A stretch of 64,000 nt of DNA from Centipeda infelix ATCC 43532 (lineage in GTDB: Bacteria > Bacillota > Negativicutes > Selenomonadales > Selenomonadaceae), in the NCBI RefSeq assembly GCF_000234095.1, contig NZ_JH376799.1, positions 153,217 through 217,216 on the forward strand, read 5' to 3'. Below the pieces are notes generated by a model. It saw only the letters and a program-made list of their open reading frames with translations. It ran no database searches and was not told the origin of the DNA. Position numbers and translations under genes: made by a program. Below, piece by piece: positions 1 to 64,000 of the stretch (the first letter of the stretch is position 1; each line of letters starts with the position of its first letter).

Positions 1-32
1 GAAGTGGCGAGCGCAGCGAGTCGATAGGGGCG

Positions 33-48
33 TTCGTGCAACAGTCCC
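33..48. other. orphan arm of a terminator-like stem
   Basis: TTCGTGCAACAGTCCC closely matches the right arm of the alpha-galactosidase terminator at 13037-13053, but the complementary arm is not present in bases 1-32. On the minus strand it lies just downstream of the pckA stop with the T-rich side on the pckA side, so it cannot by itself form the pckA terminator. It is probably half of a recurrent stem broken by rearrangement at the window edge. Confidence 0.35.
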
Positions 49-70
49 TTTTCTATCGAGCAAATACACC

Positions 71-1690
71 TTAGAGCTGTGGGCCCGCAGGAACGAGCGC
101 CTTGCCCTCCTCGTTCCCCTCGTACTTCTTAAAGTTCTTGATAAAGCGTGCGGCGAGATCGCGTGCTTTCTCATCCCACTCCGAGCGGCTCGCATAGGTG
201 TCGCGCGGGTCAAGAATCTTCGGATCAACCCCCGGCAGCTCCGTCGGAACCTCGAAGTCGAAATATGGGATCTTCTTCGTCGGTGCGCTGTCAATCGAGC
301 CGTCCTGAATCGCGTGGATGATGCCGCGCGTATCCTGAATGGAGATGCGCTTGCCCGTGCCGTTCCATCCCGTGTTCACAAGATAGGCACGCGAACCGTG
401 CTCCTCCATCTTACGAACAAGCTCTTCCGCGTACTTCGTCGGGTGCAGTTCGAGGAACGCCTGTCCGAAGCATGCTGAGAACGTCGGGGTCGGCTCGGTG
501 ATGCCGCGCTCCGTACCCGCGAGCTTCGAGGTGAAGCCCGAGAGGAAGTAATACTTCGTCTGCTCCGGCGTCAGGATCGAGACCGGCGGCAGAACACCGA
601 ACGCATCCGCCGAGAGGAAGATCACGTGCTTTGCGTGTGGGCCGGCAGACTTGTCCGCGACATGACCGACCACAACGTTCTCAATGTGGCTGATCGGATA
701 GGAGACGCGCGTATTCTCCGTCACACTCTTGTCCGCAAAGTCAACGTGCCCTGCAAGATCGACCGTAACGTTCTCAAGCAGCGCATTGCGGCGGATCGCC
801 TGATAGATGTCCGGCTCCGCATCAGGGTCAAGGTTGATGACCTTCGCGTAGCAGCCGCCCTCGTAGTTAAACACGCCCTCGTCATCCCAACCGTGCTCAT
901 CGTCGCCGATGAGCAGACGTGCATTATCCGTCGAGAGCGTTGTCTTGCCCGTGCCAGAGAGTCCGAAGAAGAGCGTTGTGTTTTTCCCCTCTTTGTCCGT
1001 GTTCGCCGAGCAGTGCATGGAGGAGATGCCCTTCAGTGGGAGGTAGTAGTTCATCATTGAGAACATACCCTTCTTCATCTCTCCGCCGTACCACGTATTG
1101 ATAATGACCTGCTCGCGGCTCGTGAGGTTGAACATGACTGCTGTTTCGGAGTTGAGACCGAGATCGCCAAAGTGCATGACGCGTGCTTTTGCGGCGTTGT
1201 AGACCACAAAGTCGGGCTTAAAGCTCTCGAGCTCCTCTGCCGTCGGACGAATGAACATATTCGTGACAAAATGCGCCTGCCATGGAACTTCCATAATAAA
1301 GCGGACGGCCATACGCGTATTCACATTGGCACCGCAGAACGCATCCACAACAAAGAGACGCTTGTTGCAGAGCTCGCGGATGGCAATGTCGCGCACGGCG
1401 TTCCACGCCTTCTGCGTCGCGCGGTGGTTGTCATTCTTGTACTCATCGGAGGTCCACCAGACTGTATCGTGTGAGGTCTCATCGTCAACGATGTACTTGT
1501 CCTTCGGGGAGCGTCCCGTATAGATGCCCGTCATGACGTTGACGGCATCGCCCATCTCCGTCACCTGTCCGCGCTCATATCCCTCAAGATCGGGGCGAAG
1601 CTCCTCGCGGAACAGCTGATCGTAGCTGGGATTGTGAACAATCTCTGTCGTCCCCGTAATGCCGTACTGTGTCAGATCAATCGTTGCCAT
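71..1690 (-). CDS. pckA: phosphoenolpyruvate carboxykinase (ATP)
   Basis: Cytosolic enzyme interconverting oxaloacetate + ATP and PEP + CO2 + ADP; in fermentative Negativicutes it may run toward oxaloacetate for succinate/propionate formation (inference). The 539-residue length is normal for the ATP-dependent family. Visible motifs are the substrate-loop TGRSPKDK at residues 58-65, the metal/substrate region GGEMKKG (about 202-208) with SMHCSAN near 224-230, and the kinase P-loop GLSGTGKT at 243-250. The GTP-type signature is absent. The ATG at 1690 has AGAGG about 8 nt upstream. It is transcribed alone; a perfect 10-bp inverted repeat lies upstream at 1739-1763. Confidence 0.97.
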
Positions 1691-1738
1691 GATATAACCT
1701 CTTTCTCCAATAACAGATTGGGAAGCATTGATAACTGT

Positions 1739-1763
1739 ACTGTGTGAAAATTCTTCACACAGT
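1739..1763. promoter_or_regulatory. inverted repeat upstream of pckA
   Basis: ACTGTGTGAA and TTCACACAGT form a perfect 10-bp inverted repeat around a 5-nt centre (AATTC), 49-73 bp upstream of the pckA start. It resembles a CRP/FNR or Rex operator, but the gap between GTG and CAC is 9 nt instead of the 8 expected for either family. The regulator is therefore not assigned. In RNA it would form a stable hairpin in the leader. Confidence 0.5.
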
Positions 1764-1830
1764 CTGGAAATCCTTCTTTATCACGAAAATTTTATTGTTT
1801 TTTCTTACGAAATCGCTGATACGCGCCCCC

Positions 1831-3312
1831 TTATGATCGTGCAAATGACAGAACCGCCGCACGCATACCGTCGCGTTCGCAGATTCCCTCGTGCAGCACC
1901 GCTGCCGCACGCAGAGCCGCAAGGCGCGCGGGAATCTCCATCCCACTCCGCGCGTGCAGACGCTCCATCTGCGCGAACTCATCCAAGCCCGCCGTATCCT
2001 CACCGAGCGCGTGCAGTACACTCGCGCCGAACTTATACGGGCTTGCCGTTGAGAGCACAACCATCGGACGCGTGTCACCCGTCGCACGTCGATAGCCCTC
2101 CGCTGCACGATAGGCGACCGCCGTGTGTGTGTCGAGTGTGTACCCCGTCCGTTCATAGACTGCGCGGATCTCCTCCTCCGTCGCAGCATCATCCGCAAAC
2201 GCCGCCCAGAAGCTTTCACGGAGTGCGGGCAGGAGGCGGCTCGCGTCATATTTTCCGACCTCTGCGAGTTCCCGCATCCACGCGGCGACCTGCGCCGTAT
2301 CCTCCGTCAGATGGTAGAGCAGACGCTCAAGGTTGCTCGATACGAGAATGTCCATGGACGGCGACATTGTCTGATAGAAGTCGCGCTTGCGGTCATAGAT
2401 GCCCGTCTGCAGGAAGTCCGTGAGCACATTGTTCGCATTCGACGCGCAGACGAGCTTTCCGACGGGCAGTCCCATGCGCTTTGCATAGTAGCCCGCGAGG
2501 ATGTTGCCGAAGTTCCCCGTCGGTACGGTGAAGTTCACCGCATCGCCCGCCGCAATGCTGCGCTCCCCGAGGAGATCGGCATACGCGCTGAAGTAGTAGA
2601 CGATCTGCGGGACAAGCCGCCCCCAGTTGATCGAGTTAGCCGAGGAGAGTTTCGTGCGGAGCGCGGCAAGTTCCTCCGCCATCGCCGCATCGCCGAAGAT
2701 CTCCTTGACCCCGCGCTGCGCATCGTCGAAGTTGCCGCGCACCGCCACGACGGAGACATTCGCTCCCGTCTGCGTCACCATCTGGAGGCGCTGCACGGGG
2801 CTGACACCGCCGTTGGGGTAGAACACCATGATGCGGATGCCCTCGGTATCGGCAAATCCCTCAAGCGCGGCTTTCCCCGTATCGCCCGAGGTCGCAACGA
2901 GGATGAGAATCGTGTCTCGCTCCCCCTCCTTCACACGCGCTGTGCTCATCAGCTGCGGCAGGAGTTGCAGTGCCATATCCTTAAACGCGCTCGTCGGCCC
3001 GTGCCAGAGTTCAAGCACCTCAAGCTCCCCGACCGTTCGCACGGGCGCACGCCGTACATCATCGAACGTACGCCCGTAGGCACGCTCCACACAGCCACGC
3101 AGTTCAGCCTCTGTATAGTCCGTCAGGAAGAGGCGAAGGATGCGTACGGCACGCTCCTCATAGGAGAGCGGCACAAGAGCCTCGATCTCGGTGAGCGTCA
3201 TCTGCGGGAACGATGCGGGGACAAAGAGCCCGCCATCCGAAGCAAGCCCCTTGAGAATTGCCGCAGCGGAGGAGATACACTCCGACGCACCGCGCGTGCT
3301 AAAATAATCCAT
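1831..3312 (-). CDS. thrC: threonine synthase
   Basis: PLP enzyme converting O-phosphohomoserine to threonine, the last step of threonine synthesis. The N-terminus (MDYFSTRGASE) and the PLP-lysine motif HGPTSAFKD (Lys about 111) are typical of the long microbial ThrC type; about 493 residues is the usual length. I chose the ATG at 3312 because AAAGGA lies 8 nt before it, whereas the earlier ATG at 3321 overlaps that Shine-Dalgarno sequence. It is divergent from nadE, with a TTGATT-18-TATAAT promoter between them. A long open frame on the opposite strand is a coding shadow. Confidence 0.95.
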   Translation of the reverse strand: MDYFSTRGASECISSAAAILKGLASDGGLFVPASFPQMTLTEIEALVPLSYEERAVRILRLFLTDYTEAELRGCVERAYGRTFDDVRRAPVRTVGELEVLELWHGPTSAFKDMALQLLPQLMSTARVKEGERDTILILVATSGDTGKAALEGFADTEGIRIMVFYPNGGVSPVQRLQMVTQTGANVSVVAVRGNFDDAQRGVKEIFGDAAMAEELAALRTKLSSANSINWGRLVPQIVYYFSAYADLLGERSIAAGDAVNFTVPTGNFGNILAGYYAKRMGLPVGKLVCASNANNVLTDFLQTGIYDRKRDFYQTMSPSMDILVSSNLERLLYHLTEDTAQVAAWMRELAEVGKYDASRLLPALRESFWAAFADDAATEEEIRAVYERTGYTLDTHTAVAYRAAEGYRRATGDTRPMVVLSTASPYKFGASVLHALGEDTAGLDEFAQMERLHARSGMEIPARLAALRAAAVLHEGICERDGMRAAVLSFARS

Positions 3313-3359
3313 TGTATACATCCTTTCGCGAATGATGTGTGCTATACTTATGTTACTAA

Positions 3360-3389
3360 ATTATACCATCCTGACGTGTTAAAAATCAA
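3360..3389 (-). promoter_or_regulatory. thrC promoter
   Basis: On the minus strand TTGATT (3389-3384), an 18-nt spacer and TATAAT (3365-3360) form a good vegetative promoter about 40 bp upstream of the thrC ribosome binding site. Confidence 0.65.
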
Positions 3390-3406
3390 ATGCAAGGAGC
3401 AGCATC

Positions 3407-5071
3407 ATGAAAATTGCACTGATCTCTATGGAGATCATTCCCGGTCGTCCGGATCTAAACGCGGCACATATGCGTGAAAAAATAAAGGAGGCGAAAGCGG
3501 CGGGTGCGGAGCTTGCCCTTTTTCCTGCGCTCAGTCTCTCGGGGCTCTTCCTCGGCGGTGTATGGAAACAGGAGGCATTCCTGCGCGACCTCGCGGACTA
3601 CGCTGAGGAGATTGCCGCAGCCGTTGACGGCATCACCGTCGTCTTTGGAAATGCCGCGCAGACGGATAGCTGCACGGGTGTGCGCCGCACGCTGATGAAG
3701 GCGCGGGACGGCGCACTGCACGAGGTGGCACATACGCCGCTCCACGGCACAGGCACAAATTTCTCTCCGCTGCTCTATGAGCTGCCAAATGAAAACATCA
3801 TCCTCGCCGCAGATGCATCGCCCTTCCCCATCTGCTTCGGTGCACGCACACTCGCAGAGACAGCACGCGAAAAGCATAAGTCTATTTTCTATGTCAATAT
3901 GCTTGGACTACAAGACAAGGGCAAGACCGTCTACGCCTTCCCGGGCAGAGCACACGCATTCAACGAAAAAGGGGAACGCGTCCTAATATCCCCTGCCTAT
4001 ACCGAGGGTGTGAGCGTGATTGACACCGCACAGCTTCCCCCCGCCGTCACACAGCATACCGAGGAATCAATCGCCCCCATCCACCGTATGCTGCGCTATG
4101 CCGTGCAAAAATTTCTTGCACGCATCCATATGAAGCGCGTTGTCATCGGCATCTCGGGCGGCATCGACTCTGCTGTCGCCGCGGCTCTCTACGTCGACGC
4201 GATCGGCGCGGAGAACGTCCTGCTCGTCAATATGCCGAGCCGTTTCAACTCTGCAACAACGAAGGGGCTTGCCGCACAGCTCGCGGACAATCTCGGCTGC
4301 CGCCACATGATCGTCCCCATCGAGGAGAGTGTCACGCACACGGTCGATCAACTCACGAATGTTCCCATCATGGGAAAATGTGCGGCAGAGGGTGAGCACC
4401 TCACGATCTCCTCGTTCGTGCGCGAGAATATGCAGGCACGTGACCGCAGCGGACGTGTCCTCTCCGCCGTCGCCGCCGCATGGGGCGCAGGCTTTACCTG
4501 CAACGCAAACAAGGCGGAGTCCACTGTCGGCTACGCGACCCTCTACGGCGATCAGGCGGGCTTCCTCTGTGCGCTCGCCGACCTCTGGAAGTATCAGGTC
4601 TACGACCTCGCACGCTATCTGAACAATAGTGTCTATGGGCGCGAGGTCATCCCGCAGGGCATCATCGACATCGTACCGAGTGCCGAACTCTCCGACGCAC
4701 AGAACGTTGACGAGGGCAAGGGCGACCCCATCCGCTACCTCTACCACGACTACCTCTTCCGTGCCTTTGCAGAAAACAATGAAACGCCCGAGGAAATTCT
4801 GGAATACTATGCCAAAAACACACTCGAAACACAGATTGGCTGTGAAAAAGGGCTTGTCGCAGCGTATTTCCCAACGGCAGCAGACTTTATCGCCGACCTC
4901 GAACGCTGGTGGGGACTCTATACAGGCATGGCAGTCGCCAAGCGCATCCAATCGCCGCCGCTGCTGTCCGTTAGCGGGCGTGCCTACGGCAGCGACCATC
5001 CCGAGTCCCAGATTGGTGCATATGAGACGATTCGTTATCGCGCATTGAAAGAGAAGCTGCTCGGAAAATAA
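3407..5071 (+). CDS. nadE: NAD+ synthase with degenerate N-terminal nitrilase domain
   Basis: Makes NAD from nicotinate adenine dinucleotide, ATP and an ammonia donor. Residues 1 to about 210 have the nitrilase fold seen in glutamine-dependent NadE; residues about 225-554 are the synthetase with the ATP loop SGGIDS at 250-255. By eye the glutaminase site looks dead. The FPEL motif carrying catalytic Glu reads FPAL (Ala41). The Lys-x-x-LPNY region reads AHTPLHGTG. The stretch that should hold ICEDLW with the nucleophilic Cys seems deleted between about 122 and 136. If so, the enzyme would use free ammonia. The start has AAGGAG 8 nt upstream; a strong terminator follows at 5090. Confidence 0.9.
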   Translation: MKIALISMEIIPGRPDLNAAHMREKIKEAKAAGAELALFPALSLSGLFLGGVWKQEAFLRDLADYAEEIAAAVDGITVVFGNAAQTDSCTGVRRTLMKARDGALHEVAHTPLHGTGTNFSPLLYELPNENIILAADASPFPICFGARTLAETAREKHKSIFYVNMLGLQDKGKTVYAFPGRAHAFNEKGERVLISPAYTEGVSVIDTAQLPPAVTQHTEESIAPIHRMLRYAVQKFLARIHMKRVVIGISGGIDSAVAAALYVDAIGAENVLLVNMPSRFNSATTKGLAAQLADNLGCRHMIVPIEESVTHTVDQLTNVPIMGKCAAEGEHLTISSFVRENMQARDRSGRVLSAVAAAWGAGFTCNANKAESTVGYATLYGDQAGFLCALADLWKYQVYDLARYLNNSVYGREVIPQGIIDIVPSAELSDAQNVDEGKGDPIRYLYHDYLFRAFAENNETPEEILEYYAKNTLETQIGCEKGLVAAYFPTAADFIADLERWWGLYTGMAVAKRIQSPPLLSVSGRAYGSDHPESQIGAYETIRYRALKEKLLGK

Positions 5072-5089
5072 TTTGGAAAACACATATTG

Positions 5090-5121
5090 GCGTCCCTGTG
5101 TATTCGTGCAGGGACGCTTTT
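5090..5121 (+). terminator. terminator of nadE
   Basis: GCGTCCCTG (5090-5098), a 10-nt loop and CAGGGACGC (5109-5117) form a perfect 9-bp stem followed by TTTT, 18 bp after the nadE stop. Confidence 0.9.
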
Positions 5122-5142
5122 CATTTATAAAAATATCATCAT

Positions 5143-5157
5143 TGAGAAATTTTCTCA
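5143..5157. promoter_or_regulatory. Fur-family-like 7-1-7 operator of the metal importer
   Basis: TGAGAAATTTTCTCA is a perfect 7-1-7 inverted repeat, the geometry of Fur/Zur/PerR sites. It abuts the -35 box (TTTACA, 5158-5163) of the troA promoter, so a bound repressor would block RNA polymerase. Which metal regulator binds is unknown. Confidence 0.65.
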
Positions 5158-5186
5158 TTTACAAGATTCAATTTTTGTGCTATTCT
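5158..5186 (+). promoter_or_regulatory. promoter of the metal ABC importer
   Basis: TTTACA (5158-5163), 17-nt spacer, TATTCT (5181-5186), directly after the 7-1-7 operator. The predicted transcript starts about 20 bp before the start codon at 5214. Confidence 0.65.
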
Positions 5187-5213
5187 CAATACAAATGAAA
5201 GGATGGTGCAAAT

Positions 5214-6164
5214 ATGCACGCAAAAAAATTATTCCCACGATTCCTGCTCACCCTCGCACTCGCCATGATGGCACTGGTCGCCGTCGGCTGCGGCGGAGGA
5301 GGCACAGGCAGCGACAAGGCAGCCGACACGAAGAAAACCGTGACGGTCACAACCTCATTTTTACAGGATATGACAAAACAGCTCGCGGGCGACTATGTGA
5401 ACATCGAGCTGATTATCCCCGCAGGTGAGGATCCGCATCTCTACGTCGCGCAGCCTGCCGACCTTGAAAAGATCAAGAAGGCAGATCTCCTCCTCTACCA
5501 CGGCCTGCACTTCGAGGGCAAGATGGCAGAGGTGCTTGAGAAGAAGGGGGTCGCGGTCACGAAGAACTTTGCGGACGCGAACATCAACTACATGGAGGAG
5601 GACGGCAAGAAGATCGTCGACCCGCATTTCTGGTTCGATGTCGCGCTCTACAAGCAGGCGACGGAAGCGGCGGCAGCCGAACTCATTAAGCTCGTTCCCG
5701 CACACGAGAAGGAGATTCAAGAGAATCTGAAGAAGTATCTCGCCGATCTGGATGCCCTTGATGCGGAGATCACACAGAAGATTGCACAGATTCCCGAGGG
5801 TCAGCGCAACCTCGTCACACCGCACGACGCATTCAACTACTTCTCTCATCGCTACCATGTGAACGTCATTGCACCGCAGGGTGTCAGCACAGATTCCGAG
5901 GTCGCAAATGCAGATATTGAAAAGACAGCAAATTACATTGTCGACCATAAAGTCAAGGCAGTGTTCGCCGAGAGCACGACAAATCCCGAGCGCATGAAGA
6001 AGCTGCAGGAGGTCTGCAAGACGAAGGGGTTCGATGTGGAGATCGTCGGCGGCGAGGGCAGCGAGCTCTTCTCCGACTCACTCGCGCCCGTCGGACAGAA
6101 GGGCGACACCTATATCACGATGTACCGCAGCAACATTGATCTGATTGTTTCGCATTTGAAGTAA
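5214..6164 (+). CDS. metal-binding lipoprotein of a Zn/Mn ABC importer (TroA/ZnuA-like)
   Basis: Cluster A-I (SBP_bac_9) substrate-binding protein delivering divalent metal to the permease encoded downstream. A signal peptide ends in the lipobox VAVGC, so Cys26 is the lipidated residue. Candidate ligands are His76 (EDPHLY), His139 (DPHFWF), His205 (TPHDAF) and Asp289 (LFSDSL). This three-His/one-Asp set matches TroA/ZnuA more than PsaA-type proteins, which have Glu at the third position. The His-rich loop common in ZnuA is absent, so Zn versus Mn is open. It is the first gene of a four-gene operon behind a Fur-like operator and is separated from the ATPase gene by a large palindrome. Confidence 0.92.
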   Translation: MHAKKLFPRFLLTLALAMMALVAVGCGGGGTGSDKAADTKKTVTVTTSFLQDMTKQLAGDYVNIELIIPAGEDPHLYVAQPADLEKIKKADLLLYHGLHFEGKMAEVLEKKGVAVTKNFADANINYMEEDGKKIVDPHFWFDVALYKQATEAAAAELIKLVPAHEKEIQENLKKYLADLDALDAEITQKIAQIPEGQRNLVTPHDAFNYFSHRYHVNVIAPQGVSTDSEVANADIEKTANYIVDHKVKAVFAESTTNPERMKKLQEVCKTKGFDVEIVGGEGSELFSDSLAPVGQKGDTYITMYRSNIDLIVSHLK

Positions 6165-6190
6165 CTGTTCATATGCCCTGCGAACTCCAC

Positions 6191-6328
6191 GCGAACACTT
6201 AGTTGCGCAAGCGATCACGTGCTTGTATGCTTAAATACCGGCGGACTTCTTAAACGCGCTTCGCTTGAACGAAAGAAATCCGCCGGGGCATACCGCACGT
6301 TTTACTCGCTTGCTCCACTAGGGTTCGC
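6191..6328. repeat. 138-bp imperfect palindrome between troA-like and troB-like genes
   Basis: The arms pair almost end to end. GCGAAC (6191) pairs with GTTCGC (to 6328), and GCAAGCGA with TCGCTTGC. CACGTGC pairs with GCACGT, GTATGC with GCATAC, and CCGGCGGA with TCCGCCGG, with TTCTT/AAGAA near the centre. The outermost right arm lies next to the AGGAG in front of the ATG at 6342. It has no T-tract, so it is not a classical terminator. In RNA it would be a very stable hairpin that could protect the upstream lipoprotein message or restrict read-through. It looks like a dispersed palindromic repeat, but only one copy is in this window. Confidence 0.7.
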
Positions 6329-6377
6329 TTAGGAGCATCGCATGGCAACATACCAAACCATACAGAAGGGGCTCAGA

Positions 6378-7100
6378 ATGACAGGAACAAACAGTGTGAT
6401 CCACGTCGAAGACCTCACAATGGCATACCGCGATACCCCCGTGCTCTGGGACATCGACCTCGATGTGCCGGAGTGCGTGCGCTGTGCGATCGTAGGACCG
6501 AACGGCGCGGGCAAGTCCACCCTGCTGCGGGGCATCCTCGGGCTGCTGAAGCCCGTCTCGGGCGCAGTGCGTCTCTGGGGCAAGGCACTCTCCGCCGTGC
6601 ACAAGCAGATCGCCTATGTGCCGCAGCGCGGCTCGGTACACTGGGACTTCCCGACGACGGTCTTCGATGTCGTGCTCATGGGACGATATGCGCATCTGGG
6701 ACTTGTGCGCCGCCCCGGCAAGGAGGATCGCGCTCTGGCGATGGACGCGCTCGATAAAATGAAGATGGCAGACTTCGCCGACCGTCAGATCTCGGAGCTG
6801 TCGGGCGGGCAGAAGCAGCGCGTCTTCATCGCACGCGCACTCGCACAGGACGCACAGCTCTACATCATGGACGAGCCGCTTGCAGGCGTTGACGAGACGA
6901 CGGAACGCATCATCATGGACAAGTTCATGGATTTACAAAAAGAAAAGCGCACCGTCATCGCCGTCCACCACGATCTCAGCACACTCGATGCCTATTTCGA
7001 CTATCTCGTCGTGCTGAACCGCACGGTAAAGGCATCGGACTATCTCGCAGATATCGACAAGGAGGCGGCACTCGCGCGCGCCTACCGTGTGAAGGAGTGA
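6378..7100 (+). CDS. metal ABC transporter ATPase (TroB/ZnuC-like)
   Basis: Cytoplasmic ATPase powering the metal importer. It shows Walker A (GPNGAGKST), Q-loop region (YVPQRGSV), signature (LSGGQKQR), Walker B (LYIMDEPLAGVD) and the H-loop (AVHHDL), all typical of cluster A-I importers. Two starts are possible. The ATG at 6378 has AGAAGGGG 6 nt before it and puts the domain (VIHVEDLTMAY) at the usual distance, so I prefer it. The ATG at 6342 has AGGAG 6 nt upstream and would add 12 residues. The next gene starts 3 nt after this stop, indicating translational coupling. Confidence 0.93.
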   Translation: MTGTNSVIHVEDLTMAYRDTPVLWDIDLDVPECVRCAIVGPNGAGKSTLLRGILGLLKPVSGAVRLWGKALSAVHKQIAYVPQRGSVHWDFPTTVFDVVLMGRYAHLGLVRRPGKEDRALAMDALDKMKMADFADRQISELSGGQKQRVFIARALAQDAQLYIMDEPLAGVDETTERIIMDKFMDLQKEKRTVIAVHHDLSTLDAYFDYLVVLNRTVKASDYLADIDKEAALARAYRVKE

Positions 7101-7103
7101 GCG

Positions 7104-7979
7104 ATGGACATTCTGACGAACTACACCTTTCAGATTGTCGCGCTCGGCAGCATTATCCTCGCCGTCGCCGCCGCCCCCGTCGGCGCATTCAGCGTCTACA
7201 AGGGGCAGAGCCTCATCGGTGATGCAATCGGGCACTCGACCTTTCCCGGTATCATCCTTGCCTACATGGCGTTCGCGACGCGCAGCCCCGTCATCCTCCT
7301 CGCGGGAGCAATCGCGGCAGGTGCGGCAAGCTACGCGCTCATCCAGCTCGCGCACAGGGACAAGCGTCTGGGGCTCGATGCAAACCTCGCAATCTTCCTC
7401 TCGGGCTTCTTCGGTCTTGGTATGGCACTCAAGAGTTTTATCCAAGGAAATCCCGACTACGCGGGCGCGTCACAGGCGGGGCTCGGGACGTACATCTTCG
7501 GACAGGCGGCATACATGCTTGAGGCGGATGTCCTGCTGATCGCCGTCGTGTCTGCCCTCGTGCTCACGCTCCTGCTGCTCTTTTACAAGGAGCTGAAGCT
7601 CTTCGTCTTTGACGCGGAGTATGCGGAGGTGGTCGGACTGCCCTGCCGACTGCTGAACCTCCTCCTGCTCGTCATGACGATTGCCGTCATCGGTATCGGA
7701 ATCAAGGCAGTCGGCGCAATCCTCATCAGCTCCTTCCTCATTATCCCCTGCGTTGCGGCAAATCAGTGGTCGAACAACTTTGCACGCGTGCTCCTGCTGA
7801 GCAGCCTCATCGGTGCCGTCTCCGCACTCGTTGGAACATACATCAGCACGCTCGAACAGGGCATGTCGACGGGGCCCTCCATCATCCTCGTTGCCTCGCT
7901 GATCGCCTTTTTTTCCATTGTTTTCGGGACAAAGGGCATCCTCGGCAGCGTATTGAAACGGAGGCACTCACATGGATGA
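7104..7979 (+). CDS. metal ABC transporter permease (TroC/ZnuB-like)
   Basis: ABC-3 family integral membrane subunit, 291 residues with about eight or nine hydrophobic segments, forming the metal channel with the second permease. Conserved features include the N-terminal GQSLIGDAIGHSTFPG segment and the late ...GIKAVGAILISSFLIIP block, which also occurs in the next protein as FDAVGAILVISFFIAP. Its last 8 bases overlap the start of the next permease gene, so the two subunits are probably made in equal amounts. A two-permease layout (lipoprotein, ATPase, permease, permease) matches troABCD and mntABCD systems. Confidence 0.92.
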   Translation: MDILTNYTFQIVALGSIILAVAAAPVGAFSVYKGQSLIGDAIGHSTFPGIILAYMAFATRSPVILLAGAIAAGAASYALIQLAHRDKRLGLDANLAIFLSGFFGLGMALKSFIQGNPDYAGASQAGLGTYIFGQAAYMLEADVLLIAVVSALVLTLLLLFYKELKLFVFDAEYAEVVGLPCRLLNLLLLVMTIAVIGIGIKAVGAILISSFLIIPCVAANQWSNNFARVLLLSSLIGAVSALVGTYISTLEQGMSTGPSIILVASLIAFFSIVFGTKGILGSVLKRRHSHG

Positions 7980-9072
7980 CGCACTGCTCGTACTCCTGCT
8001 GACGGCGGCAGCGTGCGCACCGCTCGGCGTATTCCTCATCCTGCGCCGTCTCTCCATGATGGCAGACGCAATCAGTCACACCGTTCTGCTCGGCATCGTG
8101 CTCGCCTTCTTCGTAACGCATGACCTCGGCTCTCCGTGGCTGCTCTTCGGTGCGGCACTCATGGGCGTTGTCACGGTGTCTCTCGTCGAGCTGCTCGGCA
8201 AGACGCGCCTTGTCAAATACGACGATGCGATCGGTGTCATCTTTCCCCTGCTCTTTGCGCTCGCCGTCATACTCATCAGCAAATATGCGGGGAACGCCCA
8301 CCTCGATACCGACATGGTACTCATGGGCGAAGTTATCTACGCAGGGCTGAACACGGTCGGGATCGGCGGCGTGGAGATTCCCGCTGCCGCGCTCAAGATG
8401 AGCGGGCTCGCCCTCCTGATTGCAGTGTTTATCACCGTGTTCTACAAGGAGCTCAAGGTCTCCACGTTTGACGGCGAATACGCACGGCTCATCGGAGTAC
8501 CGACGGGCATCCTCTTTTACGCCTTTATGTCGCTCACCTCGCTCACGACGGTTGCGGCATTCGACGCGGTCGGTGCGATTCTCGTCATCTCGTTTTTCAT
8601 CGCCCCCGGTGCGACGGCACTGCTCTTTACAAAACACCTGTCGCACACGCTCCTCCTCGCCCTCCTCGTCAGCATGGTGAACTCCGCTCTCGGTTACGCG
8701 CTTGCCGTCCATATGAACGCCTCGATTGCAGGGCTGTGTGCCGTCATAAATATGCTCGTCTACCTGCTTGCCCTGCTCATGGGGCCAAAGGGAGCTGTCA
8801 CGGCATACATCCGCCGCAAAAGAAGTATGCGGCAGATGCAGCGGGACCTCTTCCTGCTTCACATCGGCAGACATACGGCTGAACGCGTTGAGAGTACGGA
8901 GAACCACGCGGACGAGATCGGCGACCATCTGAAATGGGAGGAAAGCAAAGTGCGCCGCGTCAGCCGCGAGCTCATCGATCAGCACCTCCTCCATCGCGAG
9001 GGCAGCTACTATCTGCTGACCGATGCGGGCGCGGCAACATACACCGCCCTGTGCAAAAGATACTATATCTGA
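7972..9072 (+). CDS. metal ABC permease with C-terminal winged-helix-like domain (TroD-like)
   Basis: Residues 1 to about 275 form a second ABC-3 permease, a paralogue of the preceding gene (both share AVGAIL.ISxFxI.P). Residues about 285-366 are a soluble cytoplasmic extension. It reads as a winged helix: a helix near 288-300, a helix-turn-helix with HADEIGDHLKW and ESKVRRVSRELIDQHLL (about 311-340), then a wing, HREGSYYLLTDAG. This resembles the DNA-binding half of DtxR/MntR-type regulators. C-terminal extensions are known on some TroD/MntC-type permeases, but what this one senses or binds is unknown. No separate DtxR-type regulator is encoded nearby. Confidence 0.88.
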   Translation: MDDALLVLLLTAAACAPLGVFLILRRLSMMADAISHTVLLGIVLAFFVTHDLGSPWLLFGAALMGVVTVSLVELLGKTRLVKYDDAIGVIFPLLFALAVILISKYAGNAHLDTDMVLMGEVIYAGLNTVGIGGVEIPAAALKMSGLALLIAVFITVFYKELKVSTFDGEYARLIGVPTGILFYAFMSLTSLTTVAAFDAVGAILVISFFIAPGATALLFTKHLSHTLLLALLVSMVNSALGYALAVHMNASIAGLCAVINMLVYLLALLMGPKGAVTAYIRRKRSMRQMQRDLFLLHIGRHTAERVESTENHADEIGDHLKWEESKVRRVSRELIDQHLLHREGSYYLLTDAGAATYTALCKRYYI

Positions 9073-9076
9073 TTCA

Positions 9077-9120
9077 AAAAAGGCTTCTGTACGAATAAAC
9101 TGCTCGTACAGAAGCCTTTT
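9077..9120. terminator. bidirectional terminator between metal importer and purL
   Basis: AAAAGGCTTCTGTACGA (9077-9093) and TCGTACAGAAGCCTTTT (9104-9120) form a perfect 17-bp stem. Its A and T ends serve both converging transcripts. Confidence 0.92.
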
Positions 9121-9133
9121 GATTTCCCAAAGA

Positions 9134-12100
9134 TCAGCGCATAAAGTAAGACACACCCGACTCAAAGATCATCTGGTTCATTTCACCGGGCACATTCTTT
9201 GAGATGTTTTCACCAATGCGCTCCGCGTGCGCCATGCGCCCGTAGATGCGCCCATCAGGGCTCGTGATCCCCTCAATGGCGTTAACGGATCCGTTCGGAT
9301 TATACGGCTGATCGAGTGTCGGCATTCCCTTTTCGTTCACATACTGGGTCGCAATCTGACCACGGATGCGGAGATTCGCCACGGTCTTTGCGTCCGCATA
9401 GAATCGACCTTCCCCATGCGAGACTGCAATCGTATGCGTATCCCCGACGCTCACGCCCGCAAGCCACGGCGAGAGATTCGATGCAATACGCACGCGCACG
9501 GTCTGCGAAACGTGCCGTCCGATATTGTTGTAGGTCAGTGTCGGCGAGCTCTCATTCAAATCAGTGATCTTCCCGTAGGGCAGCAGGCCGAGCTTCAGGA
9601 GTGCCTGGAAGCCGTTGCAGATACCGAGGATCAAACCGTCCTGATCGCGCAGGAGGCGCTGTACCGCCTCGGCAAGCACGGGTGCACGGAACATCGCCGC
9701 GATGAATTTACCCGTACCGTCCGGCTCATCGCCGCCGCTGAAGCCGCCCGGCAGCATGAGGATCTGTGATCGACGCAGTGCCGCAGCGAGTGCCGTCACG
9801 GTTTCTTCGACTGCCTTCGGCGTGAGATTCTGCACGACGAAAATCTCGGGAATCGCCCCCGCGCGTTCCCACGCACGCGCCGAATCGTACTCGCAGTTCG
9901 TCCCCGGGAATACGGGGATGCAGACACGCGGCTTTGCGATCTTGACCGAACTGCCAACGAATTTGCCCTGCGTATAAGGTGCATAGGTTGGACGATCGAT
10001 CTGCCGCACGATCTGCGGCACTGTCGTCGGAAAGATCTTTTCAAGAGGCTCTGTAAACGCTTCATGCACATCACTGAGAACAATGGTGTCGATCTCCGTG
10101 ATAATGCTCGGCACATCACGCGTCTTGCCGATCTCGACCGCCCCCGTTCCCGCGAGGTTCGCCGCCGTATCGAACGCAGAGGCGACCTCAAGCAGCATCG
10201 TTCCGTAGAGCGGCTTAAAGAGGTCGTCCTGGGGGATGAACGAGGTAAACTTGAAGCCAAGGTTGTTTCCAAGGCACATCTTTGAGATCGCAGCCGCAAT
10301 GCCGCCACGCCCAACGCTCATAGCGGAAAACACCTTGTTCTCCGTTATCAGCTGATGAATTCTTTCAAAATTCTTGTTGAGGCGTGGAAATACCGGGAGA
10401 TCCTGCACATCACGCGGAACAGGGATCATGACGACCTTGTTGCCAGGGTACTTGAACTCGGGCGAAAGGACCTCATTGGCGCGCATGGTCGCAACGGCAA
10501 AGGCAACGAGGGTCGGCGGGACATTCAAGTTCTCGAACGAACCCGACATGGAGTCCTTTCCGCCAATCGCGGGTATGCCCATCTCATGCTGCGCCCGCAG
10601 CGCACCAAGGAGTGCAGCAAAGGGCTTGCCCCACTTCTTTGGATCGGTACCGAGATGCTCGAAATACTCCTGCAAAGTTAGGCGTACCTTTGCCGCCTCA
10701 CCGCCCACAGCAACGATCTTTGCCACCGCCTCGACAATGGCGTAGACCGCACCGTGGAACGGACTCCACGTCGAAAGATCGGGGTTGAACCCAAACGCCA
10801 TCGCGGATGCCGTATTCGTCTCCCCGTGACGCACAGGCAGCTTTGCCACCATCGCCTCCGATGGAGTCAGCTGGTTCTTGCCTCCAAACGGCATAAGTAC
10901 GGAAGCAGCACCGACCGTCGCGTCAAACCGCTCACCCAATCCCTTCTGGCTGCACACATTGAGATCACGCAAATTCTCGATCCACATATCCTCGAGTGCA
11001 CGTCCCACTTTTTTCACAAGCGGCGGAAGCTGCTGCAGATATGGATTTTTTTCATTGGGCGGCTCAACGATAACGCGAACGTGCTGGCGCACACCGTTCG
11101 TTGCAAGGAAGCTGCGTGCAAGCCGCACGATTTCTCTGCCGCGCCACTTCATGACGAGGCGCGGTTCTGCTGTGACAATGGCGACTTCGGTCGCCTCGAG
11201 ATTCTCCGCATCCGCATGACGCAGGAATGCAGCGACATTCTTCGGTGCGAGCACGACCGCCATGCGTTCCTGCGACTCTGAGATCGCGAGCTCTGTCCCA
11301 TCCAGCCCTTCATACTTCTTCGGAACGGCATCGAGATCGATCGTCAGCCCGTCGGCAAGCTCGCCAATGGCAACGGCAACACCGCCCGCACCGAAGTCGT
11401 TGCAGCGCTTTATCATGCGACTGACCTCAGGGTTCCGGAAAAGCCTCTGAATCTTGCGCTCCGTCGGAGGATTTCCCTTCTGCACCTCCGCCCCCGAAGT
11501 AGTAAGAGAGTCTGACGTATGCTGCTTCGACGAGCCCGTCGCACCGCCGATGCCGTCACGTCCCGTACGCCCGCCGAGGAGGATGATGACATCTCCCGGC
11601 TGCGGACATTCACGCACCACCTGCGCGGCGGGTACGGCACCGATGACCGCACCGATCTCCATGCGCTTTGCGAGATAGCCCTTGTGGTAAATCTCGCGCA
11701 CCTGTCCCGTCGCAAGTCCGATCTGGTTACCGTAGGAGCTGTATCCCTCCGCTGCACCGAGCGTGATCTTCTTCTGTGGGAGCTTCCCCGCCAGTGTTTC
11801 CTCGATCGGTACACGCGGGTCGGATGCCCCCGTCACACGCATCGCCTGATAGACATACGAACGCCCCGAGAGAGGATCACGGATCGCGCCGCCGAGACAG
11901 GTCGCCGCACCGCCGAACGGCTCAATCTCCGTTGGGTGGTTGTGTGTCTCGTTCTTGAACATGAGAAGCCAGTCCTCATCCTTGCCATCCACATCGACGG
12001 TCACACGAATGCTGCACGCATTGATCTCCTCGGATTCATCGAGATCCTTCAGCTTGCCCTCTGCGCGCAGCACCTTCATCCCGATGACGGCGATATCCAT

Positions 12101-12922
12101 AAGTGTCATATCGCGTTTGTCGCCCGCATAGACCGCCCTGCGATCATCCGTATACTGCTGATAGGTCTCGATGATCGGCAGGGAGAAAAAGCCGTTCTCG
12201 ATATTCACGGCATCAATCGCCGTGGTAAATGTCGTGTGTCGGCAGTGATCTGACCAGTAGGTGTCAATGACACGCAGTTCCGTAATCGTCGGGGCACGAC
12301 GCTCCGTGTCACGGAAATACTGCTGCACAAATTCGAGATCCGCCTCGCTCATCGCAAAGCCATGTTCCCTACGGAACTGCTCGAGCTGCCCCCGCGAGAG
12401 CTGATTGAACTGCGCGAGAACCTCCACGTCCATCGGCTGCACAATGCGGCTCTCCAGTGTGGCAGGCGTTGCAAGCGATGCCTCACGGCTCTCCACCGTG
12501 TTGATGAGATACGCCTTGATCTGCTCATACACACGATCATCAATTTTTCCAATCAGAACAATGACGCGTGCCGTCCGCACATCGGGACGCTCCCCCTGTG
12601 TCACGAGCTGCACACACTCCGCCGCCGCTGCCGCTGTCGGATCGAACTGCCCCGGCAAGGGCTCGATCGCGAACATCCGCGCATCTGAAAAGAACGGCAG
12701 TGCATCCTCATAGACCGTATCGACCGGCGGATCGGCAAAGACGATGTTTCGTACCTGCGCAAACTCCTCGTCGCTCAGTCCCTCGATGTCATAGCGTGTA
12801 ATGATGCGCACGGCACGCAAATCCGTCAGGCGAAACGTCTCCACTAGATCGTCACAGAGCCGCTGTGCGGGAATATCGAAGAATCCCTGACGTTTCTCCA
12901 CAAAGATTCGTTTGACAGCCAT
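9134..12922 (-). CDS. purL: phosphoribosylformylglycinamidine synthase, single-chain
   Basis: Fourth step of de novo purine synthesis: FGAR + ATP + glutamine to FGAM. At about 1262 residues it is the large one-chain form, with a synthetase core (TYWSDHCRHTTF, NETHNHPTEIEPFGGAATC) and a C-terminal class I glutamine amidotransferase. The latter shows FPGTNCEYD, LMLPGGFSGGDE, the nucleophile in GICNGFQ and a catalytic His in VSHGEGRF. The start at 12922 (MAVKRIFVEKRQ) has AAGGAGG 8 nt upstream, so an 11-residue N-terminal extension is unlikely. It stands alone, without other pur genes, and shares its terminator with the converging metal importer. Confidence 0.96.
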   Translation of the reverse strand: MAVKRIFVEKRQGFFDIPAQRLCDDLVETFRLTDLRAVRIITRYDIEGLSDEEFAQVRNIVFADPPVDTVYEDALPFFSDARMFAIEPLPGQFDPTAAAAAECVQLVTQGERPDVRTARVIVLIGKIDDRVYEQIKAYLINTVESREASLATPATLESRIVQPMDVEVLAQFNQLSRGQLEQFRREHGFAMSEADLEFVQQYFRDTERRAPTITELRVIDTYWSDHCRHTTFTTAIDAVNIENGFFSLPIIETYQQYTDDRRAVYAGDKRDMTLMDIAVIGMKVLRAEGKLKDLDESEEINACSIRVTVDVDGKDEDWLLMFKNETHNHPTEIEPFGGAATCLGGAIRDPLSGRSYVYQAMRVTGASDPRVPIEETLAGKLPQKKITLGAAEGYSSYGNQIGLATGQVREIYHKGYLAKRMEIGAVIGAVPAAQVVRECPQPGDVIILLGGRTGRDGIGGATGSSKQHTSDSLTTSGAEVQKGNPPTERKIQRLFRNPEVSRMIKRCNDFGAGGVAVAIGELADGLTIDLDAVPKKYEGLDGTELAISESQERMAVVLAPKNVAAFLRHADAENLEATEVAIVTAEPRLVMKWRGREIVRLARSFLATNGVRQHVRVIVEPPNEKNPYLQQLPPLVKKVGRALEDMWIENLRDLNVCSQKGLGERFDATVGAASVLMPFGGKNQLTPSEAMVAKLPVRHGETNTASAMAFGFNPDLSTWSPFHGAVYAIVEAVAKIVAVGGEAAKVRLTLQEYFEHLGTDPKKWGKPFAALLGALRAQHEMGIPAIGGKDSMSGSFENLNVPPTLVAFAVATMRANEVLSPEFKYPGNKVVMIPVPRDVQDLPVFPRLNKNFERIHQLITENKVFSAMSVGRGGIAAAISKMCLGNNLGFKFTSFIPQDDLFKPLYGTMLLEVASAFDTAANLAGTGAVEIGKTRDVPSIITEIDTIVLSDVHEAFTEPLEKIFPTTVPQIVRQIDRPTYAPYTQGKFVGSSVKIAKPRVCIPVFPGTNCEYDSARAWERAGAIPEIFVVQNLTPKAVEETVTALAAALRRSQILMLPGGFSGGDEPDGTGKFIAAMFRAPVLAEAVQRLLRDQDGLILGICNGFQALLKLGLLPYGKITDLNESSPTLTYNNIGRHVSQTVRVRIASNLSPWLAGVSVGDTHTIAVSHGEGRFYADAKTVANLRIRGQIATQYVNEKGMPTLDQPYNPNGSVNAIEGITSPDGRIYGRMAHAERIGENISKNVPGEMNQMIFESGVSYFMR

Positions 12923-13011
12923 AGGAAGCCTCCTTCTTGAACGCCATTTCCCCACGTTCTATTTTATCGGAAGTTAATGAAATATGCAAGGTTGATTCTG
13001 CATACAAAAAA

Positions 13012-13053
13012 GGGACTGTTGCACGAAGCTAGAAAACTTCATGCAACAGTCCC
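13012..13053 (-). terminator. terminator of the gal/aga operon
   Basis: GGGACTGTTGCACGAAG (13012-13028) pairs with CTTCATGCAACAGTCCC (13037-13053). On the minus strand a run of T follows. The same stem sequence recurs as an orphan arm at 33-48. Confidence 0.9.
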
Positions 13054-13069
13054 GTCCCACTATGAAAAA

Positions 13070-15295
13070 CTATTCAACGGCCTTCAGCACATAGATGCGT
13101 GAATCAAAGTCTGTGGTCAAGCCGTTCTCTGCATTCGGCTCACCCGCCGTACCGTCCGTCGTAATGAGTCCGTAATTCATCAGCTCATCACCGTAGCAGC
13201 ATGCACCGCTGCGGCTGTTCTCGTAGAGCACATCCGGCAGGAGCCCCGCAAGACGTACACGCTCGAAACGATAGTTCACACGGTTCAGTGTGCGGTACCA
13301 GCCGACGATCGCCGTCTTTTTGTCCCCGCTCACGCTCATCCATACCGTTACATTTCCCTCGAAGGGACTTTGCAGACGGTAGAATGTGCCGAACTGGAGG
13401 ACCTCACGGTACTCCTTCATAAAGACGACCTGCTCCTTGACTTCGGCGATTTCCTCCTCCGTAAGTTTGTTGAGATCGAGCTCATAGCCAAACGTCCCGA
13501 AGTACGCCGTATTTGCGCGCGTATGCAGCGGAGTCATGCGGTTGACCTGATGGTTCGGCACGACGGAGACATGGCTGCCCATGCTGCTCACGGGGTAACA
13601 CATGGATGTTCCGTACTGGATCTTCTGCCGCTCGGACGCATCGGAGTTGTCGCTCGCCCACGTCTGCGGCGCATAGTAGAGCATGCCGGGATCGAAGCGG
13701 TTGCCGCCCGAGGCGCAGGACTCAAAGAGCACATGGGGGAAGTTCGCTGTCAACCGCTCGTAGAGATCATAAAGTCCGAGGATGTAGCGATGGAACACCT
13801 CGCCCTGCTGCTCGGCGGGCAGTGCGTGCGACCAGCACTCCGTGATGCTGCGGTTCATATCCCATTTTACATAGGAGACCTTGCCGTTCGCGAGAATCGC
13901 CTCCATCTGCCCATAGATATTATCGACCACATCCTTACGCGAAAAGTCGAGCACGCACTGCGAACGTCCGAGCGACTTGCGCCGTCCCGGCACGGAGAGC
14001 ACCCAGTCCGGATGGGAACGATAGAGGTCGGAGTCCTCGTTGACCATCTCAAGCTCAACCCAGATGCCGAACTTCATGCCGCGCGCCTCGATCTTCTCCG
14101 CGAGCCCGTCGATGCCGTTCGGCAGACGGTCGCGATTGACCGTCCAGTCCCCAAGTCCCGCATAGTCGGACGTGCGTGCGCCGAACCAGCCGTCGTCGAG
14201 CACGAAGAGTTCGATGCCGCACTCCGCCGCCTTGTCCGCGATCGTGAGCAGCTTCTCCTCCGTAAAATCGAAATACGTCGCTTCCCAGTTGTTGATGAGG
14301 ATCGGACGTACCTTCTCGCGCCACTGCCCGCGCACAAGACGCTTTTGATAAAGACGATGATAGGTCTGACTCATGCCGTTCAGCCCCTCATCCGACCAGA
14401 CGAGCACCGCCTCGGGGGTCTGGAACTCCGCACCAGGTGCAAGTTTCCAATCGAAATCCGTGCTGTGGATGCCTGCCTGCAGTCGCGTCACACCGTGGTT
14501 GTCAACCTCTGCAAGCATCTCGAAATTGCCGCTGTAGACGAGGCTCATGGCGAGCACCTCGCCCTGCGTTTCCGTCGTTCCGCGCCGCAGGAGTGCCGCA
14601 AACGGATTATACTGCCCCGAGGAATGCCCGCGACGGCTGCCGATTGCCGTGATGCCCGTTGCAAGCGGACGGATCTCGACGTGACGCTCACGCGTCCACG
14701 CCCCCGTCAGCTCCATCCAGTCGTATTCCGTATCGGGCAAGTCAAGCGACATACTCATGACCTTCTGCAGGTGCAGCACTTCCTTGCCGTCGTTGCTATA
14801 GCGCACACTGCGCGCAATCGCGGCGCCCTCGGCAAAAATTGTATAGAGGAGTTCCGCACGCAGCCCCGTGACCGCATCCTTCACCTCAACGATGAGGGTC
14901 TTTGCCTCATCGTCCGACTCCACGTAGGTCGCGGGCAGCCCCGCGAGCTTCGGCTTGCCGTCCACGATACGATGCGCTGTATACTGCATATCAAGGATGC
15001 GGCTGCCGTTCTCCTGCAATACGTTCAGCGCGGGACGGCGAAAATCCGACGAACCGTAGGTCGGAAGCTCCTGCCGAATCGCATCCAGAGAGTAGTCGCG
15101 GCAGTCCGCAAAGACGCACGCCGACATGCCGCGATGGACACGCTCAAAGAGGTGCTCAAATCCCGCGCGGTCGCGCAGCACTTTTCCGTAGTAGAGCGAT
15201 CCAAGCCCGCCGTGGGGCAGTACCATGAAGATGTAGCTGATGGAATCGTTGAAGAGATGAAAGACCTTGCCCCGCTCATGATATACGATATTCAT
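13070..15295 (-). CDS. alpha-galactosidase, GH36
   Basis: Hydrolyses terminal alpha-galactosyl residues of melibiose/raffinose-type sugars, giving galactose to the Leloir enzymes encoded upstream. The 741-residue length and domain order (N-terminal beta-sandwich, TIM barrel, C-terminal beta domain) fit GH36. The nucleophile motif is YVKWDMNRS (Asp479), and the acid/base region is SCASGGNRFDPG followed by TWASDNSDA (Asp549). The barrel also has LDDGWFG near 367. There is no signal peptide, so the substrate must be imported first. It is the last gene of galK-galE-galT-lacI-aga, and GGGGGA precedes its ATG. Confidence 0.95.
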   Translation of the reverse strand: MNIVYHERGKVFHLFNDSISYIFMVLPHGGLGSLYYGKVLRDRAGFEHLFERVHRGMSACVFADCRDYSLDAIRQELPTYGSSDFRRPALNVLQENGSRILDMQYTAHRIVDGKPKLAGLPATYVESDDEAKTLIVEVKDAVTGLRAELLYTIFAEGAAIARSVRYSNDGKEVLHLQKVMSMSLDLPDTEYDWMELTGAWTRERHVEIRPLATGITAIGSRRGHSSGQYNPFAALLRRGTTETQGEVLAMSLVYSGNFEMLAEVDNHGVTRLQAGIHSTDFDWKLAPGAEFQTPEAVLVWSDEGLNGMSQTYHRLYQKRLVRGQWREKVRPILINNWEATYFDFTEEKLLTIADKAAECGIELFVLDDGWFGARTSDYAGLGDWTVNRDRLPNGIDGLAEKIEARGMKFGIWVELEMVNEDSDLYRSHPDWVLSVPGRRKSLGRSQCVLDFSRKDVVDNIYGQMEAILANGKVSYVKWDMNRSITECWSHALPAEQQGEVFHRYILGLYDLYERLTANFPHVLFESCASGGNRFDPGMLYYAPQTWASDNSDASERQKIQYGTSMCYPVSSMGSHVSVVPNHQVNRMTPLHTRANTAYFGTFGYELDLNKLTEEEIAEVKEQVVFMKEYREVLQFGTFYRLQSPFEGNVTVWMSVSGDKKTAIVGWYRTLNRVNYRFERVRLAGLLPDVLYENSRSGACCYGDELMNYGLITTDGTAGEPNAENGLTTDFDSRIYVLKAVE

Positions 15296-15324
15296 TTATA
15301 TCCCCCTTCGATTGGTTGTTCGTT

Positions 15325-16338
15325 TTACTCCATGCGAAAGCCCGTCGTCTCACGCTCAACCACGGTATTGGCAAGCATGACATTCTCCGTCACGTTCTCC
15401 TCGATCTGCTTTAACATGAGACGTGCCGCCTCCCGCCCGAGATCGCCCATATGCTGATCGATGGTTGTGAGCTTCGGTGCGGTATATTGGCTGAGTGCCG
15501 TGTTGTCGTAACCGATTACCGAGATGTCCTGCGGCACGCGTCGCCCCATGCGCTGACAGGCGTTGACCGCCCCCATCGCCATGAGATCGTTGCAGCAGAA
15601 GATCGCCGTCGGTGCGAGCCCCTGCATCATATCCATGAGAATGAACATGGTATTTTCCACCGTCTCGATGCGGTTGCCCTCGCCGACGTTTACAATGTCC
15701 TCCGGATGGAACGCCCCGCGCTCCCGCATGATCTCGCGGTAGACCTTCTCCTTGATGCGGTAGGAATCACTGTTCTCGCCCTGCACAAAGAGGATACGCT
15801 CATGCCCATAGTGAAAGAGATGCTCGAGTGCCGCACGCGCCCCGCCGCGCTGATCGCTCGTCACATACGAGATGCCCGCAAGTTCGCGCGCGCTGTTGAC
15901 AAAGACCAGAGGCAGACGCGCCGCCGTGTTCTCGTAGAACTCCGAGACTGCCGTCTCCGTATTCGGACTGACGACGATAACGCCCGAAACATTGCGTGTG
16001 ATGAAGTCCCGCACACACTCCTCCTCGCGTGCCGCATCGTTCTGCGCACACGCGAGGAGCAGAGAGTACGAGCTCCGCCGCAGACGTTCCTCGATGCCGT
16101 CGAGCACCTGGGCAAAGAACATATTGTCAAAACTCGGTACGACGACCCCGATGCTCGAGGAACGCTGCGTGTTCAGCTCGCGTGCCTGCAGATTCGGCAC
16201 ATACTCCAGTTTCTTGATGGCGTTCTCCACCTTGAGCCGCGTCTTTTCACGCACGGGATAGTTTCCGTTCACGACGCGCGAAACCGTCGCGACAGACACG
16301 CCCGACTCCTTCGCCACATCAACGATCGTCGCTTTCAT
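15325..16338 (-). CDS. LacI/GalR-family repressor of the galactoside genes
   Basis: 337 residues. The N-terminal helix-turn-helix (TIVDVAKESGVSVATVSRVV) and hinge (ALNTQRSSSIGVVVPSFDN-like region) are followed by a periplasmic-binding-protein-like sensor domain. It is encoded inside the galactose operon, between galT and aga. The three palindromes AG(T/C)AAACGTTTTCT at the galK and kinase/symporter promoters have the CG-centred form expected for LacI-family operators, so local and autogenous control is likely. The inducer is presumably galactose or a galactoside (inference). A CcpA-like role is less likely given its place inside the operon. Confidence 0.9.
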   Translation of the reverse strand: MKATIVDVAKESGVSVATVSRVVNGNYPVREKTRLKVENAIKKLEYVPNLQARELNTQRSSSIGVVVPSFDNMFFAQVLDGIEERLRRSSYSLLLACAQNDAAREEECVRDFITRNVSGVIVVSPNTETAVSEFYENTAARLPLVFVNSARELAGISYVTSDQRGGARAALEHLFHYGHERILFVQGENSDSYRIKEKVYREIMRERGAFHPEDIVNVGEGNRIETVENTMFILMDMMQGLAPTAIFCCNDLMAMGAVNACQRMGRRVPQDISVIGYDNTALSQYTAPKLTTIDQHMGDLGREAARLMLKQIEENVTENVMLANTVVERETTGFRME

Positions 16339-16353
16339 TCGCTCTTCCCCCTG

Positions 16354-17859
16354 TTATACCCCCGCTATGCTTTCAATCCATCGGTCGAACGCCGCCATCC
16401 CTGCCGTGTCGCGCTTGAACACACCTGCGTGCGTGAGCACCTCCAGGAACACCTTTCCGATCTCGTCGCGCAGAATCCCATCAACATTTCCCTCCGTGAC
16501 CGTCGTGTGCGCCGCACGTACCGAACGATACCAGTCTGCATGCTTCTCGATGTCCGCGATACCCGCAATGTCCGCTGTTCCCCGCAGCAGCTCCGCACGG
16601 ATCTGCTCCATCTCCGATTTGAGACGCGCGGGCAGGATCGCCAGCCCCAGCACTTCGATCAGGCCGATGTTCTCCTTCTTGATGTGGTGCACCTCCGCGT
16701 GTGGGTGGAACAGCCCGAGCGGATGCTCCGCTGTCGTGCGGTTGTTGCGGAACACGAGATCGAACTCGAAGTCCGTACCGCGCCGCCGCGCGATCGGGGT
16801 GATCGTATTGTGTGGCGCATCCGTCTCTGCAAGAATGTCCACGGAGGCATCGCTGTATGTGCGCCATGCCGTGAGAATCGCCGTCGCAAGCTCCACGAGC
16901 GCATCCTTGTCGGAGGACGTGAGCCGCAGCGTCGACATTGGCCACTTCACACGCCCCGCACGCACCTGCGGATAGTGCGCAAAGGTATATTCCTGCTCCA
17001 CCGCCGCACGTTCCATCGCAAACGTATAGCGTCCGCCCTGATAGTGGTCATGCGAGAGAATCGAGCCACCCACGATTGGCAGATCGGCATTTGACCCCGC
17101 GAAATAGTGCGGGAAGATCTCAAGAAATGCCGTAAGATTCTCGAACGTCTCACGCGAAATCACCATCGGCACATGATCGCTGTTCAGCACGATACAGTGC
17201 TCGTTGTAGTAGGTATAGGGGGAATACTGTAAAAACCATGGATGTCCCGCGAGGTCCAGAGGAATGAGACGATGCGTCTCACGTGCGGGGTGGTTCACAC
17301 GCCCCGCATAGCCCTCGTTCTCGCGGCAAAGCAGACACTTCGGGTAACCTGCTGCCTTCGCGAGTTTCGCCTTGGCAATATCGCGCGGATCCTTCTCCGG
17401 CTTCGAGAGGTTGATTGTCACGTCGAGATCCCCGAACTCCGTCGCCGTCTTCCACGCAATGTTCTTGTCGATGCGCGCCTTGCGGATGTAGTTCGAGGCG
17501 ATGCTCAGCGCATAGTAGTAGTCCGTCGCCTCGCGCGGGGATGTCTCATAGCGCGTGTGGAACTCGTGCACAACCTCGGACGGACGCGGCATCACACAGT
17601 CCATGATGCGCGTGTCGAAGAGGTCGCGCTCGTCCGTCGTGCCTTCGATCAGCCCCTTCTCTGCAGCGTAGTCGAGCATACACTCCAGAATCGGCGTTGC
17701 CGTTTCAAGCGTTTCATCCACCTCTTCGGGCACATAGTCCTCGACGTGCAGCACATCAAGGAGGCGATTCGCCGCATAGACCTCGTCCTCGGGCGCAATC
17801 AGCCCCTTCTGACGGGCAAAGTGCAGGAGGCGGCTGATTTCATGCTGAATGTCACACAT
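16354..17859 (-). CDS. galT: UDP-glucose--hexose-1-phosphate uridylyltransferase
   Basis: Leloir enzyme exchanging UMP between UDP-glucose and galactose-1-phosphate. It belongs to the Firmicutes long form (about 501 residues, COG4468), not the short E. coli HIT type. Typical blocks are YPKCLLCRENEGYAGR, PWFLQYSPYTYYNEHC and GGSILSHDHYQGG, the last including the His region used for catalysis. The ATG at 17859 (MCDIQHEISRLLH) is chosen because GGGAGG lies 8 nt before it. It is 16 nt from galE upstream and 15 nt from the repressor gene downstream, within one operon. Confidence 0.95.
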   Translation of the reverse strand: MCDIQHEISRLLHFARQKGLIAPEDEVYAANRLLDVLHVEDYVPEEVDETLETATPILECMLDYAAEKGLIEGTTDERDLFDTRIMDCVMPRPSEVVHEFHTRYETSPREATDYYYALSIASNYIRKARIDKNIAWKTATEFGDLDVTINLSKPEKDPRDIAKAKLAKAAGYPKCLLCRENEGYAGRVNHPARETHRLIPLDLAGHPWFLQYSPYTYYNEHCIVLNSDHVPMVISRETFENLTAFLEIFPHYFAGSNADLPIVGGSILSHDHYQGGRYTFAMERAAVEQEYTFAHYPQVRAGRVKWPMSTLRLTSSDKDALVELATAILTAWRTYSDASVDILAETDAPHNTITPIARRRGTDFEFDLVFRNNRTTAEHPLGLFHPHAEVHHIKKENIGLIEVLGLAILPARLKSEMEQIRAELLRGTADIAGIADIEKHADWYRSVRAAHTTVTEGNVDGILRDEIGKVFLEVLTHAGVFKRDTAGMAAFDRWIESIAGV

Positions 17860-17875
17860 GATACACCCTCCCGTC

Positions 17876-18865
17876 CTAGTCCTCATACCCGTGCGGATGG
17901 CTCTCATGCCACTTCCACGCCGTCCCGATCACCTGCTCCACATCCGTGAACTGCGGCTTCCACCCGAGCACGGTACGCGCTTTCTCGCTTGACGCAATGA
18001 GCTGTGCAGGATCGCCCGCACGGCGTGCGCCGATCTCCACCTTGATGGAGCGTCCCGTTGCCTTTTCCGCCGCCGCAATCATCTCCTTCACGGAGAACCC
18101 CTGCCCGTTGCCGAGGTTGAAGATGTCGCTTGCGCCGCCCTTTCTGAGGTATTCGAGCGCAAGCACATGTGCATCCGCGAGATCGACCACATGGATGTAG
18201 TCGCGCAGACACGTCCCGTCCGGTGTCGGATAGTCGTCGCCGAACACCGTGATATGGTCGCGCCTGCCCGTCGGTACTTGCAGGATAAGCGGAATCAGAT
18301 GCGTCTCCGTCTTGTGATCCTCGCCGATCGAGCCATCGGGCAATGCACCCGCCGCGTTGAAGTAGCGCAGGGAGACATAGCGCACGCCGTTTGCGCGGCT
18401 CACCCACTTCATCATCTTCTCCATCGTGAGCTTCGTCTCGCCGTAAGTATTCGTCGGACACGTCTCGTCATCCTCGTGGATCGGCACGCGCTTCGGCTCG
18501 CCGTAGGTCGCCGCCGTCGAGGAGAAGACAATCTTGTCCACGCCGTGCCGCACCATCGCCTCAAGGAGTACCTGCATTCCGTAGACGTTGTTGTTGAAGT
18601 AAAGCAGCGGCTTTTCCATGCTCTCGCCGACAAGCGAATTTGCCGCGAAGTGAATGACCGCCTCGATCTTATTCTCCGTGAAAATCTTATCGAGCACGGA
18701 GGCATCGCGAATATCGCCTTCGTAAAATTTCGCCGCAGGGTTCAGTGCGCCGCGATGCCCCGTCTGCAGATTATCGACAATGACGACCTGCTCGCCCTTT
18801 TCGACGAGCACGTGCACCGCATGGGAGCCGATGTAGCCCGCACCGCCGCAAACCAAGATAGCCAT
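17876..18865 (-). CDS. galE: UDP-glucose 4-epimerase
   Basis: Short-chain-type epimerase interconverting UDP-galactose and UDP-glucose; 329 residues. The NAD-binding start GGAGYIGSH and the active-site Tyr-x3-Lys ([13 protein letters not shown], near 145-157) are intact, and ...[15 protein letters not shown] is the usual Ser/Thr catalytic segment. The start has AAAGGAG 8 nt upstream. Lying between galK and galT, it completes the Leloir pathway. Its UDP-galactose could also supply the surface-glycan genes elsewhere in the window (inference). Confidence 0.96.
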
Positions 18866-18883
18866 GAGTATGCTCCTTTCACC

Positions 18884-20050
18884 TTACAGGCGGCGTGCGC
18901 CGTCCGCAATATTTGCCACGTAGAAGCTCGGTGCATAGCCGATCTTCGCCGTATACGCCTCTGCAACATTCTTCTCGAATGAGGGAATCGCCTCGTCGCG
19001 CACAATGCTGACCGTGCAGCCTGCAAAGCCGCCGCCCGTCATGCGTGAGCCGAGCACGCCCTCCTGCTGCCACGCAAGTTCTGCGAGCGTATCCAGCTCC
19101 GGTCCTGTCACCTCGTAGTCGTCGCGCAGGGAGACGTGGGAGTCGTTCATCAGCGCACCGAAACGCTTCACATCGTTTTTCTCAAGTGCCTCCACCGCTT
19201 CGAGCGTGCGGCGGTTCTCGTAGACCGCATGGCGTGCGCGTCTGCGCTCGACCTCATCCTCGATTACAGCGGCATTCTCATCGAACTCTGCGTTTGTCAG
19301 CTCGCCGAGTGACTTGATCGCCATCACCTTCTGCAGCGCCTTGAGTGCCGCCTCGCTCTGCATCCGACGCTCGTTGTACGCCGAGGTGACGAGGCTGTGC
19401 GCCTTGTTTGTATTCGTGATGACGATGCTGCAGCCCTTGAGGTCGAGCTTGCTGTAGCGGTACGCAAGCGTGTTGCAGTCGAGGAGGATCGCACAGTCCT
19501 TCTTTCCCATACCGACGGCAAACTGATCCATGATGCCGCAGTTCATGCCGACAAAGATATTTTCCGCCTTCTGCGCGAGCTTCACGAGTTCCACCATGTC
19601 GATGCCAAGCCCGAGTTCGTCGTTCAGGATAACCGCCATCAGCACCTCGATGGATGCAGAGGAGGAGAGACCCGCGCCGTTCGGCAGATTGCCGTAGAAC
19701 AGAATGTCAAAGCCGTGCGCCGCCGCGTGACCCGCATCCGCCATCATGCGCACAACGCCGATGGGGTAGTTCGCCCAACCGTAGGCATCCGTCTTCACCG
19801 CGCCGTGCATGGGGAACTCCACCACGCCCTGCTCCGGCAAATTCATCGAGTAGAGCCGCGACACGCCGTCCGTGCGCGGTGCAACGAGCGCATACGTACC
19901 GAGCGAGATCGCGCACGGGAAGACATGTCCGCCGTTGTAGTCCGTATGCTCGCCGATGAGATTCACACGCCCCGGTGAGAAATATGCGTGTGTGTCCGCC
20001 GCACCGAACTTCTCTCGAAACACTTCGTTCATCTCGTCCAATATCGCCAT
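18884..20050 (-). CDS. galK: galactokinase
   Basis: GHMP-family kinase making galactose-1-phosphate; about 388 residues. It shows the galactokinase signature GRVNLIGEHTDYNGG, the GHMP ATP loop LPNGAGLSSSASIEV and the C-terminal GGGFAGCTVSIV motif. The start at 20050 (MAILDEMNEVF) is preferred because GGAGG lies 9 nt before it; the upstream ATG at 20059 touches that GGAGG. It is first in galK-galE-galT-lacI-aga, with its promoter at 20130-20158 and an operator just after the transcription start. Confidence 0.96.
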   Translation of the reverse strand: MAILDEMNEVFREKFGAADTHAYFSPGRVNLIGEHTDYNGGHVFPCAISLGTYALVAPRTDGVSRLYSMNLPEQGVVEFPMHGAVKTDAYGWANYPIGVVRMMADAGHAAAHGFDILFYGNLPNGAGLSSSASIEVLMAVILNDELGLGIDMVELVKLAQKAENIFVGMNCGIMDQFAVGMGKKDCAILLDCNTLAYRYSKLDLKGCSIVITNTNKAHSLVTSAYNERRMQSEAALKALQKVMAIKSLGELTNAEFDENAAVIEDEVERRRARHAVYENRRTLEAVEALEKNDVKRFGALMNDSHVSLRDDYEVTGPELDTLAELAWQQEGVLGSRMTGGGFAGCTVSIVRDEAIPSFEKNVAEAYTAKIGYAPSFYVANIADGARRL

Positions 20051-20103
20051 CGTCTGCATCCTCCGTTCATCTTTGGGTAAGCATCAAAATGTAGCCAAGC
20101 GAA

Positions 20104-20117
20104 AGTAAACGTTTTCT
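20104..20117. promoter_or_regulatory. LacI/GalR-family operator at galK
   Basis: AGTAAACGTTTTCT, a CG-centred near-palindrome. It lies at about +6 to +19 relative to the start predicted from the galK promoter. It is identical to the site at 25666-25679, which lies at the same distance from its own promoter. Confidence 0.8.
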
Positions 20118-20129
20118 TTTCCGTTTTCC

Positions 20130-20158
20130 ATTCTATCTCTTTTTGCAAAAAAACGCAA
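20130..20158 (-). promoter_or_regulatory. promoter of the galK operon
   Basis: On the minus strand TTGCGT (20158-20153), a 17-nt spacer and TAGAAT (20135-20130). The -35 box lies inside one arm of the lacZ terminator, so the two signals share bases. Confidence 0.65.
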
Positions 20159-20185
20159 GAGCTTTTTGAAAACTCCTGCGTTTTT
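20149..20185 (-). terminator. terminator of lacZ
   Basis: AAAAACGCAAGAG (20149-20161) pairs with CTCCTGCGTTTTT (20173-20185) with one mismatch. On the minus strand it follows the lacZ stop by about 8 bp and ends in a T-run. Confidence 0.85.
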
Positions 20186-20193
20186 GTTTTTCC

Positions 20194-23528
<3,335 letters not shown>

Positions 23529-23538
23529 TTAACACAGA

Positions 23539-24960
23539 TTACTGATTCATTTCATCCCATTTTTCTTCCAGTTCCTCCACGATGCGCGCGTGCTCCGCCT
23601 CCGTCAGTGTCACCTTCGCACGATAGAGAATTGTACCGAGCAGGATGAACACAAACGGTGCTGCGAACATCACGAGCTTGAAGTTAAAGAGGTTCTCCGG
23701 CGTAATCGTCGCCGCCGTCGCACCGCTCGTCATACCGACCCAGATCGCGGTCAGACCGATCAGACCGCTTGTAATCGCACCCGCGAGCTTGTCCACCAGA
23801 GGACGCACACAGAGAACCAGTGCCTCATCGCGGTGTCCGAGCTTCAGCTGACCGTACTCCACCGTATCCGTGATCGTCATGAGCACGACGAGGAAGACCA
23901 GCGGCTGCGGCAGGGCAAAGAGACCTGCAGCAAAGAGCGTCATAACAACGCTTGTACCCGCCATCGCATAGAGCACGATGCCGACGAGCATCACGGCGAC
24001 CGAGCCGAAGAAGAGCCTGCGGCGGCTGAACTTCTCCGTCAGCGTCGGGAAGAGCGCGACGGCGAGCAGCCCGATGATGACGTTGATGACGCCGAGGAAC
24101 GAGAACTGCTTCGCGTCGCCGAGCACATAGATAAAGTAATAGAGGTTGAAATTATTGATGACATTCTGCCCAAGAACAAAAACAAGATACGCAATCGCCA
24201 CCCAGAGCAGCTGATCATTCTTGATGAGGATCGAGAACACGTCCTTGAACGAGGTCTCCGTCTTGTTCTCGCGCAGCGCAGAGTCCTCTTCCTTTGTCCC
24301 AAGGCCGAGGATAATCGCGCCGAGTGTTGCGATGCCGCCGCCGATGACCGCAAACGCAAACCACCCCGCAGAGTCGCCCGCGCCGCCGTTCTCGTTCAGC
24401 GAGAAATAGAGCACGACGGGCATGACGATCGCCGTGACCAGCTGACCGCCGAACACCGAGCCGATACGCGCGTAGGTCGCCGTCACCTCGCGCTCACGCG
24501 AGTCGAACGAGAGCGCCGGGATCATCGACCAGATGGCAACATCCTTTGCAGAGTAAAAAATATCCATAATGAGATAGAGCAGTGCGAAGAGGACGAGGTA
24601 GAGCATCGGATTCGATACCGTCAGCCCGCCCATATCCGTGAAGAGAATCGCCAGCGTGATCGCCGCGACGAACGCGCCCACGATGACCCACGGCTTGAAC
24701 TTGCCCCAACGCGTCTTCGTCTTGTCAATCGTATTGCCGATAAAGGGATCAAGAAAGAGTTCACCGATGCGCAGTACAAGAATGATCGTCGTTACAATTC
24801 CGATCATATAGGCATCGTGCTCGTGATTGTCGGAGTGGAACAGATTGCTCGTGACAAAGATCATGAAGTATGTACCGAGCATAGCATAGAACACATCATG
24901 TCCGAAGGTGCCGCAGGAATACGCGATGCGCGGCCAGAACTTGCTCTTTTTGTCCGACAT
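23539..24960 (-). CDS. GPH-family galactoside:cation symporter
   Basis: 473-residue membrane protein of the glycoside-pentoside-hexuronide family (MelB/LacS/XylP), with about 12 hydrophobic segments. The N-terminal motif region (SKFWPRIAYSCGTFGHDVFYAM) and the D-P-x-x-G-x-x-x-D-type loop (FLDPFIGNTIDKTKTRWGKFKPW) are characteristic. It lacks the C-terminal IIA domain of LacS. Since aga and lacZ have no signal peptides, it is the likely importer of melibiose/lactose-type sugars. It starts 12 nt after the cytidylate-kinase-like gene, under the LacI-type operators at 25666-25729. Confidence 0.93.
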   Translation of the reverse strand: MSDKKSKFWPRIAYSCGTFGHDVFYAMLGTYFMIFVTSNLFHSDNHEHDAYMIGIVTTIILVLRIGELFLDPFIGNTIDKTKTRWGKFKPWVIVGAFVAAITLAILFTDMGGLTVSNPMLYLVLFALLYLIMDIFYSAKDVAIWSMIPALSFDSREREVTATYARIGSVFGGQLVTAIVMPVVLYFSLNENGGAGDSAGWFAFAVIGGGIATLGAIILGLGTKEEDSALRENKTETSFKDVFSILIKNDQLLWVAIAYLVFVLGQNVINNFNLYYFIYVLGDAKQFSFLGVINVIIGLLAVALFPTLTEKFSRRRLFFGSVAVMLVGIVLYAMAGTSVVMTLFAAGLFALPQPLVFLVVLMTITDTVEYGQLKLGHRDEALVLCVRPLVDKLAGAITSGLIGLTAIWVGMTSGATAATITPENLFNFKLVMFAAPFVFILLGTILYRAKVTLTEAEHARIVEELEEKWDEMNQ

Positions 24961-24972
24961 GGGAAGCCCTCC

Positions 24973-25578
24973 TCAGCCTTTGACCGTGCGGATGTAGGCA
25001 ATGATGCCGTCCGCAATCTGCGCGAGCGGTGCGCGCCCCGCATTCACAACGAGATCATAGTGTGCACCGTCGCCCCACTTGCGCCCCGTATAGTAGTCAT
25101 AGTAGCGCGCGCGTTTCTCGTCCTCGCGATCCATCTCCTTGAGCGTCTTGCCCTCGTAGACCGTACGTCCGCGCTCCTCACGGTAGTCGTCGTCCGCACA
25201 GACGAAGATGGAAAACACATCGTCGCGCTTCCGGAGCGCATAGTCCGCGCAGCGCCCGAGGAAGATGCACGGACCGTCATCAGCAAGTTTCCGCACAACG
25301 TTCGACTCCGCCATGAACATCCCCTGACTGGACTCGCCCATCGCCATGCCGAACGAGTGGAACGGAATGAAGCGCGAGGACAGCGGCTTCACCGTGTTCT
25401 CAAGCTCGAGCAGCTCCTTCTCATGCAGATCGTTGATGCCAAGCTTTGCCGCCGCGAGATGGACGATCTGGCGATCGTAGAGATGAACGCCCAGCTTCTC
25501 AGCGAGAATGTTCGCGAGTTCCCGACCACCGCAGCCGTACCGACGGCTGATTGTGAGGATAAATTTCTTCTCCTCCAT
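24973..25578 (-). CDS. cytidylate-kinase-like family protein
   Basis: 201 residues, matching the cytidylate-kinase-like family (Pfam PF13189 by recall). The N-terminus ILTISRRYGCGGRELANILAEKLG is the modified P-loop of that family, followed by YDRQIVHLAAAKLGI and a later IFLGRCADYALR block. It probably phosphorylates a nucleotide or small molecule, but its substrate is unknown. It is the first gene of a galactoside-regulated operon and only 12 nt from the symporter gene. That context suggests a link to sugar uptake or UDP-sugar supply rather than housekeeping CMP kinase (inference). AAGGAGGGAG lies before the ATG. Confidence 0.85.
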   Translation of the reverse strand: MEEKKFILTISRRYGCGGRELANILAEKLGVHLYDRQIVHLAAAKLGINDLHEKELLELENTVKPLSSRFIPFHSFGMAMGESSQGMFMAESNVVRKLADDGPCIFLGRCADYALRKRDDVFSIFVCADDDYREERGRTVYEGKTLKEMDREDEKRARYYDYYTGRKWGDGAHYDLVVNAGRAPLAQIADGIIAYIRTVKG

Positions 25579-25665
25579 GTAACTCCCTCCTTCATCGTGG
25601 GAAACGGATGAGTGTCTCCCGTAACCAACTCTTAAAAACGGTACAACTGGAAAAGAATCTTGAAA

Positions 25666-25679
25666 AGTAAACGTTTTCT
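25666..25679. promoter_or_regulatory. LacI/GalR-family operator O2 of the symporter operon
   Basis: AGTAAACGTTTTCT, identical to the galK operator, at about +6 to +19 of the predicted start. Its centre is 50 bp from the second site at 25716-25729. Confidence 0.8.
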
Positions 25680-25691
25680 TTCTTGTGTTTT

Positions 25692-25720
25692 ATTATACGT
25701 CATCATTTTCCAAAAAGCAA
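25692..25720 (-). promoter_or_regulatory. promoter of the kinase-symporter operon
   Basis: On the minus strand TTGCTT (25720-25715), 17-nt spacer, TATAAT (25697-25692). The -35 box overlaps operator O1, and O2 lies just downstream of the predicted start, so repressors on both would bracket the promoter. Confidence 0.7.
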
Positions 25721-25729
25721 ACGTTTTCT
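25716..25729. promoter_or_regulatory. LacI/GalR-family operator O1 of the symporter operon
   Basis: AGCAAACGTTTTCT, one base different from the other two sites, overlapping the -35 box. The rest of the 319-bp gap 25579-25897 holds the promoter, the deoD terminator and a short MITE; I see nothing else in it. Confidence 0.8.
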
Positions 25730-25784
25730 TTCGAGTTTTCGATGATAATTTCATGAGTTTTTCAGTCAAAACAACTCAAAAAAA

Positions 25785-25818
25785 CTGCTGCACGAAGTCC
25801 AAAGACCTCGTACAGCAG
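25785..25818 (-). terminator. terminator of deoD
   Basis: CTGCTGCACGA (25785-25795) pairs with TCGTACAGCAG (25808-25818), one mismatch; on the minus strand a run of seven T follows. It is about 80 bp beyond the deoD stop because a 59-bp MITE lies between them. Confidence 0.85.
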
Positions 25819-25823
25819 CTTAG

Positions 25824-25882
25824 GGAAGCACTGATAAATTCAGCTACGCCAATCTGACGGACTTCATTTTATCAGCGATTCC
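25824..25882. mobile_element. MITE-like element, copy E (59 bp, internally deleted)
   Basis: Has both ends of the family (GGAAGCACTGATAAATTCAG ... ATTTTATCAGCGATTCC) but lacks about 100 bp of the interior. It is flanked by the exact 4-bp duplication TTAG (25820-25823 and 25883-25886). It sits between the deoD stop and the deoD terminator. Confidence 0.9.
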
Positions 25883-25897
25883 TTAGGTAATTTACAC

Positions 25898-26605
25898 TTA
25901 GCCAATCGCTGTCTCAAGCGCGATCTTGATCATGTCGCTGAACGTCGTCTGCCGCTCCTCTGCCGTGCACTTCTCGCCCGTGACGAGATGATCGCTGACG
26001 GTAAAGAGCGCGAGTGCCTGCCGCCCGTATTTCGCCGCGAGCGTATAGAGCGCTGCCGCCTCCATCTCGACCGCGAGCACACCGTACTGACGCAGCTTCG
26101 CATTGTCGATCTCCTCATCATAGAACCGGTCGACGGAGATGACATTGCCGACGCGCACGGGGAGGTTCAGCTTCTTTGCATTCTCTACCGCAGCGGAGAG
26201 CAGCTCGTAGTCCGCGAGCGGCGCATAGTTGATCGAGCCGCCGAAGATGCTCCGAATCATGCCCGAGTCCGTCGTTGCGCCCTGCGCGATGAACACGTCG
26301 CGCAGCTTTACCTTCTCGTGCATACCGCCGCAAGTGCCGACGCGGATGAGCTTCTGCACGCCGTAGTAGTCCATCAGCTCATTCACATAGATGGAGATGG
26401 ACGGCATGCCCATACCCGTGCCCTGCACGGAGACGGGAACCCCCTTGTATGAGCCCGTGTAGCCGAGGATATTGCGGATGGAGGTGTACTCCTTCGCCCC
26501 CTCAAGGAAATTCTCCGCAATAAACTTCGCGCGCAGGGGATCCCCCGGCAGCAAAATACGCTCGGCGATCTCGCCCTTTTCAGCGGCAATGTGCAGTGAA
26601 CTCAT
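25898..26605 (-). CDS. deoD: purine-nucleoside phosphorylase, DeoD type
   Basis: Phosphorolysis of purine (deoxy)ribonucleosides to base and (deoxy)ribose-1-phosphate in nucleoside salvage. The 235 residues match the hexameric, high-molecular-mass bacterial PNP. N-terminal [23 protein letters not shown] and [15 protein letters not shown] are hallmark blocks; the substrate loop [12 protein letters not shown] and the catalytic Asp in VSDHLVTGE are present. AGGAGAGAG precedes the ATG, and a TTGCGT-17-TATAAT promoter lies upstream. It is monocistronic. Confidence 0.97.
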
Positions 26606-26640
26606 AGTCTCTCTCCTCTTTCCATTTGATCAATGATTCC

Positions 26641-26669
26641 ATTATATGTCTATGTGCGGAAGAACGCAA
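26641..26669 (-). promoter_or_regulatory. deoD promoter
   Basis: Minus strand: TTGCGT (26669-26664), 17-nt spacer, TATAAT (26646-26641). Confidence 0.65.
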
Positions 26670-26687
26670 TACAATCATTCACGCAAA

Positions 26688-26721
26688 AACCCTCGAGAGC
26701 TGTTACAAACTCTTGAGGGTT
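26688..26721 (-). terminator. terminator of htpX
   Basis: AACCCTCGAGAG (26688-26699) pairs with CTCTTGAGGGTT (26710-26721), one mismatch, with TTTTT following on the minus strand, about 20 bp after the htpX stop. Confidence 0.88.
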
Positions 26722-26742
26722 GTGTGTGCCATGTTTCGATAT

Positions 26743-27612
26743 TCAGCGGATGTTCATGCGCTGCGCTTGCTCGCGCAGACGTGCGATGCGCTCCTGCGTA
26801 TCGGGATGGGTCGAGAACAGGCTCTTGAACGAGATGTCCCGTCCCGTCAACGGGTTGATGATGCACATATGCGCCGTGGCGGGGGTCGCCTCGGGCAGCG
26901 GTGCGCCATGTACGGCATAGTATTCGATCTTCTCGAGTGCCGATGCGAGGTAGTTCGGGTTGCCGCAGATCTCTGCGCCTCCCTCGTCCGCGCTGTACTC
27001 ACGTGAGCGCGAGATCGCCATCTGGATGAGTGCCGCCGCAATCGGTGCGATGATCGCCGTTGCGATGAGCCCGATGATGCCGCCGCGGTCATCGTCGCTC
27101 GAACGTCCGCCGCCGAAGATCGCCGCCCACTGGGCAATGCTCGCGGCATAGGAGATGACGGTCGCCATCGTCGCCGCAATCGTCGAGATGAGGATGTCAC
27201 GGTGCTTGACATGCGCGAGCTCATGTCCGAGCACGCCCGAGATCTCGTTATAGTCGAGCGCACGCATCAGACCCGTCGTGACCGCAACCGCCGCGTTTGA
27301 CGGGTTACGTCCCGTCGCAAATGCATTCGGCGCATCCTCGTTGATGATGTAGACACGTGGCATCGGAAGCCCCGCGCGTCCCGCAAGCTTTTCCACGAGC
27401 CCGTAGAGCTCGGGCGCGCGCTGACGGTCAACCTCCTGCGCATTATACATGCTGAGCACCATGCGGTCGGAGAACCAGTATGAGAAAAAGTTCATGCCGA
27501 GCGCAATGATAAGCATGATGGTCATGCCTGTATGCCCTGCAAAAATGCCGCCAAGGGCAACCATGAGTGCCATCAGGAGGGCCATCAACATTGTTGTTTT
27601 AATTGAGTTCAT
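26743..27612 (-). CDS. htpX: membrane zinc metalloprotease HtpX (M48)
   Basis: Membrane-quality-control protease with its active site facing the cytoplasm; about 289 residues. Two N-terminal membrane segments ([13 protein letters not shown] and [17 protein letters not shown]) precede the zinc motif [13 protein letters not shown] (HExxH). A further hydrophobic pair follows, and a downstream Glu (SADEGG) supplies the third ligand. The start at 27612 (MNSIKTT) has AAGGAGG 9 nt upstream; the ATG at 27618 is too close to it. Monocistronic with its own terminator. Confidence 0.94.
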
Positions 27613-27698
27613 AGGCATTTGCCTCCTTAATTTCAATTGATACTTTGTCCTTTTGACTATATCATAGCGGACAATTATGGAAAAAGGATGAAATTCCC

Positions 27699-29294
27699 TC
27701 AGATCGTCTCAAAGTTGACAAACTTTGCGTCGAAGATGCCGTCGATCGCAAGCACACGTGCAAGCGTATCATCGGGGATGTCGTGGTCAATCGTGAGTGC
27801 CATGATGCTCATGCCCTCGCGCTTGGACTTGCCCACCTGCATGGACGAGATGTTGATGCCCGCCTCGCCCATGATGGAGCCGACCGTGCCGATGACACCG
27901 GGGCGGTTGATGTGCGGGCAGATGAGGAGACGTGCGTGCGGGTCGATGTCCACACGGAAGCCGTTGATCCGTACAATGCGCCCCTCCGTACCGAAGAGCG
28001 TGCCCTGCACCTCTGCCGTGCCCGCTTCTGCTGTCCCCGCCGCCGTCGTGACACGCACGGTGATGAGCGTCGAATAGTGTGAGGTTTCCTTTTCCTTGAT
28101 CTCCGTCACCTTGATGCCGCGCGACTTCGCAACACTCGGCGCGTTGACATAATTGATCTCGCTCTCAAGGATCGGATTGAGCATCCCCTTGAGGAGTGCC
28201 GTCGTAAGGAAACTCGTGTTGACCTCGGTAATCTCGCCATTGTAGACGACCTCCACATGGGAGATCGGCCCTTCAGCGAGGGAGCAAACGGTGCAGCCGA
28301 GCTGCTCCGCGAGTGTGATGTAGGGACGAATGACGCGCATGACCTCCTTCGATACAGGAGCCATGTTGACCGCCGCCGTCACGGGTTCGCCGCGCAGAGC
28401 CGCACGAATGCCCTCTGCCACGTCGACGGACACGCCGATCTGTGCCTCCACGGTGGATGCGCCGAGGTGCGGCGTGAGCACAACGCCCGGAACGCCGCGC
28501 AGCGGATGATCCTCCGCGAGCGGCTCGCTCTCGAACACGTCGATCGCCGCCCCCGCGACGATCCCATCCTTGACCGCCGCCGCTAAATCACTTTCGTTGA
28601 TAATGCCGCCGCGCGCACAGTTGACGAGACGCACGCCCTTCTTCATCTTACGCAGCTCCGGCATCGAGATCATACCGCGCGTCTCCTTCGTGAGCGGCAT
28701 ATGTACCGTGACAAAGTCCGCCGCCGCAAAGATATCGTCGAGCGTCCCTACAGTCACGCCAAGCGCCTTTGCACGTTCCTCATTGATGTACGGATCATAC
28801 GCAATGATGTTCATATCAAAGGCGAGTGCACGCTTTGCAACGCCGCTGCCGATGCGCCCCATGCCGATGATACCGAGCGTCTTGCCGCGCAGTTCCACGC
28901 CGACGAATGCCTTGCGATCCCACGCGCCCGCGTGCATCGTTGCATCCGCCGCAGGGATGTTGCGTGCGAGCGAGAGCATCATCGCCATCGTGTGCTCCGT
29001 CGCAGCAATCGTATTGCCGCCCGGCGAGTTGATGACAATGATCCCGCGCTCCGTCGCCGCCTTTACGTCAATGTTGTCCACGCCGACACCTGCGCGTCCG
29101 ATGATCTTGAGTTTATCGGCGCGCGCGAGCACATCCGCCGACACCTTCGACGCGGAGCGCACCATGAGCGCGTCGTAGTCACCGATGATCTCCACGAGTT
29201 CCTCATGCGCGATCTTATCGCGTACGTCGACCTCATAATCCGCCAGCAGCCCGATCCCCTCGGGCGAAATCCCATCCGCAGCCAAAATCTTCAT
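27699..29294 (-). CDS. serA: D-3-phosphoglycerate dehydrogenase, ACT-domain form
   Basis: First step of serine synthesis, 3-phosphoglycerate + NAD to 3-phosphohydroxypyruvate. The 531 residues fit the long form. It has the catalytic and Rossmann domains ([20 protein letters not shown]) with the Arg/Glu/His triad in VNCARGG, ESEPL and TPHLGAST. An intervening allosteric domain follows, then a C-terminal ACT domain ([19 protein letters not shown]) for serine feedback. A strong promoter lies upstream, and a short hairpin (TGCGG/CCGCA, about 29315-29331) overlaps the leader. It is divergent from the ABC importer. Confidence 0.96.
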
Positions 29295-29353
29295 CCGTAA
29301 GCCCTCCCATGCGGCACAGTACCGCAGTCAATTTGCATCGTGTAATACGGTTC

Positions 29354-29383
29354 ATTATAGACAAAATGGGCGATGTGTGTCAA
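29354..29383 (-). promoter_or_regulatory. serA promoter
   Basis: Minus strand: perfect TTGACA (29383-29378), 18-nt spacer, perfect TATAAT (29359-29354). Confidence 0.8.
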
Positions 29384-29436
29384 ATGCTTGAAAAATCACC
29401 GATAAATTCACATATATTCATATCTTTACGCTTCGG

Positions 29437-29466
29437 TTGACAATCTTCTTCCATAGGGGATATACT
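29437..29466 (+). promoter_or_regulatory. promoter of the peptide/nickel-type ABC operon
   Basis: TTGACA (29437-29442), 18-nt spacer, TATACT (29461-29466). An A/T-rich leader of about 70 nt follows, containing an ACAATTGT palindrome and no recognised operator. Confidence 0.7.
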
Positions 29467-29542
29467 AAAAATTATTGTCTGACAGATAACTAATAAAAAA
29501 ACAATTGTCCACTTCAAAAACCTACAATATAATGGAGCATCT

Positions 29543-30475
29543 ATGACGTACAAGACCATCCTCGGGCGGTGTCTGCAATTCATCCCCGTCTTTTTCGGCA
29601 TCACCCTGCTTTCCTTCGGACTCATCTACATCGCCCCCGGCGATCCCGTCGGCATTCGTCTCTCAGCGGGCGGCATTGCCGCCGATCCGCAGCTCGTGGA
29701 GCGGATGCGTGCGGAGATGGGGCTCGATCAGCCCTTTCTCGTGCAGTACGGACACTGGCTCATCCACTTCCTCCAAGGCGATATGGGCAAATCCTACATC
29801 ACCGATCTGCCTGTCGCTGCGACGTTTTGGAAGGCACTCCCCTACACGCTCCGTATGGCAGGTACGGCGATGGGGCTCACACTCCTCATCTCCCTGCCGC
29901 TCGGCATCGCCATCGCCGCGTGCTGCAACAGCCGCATGGACTATGTCGTTCGCTTTCTCACATTCGTCCTGAATGCAACGCCCGGCTTTATCATCGGGAT
30001 TGTCCTCATGTTTATCTTTTCCTATCGGCTCGGATGGATTCCGGTACTCGCGACGACAAAGCCGATCGGCATGGTATTGCCTGCGCTGACGCTTGCGCTC
30101 GTCATGTCCTCGCGCTACATCCGGCAGATTCGCGCGGCAGCACTCGACGAACTGGCAAAGGACTATGTCATCGGGCTTCGGGCGCGCGGCATCACGGAGC
30201 GCACGATCCTGTTCCGCAACGTCCTAAAGAACATCATGGTCATTGTCATCACACTCACGGGCATCTCTGTCGGTTCACTGCTCGGCGGCACGGTGATTAT
30301 CGAGACGATCTTTAACTGGCCGGGCATCGGCAGCCTCATCATGGGGGCAATCGGAAATCGCGACTATCCCGTCATACAGGCGGTTGTCGTCTGGATGGCA
30401 CTCGCGTTTTTCCTGGTAAATCTCCTTGCCGACCTCTCCTACCGCTATTTCAACCCCAAAATCAAGGATCTGTAA
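29543..30475 (+). CDS. ABC permease, DppB/NikB type
   Basis: First integral-membrane subunit of a peptide/nickel/opine-family importer; 310 residues with six hydrophobic segments. The N-terminus (LQFIPVFFGITLLSFGLIYIAPGDP) is the hallmark of the DppB/OppB/NikB branch. The EAA loop is at ALDELAKDYVIGLRARGITE, and FNWPGIGSLIMGAI is the conserved late motif. It is first in an operon with a second permease, a lipoprotein and a fused double ATPase. Sequence alone does not separate nickel, metallophore and peptide import. Confidence 0.92.
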   Translation: MTYKTILGRCLQFIPVFFGITLLSFGLIYIAPGDPVGIRLSAGGIAADPQLVERMRAEMGLDQPFLVQYGHWLIHFLQGDMGKSYITDLPVAATFWKALPYTLRMAGTAMGLTLLISLPLGIAIAACCNSRMDYVVRFLTFVLNATPGFIIGIVLMFIFSYRLGWIPVLATTKPIGMVLPALTLALVMSSRYIRQIRAAALDELAKDYVIGLRARGITERTILFRNVLKNIMVIVITLTGISVGSLLGGTVIIETIFNWPGIGSLIMGAIGNRDYPVIQAVVVWMALAFFLVNLLADLSYRYFNPKIKDL

Positions 30476-30479
30476 AACG

Positions 30480-31310
30480 ATGAACTTCTTTCTGCAAACA
30501 CCGCCGCTCTTTCGCGTACTCACATTCCTCGCGGCATTTATTCTTCTTGTGAGCCTTTTCTCTGGACAGCTTGCCCCATACGATCCGTATGCAACGGATC
30601 CGCAGCTGATCCTAAAGCCGCCGTCGGCGGAGCATCTCCTCGGCACGGACAACTACGGCAGGGACATTCTCTCACGCATCCTCGCGGGCGGGAAAACGTC
30701 CATCTTTGCTGCGCTCTTCATCATTCTCATTGCAGGATCGCTTGGCAGTCTCATCGGGCTGCTATCGGGCTACTACCGCGGGCGAATGGATGCCATGCTG
30801 ATGCGCGTGACAGACATCTTTCAGGCATTCCCCGACATCGTCCTTGCCATTGCGGTCGCGGGTGTGCTCGGCGGCGGGCTCGTCAACGCCATACTCGCAC
30901 TCATCGTAACGACGTGGACGCAGTACGCACGCATTGCACGCAGCGCGGCCATCGCGGCGCGGGAGGAGACATACATACAGGCGGCGCGGCTCTCGGGCTG
31001 CACCGACACGAGCATCCTGTTCGAACACATCCTGCCGAACATCGCGGGACCGCTCGTTGTCACCGCTGTGCTCCACGTCAGCTCTATGATGATGGGGCTC
31101 GCGGGGCTGTCCTACCTCGGCATTGGGGTTCAAATCCCCGCAGCGGAGTGGGGCGCGATGATCAGCGAGGGGCAGAAGTATCTCCAACAGGCACCGTGGG
31201 CGGCACTCGCACCGAGCGCGGTGATGGTCGCCGTCATGATGGTGTTCAATATGTTTGGCGATCAGCTGCGTGACCTGCTCGATCCCAAGATGCGGGAAAA
31301 ACGCGTATAG
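30480..31310 (+). CDS. ABC permease, DppC/NikC type
   Basis: Second membrane subunit, 276 residues from the ATG at 30480 (MNFFLQTPPLFRVLTF), which lies 4 nt after the previous stop. Family marks are LLGTDNYGRDILSRILAGGKTS near the N-terminus, the EAA loop EETYIQAARLSGCTDTSILFEHILPN, and GIGVQIPAAEWGAMI. It pairs with the preceding permease to form the channel. A longer reading frame starting at 30426 would overlap the upstream gene by 50 bp and has no ribosome binding site. Confidence 0.92.
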   Translation: MNFFLQTPPLFRVLTFLAAFILLVSLFSGQLAPYDPYATDPQLILKPPSAEHLLGTDNYGRDILSRILAGGKTSIFAALFIILIAGSLGSLIGLLSGYYRGRMDAMLMRVTDIFQAFPDIVLAIAVAGVLGGGLVNAILALIVTTWTQYARIARSAAIAAREETYIQAARLSGCTDTSILFEHILPNIAGPLVVTAVLHVSSMMMGLAGLSYLGIGVQIPAAEWGAMISEGQKYLQQAPWAALAPSAVMVAVMMVFNMFGDQLRDLLDPKMREKRV

Positions 31311-31359
31311 GAATACGCTTTTCATAGAAACTATATCTTACCTATTTTAAGGAGGAACC

Positions 31360-32883
31360 ATGAACAAAACACTGAAACGTCTCTGCGCCGCGCTTCTGCT
31401 CGCCGTTCCGCTCACGATGAGCGGCTGCGGCGGCTCGGATCAGGCGGCAGACAGCAAGAAAATCGTGCGCGTCGGCGGCACAGTCGCCGTGACGAGCTCG
31501 ATGGATCCCGCGAAGGAGTGGCTCGGCTGGTACACTGTGCGCTACGGTGTCGGCGAAACACTCTTCCGTCTCGACGACAGTATGAAGCCGCAGCCGTGGC
31601 TCGCCGAAAAGGCGGAGAATGTCGAGCCGACGGTCTGGCGCATCACACTGAAGGACAATGTCACCTTCTCGAACGGCGAGAAGATGACGGCGGACAAGGT
31701 CATCGCCTCGCTCAAACGCACGGCGGAGACGAATGACCGCGCCGCATGGCTGAAGGATGCAGAGTACACGGCAGAGGGAAATGTCCTCACGATCCGTACG
31801 AAAGCGCCGTATGCGACCCTCGTCAACGATCTCTGCGACCCGTACGCTGTCATCGTCGATGTTGCAGGCACGAAGGACTTTGAGAATGCGCCCATCTGCA
31901 CGGGTCCCTTTGTTATGAGCAGCTTTGAGGCGGACAAGCACGCCGTCATGACGAAGAACCCGAAGTATTGGGGCGGTGACGTGAAGGTCGACGAGGTCGA
32001 GTATACGAAGATCGCAGACTTCAACACGCTTGCAATGGCACTGCAGGGCGATGAGATTGACGTAGCACTGGATCTCAGCCCCGAGACGGCAGAGACGATT
32101 GCGGCGAATGACAAGTTTACGGTTGTCAAGACACCGCAGACGCGCACCTATCAACTCTACATGAACCTCGATAAGCTCACCGATCCTGCGGTTCGTCAGG
32201 CGATCATGTACGGTGTCGACAAAAAGACCATCGGCGACCAGTACCTCAAGGGCGCAATGACAGCGTCGAACAGTGCGTTCCTCGCCTCCACGCCCTATGG
32301 CGATCCCGCACTCAAGGCACGCTCCTACGATCCCGAAAAGGCAAAGCAGGTGCTCGCGGCGGCAGGATATACGGACACGAACGGCGACGGCATCGTCGAG
32401 AAGAACGGACAGCCGCTGACCGTCGAGATGGGCGTCTACAAACGTCTCTTCAACGAGAACATCACGACGGAGATGCAGGCACAGCTCAAGAAAATTGGCA
32501 TTAACGTCAACATCGTTTCACATGAGAAATCGAATTACTACAAGGCGGGCGAATACGAGATCGGTCTTTACTCCGTCATCACCATGCCAACGGGCGACCC
32601 GTATGCATTCCTGCGTGACGTACTGAGCGCAAAGGGCGTTGCAAACTTTGGGCACTACACGAACCCCGTGGTCGAACAGGCACTTGCGGATTTGCCGAAC
32701 ACGTTTGATCCCGCGAAGCGCATTGAGCTTGCCAACCGCATTCAGCAGCAGGTCATCGACGATGCGGCGATGGACTTCATCGGGTTCAACAATATGCAGG
32801 TCGGTATCTCGAAGAAGGTCACGGGTTTCCTCTCCACGCCGAGCGACTACTATCATGTGACAAAGGATCTGGATAAGAAGTGA
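31360..32883 (+). CDS. substrate-binding lipoprotein, SBP family 5 (Dpp/Nik type)
   Basis: 507-residue extracytoplasmic binding protein of the peptide/nickel family. The signal peptide ends in the lipobox TMSGC (lipidated Cys about residue 22). Family blocks include GETLFRLDDSMKPQPWLAEKAE, FSNGEKMTADKVIASLKRT and AVRQAIMYGVDKKTIGDQYLKG. AAGGAGGAACC precedes the ATG, the strongest ribosome binding site of the operon, as expected for the most abundant component. Ligand unknown: NikA/CntA-like metal-chelate binding and peptide binding are both possible. Confidence 0.9.
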   Translation: MNKTLKRLCAALLLAVPLTMSGCGGSDQAADSKKIVRVGGTVAVTSSMDPAKEWLGWYTVRYGVGETLFRLDDSMKPQPWLAEKAENVEPTVWRITLKDNVTFSNGEKMTADKVIASLKRTAETNDRAAWLKDAEYTAEGNVLTIRTKAPYATLVNDLCDPYAVIVDVAGTKDFENAPICTGPFVMSSFEADKHAVMTKNPKYWGGDVKVDEVEYTKIADFNTLAMALQGDEIDVALDLSPETAETIAANDKFTVVKTPQTRTYQLYMNLDKLTDPAVRQAIMYGVDKKTIGDQYLKGAMTASNSAFLASTPYGDPALKARSYDPEKAKQVLAAAGYTDTNGDGIVEKNGQPLTVEMGVYKRLFNENITTEMQAQLKKIGINVNIVSHEKSNYYKAGEYEIGLYSVITMPTGDPYAFLRDVLSAKGVANFGHYTNPVVEQALADLPNTFDPAKRIELANRIQQQVIDDAAMDFIGFNNMQVGISKKVTGFLSTPSDYYHVTKDLDKK

Positions 32884-32914
32884 GCGCACACACAGCGCAC
32901 AGCGGAGCAGCATC

Positions 32915-34549
32915 ATGCAGGAACTCTTACGAATTGACCATTTGACTGCGGGGTACGGCGGCGATGCCGTGATCGAGGACATCAGCATCAGCCTTCACAC
33001 GGGCGAGGTGCTTGGCATTGTCGGAGAGAGCGGCAGCGGCAAATCCACCCTGCTCAAGGCAATTGCGCAGATCCGTGGGCTCTCCACCGAGATTCACGCA
33101 GGTACAGTCTCCTTTGACACGAAGAACCTTGCCGTACTCTCCGAGGGAGAGCGGCGCAGACTGCGCGGCGAGGAGATCGCAATGGTGTTTCAGTACGCAG
33201 GCGCATCGCTGAATCCTACGCGGCAGATTGGCACGCAGCTCGTTGAGACGATGCGTGCGCATACCGATTTCTCACGTGAGGAAATCTACGCGCGCGCAAC
33301 GGAGGTATTCGGCGGCATGGGTTTTACTGATCCTCGCCGCATCCTCGCGACCTATCCGTTTGAACTCTCGGGCGGTATGGCACAGCGCGCTGCTATCGCA
33401 CTCGCCGTCATCCTGCGCCCGCAGCTGCTCCTCGCCGACGAGCCGACCTCGGCCCTCGATGCGACGATCCAGCGGCAGGTACTTGACGAACTGCGTGCGC
33501 TCAAGGAGCGGACAGGCACGGCGATCCTCTTCATCACGCACAACATCGGGGTCGTGCGGCACATCGCCGACCGCGTCGCCGTCATGTGCAAGGGGAAGAT
33601 CGTCGAGCAGGGCAGCGTGAATGAGGTGCTCGGAAACCCGCAGCATCCCTATACACAGGAACTCCTTGCAGCCGTACCGAAGATGTCCGCTGCGACACAT
33701 ACGGACTGCGACCACAGAGATCATGCAGAGGATGCCGTTGCCTCCCCCACTCTTACGGGAGAGGCAGACTGCGTAAGCAGTGATGGACGTTCATCTCCTC
33801 TCCTGCGCTTTGACAACATCTCCATGCACTTTGATGATGCAGGAGGACGCGTACAAGCAATCGACGGCATCTCCTTCTCCCTTGCGCAGCGCGAACTCCT
33901 CGGCATCGTCGGCGAGAGCGGCAGCGGCAAATCCACCGTTGCAAAGCTCCTCACGGGACTGCATACACCGACGGGCGGGAAGATTCTCCTCGACGGCAAG
34001 GATATCACCCACGCAGTCGGAAAGGAGCGGCGCACGCTCTACACGCGCATCCAGATGGTGTTTCAAGACGCAGTGGGGTCGTTCAACCCGCGTCGCACTG
34101 TTGGTGCGATGATCGGCGAGACCATCTGCCGCCTCTGCACACCGGACGCACGCGCAACAGAAAAACGTGTCGCCGAGCTCCTTACGGAGGTGGGACTTCC
34201 CTCCTCCTATGCCAATCGCTACCCGCACGAGATGAGCGGCGGCGAGTGCCAGCGGGCGGCAATTGCGCGGGCGATGGCGGTTCATCCTGAGATCCTCGTC
34301 TGCGACGAGGCGACCTCGGCACTCGATGTGTCCGTACAGGCAAAGATCATCGCCCTCCTCCTGCATCTGCAGCGGGAGCACGGCATGAGCCTCCTCTTCA
34401 TCTCACACGATCTGCCGCTCGTCAGCTCCATCGCCGACCGCGTCCTCATCATGCAGAATGGACGCATCGTCGAGCAGGGCGAGACCAGCCGCGTCCTCAG
34501 AGAACCAAGCGAGGACTACACGCGTAATCTCCTGCAGGCGGCACTGTAA
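32915..34549 (+). CDS. fused double ATPase of the peptide/nickel-type importer (DppD-DppF)
   Basis: 544 residues with two complete ABC ATPase domains joined by a linker of about 45 residues (around 250-295). First half: Walker A GESGSGKSTLLKA, signature LSGGMAQRAAIA, Walker B LLLADEPTSALD. Second half: GESGSGKSTVAKL, MSGGECQRAAIA, ILVCDEATSALD. In most systems these are two genes (nikD/nikE, dppD/dppF); the fusion fixes a heterodimer at 1:1. It is the last gene of the operon. Its TAA stop lies inside the 4-bp target duplication of the MITE that follows directly. Confidence 0.93.
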   Translation: MQELLRIDHLTAGYGGDAVIEDISISLHTGEVLGIVGESGSGKSTLLKAIAQIRGLSTEIHAGTVSFDTKNLAVLSEGERRRLRGEEIAMVFQYAGASLNPTRQIGTQLVETMRAHTDFSREEIYARATEVFGGMGFTDPRRILATYPFELSGGMAQRAAIALAVILRPQLLLADEPTSALDATIQRQVLDELRALKERTGTAILFITHNIGVVRHIADRVAVMCKGKIVEQGSVNEVLGNPQHPYTQELLAAVPKMSAATHTDCDHRDHAEDAVASPTLTGEADCVSSDGRSSPLLRFDNISMHFDDAGGRVQAIDGISFSLAQRELLGIVGESGSGKSTVAKLLTGLHTPTGGKILLDGKDITHAVGKERRTLYTRIQMVFQDAVGSFNPRRTVGAMIGETICRLCTPDARATEKRVAELLTEVGLPSSYANRYPHEMSGGECQRAAIARAMAVHPEILVCDEATSALDVSVQAKIIALLLHLQREHGMSLLFISHDLPLVSSIADRVLIMQNGRIVEQGETSRVLREPSEDYTRNLLQAAL

Positions 34550-34550
34550 A

Positions 34551-34711
34551 GGAAGCACTGATAAATTCAGCCACGCCATCTTAGCGCATCTTTTTTGCCC
34601 GCTTTTTGTCGGCAAATCCTCCACATAGCTTTGGCTATGCGTCCGGTTTGCCTCCTCAATCGGACAAAAAATCTACGCCAATCTGACGGACTTCATTTTA
34701 TCAGCGATTCC
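34551..34711. mobile_element. MITE-like element, copy B (161 bp)
   Basis: Same family as copy A, with the same ends and interior hairpin. The exact 4-bp duplication TAAA (34547-34550 and 34712-34715) includes the TAA stop of the upstream ABC gene, so the insertion landed on that stop codon and re-created it. Confidence 0.92.
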
Positions 34712-34725
34712 TAAACTCACGCAAA

Positions 34726-34775
34726 AACGGGACTTCCGTACGAAATACCATTTTATTTCGTACGGAAGTCCCGTT
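34726..34775. terminator. bidirectional terminator between ABC operon and hcp
   Basis: A 22-bp perfect stem, AACGGGACTTCCGTACGAAATA with its complement ending at 34775, around a 6-nt loop. The T-run is best on the minus strand (hcp). It also lies beyond the MITE after the plus-strand ABC operon. Confidence 0.92.
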
Positions 34776-34800
34776 TACTTATCTATGAATGGATATTCTT

Positions 34801-36462
34801 TTACACAGCAGCAGCTTCGGGCGCATTTACCTCAATGCCAAACATTGCCATATCGTCCTCAACATTCGTGATTCCACCGATGCCGAAAGTCTCGACGAGT
34901 ACCTTTGCGACGTTCGGAGAGAGGAATGCAGGGAGCGTGGGTCCGAGGTGGATGTTCTTCACGCCGAGGTGGAGCAGTGCGAGAAGAACAATGACCGCCT
35001 TCTGCTCGTACCACGCGATGTTATACGCAATCGGGAGCTTGTTCACATCATCCAGACCGAATACTTCCTTCAGCTTCAGTGCGATGAGCGCGAGCGAGTA
35101 GGAGTCGTTGCACTGCCCTGCATCGAGCACACGTGGGATACCGCCGATGTCACCGAGATCCTTCTTGATGTACTTGTACTTCGCGCAGCCCGCCGTGAGA
35201 ATGACCGTGTCGTGCGGCAGAGCCTCCGCGAACTCACCGTAGTACTCACGCGACTTCATGCGGCCGTCGCAGCCTGCCATGACGACGAACTTCTTGATCG
35301 CACCGCTCTTCACCGCCTCGACGACCTTGTCCGCGACAGCAAAGACCTGCTCATGCGCGAAGCCGCCGACGATCTCGCCCGTCTCCAGCTCCGTCGGAGG
35401 CGCGCACTTCTTCGCACACTCGATTACAGGCGTAAAGTCCTTCTCACCGTTCACGAGAGGAATGTGCGTGCAGCCCGGCACGCCAACCGCAGCCGTTGTG
35501 AAGAGACGATCCTTGTAGCTGTCCTTCGGCGGAACGACACAGTTCGTCGTCATGAGGATCGCGCCGTTAAACTTCTCGAACTCCTCTTTCTGCAGCCACC
35601 ATGCGTTGCCGTAGTTGCCGACGAGGTTGTCGTACTTCTTAAATGCGGGGTAGTAATGCGCGGGAATCATCTCGCCGTGCGTATAGACATCGACCCCCGT
35701 GCCCTTCGTCTGCTCCAAAAGACGCTCGAGATCCTTGAGGTCATGCCCCGAGATGAGAATACCAGGGCGGTTTCCGACACCGAGCTTCACCTTCGAGATC
35801 TCGGGATGTCCGTACGTGCTCGTGTTCGCGCCATCGAGCAAAGCCATACCGTCCACGCCCCACTTGCCTGTCTCAAGCACAAGTGCCGTCAGCGCGTCAC
35901 CGTCCATCGTATCGTCGAGGAGCTGCGCAAGCGCACGCTGCATGAACGCATCGATCTCCTCGTTCTCGTGGCCGAGTGCATTCGCATGCTCAACGTAGGC
36001 GGACAGCCCCTTCAGGCCGTACGTCGTCAGCTCGCGCAGACTGCGGACATCCTCGTTCTCCGTCGCGAGTACGCCGACCGTCTTTGCCTTTGCCTCAAAA
36101 TCCGCACGCGGAGCCGTCCAATGTGCCGCCTCGGGCAGCTTCGACGCATCTGCAACCTGCGCGAGCAGATCCGACTTCAGCGCGAGCGTCTCCTCGATCA
36201 CGTCGATGATCGCCTCACGGTCGAAGTTCGCATTCGTGATCGTAATGAAGAGGTTCATCGTCACGCGGTGGTTGACCTCGATCGCAACCTTCTTGCCCTC
36301 TGCGCGCAGTGCCGTCGTCACAGCACCGAGCCCCTTCGTCACATAGACGAGCAGATCCTGCATCTCCGCGACATCCGGCTTCTTGCCGCAGACGCCCTGC
36401 ACCGTGCAGCCCTTGCCGCCCGCCGTCTCCTGACACTGATAACAAAACATTTTAGCATCCAT
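34801..36462 (-). CDS. hcp: hydroxylamine reductase / hybrid-cluster protein
   Basis: Cytoplasmic Fe-S protein that reduces NO or hydroxylamine and protects anaerobes against nitrosative stress. The N-terminal cluster motif is C7-x2-C10-x8-C19-x5-C25 ([15 protein letters not shown]...VC). Hybrid-cluster ligands are visible downstream, including [18 protein letters not shown] and GQCNDSYS. The ATG at 36462 gives 553 residues, with AAAGGAGAG 7 nt upstream; a frame extending to 36498 has none. No hcr reductase gene is adjacent. A palindrome at -41.5 of its promoter points to a CRP/FNR-type activator such as HcpR. Confidence 0.96.
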
Positions 36463-36509
36463 GAGAAACTCTCCTTTGCTGTCATATACAATACACATTT
36501 GTTGTGCTG

Positions 36510-36515
36510 ATTATA
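36510..36515 (-). promoter_or_regulatory. -10 box of the hcp promoter
   Basis: Perfect TATAAT on the minus strand, predicting a transcript start near 36503. The -35 region (about CGTCTA) is poor, as expected for an activator-dependent promoter. Confidence 0.65.
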
Positions 36516-36537
36516 GCAAAGAAGTCTCTCCATAGAC

Positions 36538-36551
36538 GTAACATATGTTAC
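36538..36551. promoter_or_regulatory. HcpR-like operator of hcp
   Basis: GTAACATATGTTAC is a perfect 14-bp palindrome. Its centre is 41.5 bp upstream of the start predicted from the TATAAT, the class II position for CRP/FNR-family activators. The form GTAACnnnnGTTAC is, from memory, the site proposed for HcpR in clostridia and Thermotogales. Confidence 0.7.
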
Positions 36552-36637
36552 TGGTCAATAATCAATAGAAATTCTCATCAAAAGCGCCCCCTCATGCTGC
36601 ATCGCTGCAACATAAGGAGTTTTTGCAGCCGATTCCG

Positions 36638-37420
36638 TCATCTGAATTTTGGATCAAACGCTAGAATATCCGAAAGGGTGTCGAATTCATAGATAATTCC
36701 CTGTGGATAGCATTTCCGATACAAAATCAATTCATTGAGATGCTGCATATAGACTTGCTCCCAGAGCATTTCACGTACTGCGGCATCTATTTCATACGCG
36801 TGCCGCAACAGCGTACGAAATTTCTCGCTGAATGCACGTGTGAAATACACATGCCCCATCATATACCAGCCGCGCGCGCCGCCAATCTGCACCCCCGTGA
36901 TGCGGTCATCCGCATCCACGGACAGATAGTATTCCTCCGTCGGCTCGTCTCCATAGGTCGCTGCATAATAGGAACGGTAGACATAGGGTGCAAAGACATT
37001 CTTCGTGAAATAATTATCCGCCGAGCAGATATATGTGTTGTCGAGTTCATCCAACACACGATAGAGCGATGATGTGTTGTTATAGCGGTGATAGTCCGGA
37101 TTCTCCACAATGTGGACATGTGGATGCGTCCCAAGATAGGCAAACTGTTCACTTCGATATCCCGTGACAAGGAAGATATCTGCAACGCCCGCCTCAACAA
37201 GCTGCTCAATCTGCCGCTCAACCAGAACCTCACCGCGTATCCGCAGCAGCCCCTTCGGTATTTGCTCCGTGATTGGTCCAAGCCGTGATCCGTAGCCCGC
37301 TGCCATTAGCACAGCATTCTTCACGCGGTAGGGAGTGAGCATATCTCTCGCATGCAATCGCTGTGCTTCATCCTCTGTCTTTTGTGCAGCATAGAGTTGC
37401 AAGAATTCCTCATTCGTCAC
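36638..37420 (-). CDS. LicC-like choline-phosphate cytidylyltransferase
   Basis: 260-residue nucleotidyltransferase (NTP_transferase fold) likely activating phosphocholine, or a related alcohol phosphate, with CTP. The signature LMAAGYGSRLGPITEQIPKG (about 38-57) carries the nucleotide-binding G-x-G-x-R and the catalytic Lys. SADNYFTKNVF is the metal-binding Asp region. About 35 residues precede the catalytic fold. The start overlaps the transporter stop by 4 nt (ATGA). It is last in a licA-licB-licC-like run at the end of the glycan cluster; no licD phosphocholine transferase is recognisable nearby. Confidence 0.82.
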   Translation of the reverse strand: MTNEEFLQLYAAQKTEDEAQRLHARDMLTPYRVKNAVLMAAGYGSRLGPITEQIPKGLLRIRGEVLVERQIEQLVEAGVADIFLVTGYRSEQFAYLGTHPHVHIVENPDYHRYNNTSSLYRVLDELDNTYICSADNYFTKNVFAPYVYRSYYAATYGDEPTEEYYLSVDADDRITGVQIGGARGWYMMGHVYFTRAFSEKFRTLLRHAYEIDAAVREMLWEQVYMQHLNELILYRKCYPQGIIYEFDTLSDILAFDPKFR

Positions 37421-38364
37421 AATGTCGTTTCTTCTTTCTGTGGATAAAGCGAGACCAATAATACACCCGCAAAGACAAGCGCACAGCCGAATACCATCAG
37501 CCTCGACGGTGGATCATTACCAAGCCCCCATTGCAGCAACGCTCCCCATATGATATAGCTCGCATTGGTCGCCATTCCATGCGCACAACCAATCGCACGA
37601 TTAACCGCATACCAGAGGAAGTAAGACGCGCCTGCAGCGACACCTGCAAAAACAAGTGTTCCGAGTGCTAACATTTTATCGGAGAAGGAGAGCCACACAG
37701 AGCTGCCGGACAAGAACACGAATGTCACGACAAGCAGCACCACACCGGAGATACTTTCACGCAGCGTAATGGCAAGCCCCGGTGAAATATCATCCATTCC
37801 CCGTACCGCAAGCACGATTTCACTGCCCCAGCAGAGAGCAGCAAGGAGACTGCAAAGGATCCCCCCAGAAAGCAGCGGTGGAACAGTCTCCGGCTCAGTC
37901 AAACCCGCAAGAACGGCCCCCACCACAGCGAGCAAAATACCAATACACATACCTGTATTCATCCGCTGATGCAGGAAAATACGTGCCAAAACACAGCCAA
38001 CAACGGGATAGAGTGCCGAAAGTGCCAGTGCGTACGTCGGTCCCGCCCACAGAATACCGAGACAATAGGAAAGCTGTCCCAAAGGACCGCCGAGGAACGC
38101 CGCAGCAATCAGAAAAGCACCGGAGCGACTGACAATCACAGTATGGCAAGAGCGAAGGACACCACGTACACCATTGAGTACAAGTAAAAAGACAGCCGCA
38201 CTCACATCGTTGATCGCCGTACAAACGAGTGGGAAAAGAATACCGATGGGCAGAAGTCCCTCCGTCGCCTCATACACACCCGCCGCATACAGATAATTAT
38301 TACAGCCCCATAGGAAGCCACTTGCAACACCGAGCAAAAGCCATAGAGGATAGCGGTTCATCAC
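37417..38364 (-). CDS. DMT/EamA-family transporter, LicB-like
   Basis: 315-residue membrane protein with about ten hydrophobic segments and two internal EamA-type repeats (GVASGFLWGCNNYLYAAGVYEA at the N-terminus). Proteins of this type encoded beside licA and licC are choline permeases (LicB), so choline uptake for surface modification is the likely role (inference from context). Both ends overlap its neighbours by 4 nt, indicating tight coupling. Without the neighbours it would only be called a DMT permease. Confidence 0.78.
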   Translation of the reverse strand: MMNRYPLWLLLGVASGFLWGCNNYLYAAGVYEATEGLLPIGILFPLVCTAINDVSAAVFLLVLNGVRGVLRSCHTVIVSRSGAFLIAAAFLGGPLGQLSYCLGILWAGPTYALALSALYPVVGCVLARIFLHQRMNTGMCIGILLAVVGAVLAGLTEPETVPPLLSGGILCSLLAALCWGSEIVLAVRGMDDISPGLAITLRESISGVVLLVVTFVFLSGSSVWLSFSDKMLALGTLVFAGVAAGASYFLWYAVNRAIGCAHGMATNASYIIWGALLQWGLGNDPPSRLMVFGCALVFAGVLLVSLYPQKEETTL

Positions 38365-39281
38365 ATATCCCCTAACAGATCATGCACCTTTGCCGGATAC
38401 GTCTTTGCGAAGCGCAGCTGATTCTCAGCATACACACCAAAAGATGCGCCAAGAGAGCTTTTATAGGCACACCATAGACTCCACAAAAGTCCGCCCACCG
38501 CCATATAGGCATATACCCTCGCCTTGATTTGCTCGTCGGCCCCCTCGGGAAAGTAACCCGCAAGCAGCTGCGTTGTCTCCGCTTCCGCGTAGTTCGCATA
38601 AATCGCAAACATCGCGACATCAACAAGAGGATCGGAACATGCCGCATACTCCCAGTCAATAAGGTAGGGGGATTCACGCCCCTCAACGAAGAGAAAGTTA
38701 TCAGAAATCGAGTCAATATGGCAGAGTGTATCTCTATTTTCTAAGAACGGCGCAAGAAATGGTCGCAAAGAAAAAACAGCTTCCCTTATACTCATGTATT
38801 CAGGACAGACATTTATCCCTCCATTAAGGACTTCTTCATAATGGATCACAGCCTCAAAAGGGTTAAACGTACTCGCACCACACAGTCTGCGCTCATGAAA
38901 AGAACGCAGCGCTTTCATGCAGGAATGCACCTCATCCATATTCATAGGATCGCAGACATGAGAGTCTTCATAGTAGCGCGAGATCTTATAGCCCGGTTCA
39001 ACGCTGAGCACAACAATATCCTCTGTGATGTCCGTACAGCGAAGCATCTCATAGACAGCCTTCTCATTCTCACGATCGATTAAAAGCTCGGTCCCCTTTC
39101 CGTTGCAGCGAAAGATATATTTCTTCCCCTGCACGTCAAATAGGAAGGAATCATTTGTCATACCTTCCTTGAGGGGCAACAGGGCCCCGGATGCCGCCTT
39201 CTTGCCAAAATACTGCTTAATCGTTCTCCGAATGAATATTTCTTCTGCCGAAATGGGACACGTCTGCCTATCAAGCGCCAT
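38361..39281 (-). CDS. LicA-like choline/ethanolamine kinase
   Basis: About 306 residues with the aminoglycoside-phosphotransferase/choline-kinase fold. LKEGMTNDSFLF is the nucleotide loop, CHIDSISDNFL the Brenner-type catalytic motif (H-x-D-x4-N), and YLIDWEYA the metal-binding motif. The ATG at 39281 (MALDRQTCP) with GGAG upstream is preferred. The longer open frame to 39389 only repeats, out of frame, the 3' end of the glycerophosphotransferase gene, which it would overlap by 118 bp. It likely makes phosphocholine for LicC. Confidence 0.8.
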   Translation of the reverse strand: MALDRQTCPISAEEIFIRRTIKQYFGKKAASGALLPLKEGMTNDSFLFDVQGKKYIFRCNGKGTELLIDRENEKAVYEMLRCTDITEDIVVLSVEPGYKISRYYEDSHVCDPMNMDEVHSCMKALRSFHERRLCGASTFNPFEAVIHYEEVLNGGINVCPEYMSIREAVFSLRPFLAPFLENRDTLCHIDSISDNFLFVEGRESPYLIDWEYAACSDPLVDVAMFAIYANYAEAETTQLLAGYFPEGADEQIKARVYAYMAVGGLLWSLWCAYKSSLGASFGVYAENQLRFAKTYPAKVHDLLGDM

Positions 39282-40911
39282 CAGATCTCGCTCCATTTCC
39301 CCAGCACGCAAGCCCCAACTCCGACCGCTGCTCGGCAAAGACCTCCCGCAGATCTGCATACAGCCCCTCCGGGAAAAGATCCACTTCAAGCGGCACAGGA
39401 AGTGTCAGAGGATCGGCATAGAGCAACATTGCAAGGGTAAGGCAGGAACGATGCTCACGGCAATCAGCAGCAACATACAGTTCCTGCAATTTTGCAAGAA
39501 TCTGCTGTTCTCCCCACACCAGATTTTCATTTCGGACACGCAGCTGCAAGAGAGCCAGATATCCCTCGTACCACTCCTGTTCACAGAAATGGGCAAGCCA
39601 CCCCTCTTGCCATTTCCCGATCACAGGAACAAGTTCTTTCTTTCGCTCAAAAATCCATCGGTCGATTTCGGGTAAATAGGCCTCCGCAGGATGCAGACTA
39701 TCGGCATAGTCCCGCTTGAGCCGCGCGACGATGCGCTGCGCCGCTCCCATATGCTTCCTGCGGAACACAGCAATAATTTCCCGGCGTCGCGCTGCCGCGG
39801 GATCGTCGCCACGCAGCAGATGCTCCAGATGATATTCTGCCTCGTCCCAGTTTCGGGCGACATAGCTGCCGTTGAGCATCTGCCTGTAATCATCCGTCGG
39901 TTCAGAATCATTCGGACAGTAAATCATTGGACGATCGAGCAGGAAGAACGGCATATTGAGTGAAGAAAAATCCGTCAGCAGTATATCCGCCGCACGAAGA
40001 GCCTCCTCAGCAGCAAAACGCCCCTCATCCAATTCAACGCCATATACCGTCAGCTGTTCCTTATAGTCCGCAACCTCCTGTGCCGTCATCTGCCCCTTTT
40101 GGACAAAATTGTCAAACATAAGCGGATGCGGTCGTATTGCAAATTTCAGCTCTTCACTTCCATACTTTTTTGCGAATGCCAGAAATACATCCTTATAGTC
40201 AAAGAAATGACTTCCGCCAATCCACTTCTCCGTATTCCAACGCGGCATCCATAGAACTTTTCGTATGGCACGGTCTTCATGAGATGTATTCAAATACGGT
40301 TCAAAGCCGGGATACCCAAGATCCTCAAAGTGCTGCACACCGGCATTGACCGTCATCGGATAGGCGGATTCCATCATGCTCTTTTCTTCCTCAGAGTCAC
40401 AGAAGAAAAAACTCAGATGTGAGAAAAACTCCGGCATCTCCATCTCTGCATGAATAAAGAACTTCATCCCCTGTGTCCCATATGGGAGGTAACAAAGCTT
40501 TGCAAATTTGGTAAGTTCGCGCGCATGTGTACCGCAGAGTGGACGAAGGGCTTCGTATGGGGTCGGCAAAAAGATATAGTCGGGCGCAAAAATACGCAGA
40601 TCGTAAGCATTGGTAAAGTCATAGACATTGGGATAGTGCTCATGAAAGGACTTCCAATAGTGCATATCATACCGCCCCACCGAATTCTGTGCGGCAACGT
40701 CTGTTGCCTTGTAGGTTGGGACAAGTACGATGACGGTCTCCACCGTCGCATCTGCAGCAAACACATCATAGACAGGCTGCTGTTTATCCCAGATCACCGG
40801 ATCATGCACGAGAAAAAGGACGCGCATCTTGCGATCTGTATGTGCACGGTTATGAATTTCCTGCAAATAGTACGCCGCTGTTTCGCGATTGGCAAATGCA
40901 TTTGCCCTCAT
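39271..40911 (-). CDS. CDP-glycerol glycerophosphotransferase-like protein (TagF/TagB family), copy 1
   Basis: About 546 residues. The C-terminal Glyphos_transf region has [11 protein letters not shown] and [25 protein letters not shown], the family hallmark (D-[YF]-S-S ... RP). The N-terminal part starts [25 protein letters not shown]. It may transfer glycerol-phosphate or another CDP-alcohol moiety to a surface glycan at the cytoplasmic face. It is a paralogue of the gene at 42468-44117; the same opening and C-terminal blocks occur in both. The ATG at 40911 (second of two adjacent) is chosen for ribosome-binding-site spacing and overlaps the GNAT stop. Confidence 0.82.
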   Translation of the reverse strand: MRANAFANRETAAYYLQEIHNRAHTDRKMRVLFLVHDPVIWDKQQPVYDVFAADATVETVIVLVPTYKATDVAAQNSVGRYDMHYWKSFHEHYPNVYDFTNAYDLRIFAPDYIFLPTPYEALRPLCGTHARELTKFAKLCYLPYGTQGMKFFIHAEMEMPEFFSHLSFFFCDSEEEKSMMESAYPMTVNAGVQHFEDLGYPGFEPYLNTSHEDRAIRKVLWMPRWNTEKWIGGSHFFDYKDVFLAFAKKYGSEELKFAIRPHPLMFDNFVQKGQMTAQEVADYKEQLTVYGVELDEGRFAAEEALRAADILLTDFSSLNMPFFLLDRPMIYCPNDSEPTDDYRQMLNGSYVARNWDEAEYHLEHLLRGDDPAAARRREIIAVFRRKHMGAAQRIVARLKRDYADSLHPAEAYLPEIDRWIFERKKELVPVIGKWQEGWLAHFCEQEWYEGYLALLQLRVRNENLVWGEQQILAKLQELYVAADCREHRSCLTLAMLLYADPLTLPVPLEVDLFPEGLYADLREVFAEQRSELGLACWGNGARSDGA

Positions 40912-41525
40912 CATATCCTTCCCTCTCCTGCTTGATTCATCCGTATTTCATCCCGTGACAGACGCTGAGCAATATGCTCCCGTACAGAGAGCCAATCTGC
41001 CTGAGAACGCACATACTCCCCTTGCCGCATGCCGTTCACGATAAGCTCATCTGGGAATTGTACGACGCCATCATTCCGATGAAACCCATATTTCTCATGA
41101 TAACGGATGGAAGCAATGTTATCGTGCACGATATGCGCATAGCAAGTATCTACGTCAAATGCACTGTACATATAGTCCGCAAAAAGGAAACTTGCCTCTG
41201 CAAAGAGCAGGCTTCCCCGATAGTGACGGTCACCGACGAGCAGCCGTCCCGTGATGCAGCGCCGCCGCTCCGAATCATAGTCGGTCCACCCCATTGTGGC
41301 AAATGGCGTGTCCGTTTCTTTGTCCACGACGATGAGAAGCCCCTGCGTTGGATCGGTACAATAATATTCATACCATACACGCTGTTTTTCCAACGTGAGC
41401 AAAAAGGGCTGATTCAGATAGCGGTTATTCTCGGGATCATTGCGCCATGCAATGATGTAGGGAAAATATGCCTCCACAGCCTCCACCAAATATACCGATT
41501 GCCCATCAAGTCGAATCCCCTGCAT
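40911..41525 (-). CDS. GNAT-family N-acetyltransferase
   Basis: About 204 residues, RimJ/RimL-like GNAT fold: WRNDPENNRYLNQPF near the N-terminus, the acetyl-CoA loop around GRLLVGDRHYRGSLLFAEA, and NIASIRYHEKYGFHRNDG as the C-terminal motif. The ATG at 41525 has GGAG 6 nt upstream; a TTG 12 nt further out is less likely. Inside a cluster with fdtA and fdtB it could acetylate the 3-amino-3,6-dideoxy sugar (the FdtC role), although characterised FdtC proteins are, to my knowledge, of a different fold. That role is inference. Confidence 0.75.
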   Translation of the reverse strand: MQGIRLDGQSVYLVEAVEAYFPYIIAWRNDPENNRYLNQPFLLTLEKQRVWYEYYCTDPTQGLLIVVDKETDTPFATMGWTDYDSERRRCITGRLLVGDRHYRGSLLFAEASFLFADYMYSAFDVDTCYAHIVHDNIASIRYHEKYGFHRNDGVVQFPDELIVNGMRQGEYVRSQADWLSVREHIAQRLSRDEIRMNQAGEGRI

Positions 41526-41545
41526 AATACGCTCCAAGCATCTCG

Positions 41546-42481
41546 TTATCTACTGTTACATTCCGTCAATTTCTGCAGTTCATAGGGGTTGACATCCTGC
41601 AAATACGTGTCTGTGGCAATGATCTGATCCACCTCAGCATAATACCTGCGAACGATCTCTGCATAGGGGGAGTTCGTATCACGCCGCCCCTCTATGTGCC
41701 ACTTGCAAAGGGCCCTGAACTCCGTATGCCGCTCCGCCATGATTGCAAGCATCATTTGATTGTCGCGCAAAAGTCGAGTTTTCCACTCTTCGGATGCCAC
41801 ATTTGATATACCATGACTGCTTTCGTACCATACGAAATTATAATCCCAAAAGCCGAGAGATATGTCATCCGCTACCATCAACGCATACGCCGAATCCTCC
41901 ATATACACAACAGATCCGAGAATAAGATCTGTATACGAGACCATACGTGTACGCTCCCCCATAAACGAAGCTCCACAGGCATAATCCTGACACACGAGAT
42001 ATGCCTCTTTGATCGCCGGAAGGTTTCTCTCTCGATATGGCTTCAGCTGAAATGGCTGCATCCGATCATAGATATGGTACTTCCCTTCTGCCCTGCCGTA
42101 AGCGCAGCTGCGCCCAAAGGCAATGTGGTATCCTTCCTGCTCCATAAACTGGAGCATTCCTACAAGCGCCGTATCATTGTATAGGAAATCCCCCGAGGAG
42201 ATCGGCTTAACATATCTTCCACGTGCGATTGCGTACGCGTTCCATACGTTACGAACCGTTCCATGGTTCTCCATGCTGCGTACGATGCAGTAATCGGTGA
42301 TCCCATGCACCGTCATCCATGCCTCGACCATATCCTGCCGAAAATCCGGCGTCCCATCGTCTGCAATGATAATTTCGTAGGAGCATCCCTGTTGACGAAT
42401 GACAGAGGTAAGAGTCATGAACAGCTTCTCATAATCCGGTTGATAGGTGAGGACACAGACCGAAACATCAACCGCTGTCAT
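41546..42481 (-). CDS. family 2 glycosyltransferase
   Basis: About 311 residues, GT-A fold: [20 protein letters not shown], then [10 protein letters not shown] and the acceptor-side [15 protein letters not shown]. It is paralogous to the middle domain of the 953-residue protein at 45978-48839; both have YLVCQDYA, G(D/A)FxxN/S and FAFGRSC/IAFGRSC blocks in the same order. The ATG at 42481 with GGAG 9-10 nt upstream is chosen. The longer frame to 42577 reads through the upstream gene out of phase. It overlaps the stop of the TagF-like copy 2 by 14 nt. Donor sugar unknown. Confidence 0.82.
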
Positions 42482-44117
42482 GTACCGCACACTCCTCCGC
42501 ATAGACATTGACCGTCCCGATTCCGAGCTCTTTGCGCTGCTCAGCAAAGGCCTCCCGCAAATCTGCATACAGTCCATCAGGGAAAAGATCTATTTCAAGA
42601 GGAACAGGCAGTATCAGTGGATCGGCAAAAAGCAGCATCGCAAGGGTAAGACAGGCACGATGCTCCCGCTCCACGGCAGTGGCGTAGAGTTCCTTCAACT
42701 TTACGAGAATCTGCTGCTCGCCCCATACGAAATGATCGCTCCATGGATGCATGGAGAGCATCTCCAGATAAAGAGGGTACCACTCCTGTTCACAGAAATG
42801 CGGCAGGAGATCAGAACTCCTCCCCATGATCGAAACAAGAGTTTTCTTCGCCTCAAAAAGCCGCTGCTCGATCTCGGGCAGACAAGCCGTACGCGGATGA
42901 ACGCTTTCTGCGAAATCTCTTTTGATGCGGTCAGCAATGCGCTGTGCGGCGCCGATATGCTTCGCCCGAAATTCCTCGACGATCCCCCGCCGCTGATACG
43001 CCACCGGATCTTCATAGCGAATCAGCCGCTCCAAATAATGCTCTGCCGCCCCCCATGTCTCAGCAACATAACTGCCCGCAGCCATCTTCTTATAATCATC
43101 CGTCAATTCACTGTCATTCGGACAATAGATGAGCGGTCGGTCCAGCAGGAAAAAGGGCATATTGAGCGATGAGAAGTCCGCCAGCAGGATATCCGCCGAG
43201 GTCAGCGCTTCAAAAACGCTGTATTGTCCCTCATCCAGCACAATTCCATATGCCGCCAGTTGGGCCTTAAAGTCGGCAACCTCCTGCGCCGTCATCTGCC
43301 CACTATGGATGAAATTGTCGAACATAAGCGGGTGCGGACGGATGGCAAACTCCAATGTCTCGCTGCCATATTTCCGTGCAAACGCAAGAAACGCATCCTT
43401 GTAGACTAAAAAATGACTTCCCCCAACATTTGCCGCCGTATTCCAGCGCGGTATCCATAGAACTCGCCGCCGAATGTGTGGCTCACATCGATATTCCAGA
43501 TAGGGCTCGAAGCTCGGATAACCGATATTCTCAAAATGCTGCACGCCGGCTGCGACCGTATCCGGGTAGGCGGCTTCCATGGCGATCTGCTCCTCCTCGG
43601 AATCGCAGAAATGAAATGACACATGGGCAAAGAATGGCGCGAGTGAAGCCTCCACTTGAATAAAAAACTTTGACCCAGGTGTCCCATACGCGATATAGCA
43701 AATCTTTGCAATCTTGGCAAGCTCTGATGTGTGTGTCCCGTGAAGAGGACGCAGTCCATCATACGGTGTCGGCAAAAAGATGTAGTCAGGCTGAAAAACG
43801 TTCAAATCAATAACATTGGTAAAATCGAATACATTAGGATAACGGTCATGAAAGAAGTGCCATGTCTTGTCCACATATCGCCCCGCAGGTTTATGCTCTG
43901 CCGCATCAATTGCATTGTAGCTGGAAAGCAGCACAAGGGTTGTCTCCACCATGTCATCGGCAGCAAACAAATCGTACACATATTCCTGCTTGTCCCAAAG
44001 GGACGGCTCATGTACCAGAAAAAGAACGCGCATCTTGCGATCTGTATGTGCGCGGTTATGGAGTTTCTGTAAATAGTAAGCAGCCAAATCCAAACTGCAA
44101 AAACCCGATTCTTCCAT
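42468..44117 (-). CDS. CDP-glycerol glycerophosphotransferase-like protein (TagF/TagB family), copy 2
   Basis: About 549 residues, paralogue of 39271-40911. Shared features are the opening [45 protein letters not shown] and [25 protein letters not shown]. The 3' ends are alike even at DNA level: the out-of-frame peptide MQICGR[SP]L occurs past both. The ATG at 44117 (MEESGFCSL) has AGAGGA 6 nt upstream. Two divergent polymerase-like copies suggest that one primes and one extends, or that they act on two glycans (inference). Confidence 0.82.
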
Positions 44118-44150
44118 AGCCCGTCCTCTCAATCAGTCACCGTTTTTATA

Positions 44151-44170
44151 GGAATTGCTGATAAAATGGT
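44151..44170. mobile_element. solo MITE end (relic)
   Basis: GGAATTGCTGATAAAATGGT matches the outer end of the family's right terminal repeat (GGAATCGCTGATAAAATG) with one mismatch in 18, but no second end lies nearby. Confidence 0.55.
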
Positions 44171-44224
44171 TGAGCCCAAGGAGATTCTTATCGTCCAAAT
44201 GATATCGCACCTAATCGCAGTCCC

Positions 44225-45364
44225 TTATCTCTTAGTCGTTCCATCACAGCATGACGTACTGTACACTTCCCTCGAGTACGCGTTGACCGTATCAATCACA
44301 TAGTCAATCTCATCCGCCCGCATCCCATTGAATATCGGCAGGCTCAGCACCTCGTCCGCGTACTGCTCGGCGACGGGGAAACTGCCGTGTCCATAGCCGA
44401 GCTGCGCATAGCACTCTGCCAGATGCGGCGGGATCGGATAGTGAATAACCGTCTCGATGCCGTGGTCCTTGAGATATGCCTTAAAATGATCGCGCGTTGT
44501 CGTCCGCACAACGAACTGATGATAGACATGTTCCGCCCCATCACGCAGCTGCGGCAGGATGATATACTCGTTATGAATCCCCGCAAGGTATTTCGCTGCA
44601 ATCTCTCTGCGCTCTGCGGTCAGCTCTGACAAGTATCCGAGTTTGACACGCAGCAATGCCGCCTGAATCTCATCCAGACGGGAGTTGATCCCGCATAGTT
44701 CGTTATGATACTTCTCCTTGCTCCCGTAGTTGCGAAGCATCCGGATACGCTCAGCAAGTCCCGCATCATCCGTCACAATCGCCCCCGCATCACCAAATGC
44801 GCCGAGATTTTTCGTCGGGTAGAAGCTGAAGCAACCAACATCCCCGAAACGTCCTGTCATCGTCGTACCGAAGTGTGCGCCGTGCGACTGGGCGCAGTCC
44901 TCAACGACGGCAAGGTGGTGACGCGCCGCAATCTCCCCCATGCGCCCCATATCAGCCGCCTGCCCGTAGAGATGAACGGGCATGATGGCACGCGTACGCT
45001 CCGTAATCACGGATTCGAGTTTCGATGTGTCCAGATTGTAGTATCCGTCAGGTTCGACGAATATGGGAGTTGCTCCGTTTGCCGTGACCGCGAGCACGGT
45101 TGCAATATAGGTGTTCGCCGGCACAATGACCTCATCGCCCGCACCAATGCCGAGCGCGGCGACTGAGAGCGTCAGGGCGTCAAGTCCCGAGTTCAGCCCG
45201 ACCGCATATTTCGCGCCCGTGTATGCTGCAAACTCCTCCTCGAATGCCTCGAGTTCCGGTCCCATGATGTACCACCCCGAACGCAGGGCACGCAGTGCCG
45301 CCGCCTCATACGCTGCGGCGTGGAGCTCATACTGCCGCCCGAGTACAGCAAGATCAATCTTCAT
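44225..45364 (-). CDS. DegT/DnrJ/EryC1-type sugar aminotransferase, FdtB-like
   Basis: 379-residue PLP aminotransferase acting on a nucleotide 3-keto-6-deoxyhexose. [24 protein letters not shown] and [12 protein letters not shown] are family blocks, and the PLP Lys is in [12 protein letters not shown]. It starts within the last 4 nt of the fdtA-like gene, so the pair is coupled as in Aneurinibacillus fdtA/fdtB, which make dTDP-3-amino-3,6-dideoxygalactose. QdtB-type (glucose configuration) is an equal alternative. The rml genes that would supply the dTDP sugar are not in the window. Confidence 0.85.
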
Positions 45365-45771
45365 GCCCGTTCCTCCCCATGCACCATACGCAGGAATTCA
45401 TCATAGTCGCGAATATAGTCTGCCTCATCGTAGACCTCGGACGCGAGCACCATGAGCACGGCATCCTCGGAGAAGTCGTACATCTCTCGCCACATCGCAT
45501 TCGAAAGGTAAAGACCCTCATACGGTTTTTCGAGCGGAACGACCTTCTTCTCGTGTCCATTGTCGAGCCGCACCTTGCAGCTCCCGTGAATACAGATCAG
45601 GATCTGCTCCAGTGTCCGATGTGCGTGATGCCCGCGCACCACCCCCGACACGGTATCATACATATAGTAGACGCGCTTGATACGAAACGGGATATCGTTG
45701 AACTCCTCGAGCGCGACAAGCATCCCGCGCTCATCGCCATGCGGCTGAAACATATATTTTACGATCTGCAT
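45361..45771 (-). CDS. sugar 3,4-ketoisomerase, FdtA/QdtA (WxcM-like cupin)
   Basis: 136-residue single cupin that moves the keto group of dTDP-4-keto-6-deoxyglucose from C4 to C3. It has the conserved [11 protein letters not shown] start, [21 protein letters not shown] (His-rich active-site strand), and [18 protein letters not shown]. Length and motifs match FdtA/QdtA; which epimer it makes cannot be told by eye. It is followed by its aminotransferase partner, and a diverged MITE lies upstream. Confidence 0.87.
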
Positions 45772-45791
45772 AGTGCACTCCCATCGCTTAA

Positions 45792-45950
45792 AGAAGCACT
45801 GATAAATTCGGCCACGTCATTTTGACGTATCTTTTTTTGCCCGTACTGTGTCGACATCCTCCACATAGCCCTCGCTATGCGTTTGGTTTGTCTCCGTGTT
45901 CGGACAAAAATCTACACCAATCTAACGGACTTCATTTTATCAGCGATTCC
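45792..45950. mobile_element. MITE-like element, copy C (about 159 bp, diverged)
   Basis: Same family, but with more substitutions (left end AGAAGCACTGATAAATTCGG). The flanks are TTAA on the left and TGTT on the right, so no duplication is preserved. This is the oldest-looking copy. It lies between the large glycosyltransferase gene and fdtA. Confidence 0.85.
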
Positions 45951-45977
45951 TGTTCTAAAAGGTATGCTCCGATAAAG

Positions 45978-48839
45978 CTACTCGGAATCCGCCTCATCCC
46001 ACTTTGCCTGTTCCCAGAGCTGCGCATACAGAACCTCCTGAACCCGCAGATCGACGTCGAATACCTGGATGGGATAGTCCGAGCGATTCTCGCGCAGGAT
46101 CTTCGCCAAATTCTCCGCAAATTCGTCCTCTGTAATAACGAGTTTTTTTGCACGAAATACGCTCTCTTTCATTTGACGGTAGGTCGGATCTTCGATAAAG
46201 TTCCGCAGTTCCGCAAGAAACTCCTCCATATCCGTATACTCGATGCCCAGCTCTTCCACAGGCAGAAGTACCGAGGGAGCACCCGCCCCGTACGGGAGAC
46301 AGAGGAAGTTGAACGGCGGTCTGCCCGCCAAGGCGGCATACTGTGTCATTAATCCACCGATTTGCGGACAGGTATTGAGATACATATCCACATTCTGCAT
46401 GATTTGGAACAGGTCTTCACACTCTCCCGTAAGAAAGACCCGTCCCACATATTTTTGCTCCAAGGCTCGCAGATCCAAAAACTGATTCTGCGGCCCCGTT
46501 CCCGCATACCAGAATTTCACCTGAGGGAAGTTCGCAAGACAGAAATCAACAATCTGATAGTATGTTTTTATTCGGTCAAGCGTTTTATAAACAGCCCCAC
46601 CCGAGAATATGATAAAGTCCCCAGTCGCCTTTTCAAACGGGAACCCTTGAAACGGAAGCGTCCTATCGATACAAGGATAGTAGAGCTGTTTCAATATTTT
46701 CTGTGGTGCGATCTTTCGATACTGCCGTGAGACATTTGCTCCGAAATCGCGGAACTCAAGACAATAGTCAAACGCATTCACACCAAGCCAGAAGGCATGA
46801 TCCGTCAGATTGATCTGATATCGCTTCATGCGTCCCGCAAAGCGCATGAATGTCAGAATCCCCGCAATATCCCACGGTGTCGTATATAAAAATCCAATGT
46901 CGGGTCGGATCTCATCCATGAGACTGCACAGAAAATGTGTACGCGACCATGCGCCCGTCTTCGCCGCATCCGGCAAGAAGCAAATGCAGCCGCCGCATTC
47001 ATTCAATATCGCTTCCAGTCTCGGAATATTTCCCCGTGCAGACTCCGGTGCGATATAGTAGAGATCAACATCCATGCGGCTGAGTGCGCGGAGATAGATG
47101 AAGGCAAGTCCGCGTATGTCGTATCCGAATGCATCGTAGAATACAATGCGCTGTCGCTCATGGGGTTCCTGCACAGAAGACGGCTCCGGCAGCAGCTTTG
47201 ACAGAGTGGAAAGATATTCTTCGAGGACTTCATCGGTATAGGTCTGATTGCAGTGATAGAGGATGGTCGCTAGATATTCCATCGACCTCATGACGTTCTC
47301 ATAGGCTTCACTGCGAAGCTGTTGCCCGACGACCTCACGCAGCTGCGACACTTTTACAAAAAAATTATTCAGTTTTCGCTGGGTCTCCTCCGCCAATATA
47401 ACGGGGCGTTCAAATGCCTGTGCATCGGAGTGTCGCACAGAATTGCCTTCTGCGGCATTCTCATTCAATGCAAATAAAACTTCCCCATGAACGAGTTTTT
47501 TCAGCTCGTTCGGATCGACACTTTGCAGATAGGACGTTGTTTCCCGTACCCGTCTCATTTCAGCATAGTACGCTTCCATGATCTTCATGTATGGCACATC
47601 CGACGGCTTTCGTCCACCGACATGCCATGTGCACAATTCCCGCAGTTCCGGATGCCGCTGCGCGATCATCATGAGGACAGTACAGTGATCCCGTCCCAGA
47701 CGCTCGATCCACTCCTGTGACGGACCGCCGGAAATCCCGGTCTCACACTCATACCAGATAAAATTATGATCCCAGAATCCGAGTGGAATATCATCTGCGA
47801 CCATCATAATATGAACACCGTCTTCCATATAGGTCACATGACCGACGATATCCCTTGTATAGGAGATCATCAATTCGCGGTCAACAAGAAAGGCCGCACC
47901 AACCGCATAATCCTGACAGACGAGATACGCCTCCTTGATCGCAGAAACAGCGCCTTCTCGATATGGACGCAAATAATGGGGGTTCATACGATCCACAATA
48001 ATGTATTGATTTTTTTCCTTACGATAGTTACAAGAACGCCCGAATGCAAATTGATACCCGTTCTGCTTCATGAACTGCATCATATCTGCTAAAGCGTGAT
48101 TACTGTAAAAGAAATCGCCCGGAGATAGGTTCTTAATATAGTGTCCACAGGCGTGAATATACATATTCATATAGTTCAGGACTGTACCCCGATTCTCGGC
48201 ACTATGCAAAATCGTATAGTCCTTGAACCGATGCTGCAAAAGCCACAGTTCCACACGCTTCACATCAAAATGCTCTGAACCGTCATCCCCCACCAGAATC
48301 TCGAAGGAACATCCCCGCTGCTGAACAATCGAAGTAAGCGTCGCAAAAAGCATTTCATCGTCAGAATGATATGTCGCAACACATATGCTGACATCACAGG
48401 TCTTTTGATACGGCATCCAGCCGGCGGCATGCACAACCGATGCGCCCATCCCGACGGCAATACGGGTGCAGTGCGAAGAAAGCTCGTCCGCTGTCGCGAT
48501 CAGGCAGTCCTCCCGCCGCAGTGCCGCATAAAAAAAAGCATCTGAATATAGATGTGCAAGCACAAGTGGAGCATCTTCGCCGAGTGCCGCAAGGAGTTCG
48601 AGCATCTCGCCCAGCTCTGCTGAGGCATCGGCCTCCGGCAGCATCAGAATAAGCGCCGCTTGATTTTCGGCGGAGTAAGCGCGGAGGTACGAACGGAAGA
48701 CACTGCACCACAAGCCCTCATCCGAGGCAAAATCGGGCACAAAATAATAAAGACGGCACCCCTGTGCTCTAAGTTCTGCAATCCGACGAACGGCTTCTTC
48801 TGTCTGTGAACCACTGTGTGCGGCTTTTTGTTCCCTCAT
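45978..48839 (-). CDS. large multidomain glycosyltransferase (GT2 plus GT-B)
   Basis: About 953 residues in three parts. Residues 1 to about 145 form an unassigned alpha/beta region (CRLYYFVPDF ... ASVVHAAGW). Residues about 148-450 are a family 2 GT-A domain ([42 protein letters not shown]), paralogous to the gene at 41546. Residues about 560-930 are a GT-B-like domain (IVFYDAFGYDIRGLAFIYL, DFIIFSGGAVYKTLDRI, KFWYAGTGPQNQ). Two transferases in one chain suggest two successive sugar additions. The ATG at 48839 is preferred over a TTG 24 nt upstream. It is the first gene of the minus-strand cluster. Confidence 0.82.
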   Translation of the reverse strand: MREQKAAHSGSQTEEAVRRIAELRAQGCRLYYFVPDFASDEGLWCSVFRSYLRAYSAENQAALILMLPEADASAELGEMLELLAALGEDAPLVLAHLYSDAFFYAALRREDCLIATADELSSHCTRIAVGMGASVVHAAGWMPYQKTCDVSICVATYHSDDEMLFATLTSIVQQRGCSFEILVGDDGSEHFDVKRVELWLLQHRFKDYTILHSAENRGTVLNYMNMYIHACGHYIKNLSPGDFFYSNHALADMMQFMKQNGYQFAFGRSCNYRKEKNQYIIVDRMNPHYLRPYREGAVSAIKEAYLVCQDYAVGAAFLVDRELMISYTRDIVGHVTYMEDGVHIMMVADDIPLGFWDHNFIWYECETGISGGPSQEWIERLGRDHCTVLMMIAQRHPELRELCTWHVGGRKPSDVPYMKIMEAYYAEMRRVRETTSYLQSVDPNELKKLVHGEVLFALNENAAEGNSVRHSDAQAFERPVILAEETQRKLNNFFVKVSQLREVVGQQLRSEAYENVMRSMEYLATILYHCNQTYTDEVLEEYLSTLSKLLPEPSSVQEPHERQRIVFYDAFGYDIRGLAFIYLRALSRMDVDLYYIAPESARGNIPRLEAILNECGGCICFLPDAAKTGAWSRTHFLCSLMDEIRPDIGFLYTTPWDIAGILTFMRFAGRMKRYQINLTDHAFWLGVNAFDYCLEFRDFGANVSRQYRKIAPQKILKQLYYPCIDRTLPFQGFPFEKATGDFIIFSGGAVYKTLDRIKTYYQIVDFCLANFPQVKFWYAGTGPQNQFLDLRALEQKYVGRVFLTGECEDLFQIMQNVDMYLNTCPQIGGLMTQYAALAGRPPFNFLCLPYGAGAPSVLLPVEELGIEYTDMEEFLAELRNFIEDPTYRQMKESVFRAKKLVITEDEFAENLAKILRENRSDYPIQVFDVDLRVQEVLYAQLWEQAKWDEADSE

Positions 48840-48921
48840 ACTCCGCCCTTTCTCCGCATACAAACGCCCATATACTTATATCGAAAGAATCTGCTTGTTT
48901 GCTAAAGCATTCCTTGTTCCG

Positions 48922-49443
48922 TCAAAACTGCGGGAATCTCCCCCGCAGGAGCGGCAGGAGGAAAAAGGCGATGATGCTGTTGACAAGTCCCTCCATGATA
49001 AGTCCCAGCGTAGAGGTAAGTGCGGCGGACATACTAGCGTAGAGCACCGCACCTGCAAGGGTATATGCCGCTGCCATCCAGATGCTTGAGAGGAGGAGCG
49101 CGGCGATGATGCTCACACGCGGTGCAATTGCATCTCCCCTGCGGCCGACGCGATAGACGATCTCCGCCATGACAAATTTGATGACGAGCGTCGGCACGAT
49201 CCAAATAGCAAATCCGCCGAGAAGATCGGCGAGTGCCGAACCAAAGCACGCGGCAACGAGCGCACTGCGGCGCGGCGTGAGAAGCGCAAGCAGGAAAATC
49301 ACCGCGTCGCCGAGATGCGCATAGCCGAGCGGGATCGGGATGTGCGGCAGATAGGTTGCAACAAAGACGAGTGCTGTCATAAGTGCAGTAAAGACGAGTT
49401 CCTGTGTGGTGAATGATGTGTTTTTCATGTACGGATATTCCAT
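48922..49443 (-). CDS. ECF transporter S component
   Basis: About 173 residues with five or six hydrophobic segments. The pattern GYAHLGDAVIFLLALL, then GSALADLLGGFAIWIVPTLVIKF, is typical of the ECF-type S-component family PF07155 (vitamin or precursor uptake). The shared EcfA/A'/T module is not in this window, so this would be a solitary S subunit using a module encoded elsewhere; the substrate is unknown. The start is uncertain: ATG 49443, ATG 49428 (MKNTSFTTQE) or TTG 49455, none with an ideal ribosome binding site. Confidence 0.8.
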   Translation of the reverse strand: MEYPYMKNTSFTTQELVFTALMTALVFVATYLPHIPIPLGYAHLGDAVIFLLALLTPRRSALVAACFGSALADLLGGFAIWIVPTLVIKFVMAEIVYRVGRRGDAIAPRVSIIAALLLSSIWMAAAYTLAGAVLYASMSAALTSTLGLIMEGLVNSIIAFFLLPLLRGRFPQF

Positions 49444-49518
49444 AAGCCTTTCCAAATGTTAGGTAATTTCCTTCTATACCATAGCACACAGTGTCCCAAA
49501 ATTCAATCTGCACAAACG

Positions 49519-49564
49519 AAAACGACCGCCCCGCCGCAACAACGCGATGAAGGGAGGTCGTTTT
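49519..49564 (-). terminator. terminator of resA-ccdA
   Basis: AAAACGACC (49519-49527) pairs with GGTCGTTTT (49556-49564) around a G/C-rich loop; on the minus strand it directly follows ccdA. Confidence 0.75.
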
Positions 49565-49572
49565 CATTTTGT

Positions 49573-50256
49573 TTAGGATAGAATACGCACGAGATAGGTG
49601 AGCGAGTCCGACCAGAGCAGAACGCCGAGGAGGACGAGCACAATGCCCGCCGCCTGTTGGATGCGTGGGAGATACTGGTAGAACGCACGCAGCTTCATGA
49701 TGTGCCGCCGCCAGATGACGGCGAGCAGAAAGAACGGCACGGCAAAGCCGAGACTGTAGACGAGGAGGAGCAGAGCACCCGCACCGACGGTCGCCGTATC
49801 CCCCGCATAGAGGAGAATCGTCGCGAGCATCGGGCCGGTGCACGGTGTCCATCCGAGTGTGAAGCCGCAGCCGAGAAGGAACGCGCCGCCGATGCCGTCA
49901 AAGCCGCGCCGCTGAAACGGGCGGTACTCACGCAGAAGCAGCGGAATCCGTATCCAGCCCGTCATGAAGAGTCCCATGACGATAATCAGCACAGCTGCCC
50001 CCTGCCGCAGAAGCTCCTGATAGGAAAAGAGCCACGCGCCGAGCAGCGATGCCGATGCGCCGAGCAGGACAAAGACGAGCGTAAAGCCCGCGAGGAATGC
50101 GGTCGTATTCGCATACAGCCGCCGTGCCTCACCGCCGTCCTGCTGACTGTTCTTCGCGAGAATCAGCGAGAACGTGGGCAGGAGCGGCAGGACACACGGC
50201 GAGATGAACGAGAGAAAGCCCGCGAGGAATGCCCCGCCGAGCAGGGTCATTTCCAT
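49573..50256 (-). CDS. ccdA: CcdA-type thiol-disulfide transmembrane transporter
   Basis: 227-residue membrane protein with six hydrophobic segments, CcdA/DsbD-beta family. It carries electrons from cytoplasmic thioredoxin to an extracytoplasmic thioredoxin-like protein. The cysteine-containing segments FISPCVLPLLPTF and GWTPCTGPMLATILLYAG are the paired redox Cys motifs in the first and fourth helices. It starts 27 nt after the resA-like gene, so the two form a reducing relay. With no cytochrome c genes nearby, the client is open. Confidence 0.93.
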   Translation of the reverse strand: MEMTLLGGAFLAGFLSFISPCVLPLLPTFSLILAKNSQQDGGEARRLYANTTAFLAGFTLVFVLLGASASLLGAWLFSYQELLRQGAAVLIIVMGLFMTGWIRIPLLLREYRPFQRRGFDGIGGAFLLGCGFTLGWTPCTGPMLATILLYAGDTATVGAGALLLLVYSLGFAVPFFLLAVIWRRHIMKLRAFYQYLPRIQQAAGIVLVLLGVLLWSDSLTYLVRILS

Positions 50257-50283
50257 ACGGTTCTCCCTCCCTGCGTCACACTT

Positions 50284-50826
50284 TTATAGCTTGCCAATGA
50301 CATCTTCCAGTTCCTCTTTCGTCACACCGCCTGTCTTGCGGTAAGCAACCTTGCCCTCCTTGTCCACGACGACAGTCGTCGGGATCGCGCGTACGCCATA
50401 GAGTGTCGCCGCCGTGCCCTTCGTGTCGAGCACGACGGGCAGATCTGCCTTGCGCTCCTGCATGAATTTCTGCACGGGCGCAGCATCCTCCTGCAAGTTG
50501 ACAGCGTAGAAGTCCACCGCATCCTTGTGCGCCGCATGGAACGCCGCGAGGTCGGGGATCTCCGCCTGACAGGGGGGGCACCACGTCGCCCAGAAGTTGA
50601 TGATGTAGGGCTTGCCCTTCGCCTCGACGGCGACATCCTCGCCCGCGAGGTTCTTGAGCGTGAACGTCGGCGCAGCCTCACCGCGCTGCCCCGAGCCTTT
50701 GCTCTGTTCGGCGGACGGCTGCGCCTTTGCCGTCGTTCCCTGATCCGCGCTGTTGCTCGTGCCGCAGCCCGCAATCATGCTGACTGTAAACACCGCCGCA
50801 AACAGTGCCGTATATCTTTTCTTCAT
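50284..50826 (-). CDS. ResA/TlpA-type thioredoxin-like lipoprotein
   Basis: About 180 residues. The signal peptide ends in the lipobox MIAGC, so the protein is membrane-anchored outside the cytoplasm. A short Ser/Gly/Gln-rich linker precedes the thioredoxin fold with active site WATWCPPCQAEIP. The central insert typical of ResA/TlpA proteins follows, and RAIPTTVVVDKEG carries the cis-Pro. The ATG at 50826 is preferred (AAGG 7 nt upstream). It is paired with ccdA, the expected electron donor. Confidence 0.9.
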   Translation of the reverse strand: MKKRYTALFAAVFTVSMIAGCGTSNSADQGTTAKAQPSAEQSKGSGQRGEAAPTFTLKNLAGEDVAVEAKGKPYIINFWATWCPPCQAEIPDLAAFHAAHKDAVDFYAVNLQEDAAPVQKFMQERKADLPVVLDTKGTAATLYGVRAIPTTVVVDKEGKVAYRKTGGVTKEELEDVIGKL

Positions 50827-50846
50827 CATTTTTCCTTTCTGAATCA

Positions 50847-51593
50847 TCAAAACGCAAAATTACCCAGTTCGTACTGCGTCACGGCAAGAGCCGCAAGTGC
50901 CGCCGTCTCCGCGCGCAGAATCAATCGTCCAAGCGAAACGGACTGCGCCCCCGCCACTTGGATTGCCGCTGCCTCGGTGGGGGAAAATCCCCCCTCCGCA
51001 CCAACGATGAGAACGATGCGCCGCGCGTCGACGGAGCGCAGCACCGTGCGCATGGACTGCGTGTGTTCCGCTTCGTAGCAGAATACAACTGCCGTATCGG
51101 GTGTGTCAAAAAGTGCCGCATCCTGCAAGAGCGCAAAGAGCGGCGCAATCGCCGCAACGCGCATCAATGCACTGCGCCCACATTGCTTTGCCGCCTCGTC
51201 CGCAATCTTCTGCCAGCGCACAGACTTCGCCGCTGCCTTTTTCGCATCGTAGCGCACGACGACGTGCTCCGTCTCGATCGGATAGAGTGCGGATGCACCA
51301 AGCTCAACCGCCTTTTGCACGACAAAGTCCATCTTCTCGCCCTTGAGAAGTGCCTGCACGAGAATGACCTCCGTGGATGCAGACACTTCGGGTGCCATAT
51401 ACTCCACCAGATGAAGGCGCACAGCATCGCGGTCAATCCCGCTGACACGCATGCGGGCAGTCCGCCCGTCACCATCTGCAACGACGACCTCGTCTCCGAG
51501 CTGCGCACGCATAACACGCGCGAGATGGTGTGCATCACCGTCCGTGATCTCGATCTCCTCCGCGAACTCCCCCGCATAAAACAAGCGTCGCAT
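50847..51593 (-). CDS. rsmE: 16S rRNA m3U1498 methyltransferase
   Basis: 248 residues from MRRLFYAGEF. SPOUT-class SAM methyltransferase that methylates U1498 of 16S rRNA. Family blocks are HHLARVMRAQLGDEV (N-terminal PUA-like domain), KGEKMDFVVQKAVELG, and the knot motifs VGAEGGFSPTEAAAIQ and SLGRLILRAETAALAAL. Its ATG overlaps the prmA stop by 1 nt (TGATG), the common prmA-rsmE arrangement, so translation is coupled. Confidence 0.95.
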   Translation of the reverse strand: MRRLFYAGEFAEEIEITDGDAHHLARVMRAQLGDEVVVADGDGRTARMRVSGIDRDAVRLHLVEYMAPEVSASTEVILVQALLKGEKMDFVVQKAVELGASALYPIETEHVVVRYDAKKAAAKSVRWQKIADEAAKQCGRSALMRVAAIAPLFALLQDAALFDTPDTAVVFCYEAEHTQSMRTVLRSVDARRIVLIVGAEGGFSPTEAAAIQVAGAQSVSLGRLILRAETAALAALAVTQYELGNFAF

Positions 51594-52543
51594 CAGAGCT
51601 TCAACTCCGAGCTGCGGCGGATAATCATCGCCGCCCATTCCTTTTCACAGGTCATATCGAGCACGGTATAGCCATGCTCCGTCGCTGCGCGTTCAACATC
51701 CACAATGCGGTCGTCGATGATGCCCGAGGCGAGCAGAATCCCGCCCGGCGCGAGATGGCGATCGAGTTGGTCAAAGAGGCGGATGATGATATCGGCGATG
51801 ATGTTCGCCGTGATGAGCTCCGCCGGCTCTGTGCCCGCGCAGATGGAGAGCAGGTCGCTCTCGAACACGGCGACGTTCGTAACATTGTTTGCGCGGATAT
51901 TTTCCTCTGCAACGGAGACCGCCACGGGATCGTAGTCCATTGCAATGACCTCGCCCGCGCCGAGCTTCGATGCGGCAATCGCGAGGATGCCCGAGCCACA
52001 GCCCACATCGTAGACGCGCATCTGCGGGCACACGATGTGTTCCAGCCATCGCAGACACATCGCCGTCGTCGCGTGTGCGCCTGTACCAAACGCTGCGCCG
52101 GGGTCGAGGTCGATGACGATCTCATCTCCCTGCGGCGTGTACTCCTCCCACGTCGGGCGCACAACAATGCGTCGCCCGATCTTCTCCGTGTGGATGTAGG
52201 CTTTCCATGTCTCCGCCCAGTCCTCATCGGCAACAAACGTGTGCGAGATCGTCCCCGCACCGATGGGCGCATCCACACCGCGCAGATTCTCCACACGCTC
52301 CGCGAGCGTCAGGAGACTGCCCTCCAGACGCGCGTCCTCGGGCAGGTAGGCACGCACGGTGACCGTGTCCGTGTCCTCGGCACGCGGCAGATCGGTGTAG
52401 TCCCAAAGCCCCGCATCGATGTACTCGTTCACGAGCGACGGATCGTCGATCTCCGTCCCTGCCGCGCCGAGCTCCATCAGGATATTCCCTATGAGATCCG
52501 CGCCCTCGTGCGTCGTGACAACGCTCACCTGTGCCCAGCGCAT
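51593..52543 (-). CDS. prmA: ribosomal protein L11 methyltransferase
   Basis: 316 residues from MRWAQVSVVT. SAM-dependent trimethylation of ribosomal protein L11. LDPGAAFGTGAHATTAMCLRWLE and VYDVGCGSGILAIAASKLGA (motif I) are diagnostic, with ANIIADIIIRLFD as the catalytic-side motif. The ATG at 52543 has AGGGGG 8 nt upstream; the ATG at 52582 has no ribosome binding site and lies on a TATAAT-like sequence that may be the promoter. Confidence 0.95.
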   Translation of the reverse strand: MRWAQVSVVTTHEGADLIGNILMELGAAGTEIDDPSLVNEYIDAGLWDYTDLPRAEDTDTVTVRAYLPEDARLEGSLLTLAERVENLRGVDAPIGAGTISHTFVADEDWAETWKAYIHTEKIGRRIVVRPTWEEYTPQGDEIVIDLDPGAAFGTGAHATTAMCLRWLEHIVCPQMRVYDVGCGSGILAIAASKLGAGEVIAMDYDPVAVSVAEENIRANNVTNVAVFESDLLSICAGTEPAELITANIIADIIIRLFDQLDRHLAPGGILLASGIIDDRIVDVERAATEHGYTVLDMTCEKEWAAMIIRRSSELKL

Positions 52544-52648
52544 TCCATCGCCCCCTATAACTTCTTCCAAATTTTTCTCCATCGATGAGATTCATTATAC
52601 AGGAAGAAGATTGGAAATGCGATATTTTTTTGCCAAAGAGGATAAAAA

Positions 52649-52672
52649 GCCGTCGCAAGAATATGCGGCGGC
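52649..52672 (-). terminator. terminator of the desulfoferrodoxin-like gene
   Basis: GCCGTCGC (52649-52656) pairs with GCGGCGGC (52665-52672), allowing one mismatch; on the minus strand TTTTTATCC follows, about 20 bp past the stop. Confidence 0.82.
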
Positions 52673-52692
52673 CTTCTCTCTATGCGGATTTC

Positions 52693-53073
52693 TCAGAACT
52701 CCGTCTGCCAGAGCCCATGCAGGTTGCAGAACTCGATGACCTTCACCGGCGCATCGCCGTCCGCGAGACGGAACGTCGCCTCGGGTGCATCCGTCGCTGT
52801 GAGGTTGACGCGCTGAACGCCCTTCTTTGTCACAAGGATGATGTAGGCGATGAGATGCTCCTCGGTCATCGGATGCGTGACCGAGCCGACCGTGACATGC
52901 ACCTCGTTCTTCGCGGCATCGTACGTCGCCACGGGAACGTGCTTCTCCTTCGCCGCATCGACCGAGTTCGGATCGATCGCCTTCAGCGGCGTACCGCAGC
53001 ACGCGAGATCCAGAGCCTCATCACCGTAAACCTCGACCACATGGCTCTTGCCTGCAAGATAAAATACTGACAT
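52693..53073 (-). CDS. desulfoferrodoxin-family superoxide reductase with degenerate N-terminal centre
   Basis: 126 residues. The C-terminal superoxide reductase site is complete: lid EKHVP (His45), HPMTEEHL (His67, His73) and CNLHG (Cys116, His119), the four-His/one-Cys iron site that reduces superoxide without making O2. The N-terminal desulforedoxin segment keeps only the second pair (Cys25-Cys26 in LACCGTPLK). The first CxxC is replaced by LAGK (residues 6-9), so the rubredoxin-like FeS4 centre cannot form. It is monocistronic, with a 7-2-7 inverted repeat 19 bp upstream. Confidence 0.9.
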   Translation of the reverse strand: MSVFYLAGKSHVVEVYGDEALDLACCGTPLKAIDPNSVDAAKEKHVPVATYDAAKNEVHVTVGSVTHPMTEEHLIAYIILVTKKGVQRVNLTATDAPEATFRLADGDAPVKVIEFCNLHGLWQTEF

Positions 53074-53091
53074 AGTTAACCCTCCTATTGC

Positions 53092-53107
53092 GGAAGCATT
53101 TGCTTCC
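53092..53107. promoter_or_regulatory. inverted repeat before the superoxide reductase gene
   Basis: GGAAGCATTTGCTTCC, a 7-2-7 inverted repeat, just upstream of AGGAGG and 19-34 bp before the start codon. It could be an operator or a leader hairpin that masks the ribosome binding site; no regulator is assigned. Confidence 0.4.
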
Positions 53108-53256
53108 TATCGTAAATACACAGCAAAGTAAATGATAGAAACATTGTGGAGTGTGAAAGATGCCATAGACCGTATCTATTTTCTCTTTCACGAATAATAA
53201 TTCTCCACAAAATAAAATTCTCCTTCTTTTCTCCCAAAAAATTTTCGAGAAAAATT

Positions 53257-54225
53257 TTATTTTCTATCCTCCGTATTCGTATCAATAAAATCCTGCACAA
53301 GATAGCGCGGACGACGTTTGACCTCAAGGTAGATCTTCGCAACGTACTCACCGATGACACCGATCGAAAGCAGGATCAGTCCGCCGAGAAACCAGAGCGA
53401 GACGACGAGACTCGTCCAGCCGACAATCGTCTCGCCGATGAAGTGGCGCACAATCGACCAAATGAGCATCAGGCCGCTGATGAACGAGATGAACATCCCC
53501 ATCTGCGAGATCAGACGAATTGGACGCGCCGAGAGCGAGGTCACACCCTCCCACGCAAACGCAGCCATGCGCCGCCACGGATATTTGGAGTCACCTGCGA
53601 GACGCTGTCTGCGCGTGTAGTAAACAATATCATGCCTGAGCCCGATCATGGGCACGATTCCGCGCAGGAAGAGGTTGACCTCGGCGTACTCCGCAAGTGC
53701 CGTGAGTGCGCGCCGATCCATCAGACGAAAATCTGCATGGTTGAACACGATGTCCGCGCCAAGCGCACGCATGACACGATAGAAACTCTCCGCCGTAAAA
53801 CGCTTGAGAAAGGTATCCGACGCACGGTTTTCGCGCACACCGTAGACGATGTTCGCGCCTGCCGCATGCTTTTCGAGCATCGCATCGATCGCGTCGATAT
53901 CGTCCTGCAAATCTGCATCCATGCTAATCGTCACATCTGCATACGGAAGAACGGTCATCAGTCCTGCGAGCAGGGCGTTCTGATGGCCCTCGTTATGCGC
54001 GAGGTTGATGCCCGAAAAGAGCGAACTGCGCTCTGTGCACGCCGCGATCAGCTCCCATGTGCGGTCGCGGCTGCCGTCATTGACAAAGGCGATGCGGCTC
54101 TGTGGGCTCACCTTTTCTGCCGCAATCAGCGCGGTCAGTTTCTGTCCAAGCTTCTCCGCCGTATCGTCCAGTACTTCCTGTTCGTTGTAGCAGGGCACAA
54201 CGAGATAGAGTACAGGTGCCGTCAT
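53257..54225 (-). CDS. GtrB/ArnC-like polyprenyl-phosphate glycosyltransferase
   Basis: 322 residues. The N-terminal GT2 domain (PVLYLVVPCYNEQEVLDDTAEKL, ISMDADLQDDIDAI with the DxD motif) is followed by two C-terminal membrane helices (MGMFISFISGLMLIWSIV and LVVSLWFLGGLILLSIGVIGEY). This family loads a sugar onto undecaprenyl phosphate at the inner face of the membrane. It starts inside the last 4 nt of the GT39 gene, which probably uses the lipid-linked sugar after flipping, as in ArnC-ArnT or GtrB systems. Confidence 0.9.
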   Translation of the reverse strand: MTAPVLYLVVPCYNEQEVLDDTAEKLGQKLTALIAAEKVSPQSRIAFVNDGSRDRTWELIAACTERSSLFSGINLAHNEGHQNALLAGLMTVLPYADVTISMDADLQDDIDAIDAMLEKHAAGANIVYGVRENRASDTFLKRFTAESFYRVMRALGADIVFNHADFRLMDRRALTALAEYAEVNLFLRGIVPMIGLRHDIVYYTRRQRLAGDSKYPWRRMAAFAWEGVTSLSARPIRLISQMGMFISFISGLMLIWSIVRHFIGETIVGWTSLVVSLWFLGGLILLSIGVIGEYVAKIYLEVKRRPRYLVQDFIDTNTEDRK

Positions 54226-55808
54226 TCCACATCATCCTTAAAGATACAGAGACCATCCTTCTCCTCGACAAGCTGCCAGTGCTCCGCACCGAGCTCCTTC
54301 TTCATCTTCTGATACATGAAGTCACGCATGATGATGTACTTTGGACGTTCATCTGCACGCAGAGCAGCAAGAGACTCAGCATGGTTTGTGTCCGCCTCGA
54401 TGCCGGGGATGTCCGTGTAGAGCATCACACCCGGACGCAGCTGTTTGTCGATGTAGAGCGCACGCCCTTCCGCCTCTGCCGCCGCATGATAGTTTGCAGC
54501 GTAGTGGAGTGCAAGCTGCTTGACGCTGAAATGCCCCTCGATTGCGGGCATCATAAAGCCGAATGCGATCACCATGGTGACGACACCCGCGCCAACGTGC
54601 AGCCATGCCGCACGCATGAGGTCATGGGACGCTGTGATACAGTAGACGATTGCCGCACCGAGGAGAAGCGTGATCGTACCGAGCCAGAGACCGCCCTCGG
54701 CGAGCGGCGCGAGGCTGTCCCCACTCATGAGCCAGCCCAACCCCAAAACGAGGAACATGAGTGCACTGCCGCCTGCCCACGCGAAATGGGTCTGCCGCCA
54801 ATCCTCAAGCATCCGCGCGAGATTCCACCCGATGATCGTCGCGAGCGCAGGGGTCAGGAGCAGCATATAGGAGACCTGCTTCGTCTGCGCGATGGAGAAA
54901 AATACAAATACGAAGATCCACCACACCTGAAAGAAGGCGAGCTGTTGTGCCTCCTCACCAAAGCTGTGGCGAAACGCATTTTTCACCGACTGGATGAGCA
55001 GCCCTGTCCACGGGAAGAAGCCGAGGAGCACGACGGGCAGGTAGAACCACCAATGTGCACGCACGGGATGGAGCGGTGCGGTGAAGCGGCTGACGTTGTG
55101 GAAGCCGATGAACTCGTAGATAAATGCCATGCCGTGCATCTCATACATATAGAGATACCACGGCAGACCGACGACAACGACGAGCAGGAGACCGCGCAGG
55201 ACATGCATACGAAAGAGCCGCTCCAACTGGCGTGTCGCAAGCAAATAGAAAAAGACAATCCCTGCCGGGAAAACCACGCCAATCGGTCCCTTGGTCATCA
55301 CCGCAAGCCCGCACGCAAGATACATCAGCCAGTACTGGCGATGGATAAAGGAGAAGAGCGCCGCTGTCATAAAGAAGAGCAGCGTACTGTCGGTCACGGA
55401 TGCCTTTCCCATATACATGAGGATGATGCTCGTCCCCATGACCAGCCCCGACCAGAAGCCCGTCCGCGCACCGAAGAGACGTGCTGACGCAAGCGCCGTC
55501 ATGAGGATCGAGCCGATCGCCATGAGTGCGGCGGGCAGCCGTGCCGCGATCTCGCTGAATCCGCCGAACAGCTTCAGTGATGCCACAACCAGCCAGTAGA
55601 AGATCGGCGGCTTATCATACCAGAACTCGTTGTAGATGCGCGGCGAAAGATAGTCGCCAAAGTGGATCATCTCCTTCGCTGTCTCCGCATAGACGGGCTC
55701 ATCGGGATCGAGCAGCGCCGTCCCGCCGATGCCGAACAGGATCTGAAAGGATATGATAACGAGCAGGACGAGATAGACCGGCCATGCAAGATTTTTTTCG
55801 TCATTCAC
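54222..55808 (-). CDS. ArnT-like GT39 membrane glycosyltransferase
   Basis: About 528 residues with roughly 12 hydrophobic segments. The first periplasmic loop has LLDPDEPVYAETAKEMI (the catalytic Asp-Glu of GT39/PMT proteins) and FWYDKPPIFYWL. It transfers a sugar from polyprenyl phosphate to lipid A or another envelope acceptor. No ATG is in a suitable place. The GTG at 55808 with GAGG upstream is the best start, because everything further upstream in frame is translated MITE sequence. The MITE at 55834-55994 lies in the leader between promoter and start. Coupled to the GtrB-like gene. Confidence 0.88.
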   Translation of the reverse strand: MNDEKNLAWPVYLVLLVIISFQILFGIGGTALLDPDEPVYAETAKEMIHFGDYLSPRIYNEFWYDKPPIFYWLVVASLKLFGGFSEIAARLPAALMAIGSILMTALASARLFGARTGFWSGLVMGTSIILMYMGKASVTDSTLLFFMTAALFSFIHRQYWLMYLACGLAVMTKGPIGVVFPAGIVFFYLLATRQLERLFRMHVLRGLLLVVVVGLPWYLYMYEMHGMAFIYEFIGFHNVSRFTAPLHPVRAHWWFYLPVVLLGFFPWTGLLIQSVKNAFRHSFGEEAQQLAFFQVWWIFVFVFFSIAQTKQVSYMLLLTPALATIIGWNLARMLEDWRQTHFAWAGGSALMFLVLGLGWLMSGDSLAPLAEGGLWLGTITLLLGAAIVYCITASHDLMRAAWLHVGAGVVTMVIAFGFMMPAIEGHFSVKQLALHYAANYHAAAEAEGRALYIDKQLRPGVMLYTDIPGIEADTNHAESLAALRADERPKYIIMRDFMYQKMKKELGAEHWQLVEEKDGLCIFKDDVE

Positions 55809-55833
55809 GCAGATATACACCTCACATATTTGA

Positions 55834-55994
55834 GGAAGCACTGATAAATTCAGCCGCGCCGTCTTAGCACATCTTTTTCGCCCTGTCTTTGTCGGCAAAT
55901 CCTCCACATAGCTTTGGCTATGCGTCCGGTTTGTCTCCTTGATCGAACAAAAAATCTGTACCAATCTGACGGACTTCATTTTATCAGCGATTCC
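55834..55994. mobile_element. MITE-like element, copy D (161 bp)
   Basis: Same family and ends as copy A, flanked by the exact 4-bp duplication TTGA (55830-55833 and 55995-55998). It lies 26 bp upstream of the GT39 start codon and about 8 bp downstream of the predicted transcript start, so the mRNA leader is mostly the MITE hairpin. Confidence 0.92.
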
Positions 55995-56008
55995 TTGAAA
56001 TCATCTGC

Positions 56009-56036
56009 ATTGTACCATATAAAAAATTTTTTACAA
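56009..56036 (-). promoter_or_regulatory. promoter of the GT39-GtrB operon
   Basis: Minus strand: TTGTAA (56036-56031), 16-nt spacer, TACAAT (56014-56009), predicting a start near 56002. Confidence 0.55.
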
Positions 56037-56085
56037 TCGAACACGAGTACACCGTCATTTGTTTGGCAATGACAGACACAAAAAA

Positions 56086-56112
56086 GGGAGCCGCCGCTGC
56101 TGCGGCAGTCCC
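56086..56112 (-). terminator. terminator of the first IIA gene
   Basis: GGG-A-GCCGC pairs with GCGGC-AGT-CCC around CGCTGCT; on the minus strand a T-run follows, about 15 bp past the stop. Confidence 0.7.
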
Positions 56113-56126
56113 CATAAAATAGGCAC

Positions 56127-56498
56127 TCAATGGATTTCGATGGCAGCTCCTGCCTTGATATCATCCTTTGTGAGCGGCACATCTCCCTGGAGCATGATGC
56201 AGCCGGGACGCTCCGCCGCAGTGCCGCCCTTGAACGAGAGCGTACAATGCCCGAGCGACCTCAGCGTATGAAGGGCCTCATCTCCGATCGCCGTGATCGT
56301 AAATTGCTTGTCGCAAACGATCACCGTATCACCGACGGCAGGATCTTCGCTGTACTTCGTCGATGTATGGAGCACAGAAAACTCCACCAACTCCTCCGGC
56401 GCATCATCGTTGAAAATAATGATAAAATTCGCGTTCGGATCGTCGAGGAAAAGAAGGGCCTCATCGCCCCAACGTGTGATCTTACAGTGGAATTTCAT
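56127..56498 (-). CDS. srlB: PTS glucitol/sorbitol-type IIA component, copy 1
   Basis: 123 residues, PTSIIA-gutA family: cytoplasmic phosphocarrier passing phosphate from HPr to the IIB domain. FIIIFNDDAPEELVEFSVLHT carries the conserved His44 expected to be phosphorylated. FTITAIGDEALHTLRSLGHCTLSFKG and ERPGCIMLQGD are family blocks. It is very similar to copy 2 at 56665-57036 but lies beyond the operon terminator with its own promoter (56545-56573), so it can be expressed separately. Confidence 0.92.
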   Translation of the reverse strand: MKFHCKITRWGDEALLFLDDPNANFIIIFNDDAPEELVEFSVLHTSTKYSEDPAVGDTVIVCDKQFTITAIGDEALHTLRSLGHCTLSFKGGTAAERPGCIMLQGDVPLTKDDIKAGAAIEIH

Positions 56499-56544
56499 GC
56501 TGCATCCTCCCGTCTCACGGAAATCCTAATAGCTCTCTGGATAT

Positions 56545-56573
56545 ATCATACTATATCCCCATGATTTAGTAAA
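56545..56573 (-). promoter_or_regulatory. promoter of IIA copy 1
   Basis: Minus strand: TTTACT (56573-56568), 17-nt spacer, TATGAT (56550-56545). Confidence 0.55.
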
Positions 56574-56606
56574 GAGCAAAGGAGGCGTGTGTTATCATAA
56601 AGAAAA

Positions 56607-56630
56607 CAGCCCATCCTCTTGGATGAGCTG
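56607..56630 (-). terminator. terminator of the glucitol PTS operon
   Basis: CAGC-CATCC and GGATG-GCTG arms (56607-56630, one mismatch, TCTT loop), followed by TTTTCTTT on the minus strand, 35 bp after IIA copy 2. Confidence 0.75.
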
Positions 56631-56664
56631 CACACGTAGTGATATCTCTATAAACGGATTTGAT

Positions 56665-57036
56665 TCAGTAAACTTCGATCGTCGTGCCCGCCTTGATATC
56701 ATCCTTCGTCAGCGGTTCGTCGCCCTGCAGCATGATGCAGCCCGGACGCTCCGCTGCATCACCGCCCTTGAACGAAAGGGTGCAGTGGCCAAGCTCCTTC
56801 AGCGTATGAAGAGCTTCGTCTCCAATCGCCGTGATGGTAAACACCTTGTCGCAGACGGCCATCGTGTCACCGACGGCGGGATCTGCATTGTAGTTTGCCG
56901 GCGCATGGAGCACGGAGAACGACGCCAGCTCCGCAGGCGCATTGTCGTTGAAGATAATAATGAAGTTCGTGTCCGGATTGTCGAGGAAGAGAAGAGCCTC
57001 ATCGCCCCAGCCCGTGATTTCGCAATAGTATTTCAT
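56665..57036 (-). CDS. srlB: PTS glucitol/sorbitol-type IIA component, copy 2
   Basis: 123 residues from MKYYCEITGWGDEALLF. Same family and His44 (FSVLHAPANY) as copy 1, with most residues shared; differences cluster around residues 38-62. It is the last gene of the operon, directly after the dehydrogenase. A longer open frame running upstream to 57324 is a shadow of that dehydrogenase. Two IIA proteins for one IIB/IIC pair is unusual. Confidence 0.92.
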   Translation of the reverse strand: MKYYCEITGWGDEALLFLDNPDTNFIIIFNDNAPAELASFSVLHAPANYNADPAVGDTMAVCDKVFTITAIGDEALHTLKELGHCTLSFKGGDAAERPGCIMLQGDEPLTKDDIKAGTTIEVY

Positions 57037-57079
57037 GCTGCATCCTCCTGCTGTATCGAATGTTCCGCTTCTGCCAATC

Positions 57080-57889
57080 TCAGCCGCGCGTCTTGCCGCC
57101 CGCGACGTTGTAGGTGACGCCGTGGATGTAGGAGGCACGCTCGGAGGCGAGGTAGACAACAAGGTCGGCGACCTCGGCGAGCTTGCCGCTGCGTCCGAGC
57201 GGTGTAGTCTTCGTGCTCGCATAGCCCTTGCGCAGATCATCAACCGTGATGCCGCGCGTATAGGCGAGTGCTTCCTCATAGGCGAGGGTACGCAGCCCCG
57301 TCGCTTCAAGAATGCCGGGTGCAACGCCGATGACGCGCACGCCGTACTTTCCGAACTCCTTTGCCCACGAACGCGTAAAGGAGTTGACGGCGTTCTTTGT
57401 CGCGGCGTAGATGCTCTGTCCCTCAGAGCCCTCGATGCCGCTCTCGGAGCTCATGTTGATGAGTACGCCGTGTCCCTGTGCGACGAGCTCGCGCCCGACT
57501 GCCTGTGCACAGAGGTAGACCCCCTTCAGGTTGACCGCCGTGACCTTCTCGAATACGCTGTCGTCCAGTTCGTACTTCCCGTGCGGGTCGTTCGGGTCGA
57601 CGAGAAGGCGCGGGATATTGATGCCGGCATTGTTGACGAGGATGTCGATGCTGCCAAACCTCTTCTTTGCCTTCTCCACCATTGCCTCGACGCTCGCACG
57701 CTTCGTCACATCGGTGACAACGTAGAGAACCTTACCACGTGTTTCGTCAAATTCGGGAGGCTCAGGGTTCATATCACAGACGACGACGTTCGCGCCCTGC
57801 GCCAAAAAGCCCTCCACGACCGCCTTGCCGATGCCTGACGCACCGCCCGTGACGATTGCCGTTTTTCCTTCCAGATGCAACCAGCTCAT
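57080..57889 (-). CDS. srlD: SDR polyol-phosphate dehydrogenase (sorbitol-6-phosphate dehydrogenase-like)
   Basis: 269 residues, classical short-chain dehydrogenase: nucleotide loop TGGASGIG, NNAG motif (ILVNNAGINIPRLL), catalytic Ser in MSSESG and Tyr-x3-Lys in YAATK. Its place between IIB and IIA of a glucitol-type PTS makes oxidation of an imported polyol-phosphate, classically sorbitol-6-P to fructose-6-P, the likely reaction. Exact substrate unproven, since the PTS may import a related polyol. Confidence 0.88.
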   Translation of the reverse strand: MSWLHLEGKTAIVTGGASGIGKAVVEGFLAQGANVVVCDMNPEPPEFDETRGKVLYVVTDVTKRASVEAMVEKAKKRFGSIDILVNNAGINIPRLLVDPNDPHGKYELDDSVFEKVTAVNLKGVYLCAQAVGRELVAQGHGVLINMSSESGIEGSEGQSIYAATKNAVNSFTRSWAKEFGKYGVRVIGVAPGILEATGLRTLAYEEALAYTRGITVDDLRKGYASTKTTPLGRSGKLAEVADLVVYLASERASYIHGVTYNVAGGKTRG

Positions 57890-57928
57890 AATCTATTCTC
57901 CTTCTGCACGATTTTCCAGCGAAACAGC

Positions 57929-58924
57929 TCAGTTCTCATAAAGTCCGGCACTTGCGACCCACGCGATGATGACGGCGAGAGGGCCGGTCATAAAGCGCGA
58001 ATACAGGACGGCGGGCACGCCGATCTCGACGGTCTTTGCATCCGCCTCAGCGAGGCCGAGACCGACAGGGATGAAGTCGCAGGCGCACTGCACGTTGATC
58101 GCAAAGACTGCGGGGAGCGCGAGGTTCGGCGGGATGTGTCCGAGTCCGATCTCAACGCCGATGAGCACGCCGACGACCTGTGCGATGACCGCCCCAGGTC
58201 CAAGGAACGGGGAAAGGAGCGGGAACGAGCAGATCAGTGCGAGGATGACAAGCCCGATCGGGGATGCCGCGAGCGGCGAGACAAAATGCGCCACGAAGTC
58301 GCCGAAGCCCGAGCCGAGAATGACACCGATCAGCATGGAAACAAATGCCATAAACGGCAGAATCGTTGTAATCAGTGTATTGATGGATTCGCGTCCCGCC
58401 TGATAGAATGTCGCGACAATGCCGCCCATCATCTGTCCGACCTTTGCCATGAGGCTGCCGGACTGCTCCGTGATCTTCTTCGAGGTGTCGTACTTCGGCT
58501 TTGCTTCCTCCGTCTGCGCCGCTGCGGGAGCTGCTGCAGGCGCAGCCGTGCCGTCGCTGAATGCGATATTTGCAGGCTTGACCGCCGAGACGTAGATGTC
58601 CGGCTTGATGTACTGCGCGAGCGGCCCCGAGGCACCCGTCTGCTTGATGTTGATGGTGAAGATGCGCTTCTGCGGGTAGATGCCGCAGCGCAGCGTACCG
58701 CCGCAGTCAATGACCGCTGCGAGAATCTCATCCTCGAGGACGCTGGTCTTGAAGCCGTCCACGACCTCCGCACCCGTCATCTCCCCAAGACGCACGGCAA
58801 CATCCGAGATCACACCGCCCGTAATGTTGACGATCTTGTTCCGCTTCTCATCCGGCGTAAGGGTAAGAGGCCCGCCAAAACCGCCCGAGCCTGCCGATAC
58901 GATGACGCTCTTGTATGCACTCAT
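57929..58924 (-). CDS. srlE: PTS glucitol/sorbitol-type IIB(C) component
   Basis: 331 residues, EIIBC-Gut family. The N-terminal IIB domain ([33 protein letters not shown] has candidate phosphorylated Cys residues) is joined by an Ala/Pro-rich linker (about 165-185) to membrane segments ([50 protein letters not shown]). It moves the polyol across the membrane with SrlA while phosphorylating it. 24 nt separate it from srlA. Confidence 0.93.
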
Positions 58925-58948
58925 GATATGTTCTCCTCTCCGATTGCC

Positions 58949-59503
58949 TTAGCTTTTGAGCACTGCCGGTTCTTTGCTGAGCTGCACGCCCTGCTGACGC
59001 TGCACGTATGCCGTCGTAAAGTCCGTGAGCCAGCCGCGCAGAAAGTTAACGATAAGACCGACGAGCAGATAGCGCAGTGCGAGATCCGTGTACGGCAGTC
59101 CGAGAGTCGTGATACCGTTCGCAACACCGAGAAAGACGAACATTTCGCCGGGATTGACATGCGGGAACATGCCGTTCATCGTGTGGCATGCGGAGGATGC
59201 CGCCGCATAGTAGGAAGGTTTGTAGTACTCGGGCAGGAATTTGCCGAGCGAGAGTGCCATCGGGTTGCAGAGGAAGAATACACCGATGAACGGGAGGACA
59301 ACGTAGCGCGAGATCGGGTTTCCCGCACAGAGATGGGCGAACTTCTCGACGCGCTCGTTGCCGACGAAGAACACAATTGCATTCATCGCGACGAGCAGGC
59401 AGACGAGGGTCGGGATGATGCCCGAAACCCAGCCGATGAGGGTTTCGCCGCCCTTGTTGAACATGCCGATAAAGCCCTCGGCAAACAGAATCAAGGTATC
59501 CAT
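58949..59503 (-). CDS. srlA: PTS glucitol/sorbitol-type IIC component
   Basis: 184-residue membrane subunit (EIIC-GUT). It has four or five hydrophobic segments starting [20 protein letters not shown], and the conserved block [41 protein letters not shown] is seen in parts around residues 83-130. It forms the permease with SrlE. Gene order sorC, gutM, srlA, srlE, srlD, srlB matches glucitol operons. Confidence 0.94.
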
Positions 59504-59544
59504 GAATGTGTCTCCTTTCCTGTGGAAACGAAATCAAATCAGAG

Positions 59545-59937
59545 TTATGCGTGACTGGCAAGGGTCTCCCCCTGCTCCTGATAGATGATATACTCTTCGC
59601 GTGCACCGAGTACGGCGCGACGCGTCTGACGGTCATAGGAGACGACATCCGCCTCCGTGAGATCGAGCAGATTTCTGCCCGTGAAATCATCAAAGGAACG
59701 AAAGCCCGCAAACACGGTGACGCCCTTCATAATCTCGCCGCGTACAATGTTACATGCGGGGTCGATGACGAAAAGAACGATTGCCCCTGCGACAAAACGG
59801 CCCTTTGCCTTGCCGATGGCGACACGCCCCTCGCGGCGCATCTCCTTCACATGTGCCGCAAAGCGACGGAACTGCAGGATGCTCAAGACAAGTTGGAGCA
59901 CCCACATGAGTACGGCAATCAGAGCAAGCCAGAGCAT
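59545..59937 (-). CDS. gutM: GutM-family regulatory protein
   Basis: About 130 residues. An N-terminal membrane-spanning segment (MLWLALIAVLMWVLQLVLSI) is followed by RRFAAHVKEMRREGRVAIGKAKGRF, typical of GutM, a glucitol-operon activator in enterobacteria. The ATG at 59937 is preferred: AAAGGA lies 9 nt upstream, and this start aligns with the usual beginning. The ATG at 59955 overlapping the regulator stop has no ribosome binding site. Confidence 0.87.
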   Translation of the reverse strand: MLWLALIAVLMWVLQLVLSILQFRRFAAHVKEMRREGRVAIGKAKGRFVAGAIVLFVIDPACNIVRGEIMKGVTVFAGFRSFDDFTGRNLLDLTEADVVSYDRQTRRAVLGAREEYIIYQEQGETLASHA

Positions 59938-59951
59938 CGTGATCGTTCCTT

Positions 59952-60890
59952 TCATTCATTCAAAAGAATCTTTGCAGTCTCCTCATCCGTGATGAGGACG
60001 TTGATAAAATGTCCGCGCAGTGCCCCGAGGATCGCAGGCACCTTCTCGCGCGATGCTGCCATGCCGATGCTGTAGTCGAGCGCACGGAGGCGTTCAAGCT
60101 CAACGGCGATGATGCGGTCATGGAACTCCGTGGTAACGGGTTTTCCTTGGATATCGTAGAACATCGAGCAGATCTCACCGACCACACGCTCCCGCAGCAG
60201 ACTCTCAATCGCCTCTCTGCCGAAGCTGCCCATCCAGACGAGATTCGAGGACTTCACGGGTGCGCCGATACCGACAATGCCGATGTCGAGCTGCTCCCAG
60301 AAATTCGTGATCTGCTCAAAGTTCACATCCTGACGAATCGCCGCTGCAATCTCCGCTGTGCGTGCAATCGCCGGTGCGTAGATGTAGTGACTGCGTCCGC
60401 CGAACGCATTTGCTAGCTCGTAGCAGAGCGTATTCACATGGAGTTCGCTGTCAACGCTCTCAGGACCACCGTCGAGTGGAACAAAGTCCGCGTCGACCGG
60501 GTGCAGCCGCTCCGCCGCCGCATAGCGCGTCAGCTCACGAATGCTCGTCCCCCATGCAAGGCCGATGGTCTGCCCGTCGGTCACAATGCGCCGCAGGAGA
60601 CTCAGCCCCGCCTGTGCCATACGCCGCTTGACCTGCTCAAGGTCGATGCTGTGCGCGACGACATATGCCTCACGGAGACCGAAGCGACGCTCGAGTGCGC
60701 TTTCCAGTTCCTCGTTGCTGTCCGTCTCAACCATGATGCGGACAATGCCCGCTGCAAGTGCCCGCTTGAGATACTTGCTCACCGTCGTGCGATCAACGCC
60801 GAGTCGTGCGGCGATTTCCCCCTGCTTCAAACCATCCGTATAGTAGAGGTTTGCCGCCTTGATAAGGATTCGTTTATCCACGGCCTGCAT
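59952..60890 (-). CDS. SorC/DeoR-type sugar-responsive regulator
   Basis: 312 residues from MQAVDKRILIKAANLYY. The helix-turn-helix LKQGEIAARLGVDRTTVSKYLKRAL is followed by a SorC-type sugar-phosphate sensor domain (GQTIGLAWGTSIRELTRYA, DFVPLDGGPES, GIVGIGAPV). It replaces the SrlR/GutR regulators of other glucitol operons. GAGGAGG lies 8 nt before the ATG. As first gene of the operon it likely controls itself through the TCAC-N4-GTGA sites at 60917-61083. Confidence 0.9.
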   Translation of the reverse strand: MQAVDKRILIKAANLYYTDGLKQGEIAARLGVDRTTVSKYLKRALAAGIVRIMVETDSNEELESALERRFGLREAYVVAHSIDLEQVKRRMAQAGLSLLRRIVTDGQTIGLAWGTSIRELTRYAAAERLHPVDADFVPLDGGPESVDSELHVNTLCYELANAFGGRSHYIYAPAIARTAEIAAAIRQDVNFEQITNFWEQLDIGIVGIGAPVKSSNLVWMGSFGREAIESLLRERVVGEICSMFYDIQGKPVTTEFHDRIIAVELERLRALDYSIGMAASREKVPAILGALRGHFINVLITDEETAKILLNE

Positions 60891-60916
60891 ATTGTTTTCC
60901 TCCTCGGAGAATACAT

Positions 60917-60932
60917 CTTCACATTTGTGAAG
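60917..60932. promoter_or_regulatory. candidate SorC-type operator 1
   Basis: CTTCACATTTGTGAAG, core TCAC-ATTT-GTGA (60919-60930), at about +24 to +39 of the predicted transcript, 27 bp before the regulator start codon. Confidence 0.65.
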
Positions 60933-60962
60933 GTTTCGCGCGTTTGTCATCCTGACATCTTG

Positions 60963-60991
60963 AATATAACGTGAAGGGCAAAAAATGACAA
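60963..60991 (-). promoter_or_regulatory. promoter of the glucitol operon
   Basis: Minus strand: TTGTCA (60991-60986), 17-nt spacer, TATATT (60968-60963), start near 60956. Confidence 0.7.
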
Positions 60992-60992
60992 G

Positions 60993-61030
60993 AAAAAACA
61001 CCGTGAAAACCACGTTTCACGGCGTTTTTT
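60993..61030. terminator. hairpin with A and T tails before the glucitol operon
   Basis: AAAAC(A)CCGTGAAA pairs with TTTCACGG(C)GTTTT around ACCACG. It is the probable terminator of the oxidoreductase gene at 61138 and lies directly upstream of the operon promoter. Confidence 0.8.
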
Positions 61031-61051
61031 TGCTATTTTCAATTTTTATTG

Positions 61052-61083
61052 TCACGTTTGTGAAATATATTTCTCATATGTGA
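61052..61083. promoter_or_regulatory. candidate SorC-type operators 2 and 3
   Basis: TCAC-GTTT-GTGA (61052-61063) and, 20 bp away, TCTC-ATAT-GTGA (61072-61083, one mismatch). They share the core of operator 1 and lie about 100-125 bp upstream of the operon start, beyond the terminator hairpin. Confidence 0.5.
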
Positions 61084-61137
61084 CGTTCTTCGGGTCAGAG
61101 TTTCTTTCTTCTTTGTGCCCCTTATCAATTTTCACAC

Positions 61138-62460
61138 TTACTTCAGAGCATAGCCGTTGTTATACATCTTGTCCTGCTCTTTGCGCACCTGATAGAGCTG
61201 GGTCGTGGTATCGAGGTCGACCATGTCGAGGGTGAGAAGTGTGCCCTTCTTGACGTCACACTTCATGCGTGCGTTCTTGTTGACGAGGGGGTAGACGACG
61301 TAGCTATTTCGGTACGTCTCCTCTGCGGTTGCAATCGAAGCGTAGGTGGTGTAGCCGCCGATGCCATCGAGGCTCTCGCCCGCCCTGAGGTCGCGCTTTG
61401 CAACGGTGATGCACTCGCTCACGGGGCCGTCCAATGGGATGATGGTCGGCTCACCGTCGATGACGATCTTCGCCACGCTGAGCGGCGTCTCAAGGTTGCA
61501 GAGATGATAGGGGCGGTAGAGTGTCCAGAGGGGACCGTGCCCCATCTGGAGATAGTCCATCACATACGCAGCATCCTCATTCGGACTTGCGACGGTGATA
61601 AAGACCCCCGGCGCAATGCCGTTGACATACTCTACAACGCCGTGGCGGTTCAGAATACCTCCATCCTCCTTGAGACGGAATGCTGCGTTGAGGTCGGCAC
61701 AGCTATTCGCCGACGATCCGCTGACACCGTGTCCGCCGATCACGTCGGGGACAAATCCCGTGGCATTCGACATCGCCGTCATCTCGACCATGGTCTTTGT
61801 ACCGTCCTTGAAGGAAGTGAGCATGCGTGGGTTCATCTTGCGGCGCGTCGCTTCCTCGTACACGGTGTCGGGGTTGCAGTCATAGTCGATCTTGTTGTTC
61901 TTGCCCTTGCCGATGACCCTGACATCGAGCCCGATTGCGCGTGCGAAGGAGTAGAGCTCCATGACCGCGCCCGGCTCGTCGCCCGCAGAGCCCGTGTAGA
62001 TCACACCGTTCTTGTCGCCGAGCTTCTTGAGGTAGCTGCCGATGACCACATCCGTCTCGACATCCATCATAACGACGTGCTTCTTGTTGTTCATCGCGTC
62101 GATTGCAATCTTCACACCGACTTCGGGCACGCCCGTCACGTCAATGGCGACCTCGACGAGGTTCGCGTGCGAGATAAACGCGTCGTTCTCCGTCGCGACG
62201 TATTTGCCCTGCTCCATAAAATGGTTTGCCTCTTCGAGCGTCTTTGCAACGGCGATATCCTCGTCACTGATGCCCGCACTATGGAATGCTTTTATCACCT
62301 TTTCAAGGGTATGATCTGCAACAATGGCGGGCATGATGCCCTTCATGAGGGCCATCTGCGCAACCAGACCGCGCCCCATCTGCCCCACGCCCACAATGCC
62401 CGTGCGGATGATCTTGCCCTCTTCCTCGCGCTTTGCAAGCTTTTTGTGCATATTCAGCAT
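61138..62460 (-). CDS. COG4091-type NAD(P) oxidoreductase with SAF domain (DRL-like)
   Basis: 440 residues. The Rossmann start IIRTGIVGVGQMGRGLVAQM and the block VEVAIDVTGVPEVG are followed by MMDVETDVVIGSYLKKLG and GSAGDEPGAVMELYSFARAIG. The C-terminus (ECITVAKRDLRAGESLDGIGG) is a SAF domain. The family is often called homoserine-dehydrogenase-like; by recall it includes the Brucella DXP-reductoisomerase-like enzyme DRL. Beside a polyol PTS and dehydrogenase, it may act on a (branched) polyol or ketose-phosphate (inference). The ATG at 62460 has AAGGAG 7 nt upstream. Own promoter, monocistronic. Confidence 0.8.
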   Translation of the reverse strand: MLNMHKKLAKREEEGKIIRTGIVGVGQMGRGLVAQMALMKGIMPAIVADHTLEKVIKAFHSAGISDEDIAVAKTLEEANHFMEQGKYVATENDAFISHANLVEVAIDVTGVPEVGVKIAIDAMNNKKHVVMMDVETDVVIGSYLKKLGDKNGVIYTGSAGDEPGAVMELYSFARAIGLDVRVIGKGKNNKIDYDCNPDTVYEEATRRKMNPRMLTSFKDGTKTMVEMTAMSNATGFVPDVIGGHGVSGSSANSCADLNAAFRLKEDGGILNRHGVVEYVNGIAPGVFITVASPNEDAAYVMDYLQMGHGPLWTLYRPYHLCNLETPLSVAKIVIDGEPTIIPLDGPVSECITVAKRDLRAGESLDGIGGYTTYASIATAEETYRNSYVVYPLVNKNARMKCDVKKGTLLTLDMVDLDTTTQLYQVRKEQDKMYNNGYALK

Positions 62461-62518
62461 ACGAAACTCCTTCCGCCCGCCCTTTGGCGAAACATTCTTT
62501 TCAGTTCTTGTCTTATCT

Positions 62519-62547
62519 AGTATAGCACCGCATTTCCATTCGTACAA
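62519..62547 (-). promoter_or_regulatory. promoter of the COG4091 gene
   Basis: Minus strand: TTGTAC (62547-62542), 17-nt spacer, TATACT (62524-62519). Confidence 0.65.
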
Positions 62548-62558
62548 TATCGCTTCCA

Positions 62559-62578
62559 CTGAATTTATCAGTGCTTTC
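62559..62578 (-). mobile_element. solo MITE end (relic)
   Basis: On the minus strand GAAAGCACTGATAAATTCAG matches the left end of the MITE family at 19 of 20 bases. No partner end lies nearby. It sits just upstream of the COG4091 promoter. Confidence 0.7.
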
Positions 62579-62589
62579 GTAACAAAAAT

Positions 62590-62621
62590 GGGTACGTTTC
62601 CAACGATTCGGAAACGTACCC
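62590..62621 (-). terminator. terminator of groEL
   Basis: GGGTACGTTTCC (62590-62601) pairs with GGAAACGTACCC (62610-62621); on the minus strand ATTTTTG follows. Confidence 0.92.
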
Positions 62622-62656
62622 CTTCGTATCGATTCTTTTGTCCGATGTGCAGACGA

Positions 62657-64000
62657 TTACATCATGCCGCCCATACCGCCCATGCCAGGCGCACCTGCCG
62701 GCATCGGAGCCTCCGGCTCCGGCTTGTCGGTGACAAGCGTCTCGGTGGTGAGCACCATTGCCGCGATCGATGCCGCATTCTGCAGAGCGGAACGCGTGAC
62801 CTTCGCAGGATCAACGATGCCCGCGCCGATCATGTCGACATAGGTGTTCTCGAGCGCGTTGAAGCCAACACCGTCGCCCGCCTTCTTGACGCTGTCGACC
62901 ACGACAGAGCCCTCAAGGCCCGCATTCTCCGCGATCTGACGCACAGGAGCCTCGATCGCACGCTTGACAATCTCAACGCCGACCTTCACATCACCCTCTG
63001 CCTTGATCTTGTCAAGGGCCGGGAGGATGTCGATGAACGTCGTGCCGCCGCCGGCGACAATGCCCTCTTCGACCGCTGCACGCGTTGCGTTGAGCGCATC
63101 CTCGACGCGATACTTCTTGTCCTTCATCTCGACTTCCGTCGCTGCGCCGATCTCGACAACCGCCACGCCGCCGGAGAGCTTTGCAAGACGCTCCTGCAGC
63201 TTCTCACGATCGAAGTCGGACGTTGTGTCTGCGATCTGCTTCTTGAGCTGGTCGACACGCGCCGCAATCTGCGCCTTGTCGCCCGCACCGTCCACGATCG
63301 TCGTCTCCTCCTTCGTGGAACGCACCTGACGTGCACGGCCGAGATCCTCGAGCGTCACGCTGTCGAGCTTGCGGCCGATCTCCTCGCTGATGACCGTGCC
63401 GCCTGTGAGGATTGCGATGTCCTCGAGCATTGCCTTGCGGCGGTCGCCGAAGCCCGGAGCCTTGACGGCAAGTGCCTTGAACGTGCCGCGCAGCTTGTTG
63501 ACAACAATCGTTGCAAGTGCCTCACCGTCGAGATCCTCGGCGATGATGACGATCTGCTTGCCCTGCTTGACAACCTGCTCAAGGACGGGCAGGATGTCCG
63601 CAACGGACGAGATCTTGCGGTCGGTGATGAGCACGTACGGATCATCCATGACGGCTTCCATCTTCTCCGTGTCCGTCACCATGTACGGCGAGATGTAGCC
63701 GCGGTCGAACTGCATACCCTCGACGACCGAGAGGTTCGTGTCCATCGACTTGGACTCCTCGACCGTGATGACGCCATCCTTGCCGACCTTCTCCATCGCC
63801 TCTGCGATGAGATCGCCGACCTCTGCGTCGCCGGAGGAGATTGCCGCAACCTGTGCGATCTTCGCCTTCGTCTCGACCTTCTGCGCCTTGCTCTTGATCT
63901 CCTCGACGAGCGTCTTGACCGCCGTCTCGATGCCCTTCTTGACGATCATCGGGTTTGCGCCCGCAACGACGTTGCGCATCCCCTCCTGAATCATCGCCTG
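62657..64000 (-). CDS. groL: chaperonin GroEL, C-terminal part (cut by the window end)
   Basis: The C-terminal 447 codons of the 60-kDa chaperonin; the reading frame runs off the window edge ([17 protein letters not shown] is internal), so roughly the first 95-100 residues are missing. It covers part of the equatorial, the intermediate and the apical domains ([34 protein letters not shown]), the return ATP-binding Asp region ([25 protein letters not shown]), and the Gly-Met-rich tail GGMGGMM. groES is presumably upstream, outside the window. Confidence 0.98.

Follow-up and report, generated by a model that had tools for sequence, protein, structure and literature searches.

LicABC-type genes beside two TagF-like PF04464 proteins in Centipeda infelix, and a possible LicD-independent route to phosphocholine decoration

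The window analysed here is a 64,000-nt stretch of the Centipeda infelix ATCC 43532 genome, which is 99.96% complete. The host is a mouth bacterium and its genome is of the Centipeda/oral Selenomonas type. An operon running from position 48863 to 36638 encodes, in order, a glycosyltransferase, FdtA, a QdtB-like aminotransferase, TagF-like A, a GT2 glycosyltransferase, an acetyltransferase, TagF-like B, LicA, LicB and LicC (Table 1). The LicABC-like trio beside two TagF-like genes, on which the original prediction was built, is confirmed in its position on the minus strand, and all three Lic proteins match solved pneumococcal proteins. Overlaps of 4 bp join the acetyltransferase gene to that of TagF-like B, licA to licB, and licB to licC, and only the GT2 and acetyltransferase genes lie between those of TagF-like A and B. 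The TagF-like B gene ends inside the licA open reading frame as listed, but licA probably starts further downstream. The GNAT acetyltransferase probably N-acetylates the amino sugar of the operon. A promoter and terminator scan was uninformative (23 promoter-like sites against a shuffle mean of 15.0, and 14 terminator-like sites against 10.7). Flagellin was considered as a linked acceptor and set aside, there being no linkage between the flagellin genes (C3:364596, 533629 and 539474) and the window (C3:153217-217216); flagellin encoded at a distance may still be an acceptor.

Table 1. Genes of the operon, with window coordinates and the matches on which their names rest.
Feature	Coordinates	Strand	Evidence
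LicC-like CTP:phosphocholine cytidylyltransferase	36638..37420	-	1jyk, E 3.7e-38; PF12804; pocket residues partly changed
LicB-like choline permease (EamA/DMT)	37417..38364	-	7b0k, E 3.3e-18; PF00892
LicA-like choline kinase	ORF 38361..39389, true start probably 39281-39296	-	4r77, E 8e-35
TagF-like B (PF04464, GT-B fold), proposed phosphocholine transferase	39271..40914	-	43.7 bits, cut-off 22.1
GNAT acetyltransferase, PseH-like	40911..41537	-	PF13302, E 5.5e-12; PseH match below cut-off
GT2 glycosyltransferase	41546..42577	-	PF00535, E 5.1e-14
TagF-like A, paralogue of B	42468..44132, ATG at 44117	-	PF04464, 27.9 bits, cut-off 22.1
DegT-type sugar aminotransferase, QdtB-like	44225..45364	-	3frk QdtB, E 1e-118
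FdtA/QdtA-type dTDP-6-deoxyhexulose 3,4-ketoisomerase	45361..45771	-	2pa7, E 8.3e-42; PF05523, E 5.6e-51
961-aa protein, GT2 and weak GT4-type domains	45978..48863	-	PF00535, E 7.1e-9; PF13692 below its cut-off

The best match of LicC among solved structures is the Streptococcus pneumoniae LicC, the LicB structure is the sole solved-structure match of LicB at E 0.01, and LicA matches the pneumococcal choline kinase. The positions of LicC aligned with Asp105 and Asp192 are occupied by Ser and Glu, which counts against choline as the alcohol, and a tryptophan and a tyrosine that we take to be choline-box residues are aligned here with Tyr and Leu; a similarly altered LicC adjoins LicD in G144 and G150. 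The choline box of LicA is intact, and among the choline-binding and catalytic residues listed in PMC4364537, Y248, W303, W306 and Y320, together with T78, D226, N231 and D245, are conserved in all ten aligned LicA sequences. Glu213 is replaced by Tyr in all ten, and Val178 is represented by Ile or Val.

The apparent absence of LicD from the neighbourhood extends to the whole host genome, in which the LicD profile (PF04991) has 0 matches and 0 candidates; as a control, the same profile is positive in 2 of 14 genomes. No cholinephosphotransferase was seen in the host genome, the lone PF01066 match being PssA-like by its place beside psd, and a role of LicABC in serving phosphatidylcholine is unlikely. 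A genome search for tagD found none among the four readable PF01467 matches above the cut-off (CoaD, NadD, an HldE-type protein and a PEP-mutase fusion, all named by eye; a fifth match lies below the cut-off). Contig C4 carries a separate locus of CDP-polyol type, in which two canonical PF04464 genes are accompanied by genes for three proteins named by eye: an IspD-like cytidylyltransferase, a HAD phosphatase and a glycerol-1-phosphate-dehydrogenase-like protein. Given this locus, a donor other than CDP-choline for TagF-like A and B would be compatible with the sequence. A PntC-like gene with a PEP mutase is also present (L012), at a locus separate from LicABC.

TagF-like A and B both exceed the curated PF04464 cut-off, are 64% identical and are sisters in the tree (support 89/85), in which the label 'next to LicABC' takes in G027 and window A and omits the second copy of G031. 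Their earlier description as polymerases is not supported: profile alignment with the canonical PF04464 proteins tested covers only residues 165-352 of B (probability 97%, E 2e-11), and the WHG motif, which holds the catalytic His444 in TagF, is absent from the translations of both proteins. The R-x-H and D...S donor-site motifs (R261, H263, D315 and S318) are invariant in 25 of 25 TagF-like sequences, as is Tyr145. This tyrosine may be the equivalent of TagF His444, a placement that profile alignment does not reach, as it stops short of that region; Cps7A has Tyr in place of TagF His444, as described in PMC11666461. The predicted structure of TagF-like B (pLDDT 90.7) resembles TagF 3l7m (Z 21.7, rmsd 4.4, 321 aligned) and UDP-GlcNAc 2-epimerase (Z 22.8, rmsd 3.2, 314 aligned), the latter slightly ahead, which counts against a TagF-like function, and fold comparison was discarded as a means of deciding function. 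A solved-structure search with the sequence of TagF-like A alone gave no match, and one with profile A3 gave only a weak match to TarL (E 0.019).

LicC matches at E 1e-20 were found in 45 genomes, and loci were examined in 20 of these (the host and the best 19 by E-value). Two loci were added, G001 for its TagF-like gene and G139 for its PntC-like gene, the latter outside the counts; the remaining 23 genomes, including G170, G156, G184 and G180, fall outside the locus comparison. A close TagF-like gene lies directly upstream of licA in the host (G000) and in four relatives (G029, G031, G032 and G033), among them S. noxia with its single TagF-like gene, and no LicD was found in any of these genomes. 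LicA and LicB of G032 each align in two pieces. All PF04464 proteins of the four relatives are of the TagF-like type, canonical PF04464 genes being absent. The window operon and the lic loci of these relatives, as fetched, gave no TagD-, IspD- or PntC-like gene, so that no cytidylyltransferase other than LicC is seen at them, and no CDP-alcohol module besides LicABC was found in the four LicD-less relatives.

A more varied picture is seen elsewhere in the TagF-like branch. TagD-type genes adjoin TagF-like genes of the same branch in G172, G176 and G095; in G172 and G176 the TagD-type gene, split over two frames, lies between the TagF-like gene (cut by the contig end in G176) and licA, and LicD is encoded elsewhere in the genome. 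G150 has a TagD-type gene beside a divergent TagF-like copy, the rumen Clostridia L129 and L130 have IspD-like genes beside TagF-like ones, and in Mitsuokella a nucleotidyltransferase gene and a methyltransferase gene lie just upstream of the TagF-like gene, with a LicD remnant also kept. An exchange of LicD for a TagF-like protein between G175 and G172/G176 is not counted, given the intervening TagD-type gene. Nor is one counted for Mitsuokella, where the remnant need not mean replacement and the TagF-like gene has its own nucleotidyltransferase and methyltransferase. The neighbours in G172, G176 and Mitsuokella slightly lower the odds of phosphocholine transfer by TagF-like B, but strengthen the view of the family as probable CDP-alcohol users; cytidylyltransferases of different kinds accompany the branch, and therefore the donor probably follows the neighbour, each protein using the CDP-alcohol made by the adjoining cytidylyltransferase. 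The suggestion that TagF-like A or B uses CDP-choline or another CDP-alcohol is thus borne out in part: the neighbourhoods fit a CDP-alcohol made alongside, while choline itself, with an intact LicA box and an altered LicC pocket, is a candidate alcohol.

Several observations count against TagF-like B as a phosphocholine transferase. Pairing with LicABC alone is seen in one clade only (Centipeda), and in G026 LicABC looks intact and neither a PF04464 match nor LicD is present. In G027 licA is preceded by a divergent TagF-like copy; its nearest relative, in G036, adjoins NeuB and a CMP-transferase with no LicABC, and owing to these NeuB-type relatives the G027 gene was set apart. None of the 16 g10 loci with TagF-like homologues has LicABC matches, and one (G095) has a TagD-type match. 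FdtA is present in 7 of 9 TagF-like loci and LicA in 5 of 9, a pattern also expected for a transferase of the FdtA-derived sugar. A phylum search for the family at E 1e-15 found it in at least 2 of 398 genomes (the host and G032), with at most three candidates scored per genome.

Because LicD is missing from the genome, TagF-like B is proposed as the transferase that, in its place, moves phosphocholine from CDP-choline to a surface glycan, a proposal to which we give slightly less than an even chance. From the gene content, protein families, LicD absence and neighbourhood pattern we infer donor, acceptor and product as follows. FdtA, the QdtB-like aminotransferase and the acetyltransferase would, judging by their families, make a dTDP-3-acetamido-3,6-dideoxyhexose, which the GT2/GT4-type enzymes would attach to the glycan on the cytoplasmic side. 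Choline would be imported by LicB, phosphorylated by LicA and turned into CDP-choline by LicC, as their family assignments suggest. TagF-like B would then move phosphocholine onto the glycan, with the amino sugar as the most likely site, by one transfer that yields no polymer, and its paralogue A would probably carry out the same reaction at another site. A broader scenario, held more tentatively, is that the tyrosine-motif branch of PF04464 consists of transferases for whichever cytidine-activated donor is made alongside. Oral Selenomonas and Centipeda would supply CDP-choline, Mitsuokella a CDP-methylated compound, G027 and G036 perhaps a CMP-nonulosonate, and other genomes CDP-glycerol or CDP-ribitol. 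In Centipeda such a protein would replace LicD and give a CDP-choline-dependent, LicD-independent decoration with phosphocholine.

Foremost among the alternatives, though unlikely, is that phosphocholine is attached by proteins of about 700 aa of the sulfatase/nucleotide-pyrophosphatase superfamily encoded elsewhere, which would leave TagF-like A and B with some other role. Such proteins adjoin LicC or LicA in 9 of the 20 loci, other genera among them; five of these nine have neither LicD nor a TagF-like gene in the fetched stretch (LicB is present in one of the five), and three of the five genomes (G014, G149 and G182) lack LicD genome-wide. The five sulfatase-like proteins tested all match PF00884 and PF01663, one protein matches a phosphonate monoester hydrolase and, weakly, choline-sulfatases, and PF00884 proteins accompany the LicABC of G026. 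In the host, however, six of eight PF00884 matches form one run on contig C2, far from LicABC and near a PEP mutase, an aminotransferase and a PntC-like gene, and each of the 14 genus genomes has between 5 and 10 such matches regardless of LicABC, a spread that better suits aminoethylphosphonate or other roles. Ranked just behind is the reading of TagF-like A and B as GT-B glycosyltransferases using the dTDP-3-amino-3,6-dideoxyhexose of the operon or another nucleotide sugar, with the LicABC product going to another enzyme. The fold, closest to UDP-GlcNAc 2-epimerases and also similar to glycosyltransferases, favours this, as does the company of FdtA even where LicABC is absent (L129-L131), but the PF04464 scores, a donor-side stretch that aligns with canonical members and the several kinds of cytidylyltransferase beside relatives argue against it, and the operon already has GT2 and GT4-type domains.

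Less probable again are ordinary polyol-phosphate transferases acting on CDP-glycerol or CDP-ribitol, for example from the C4 polymer locus. That locus and the TagD-type neighbours in G172, G176 and G095 would accommodate such enzymes; the four relatives with TagF-like proteins and LicABC have no canonical PF04464 genes, though, TagD-type matches are absent from the window and from those relatives' lic loci, and the operon has LicABC and no polyol genes. We think it least probable of all that the module works as proposed with another amine, such as ethanolamine or a partly methylated amine, as the alcohol. The altered LicC positions, the presumed box residues included, and the Glu213 replacement in LicA point that way, and are offset by the fully conserved aromatic box of LicA, the match of LicB to a choline transporter and the like alteration of LicC beside LicD in G144 and G150.

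The proposed transfer of phosphocholine by TagF-like B can be placed beside known systems. Homologues of LicA, LicB and LicC of the Lic-1 pathway (Haemophilus and Streptococcus LicA-LicB-LicC-LicD) are all present, but LicD is not, and with a PF04464 protein as the proposed substitute this is not a complete Lic-1 system. A logic of LicC-like cytidylyltransferase plus TagF-like phosphotransferase has already been proposed for the type A flagellin cluster of C. difficile, CD0240-CD0244 (PMC10714395), which like PA1088-PA1091 of P. aeruginosa is described as modifying a sugar with a small alcohol phosphate (PMC10714395, PMC11833859). The pairs CD0242/CD0244 and PA1090/PA1091 are the parallels that speak for the proposed transfer; the activity of CD0244 is itself a proposal, and an earlier study saw only partial loss in a CD0244 mutant. 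Set alongside by description, those clusters share with the present operon a LicC-like protein, a TagF-like protein and a glycosyltransferase, but as published their donor is proposed to be CDP-(N-methyl)threonine, LicA and LicB do not figure in the accounts cited, and the modification is flagellin-linked, whereas here flagellin genes lie elsewhere. The Mitsuokella locus, with its nucleotidyltransferase and methyltransferase before the TagF-like gene, resembles CD0242-CD0244. TagF/TarL and the capsule transferases Bcs3, CgoT and Cps7A share the PF04464 signature and GT-B fold with the TagF-like proteins but use CDP-glycerol or CDP-ribitol, and TagF-like B aligns with canonical members only over the stretch given above. 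In phosphonate tailoring by PntC (CMP-aminoethylphosphonate) a LicC-like cytidylyltransferase likewise feeds surface tailoring, according to PMC6697681, but with phosphonate in place of phosphocholine and, in the host, from a locus apart from LicABC.

Surface phosphocholine of bacteria contributes to host mimicry. We recognised no report of a TagF-like protein standing in for LicD in the open-licence literature, as judged by titles, abstracts and cited passages. Genomes have been screened for phosphocholine producers by LicD or PptA, as in the work cited here as an example (PMC10434233). If the transferase of oral Selenomonas and Centipeda is a TagF-like protein, screens of this kind would overlook producers in the human mouth, and the donor of a PF04464 protein would be predictable from the adjoining cytidylyltransferase.

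The window operon encodes, in order, a 961-aa GT2/weak GT4 protein, FdtA, a QdtB-like aminotransferase, TagF-like A, a GT2 protein, a GNAT acetyltransferase, TagF-like B, LicA, LicB and LicC, with 4 bp overlaps at the acetyltransferase/TagF-like B, LicA/LicB and LicB/LicC junctions. The window occupies C3:153217-217216. The GC content of this island is 48-54% versus mostly 54-62% in its flanks (1 kb steps), and the RmlB for the dTDP-sugar is encoded away from the operon, on contig C1. The original prediction that LicABC occurs without LicD, the usual phosphocholine transferase, is borne out genome-wide, as a profile search of the 2.41 Mb genome (29 contigs, 99.96% complete) gave no LicD match. 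It had also singled out tagD, and none was seen among the four PF01467 matches above cut-off, which were named by eye as CoaD, NadD, an HldE-type protein and a PEP mutase-cytidylyltransferase fusion. The single PF01066 match is PssA-like and adjoins psd. There are four PF04464 proteins, TagF-like A and B plus a canonical pair on contig C4, where accompanying IspD-like, glycerol-1-phosphate-dehydrogenase-like and HAD genes suggest that this diderm Negativicute makes a CDP-polyol glycan.

Coordinates of the operon and of the loci compared with it
Feature	Stretch	Position	Strand	Content or basis
Ten-gene operon	window	48863 down to 36638	minus	window translations and profile searches
C4 polymer locus	L005; L006	9586-19741; 449-1273
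Aminoethylphosphonate-type locus	L012	1100-11672 (C2 about 420983-437677)
LicABC directly beside BioY, G026	L087	9736-12985		window's glycan genes missing at this site
LicD beside LicC, G144	L093	9182-10060
Split TagD-type gene, G172	L100	11304-11790
Split TagD-type gene, G176	L099	701-1165
Mitsuokella sp. oral taxon 131 locus	L106	5419-12244		FdtA, nucleotidyltransferase, methyltransferase (by eye), TagF-like, LicA, LicC, LicB, LicD-like stretch
Divergent PF04464 subfamily	L086; L120	12503-14185; 8478-10169

Among solved structures, pneumococcal LicC is the best match of LicC (E 3.7e-38), pneumococcal choline kinase that of LicA (E 8e-35), and LicB the sole match of LicB (E 3.3e-18). The residues described as holding choline in pneumococcal LicA (Tyr197, Trp251, Trp254, Tyr268, Asp176 and Thr29; PMC4364537) are conserved in the window LicA and nine others (10/10 aligned). 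The position of pneumococcal Glu213 is Tyr in all ten. LicC gives a less clear picture. Its choline box comprises a tryptophan and a tyrosine, and the window LicC has Tyr and Leu aligned there. At the positions aligned with Asp105 and Asp192, both named in PMC6697681, it has Ser and Glu. Mitsuokella and group g23 LicC look closer to the pneumococcal enzyme at these pocket positions; residues similar to those of the window occur in G144 and G150, both with LicD, and so do not track the transferase. Judged from sequence, the alcohol of the module is likely, but not certainly, choline.

A model of TagF-like B built from 25 family members (pLDDT 90.7, pTM 0.89) predicts a GT-B fold followed by a helical extension at the C-terminus. 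UDP-GlcNAc 2-epimerases (Z 22.8) outrank TagF (21.7), TarL (20.0) and Bcs3 (18.7) among its structural matches, and the fold therefore does not settle function. Profile alignment places residues 165-352 on canonical members of PF04464 (prob. 97%, E 2e-11), and this stretch includes R-x-H and D...S motifs that are invariant in the family alignment (25 members); the WHG motif is absent from TagF-like A and B. Tyr145, which lies in a YG motif and is itself invariant in 25/25 members, is by our inference the equivalent of the His444 position, at which Cps7A, an active glycerol-3-phosphate transferase of the PF04464 family, is reported to have Tyr (PMC11666461).

In the most likely scenario, LicA and LicC make CDP-choline, and TagF-like B would use it as a cytoplasmic donor to attach phosphocholine to a glycan bearing the operon's own 3-amino-3,6-dideoxyhexose. 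The closest published logic is that of C. difficile CD0242 (LicC-like) and CD0244 (TagF-like), where loss of CD0244 is reported to leave bare GlcNAc on flagellin (PMC10714395), an earlier study having found a mixture (PMC4441256). P. aeruginosa PA1091, described as acting on deoxyhexose, carries a glycosyltransferase and a CD0244-type domain in one gene (PMC11833859). The donor proposed for these systems is CDP-threonine or its methylated forms, whereas CDP-choline is proposed here.

The comparison at order level covered 189 genomes, of which 45 have a LicC-type match (E 1e-20), 82 have LicD and 30 have a TagF-B match (E 1e-10). Seven of the 14 genus genomes contain LicC orthologues (65% identity or more; G000, the own genome, and G026, G027, G029, G031, G032 and G033), and the two with LicD (G028 and G030) both lack one. 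PF04464 proteins occur in 6/7 genomes with a LicC orthologue versus 2/7 without; restricted to the close TagF-B type (match at E below 1e-100), the counts are 5/7 versus 0/7. Twenty LicC loci were read, our own and the 19 best of the 45 genomes with LicC-type matches. A close TagF-like gene lies directly upstream of licA in five (G000, G029, G031, G032, G033), and a split TagD-type gene intervenes in two (G172, G176); LicD is in the cluster in five (G009, G144, G150, G167, G175), five have sulfatase-like genes only (G014, G015, G149, G182, G183), and one each has a divergent TagF-like copy (G027), a mixed phosphonate cluster (G177) or no transferase candidate of these kinds (G026). In G144 the LicD beside LicC is broken by one stop codon, and the genome has a second LicD. 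The named records in which TagF-like adjoins LicABC belong to S. noxia ATCC 43541 (listed by NCBI taxonomy as Centipeda noxia), Selenomonas sp. FOBRC6, sp. oral taxon 892 F0426 and sp. F0473, taken as G029, G031, G033 and G032. A point against the phosphocholine reading is that pairing of the TagF-like branch with LicABC alone comes from one clade.

G026 also speaks against that reading: a complete-looking LicABC adjoins BioY where the window has its whole glycan cluster, and profile searches of that genome found neither PF04464 nor LicD. Its LicABC is then either a relic or supplies CDP-choline to some other enzyme. Because G026 lacks the window's glycan genes there, this position resembles a variable glycan locus whose fixed edge is LicABC. 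The sulfatase-like (PF00884) family is a candidate alternative user of CDP-choline since its members accompany LicC/LicA in other genera, but PF00884 matches occur in 14/14 genus genomes, with or without LicABC. Six of the eight in the own genome form one run on contig C2, about 700 aa each, near aminoethylphosphonate-type genes (PEP mutase-cytidylyltransferase fusion, class V aminotransferase, PntC-like gene), and are candidate CMP-phosphonate transferases. Were the TagF-like protein a sugar transferase and not an alcohol-phosphate transferase, pairing with FdtA would also be predicted, and FdtA (in 7/9 TagF-like loci compared) is a steadier companion of the gene than LicABC.

Across LicA-LicC-LicB, and only there, the DNA of G175 is 77-78% identical to that of G172 and G176. 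This block is followed by LicD in G175 and preceded by TagF-like in the other two; the three LicC form one clade (support 98/100). The arrangement is not taken to show replacement of LicD by TagF-like, since G172 and G176 have the TagD-type gene, as well as LicD elsewhere. The TagD-type gene, whose TIGR01518 match (E 4e-29) falls short of the equivalog cut-off, can be read only across two frames in each of these genomes. The same caution applies to Mitsuokella sp. oral taxon 131, whose LicD-like stretch of about 70 codons is the sole LicD trace in its genome.

The neighbours of the TagF-like branch bear on its donor. LicC is the only cytidylyltransferase found beside TagF-like in Centipeda (loci as fetched). 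TagD-type matches adjoin the TagF-like copy of G095 (group g10) and a divergent copy in G150, and Clostridia loci have an IspD-like gene nearby, with a zinc alcohol dehydrogenase and a ribulose-phosphate epimerase (L129) or with a weak kinase-like protein and HAD (L130); no such match was found within the fetched stretches of L131 and 15/16 g10 loci. The Mitsuokella TagF-like is fused to an acetyltransferase-like part, and the locus from FdtA to TagF-like resembles C. difficile CD0242-CD0244. In the tree, the copies linked to LicABC do not group into a single clade: the label changes five times, four of them forced by starred branches, each change may be a gain or a loss, and G172 and L130 are long branches. 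The divergent PF04464 subfamily may move CMP-nonulosonate and not alcohol phosphate, because its L120 copy adjoins NeuB and a CMP-transferase.

In a survey of phosphocholine genes, the transferases considered are LicD and PptA, and the main text does not mention Selenomonas (PMC10434233); our search of open-licence literature recognised no report of a PF04464 phosphocholine transferase. CDP-choline supply and the enzyme fold are known and their combination, still unproven, is new. Because the TagF-like branch keeps no single cytidylyltransferase partner, we read its members as transferases for cytidine-activated alcohols whose donor follows the neighbour, which in the window is LicABC.
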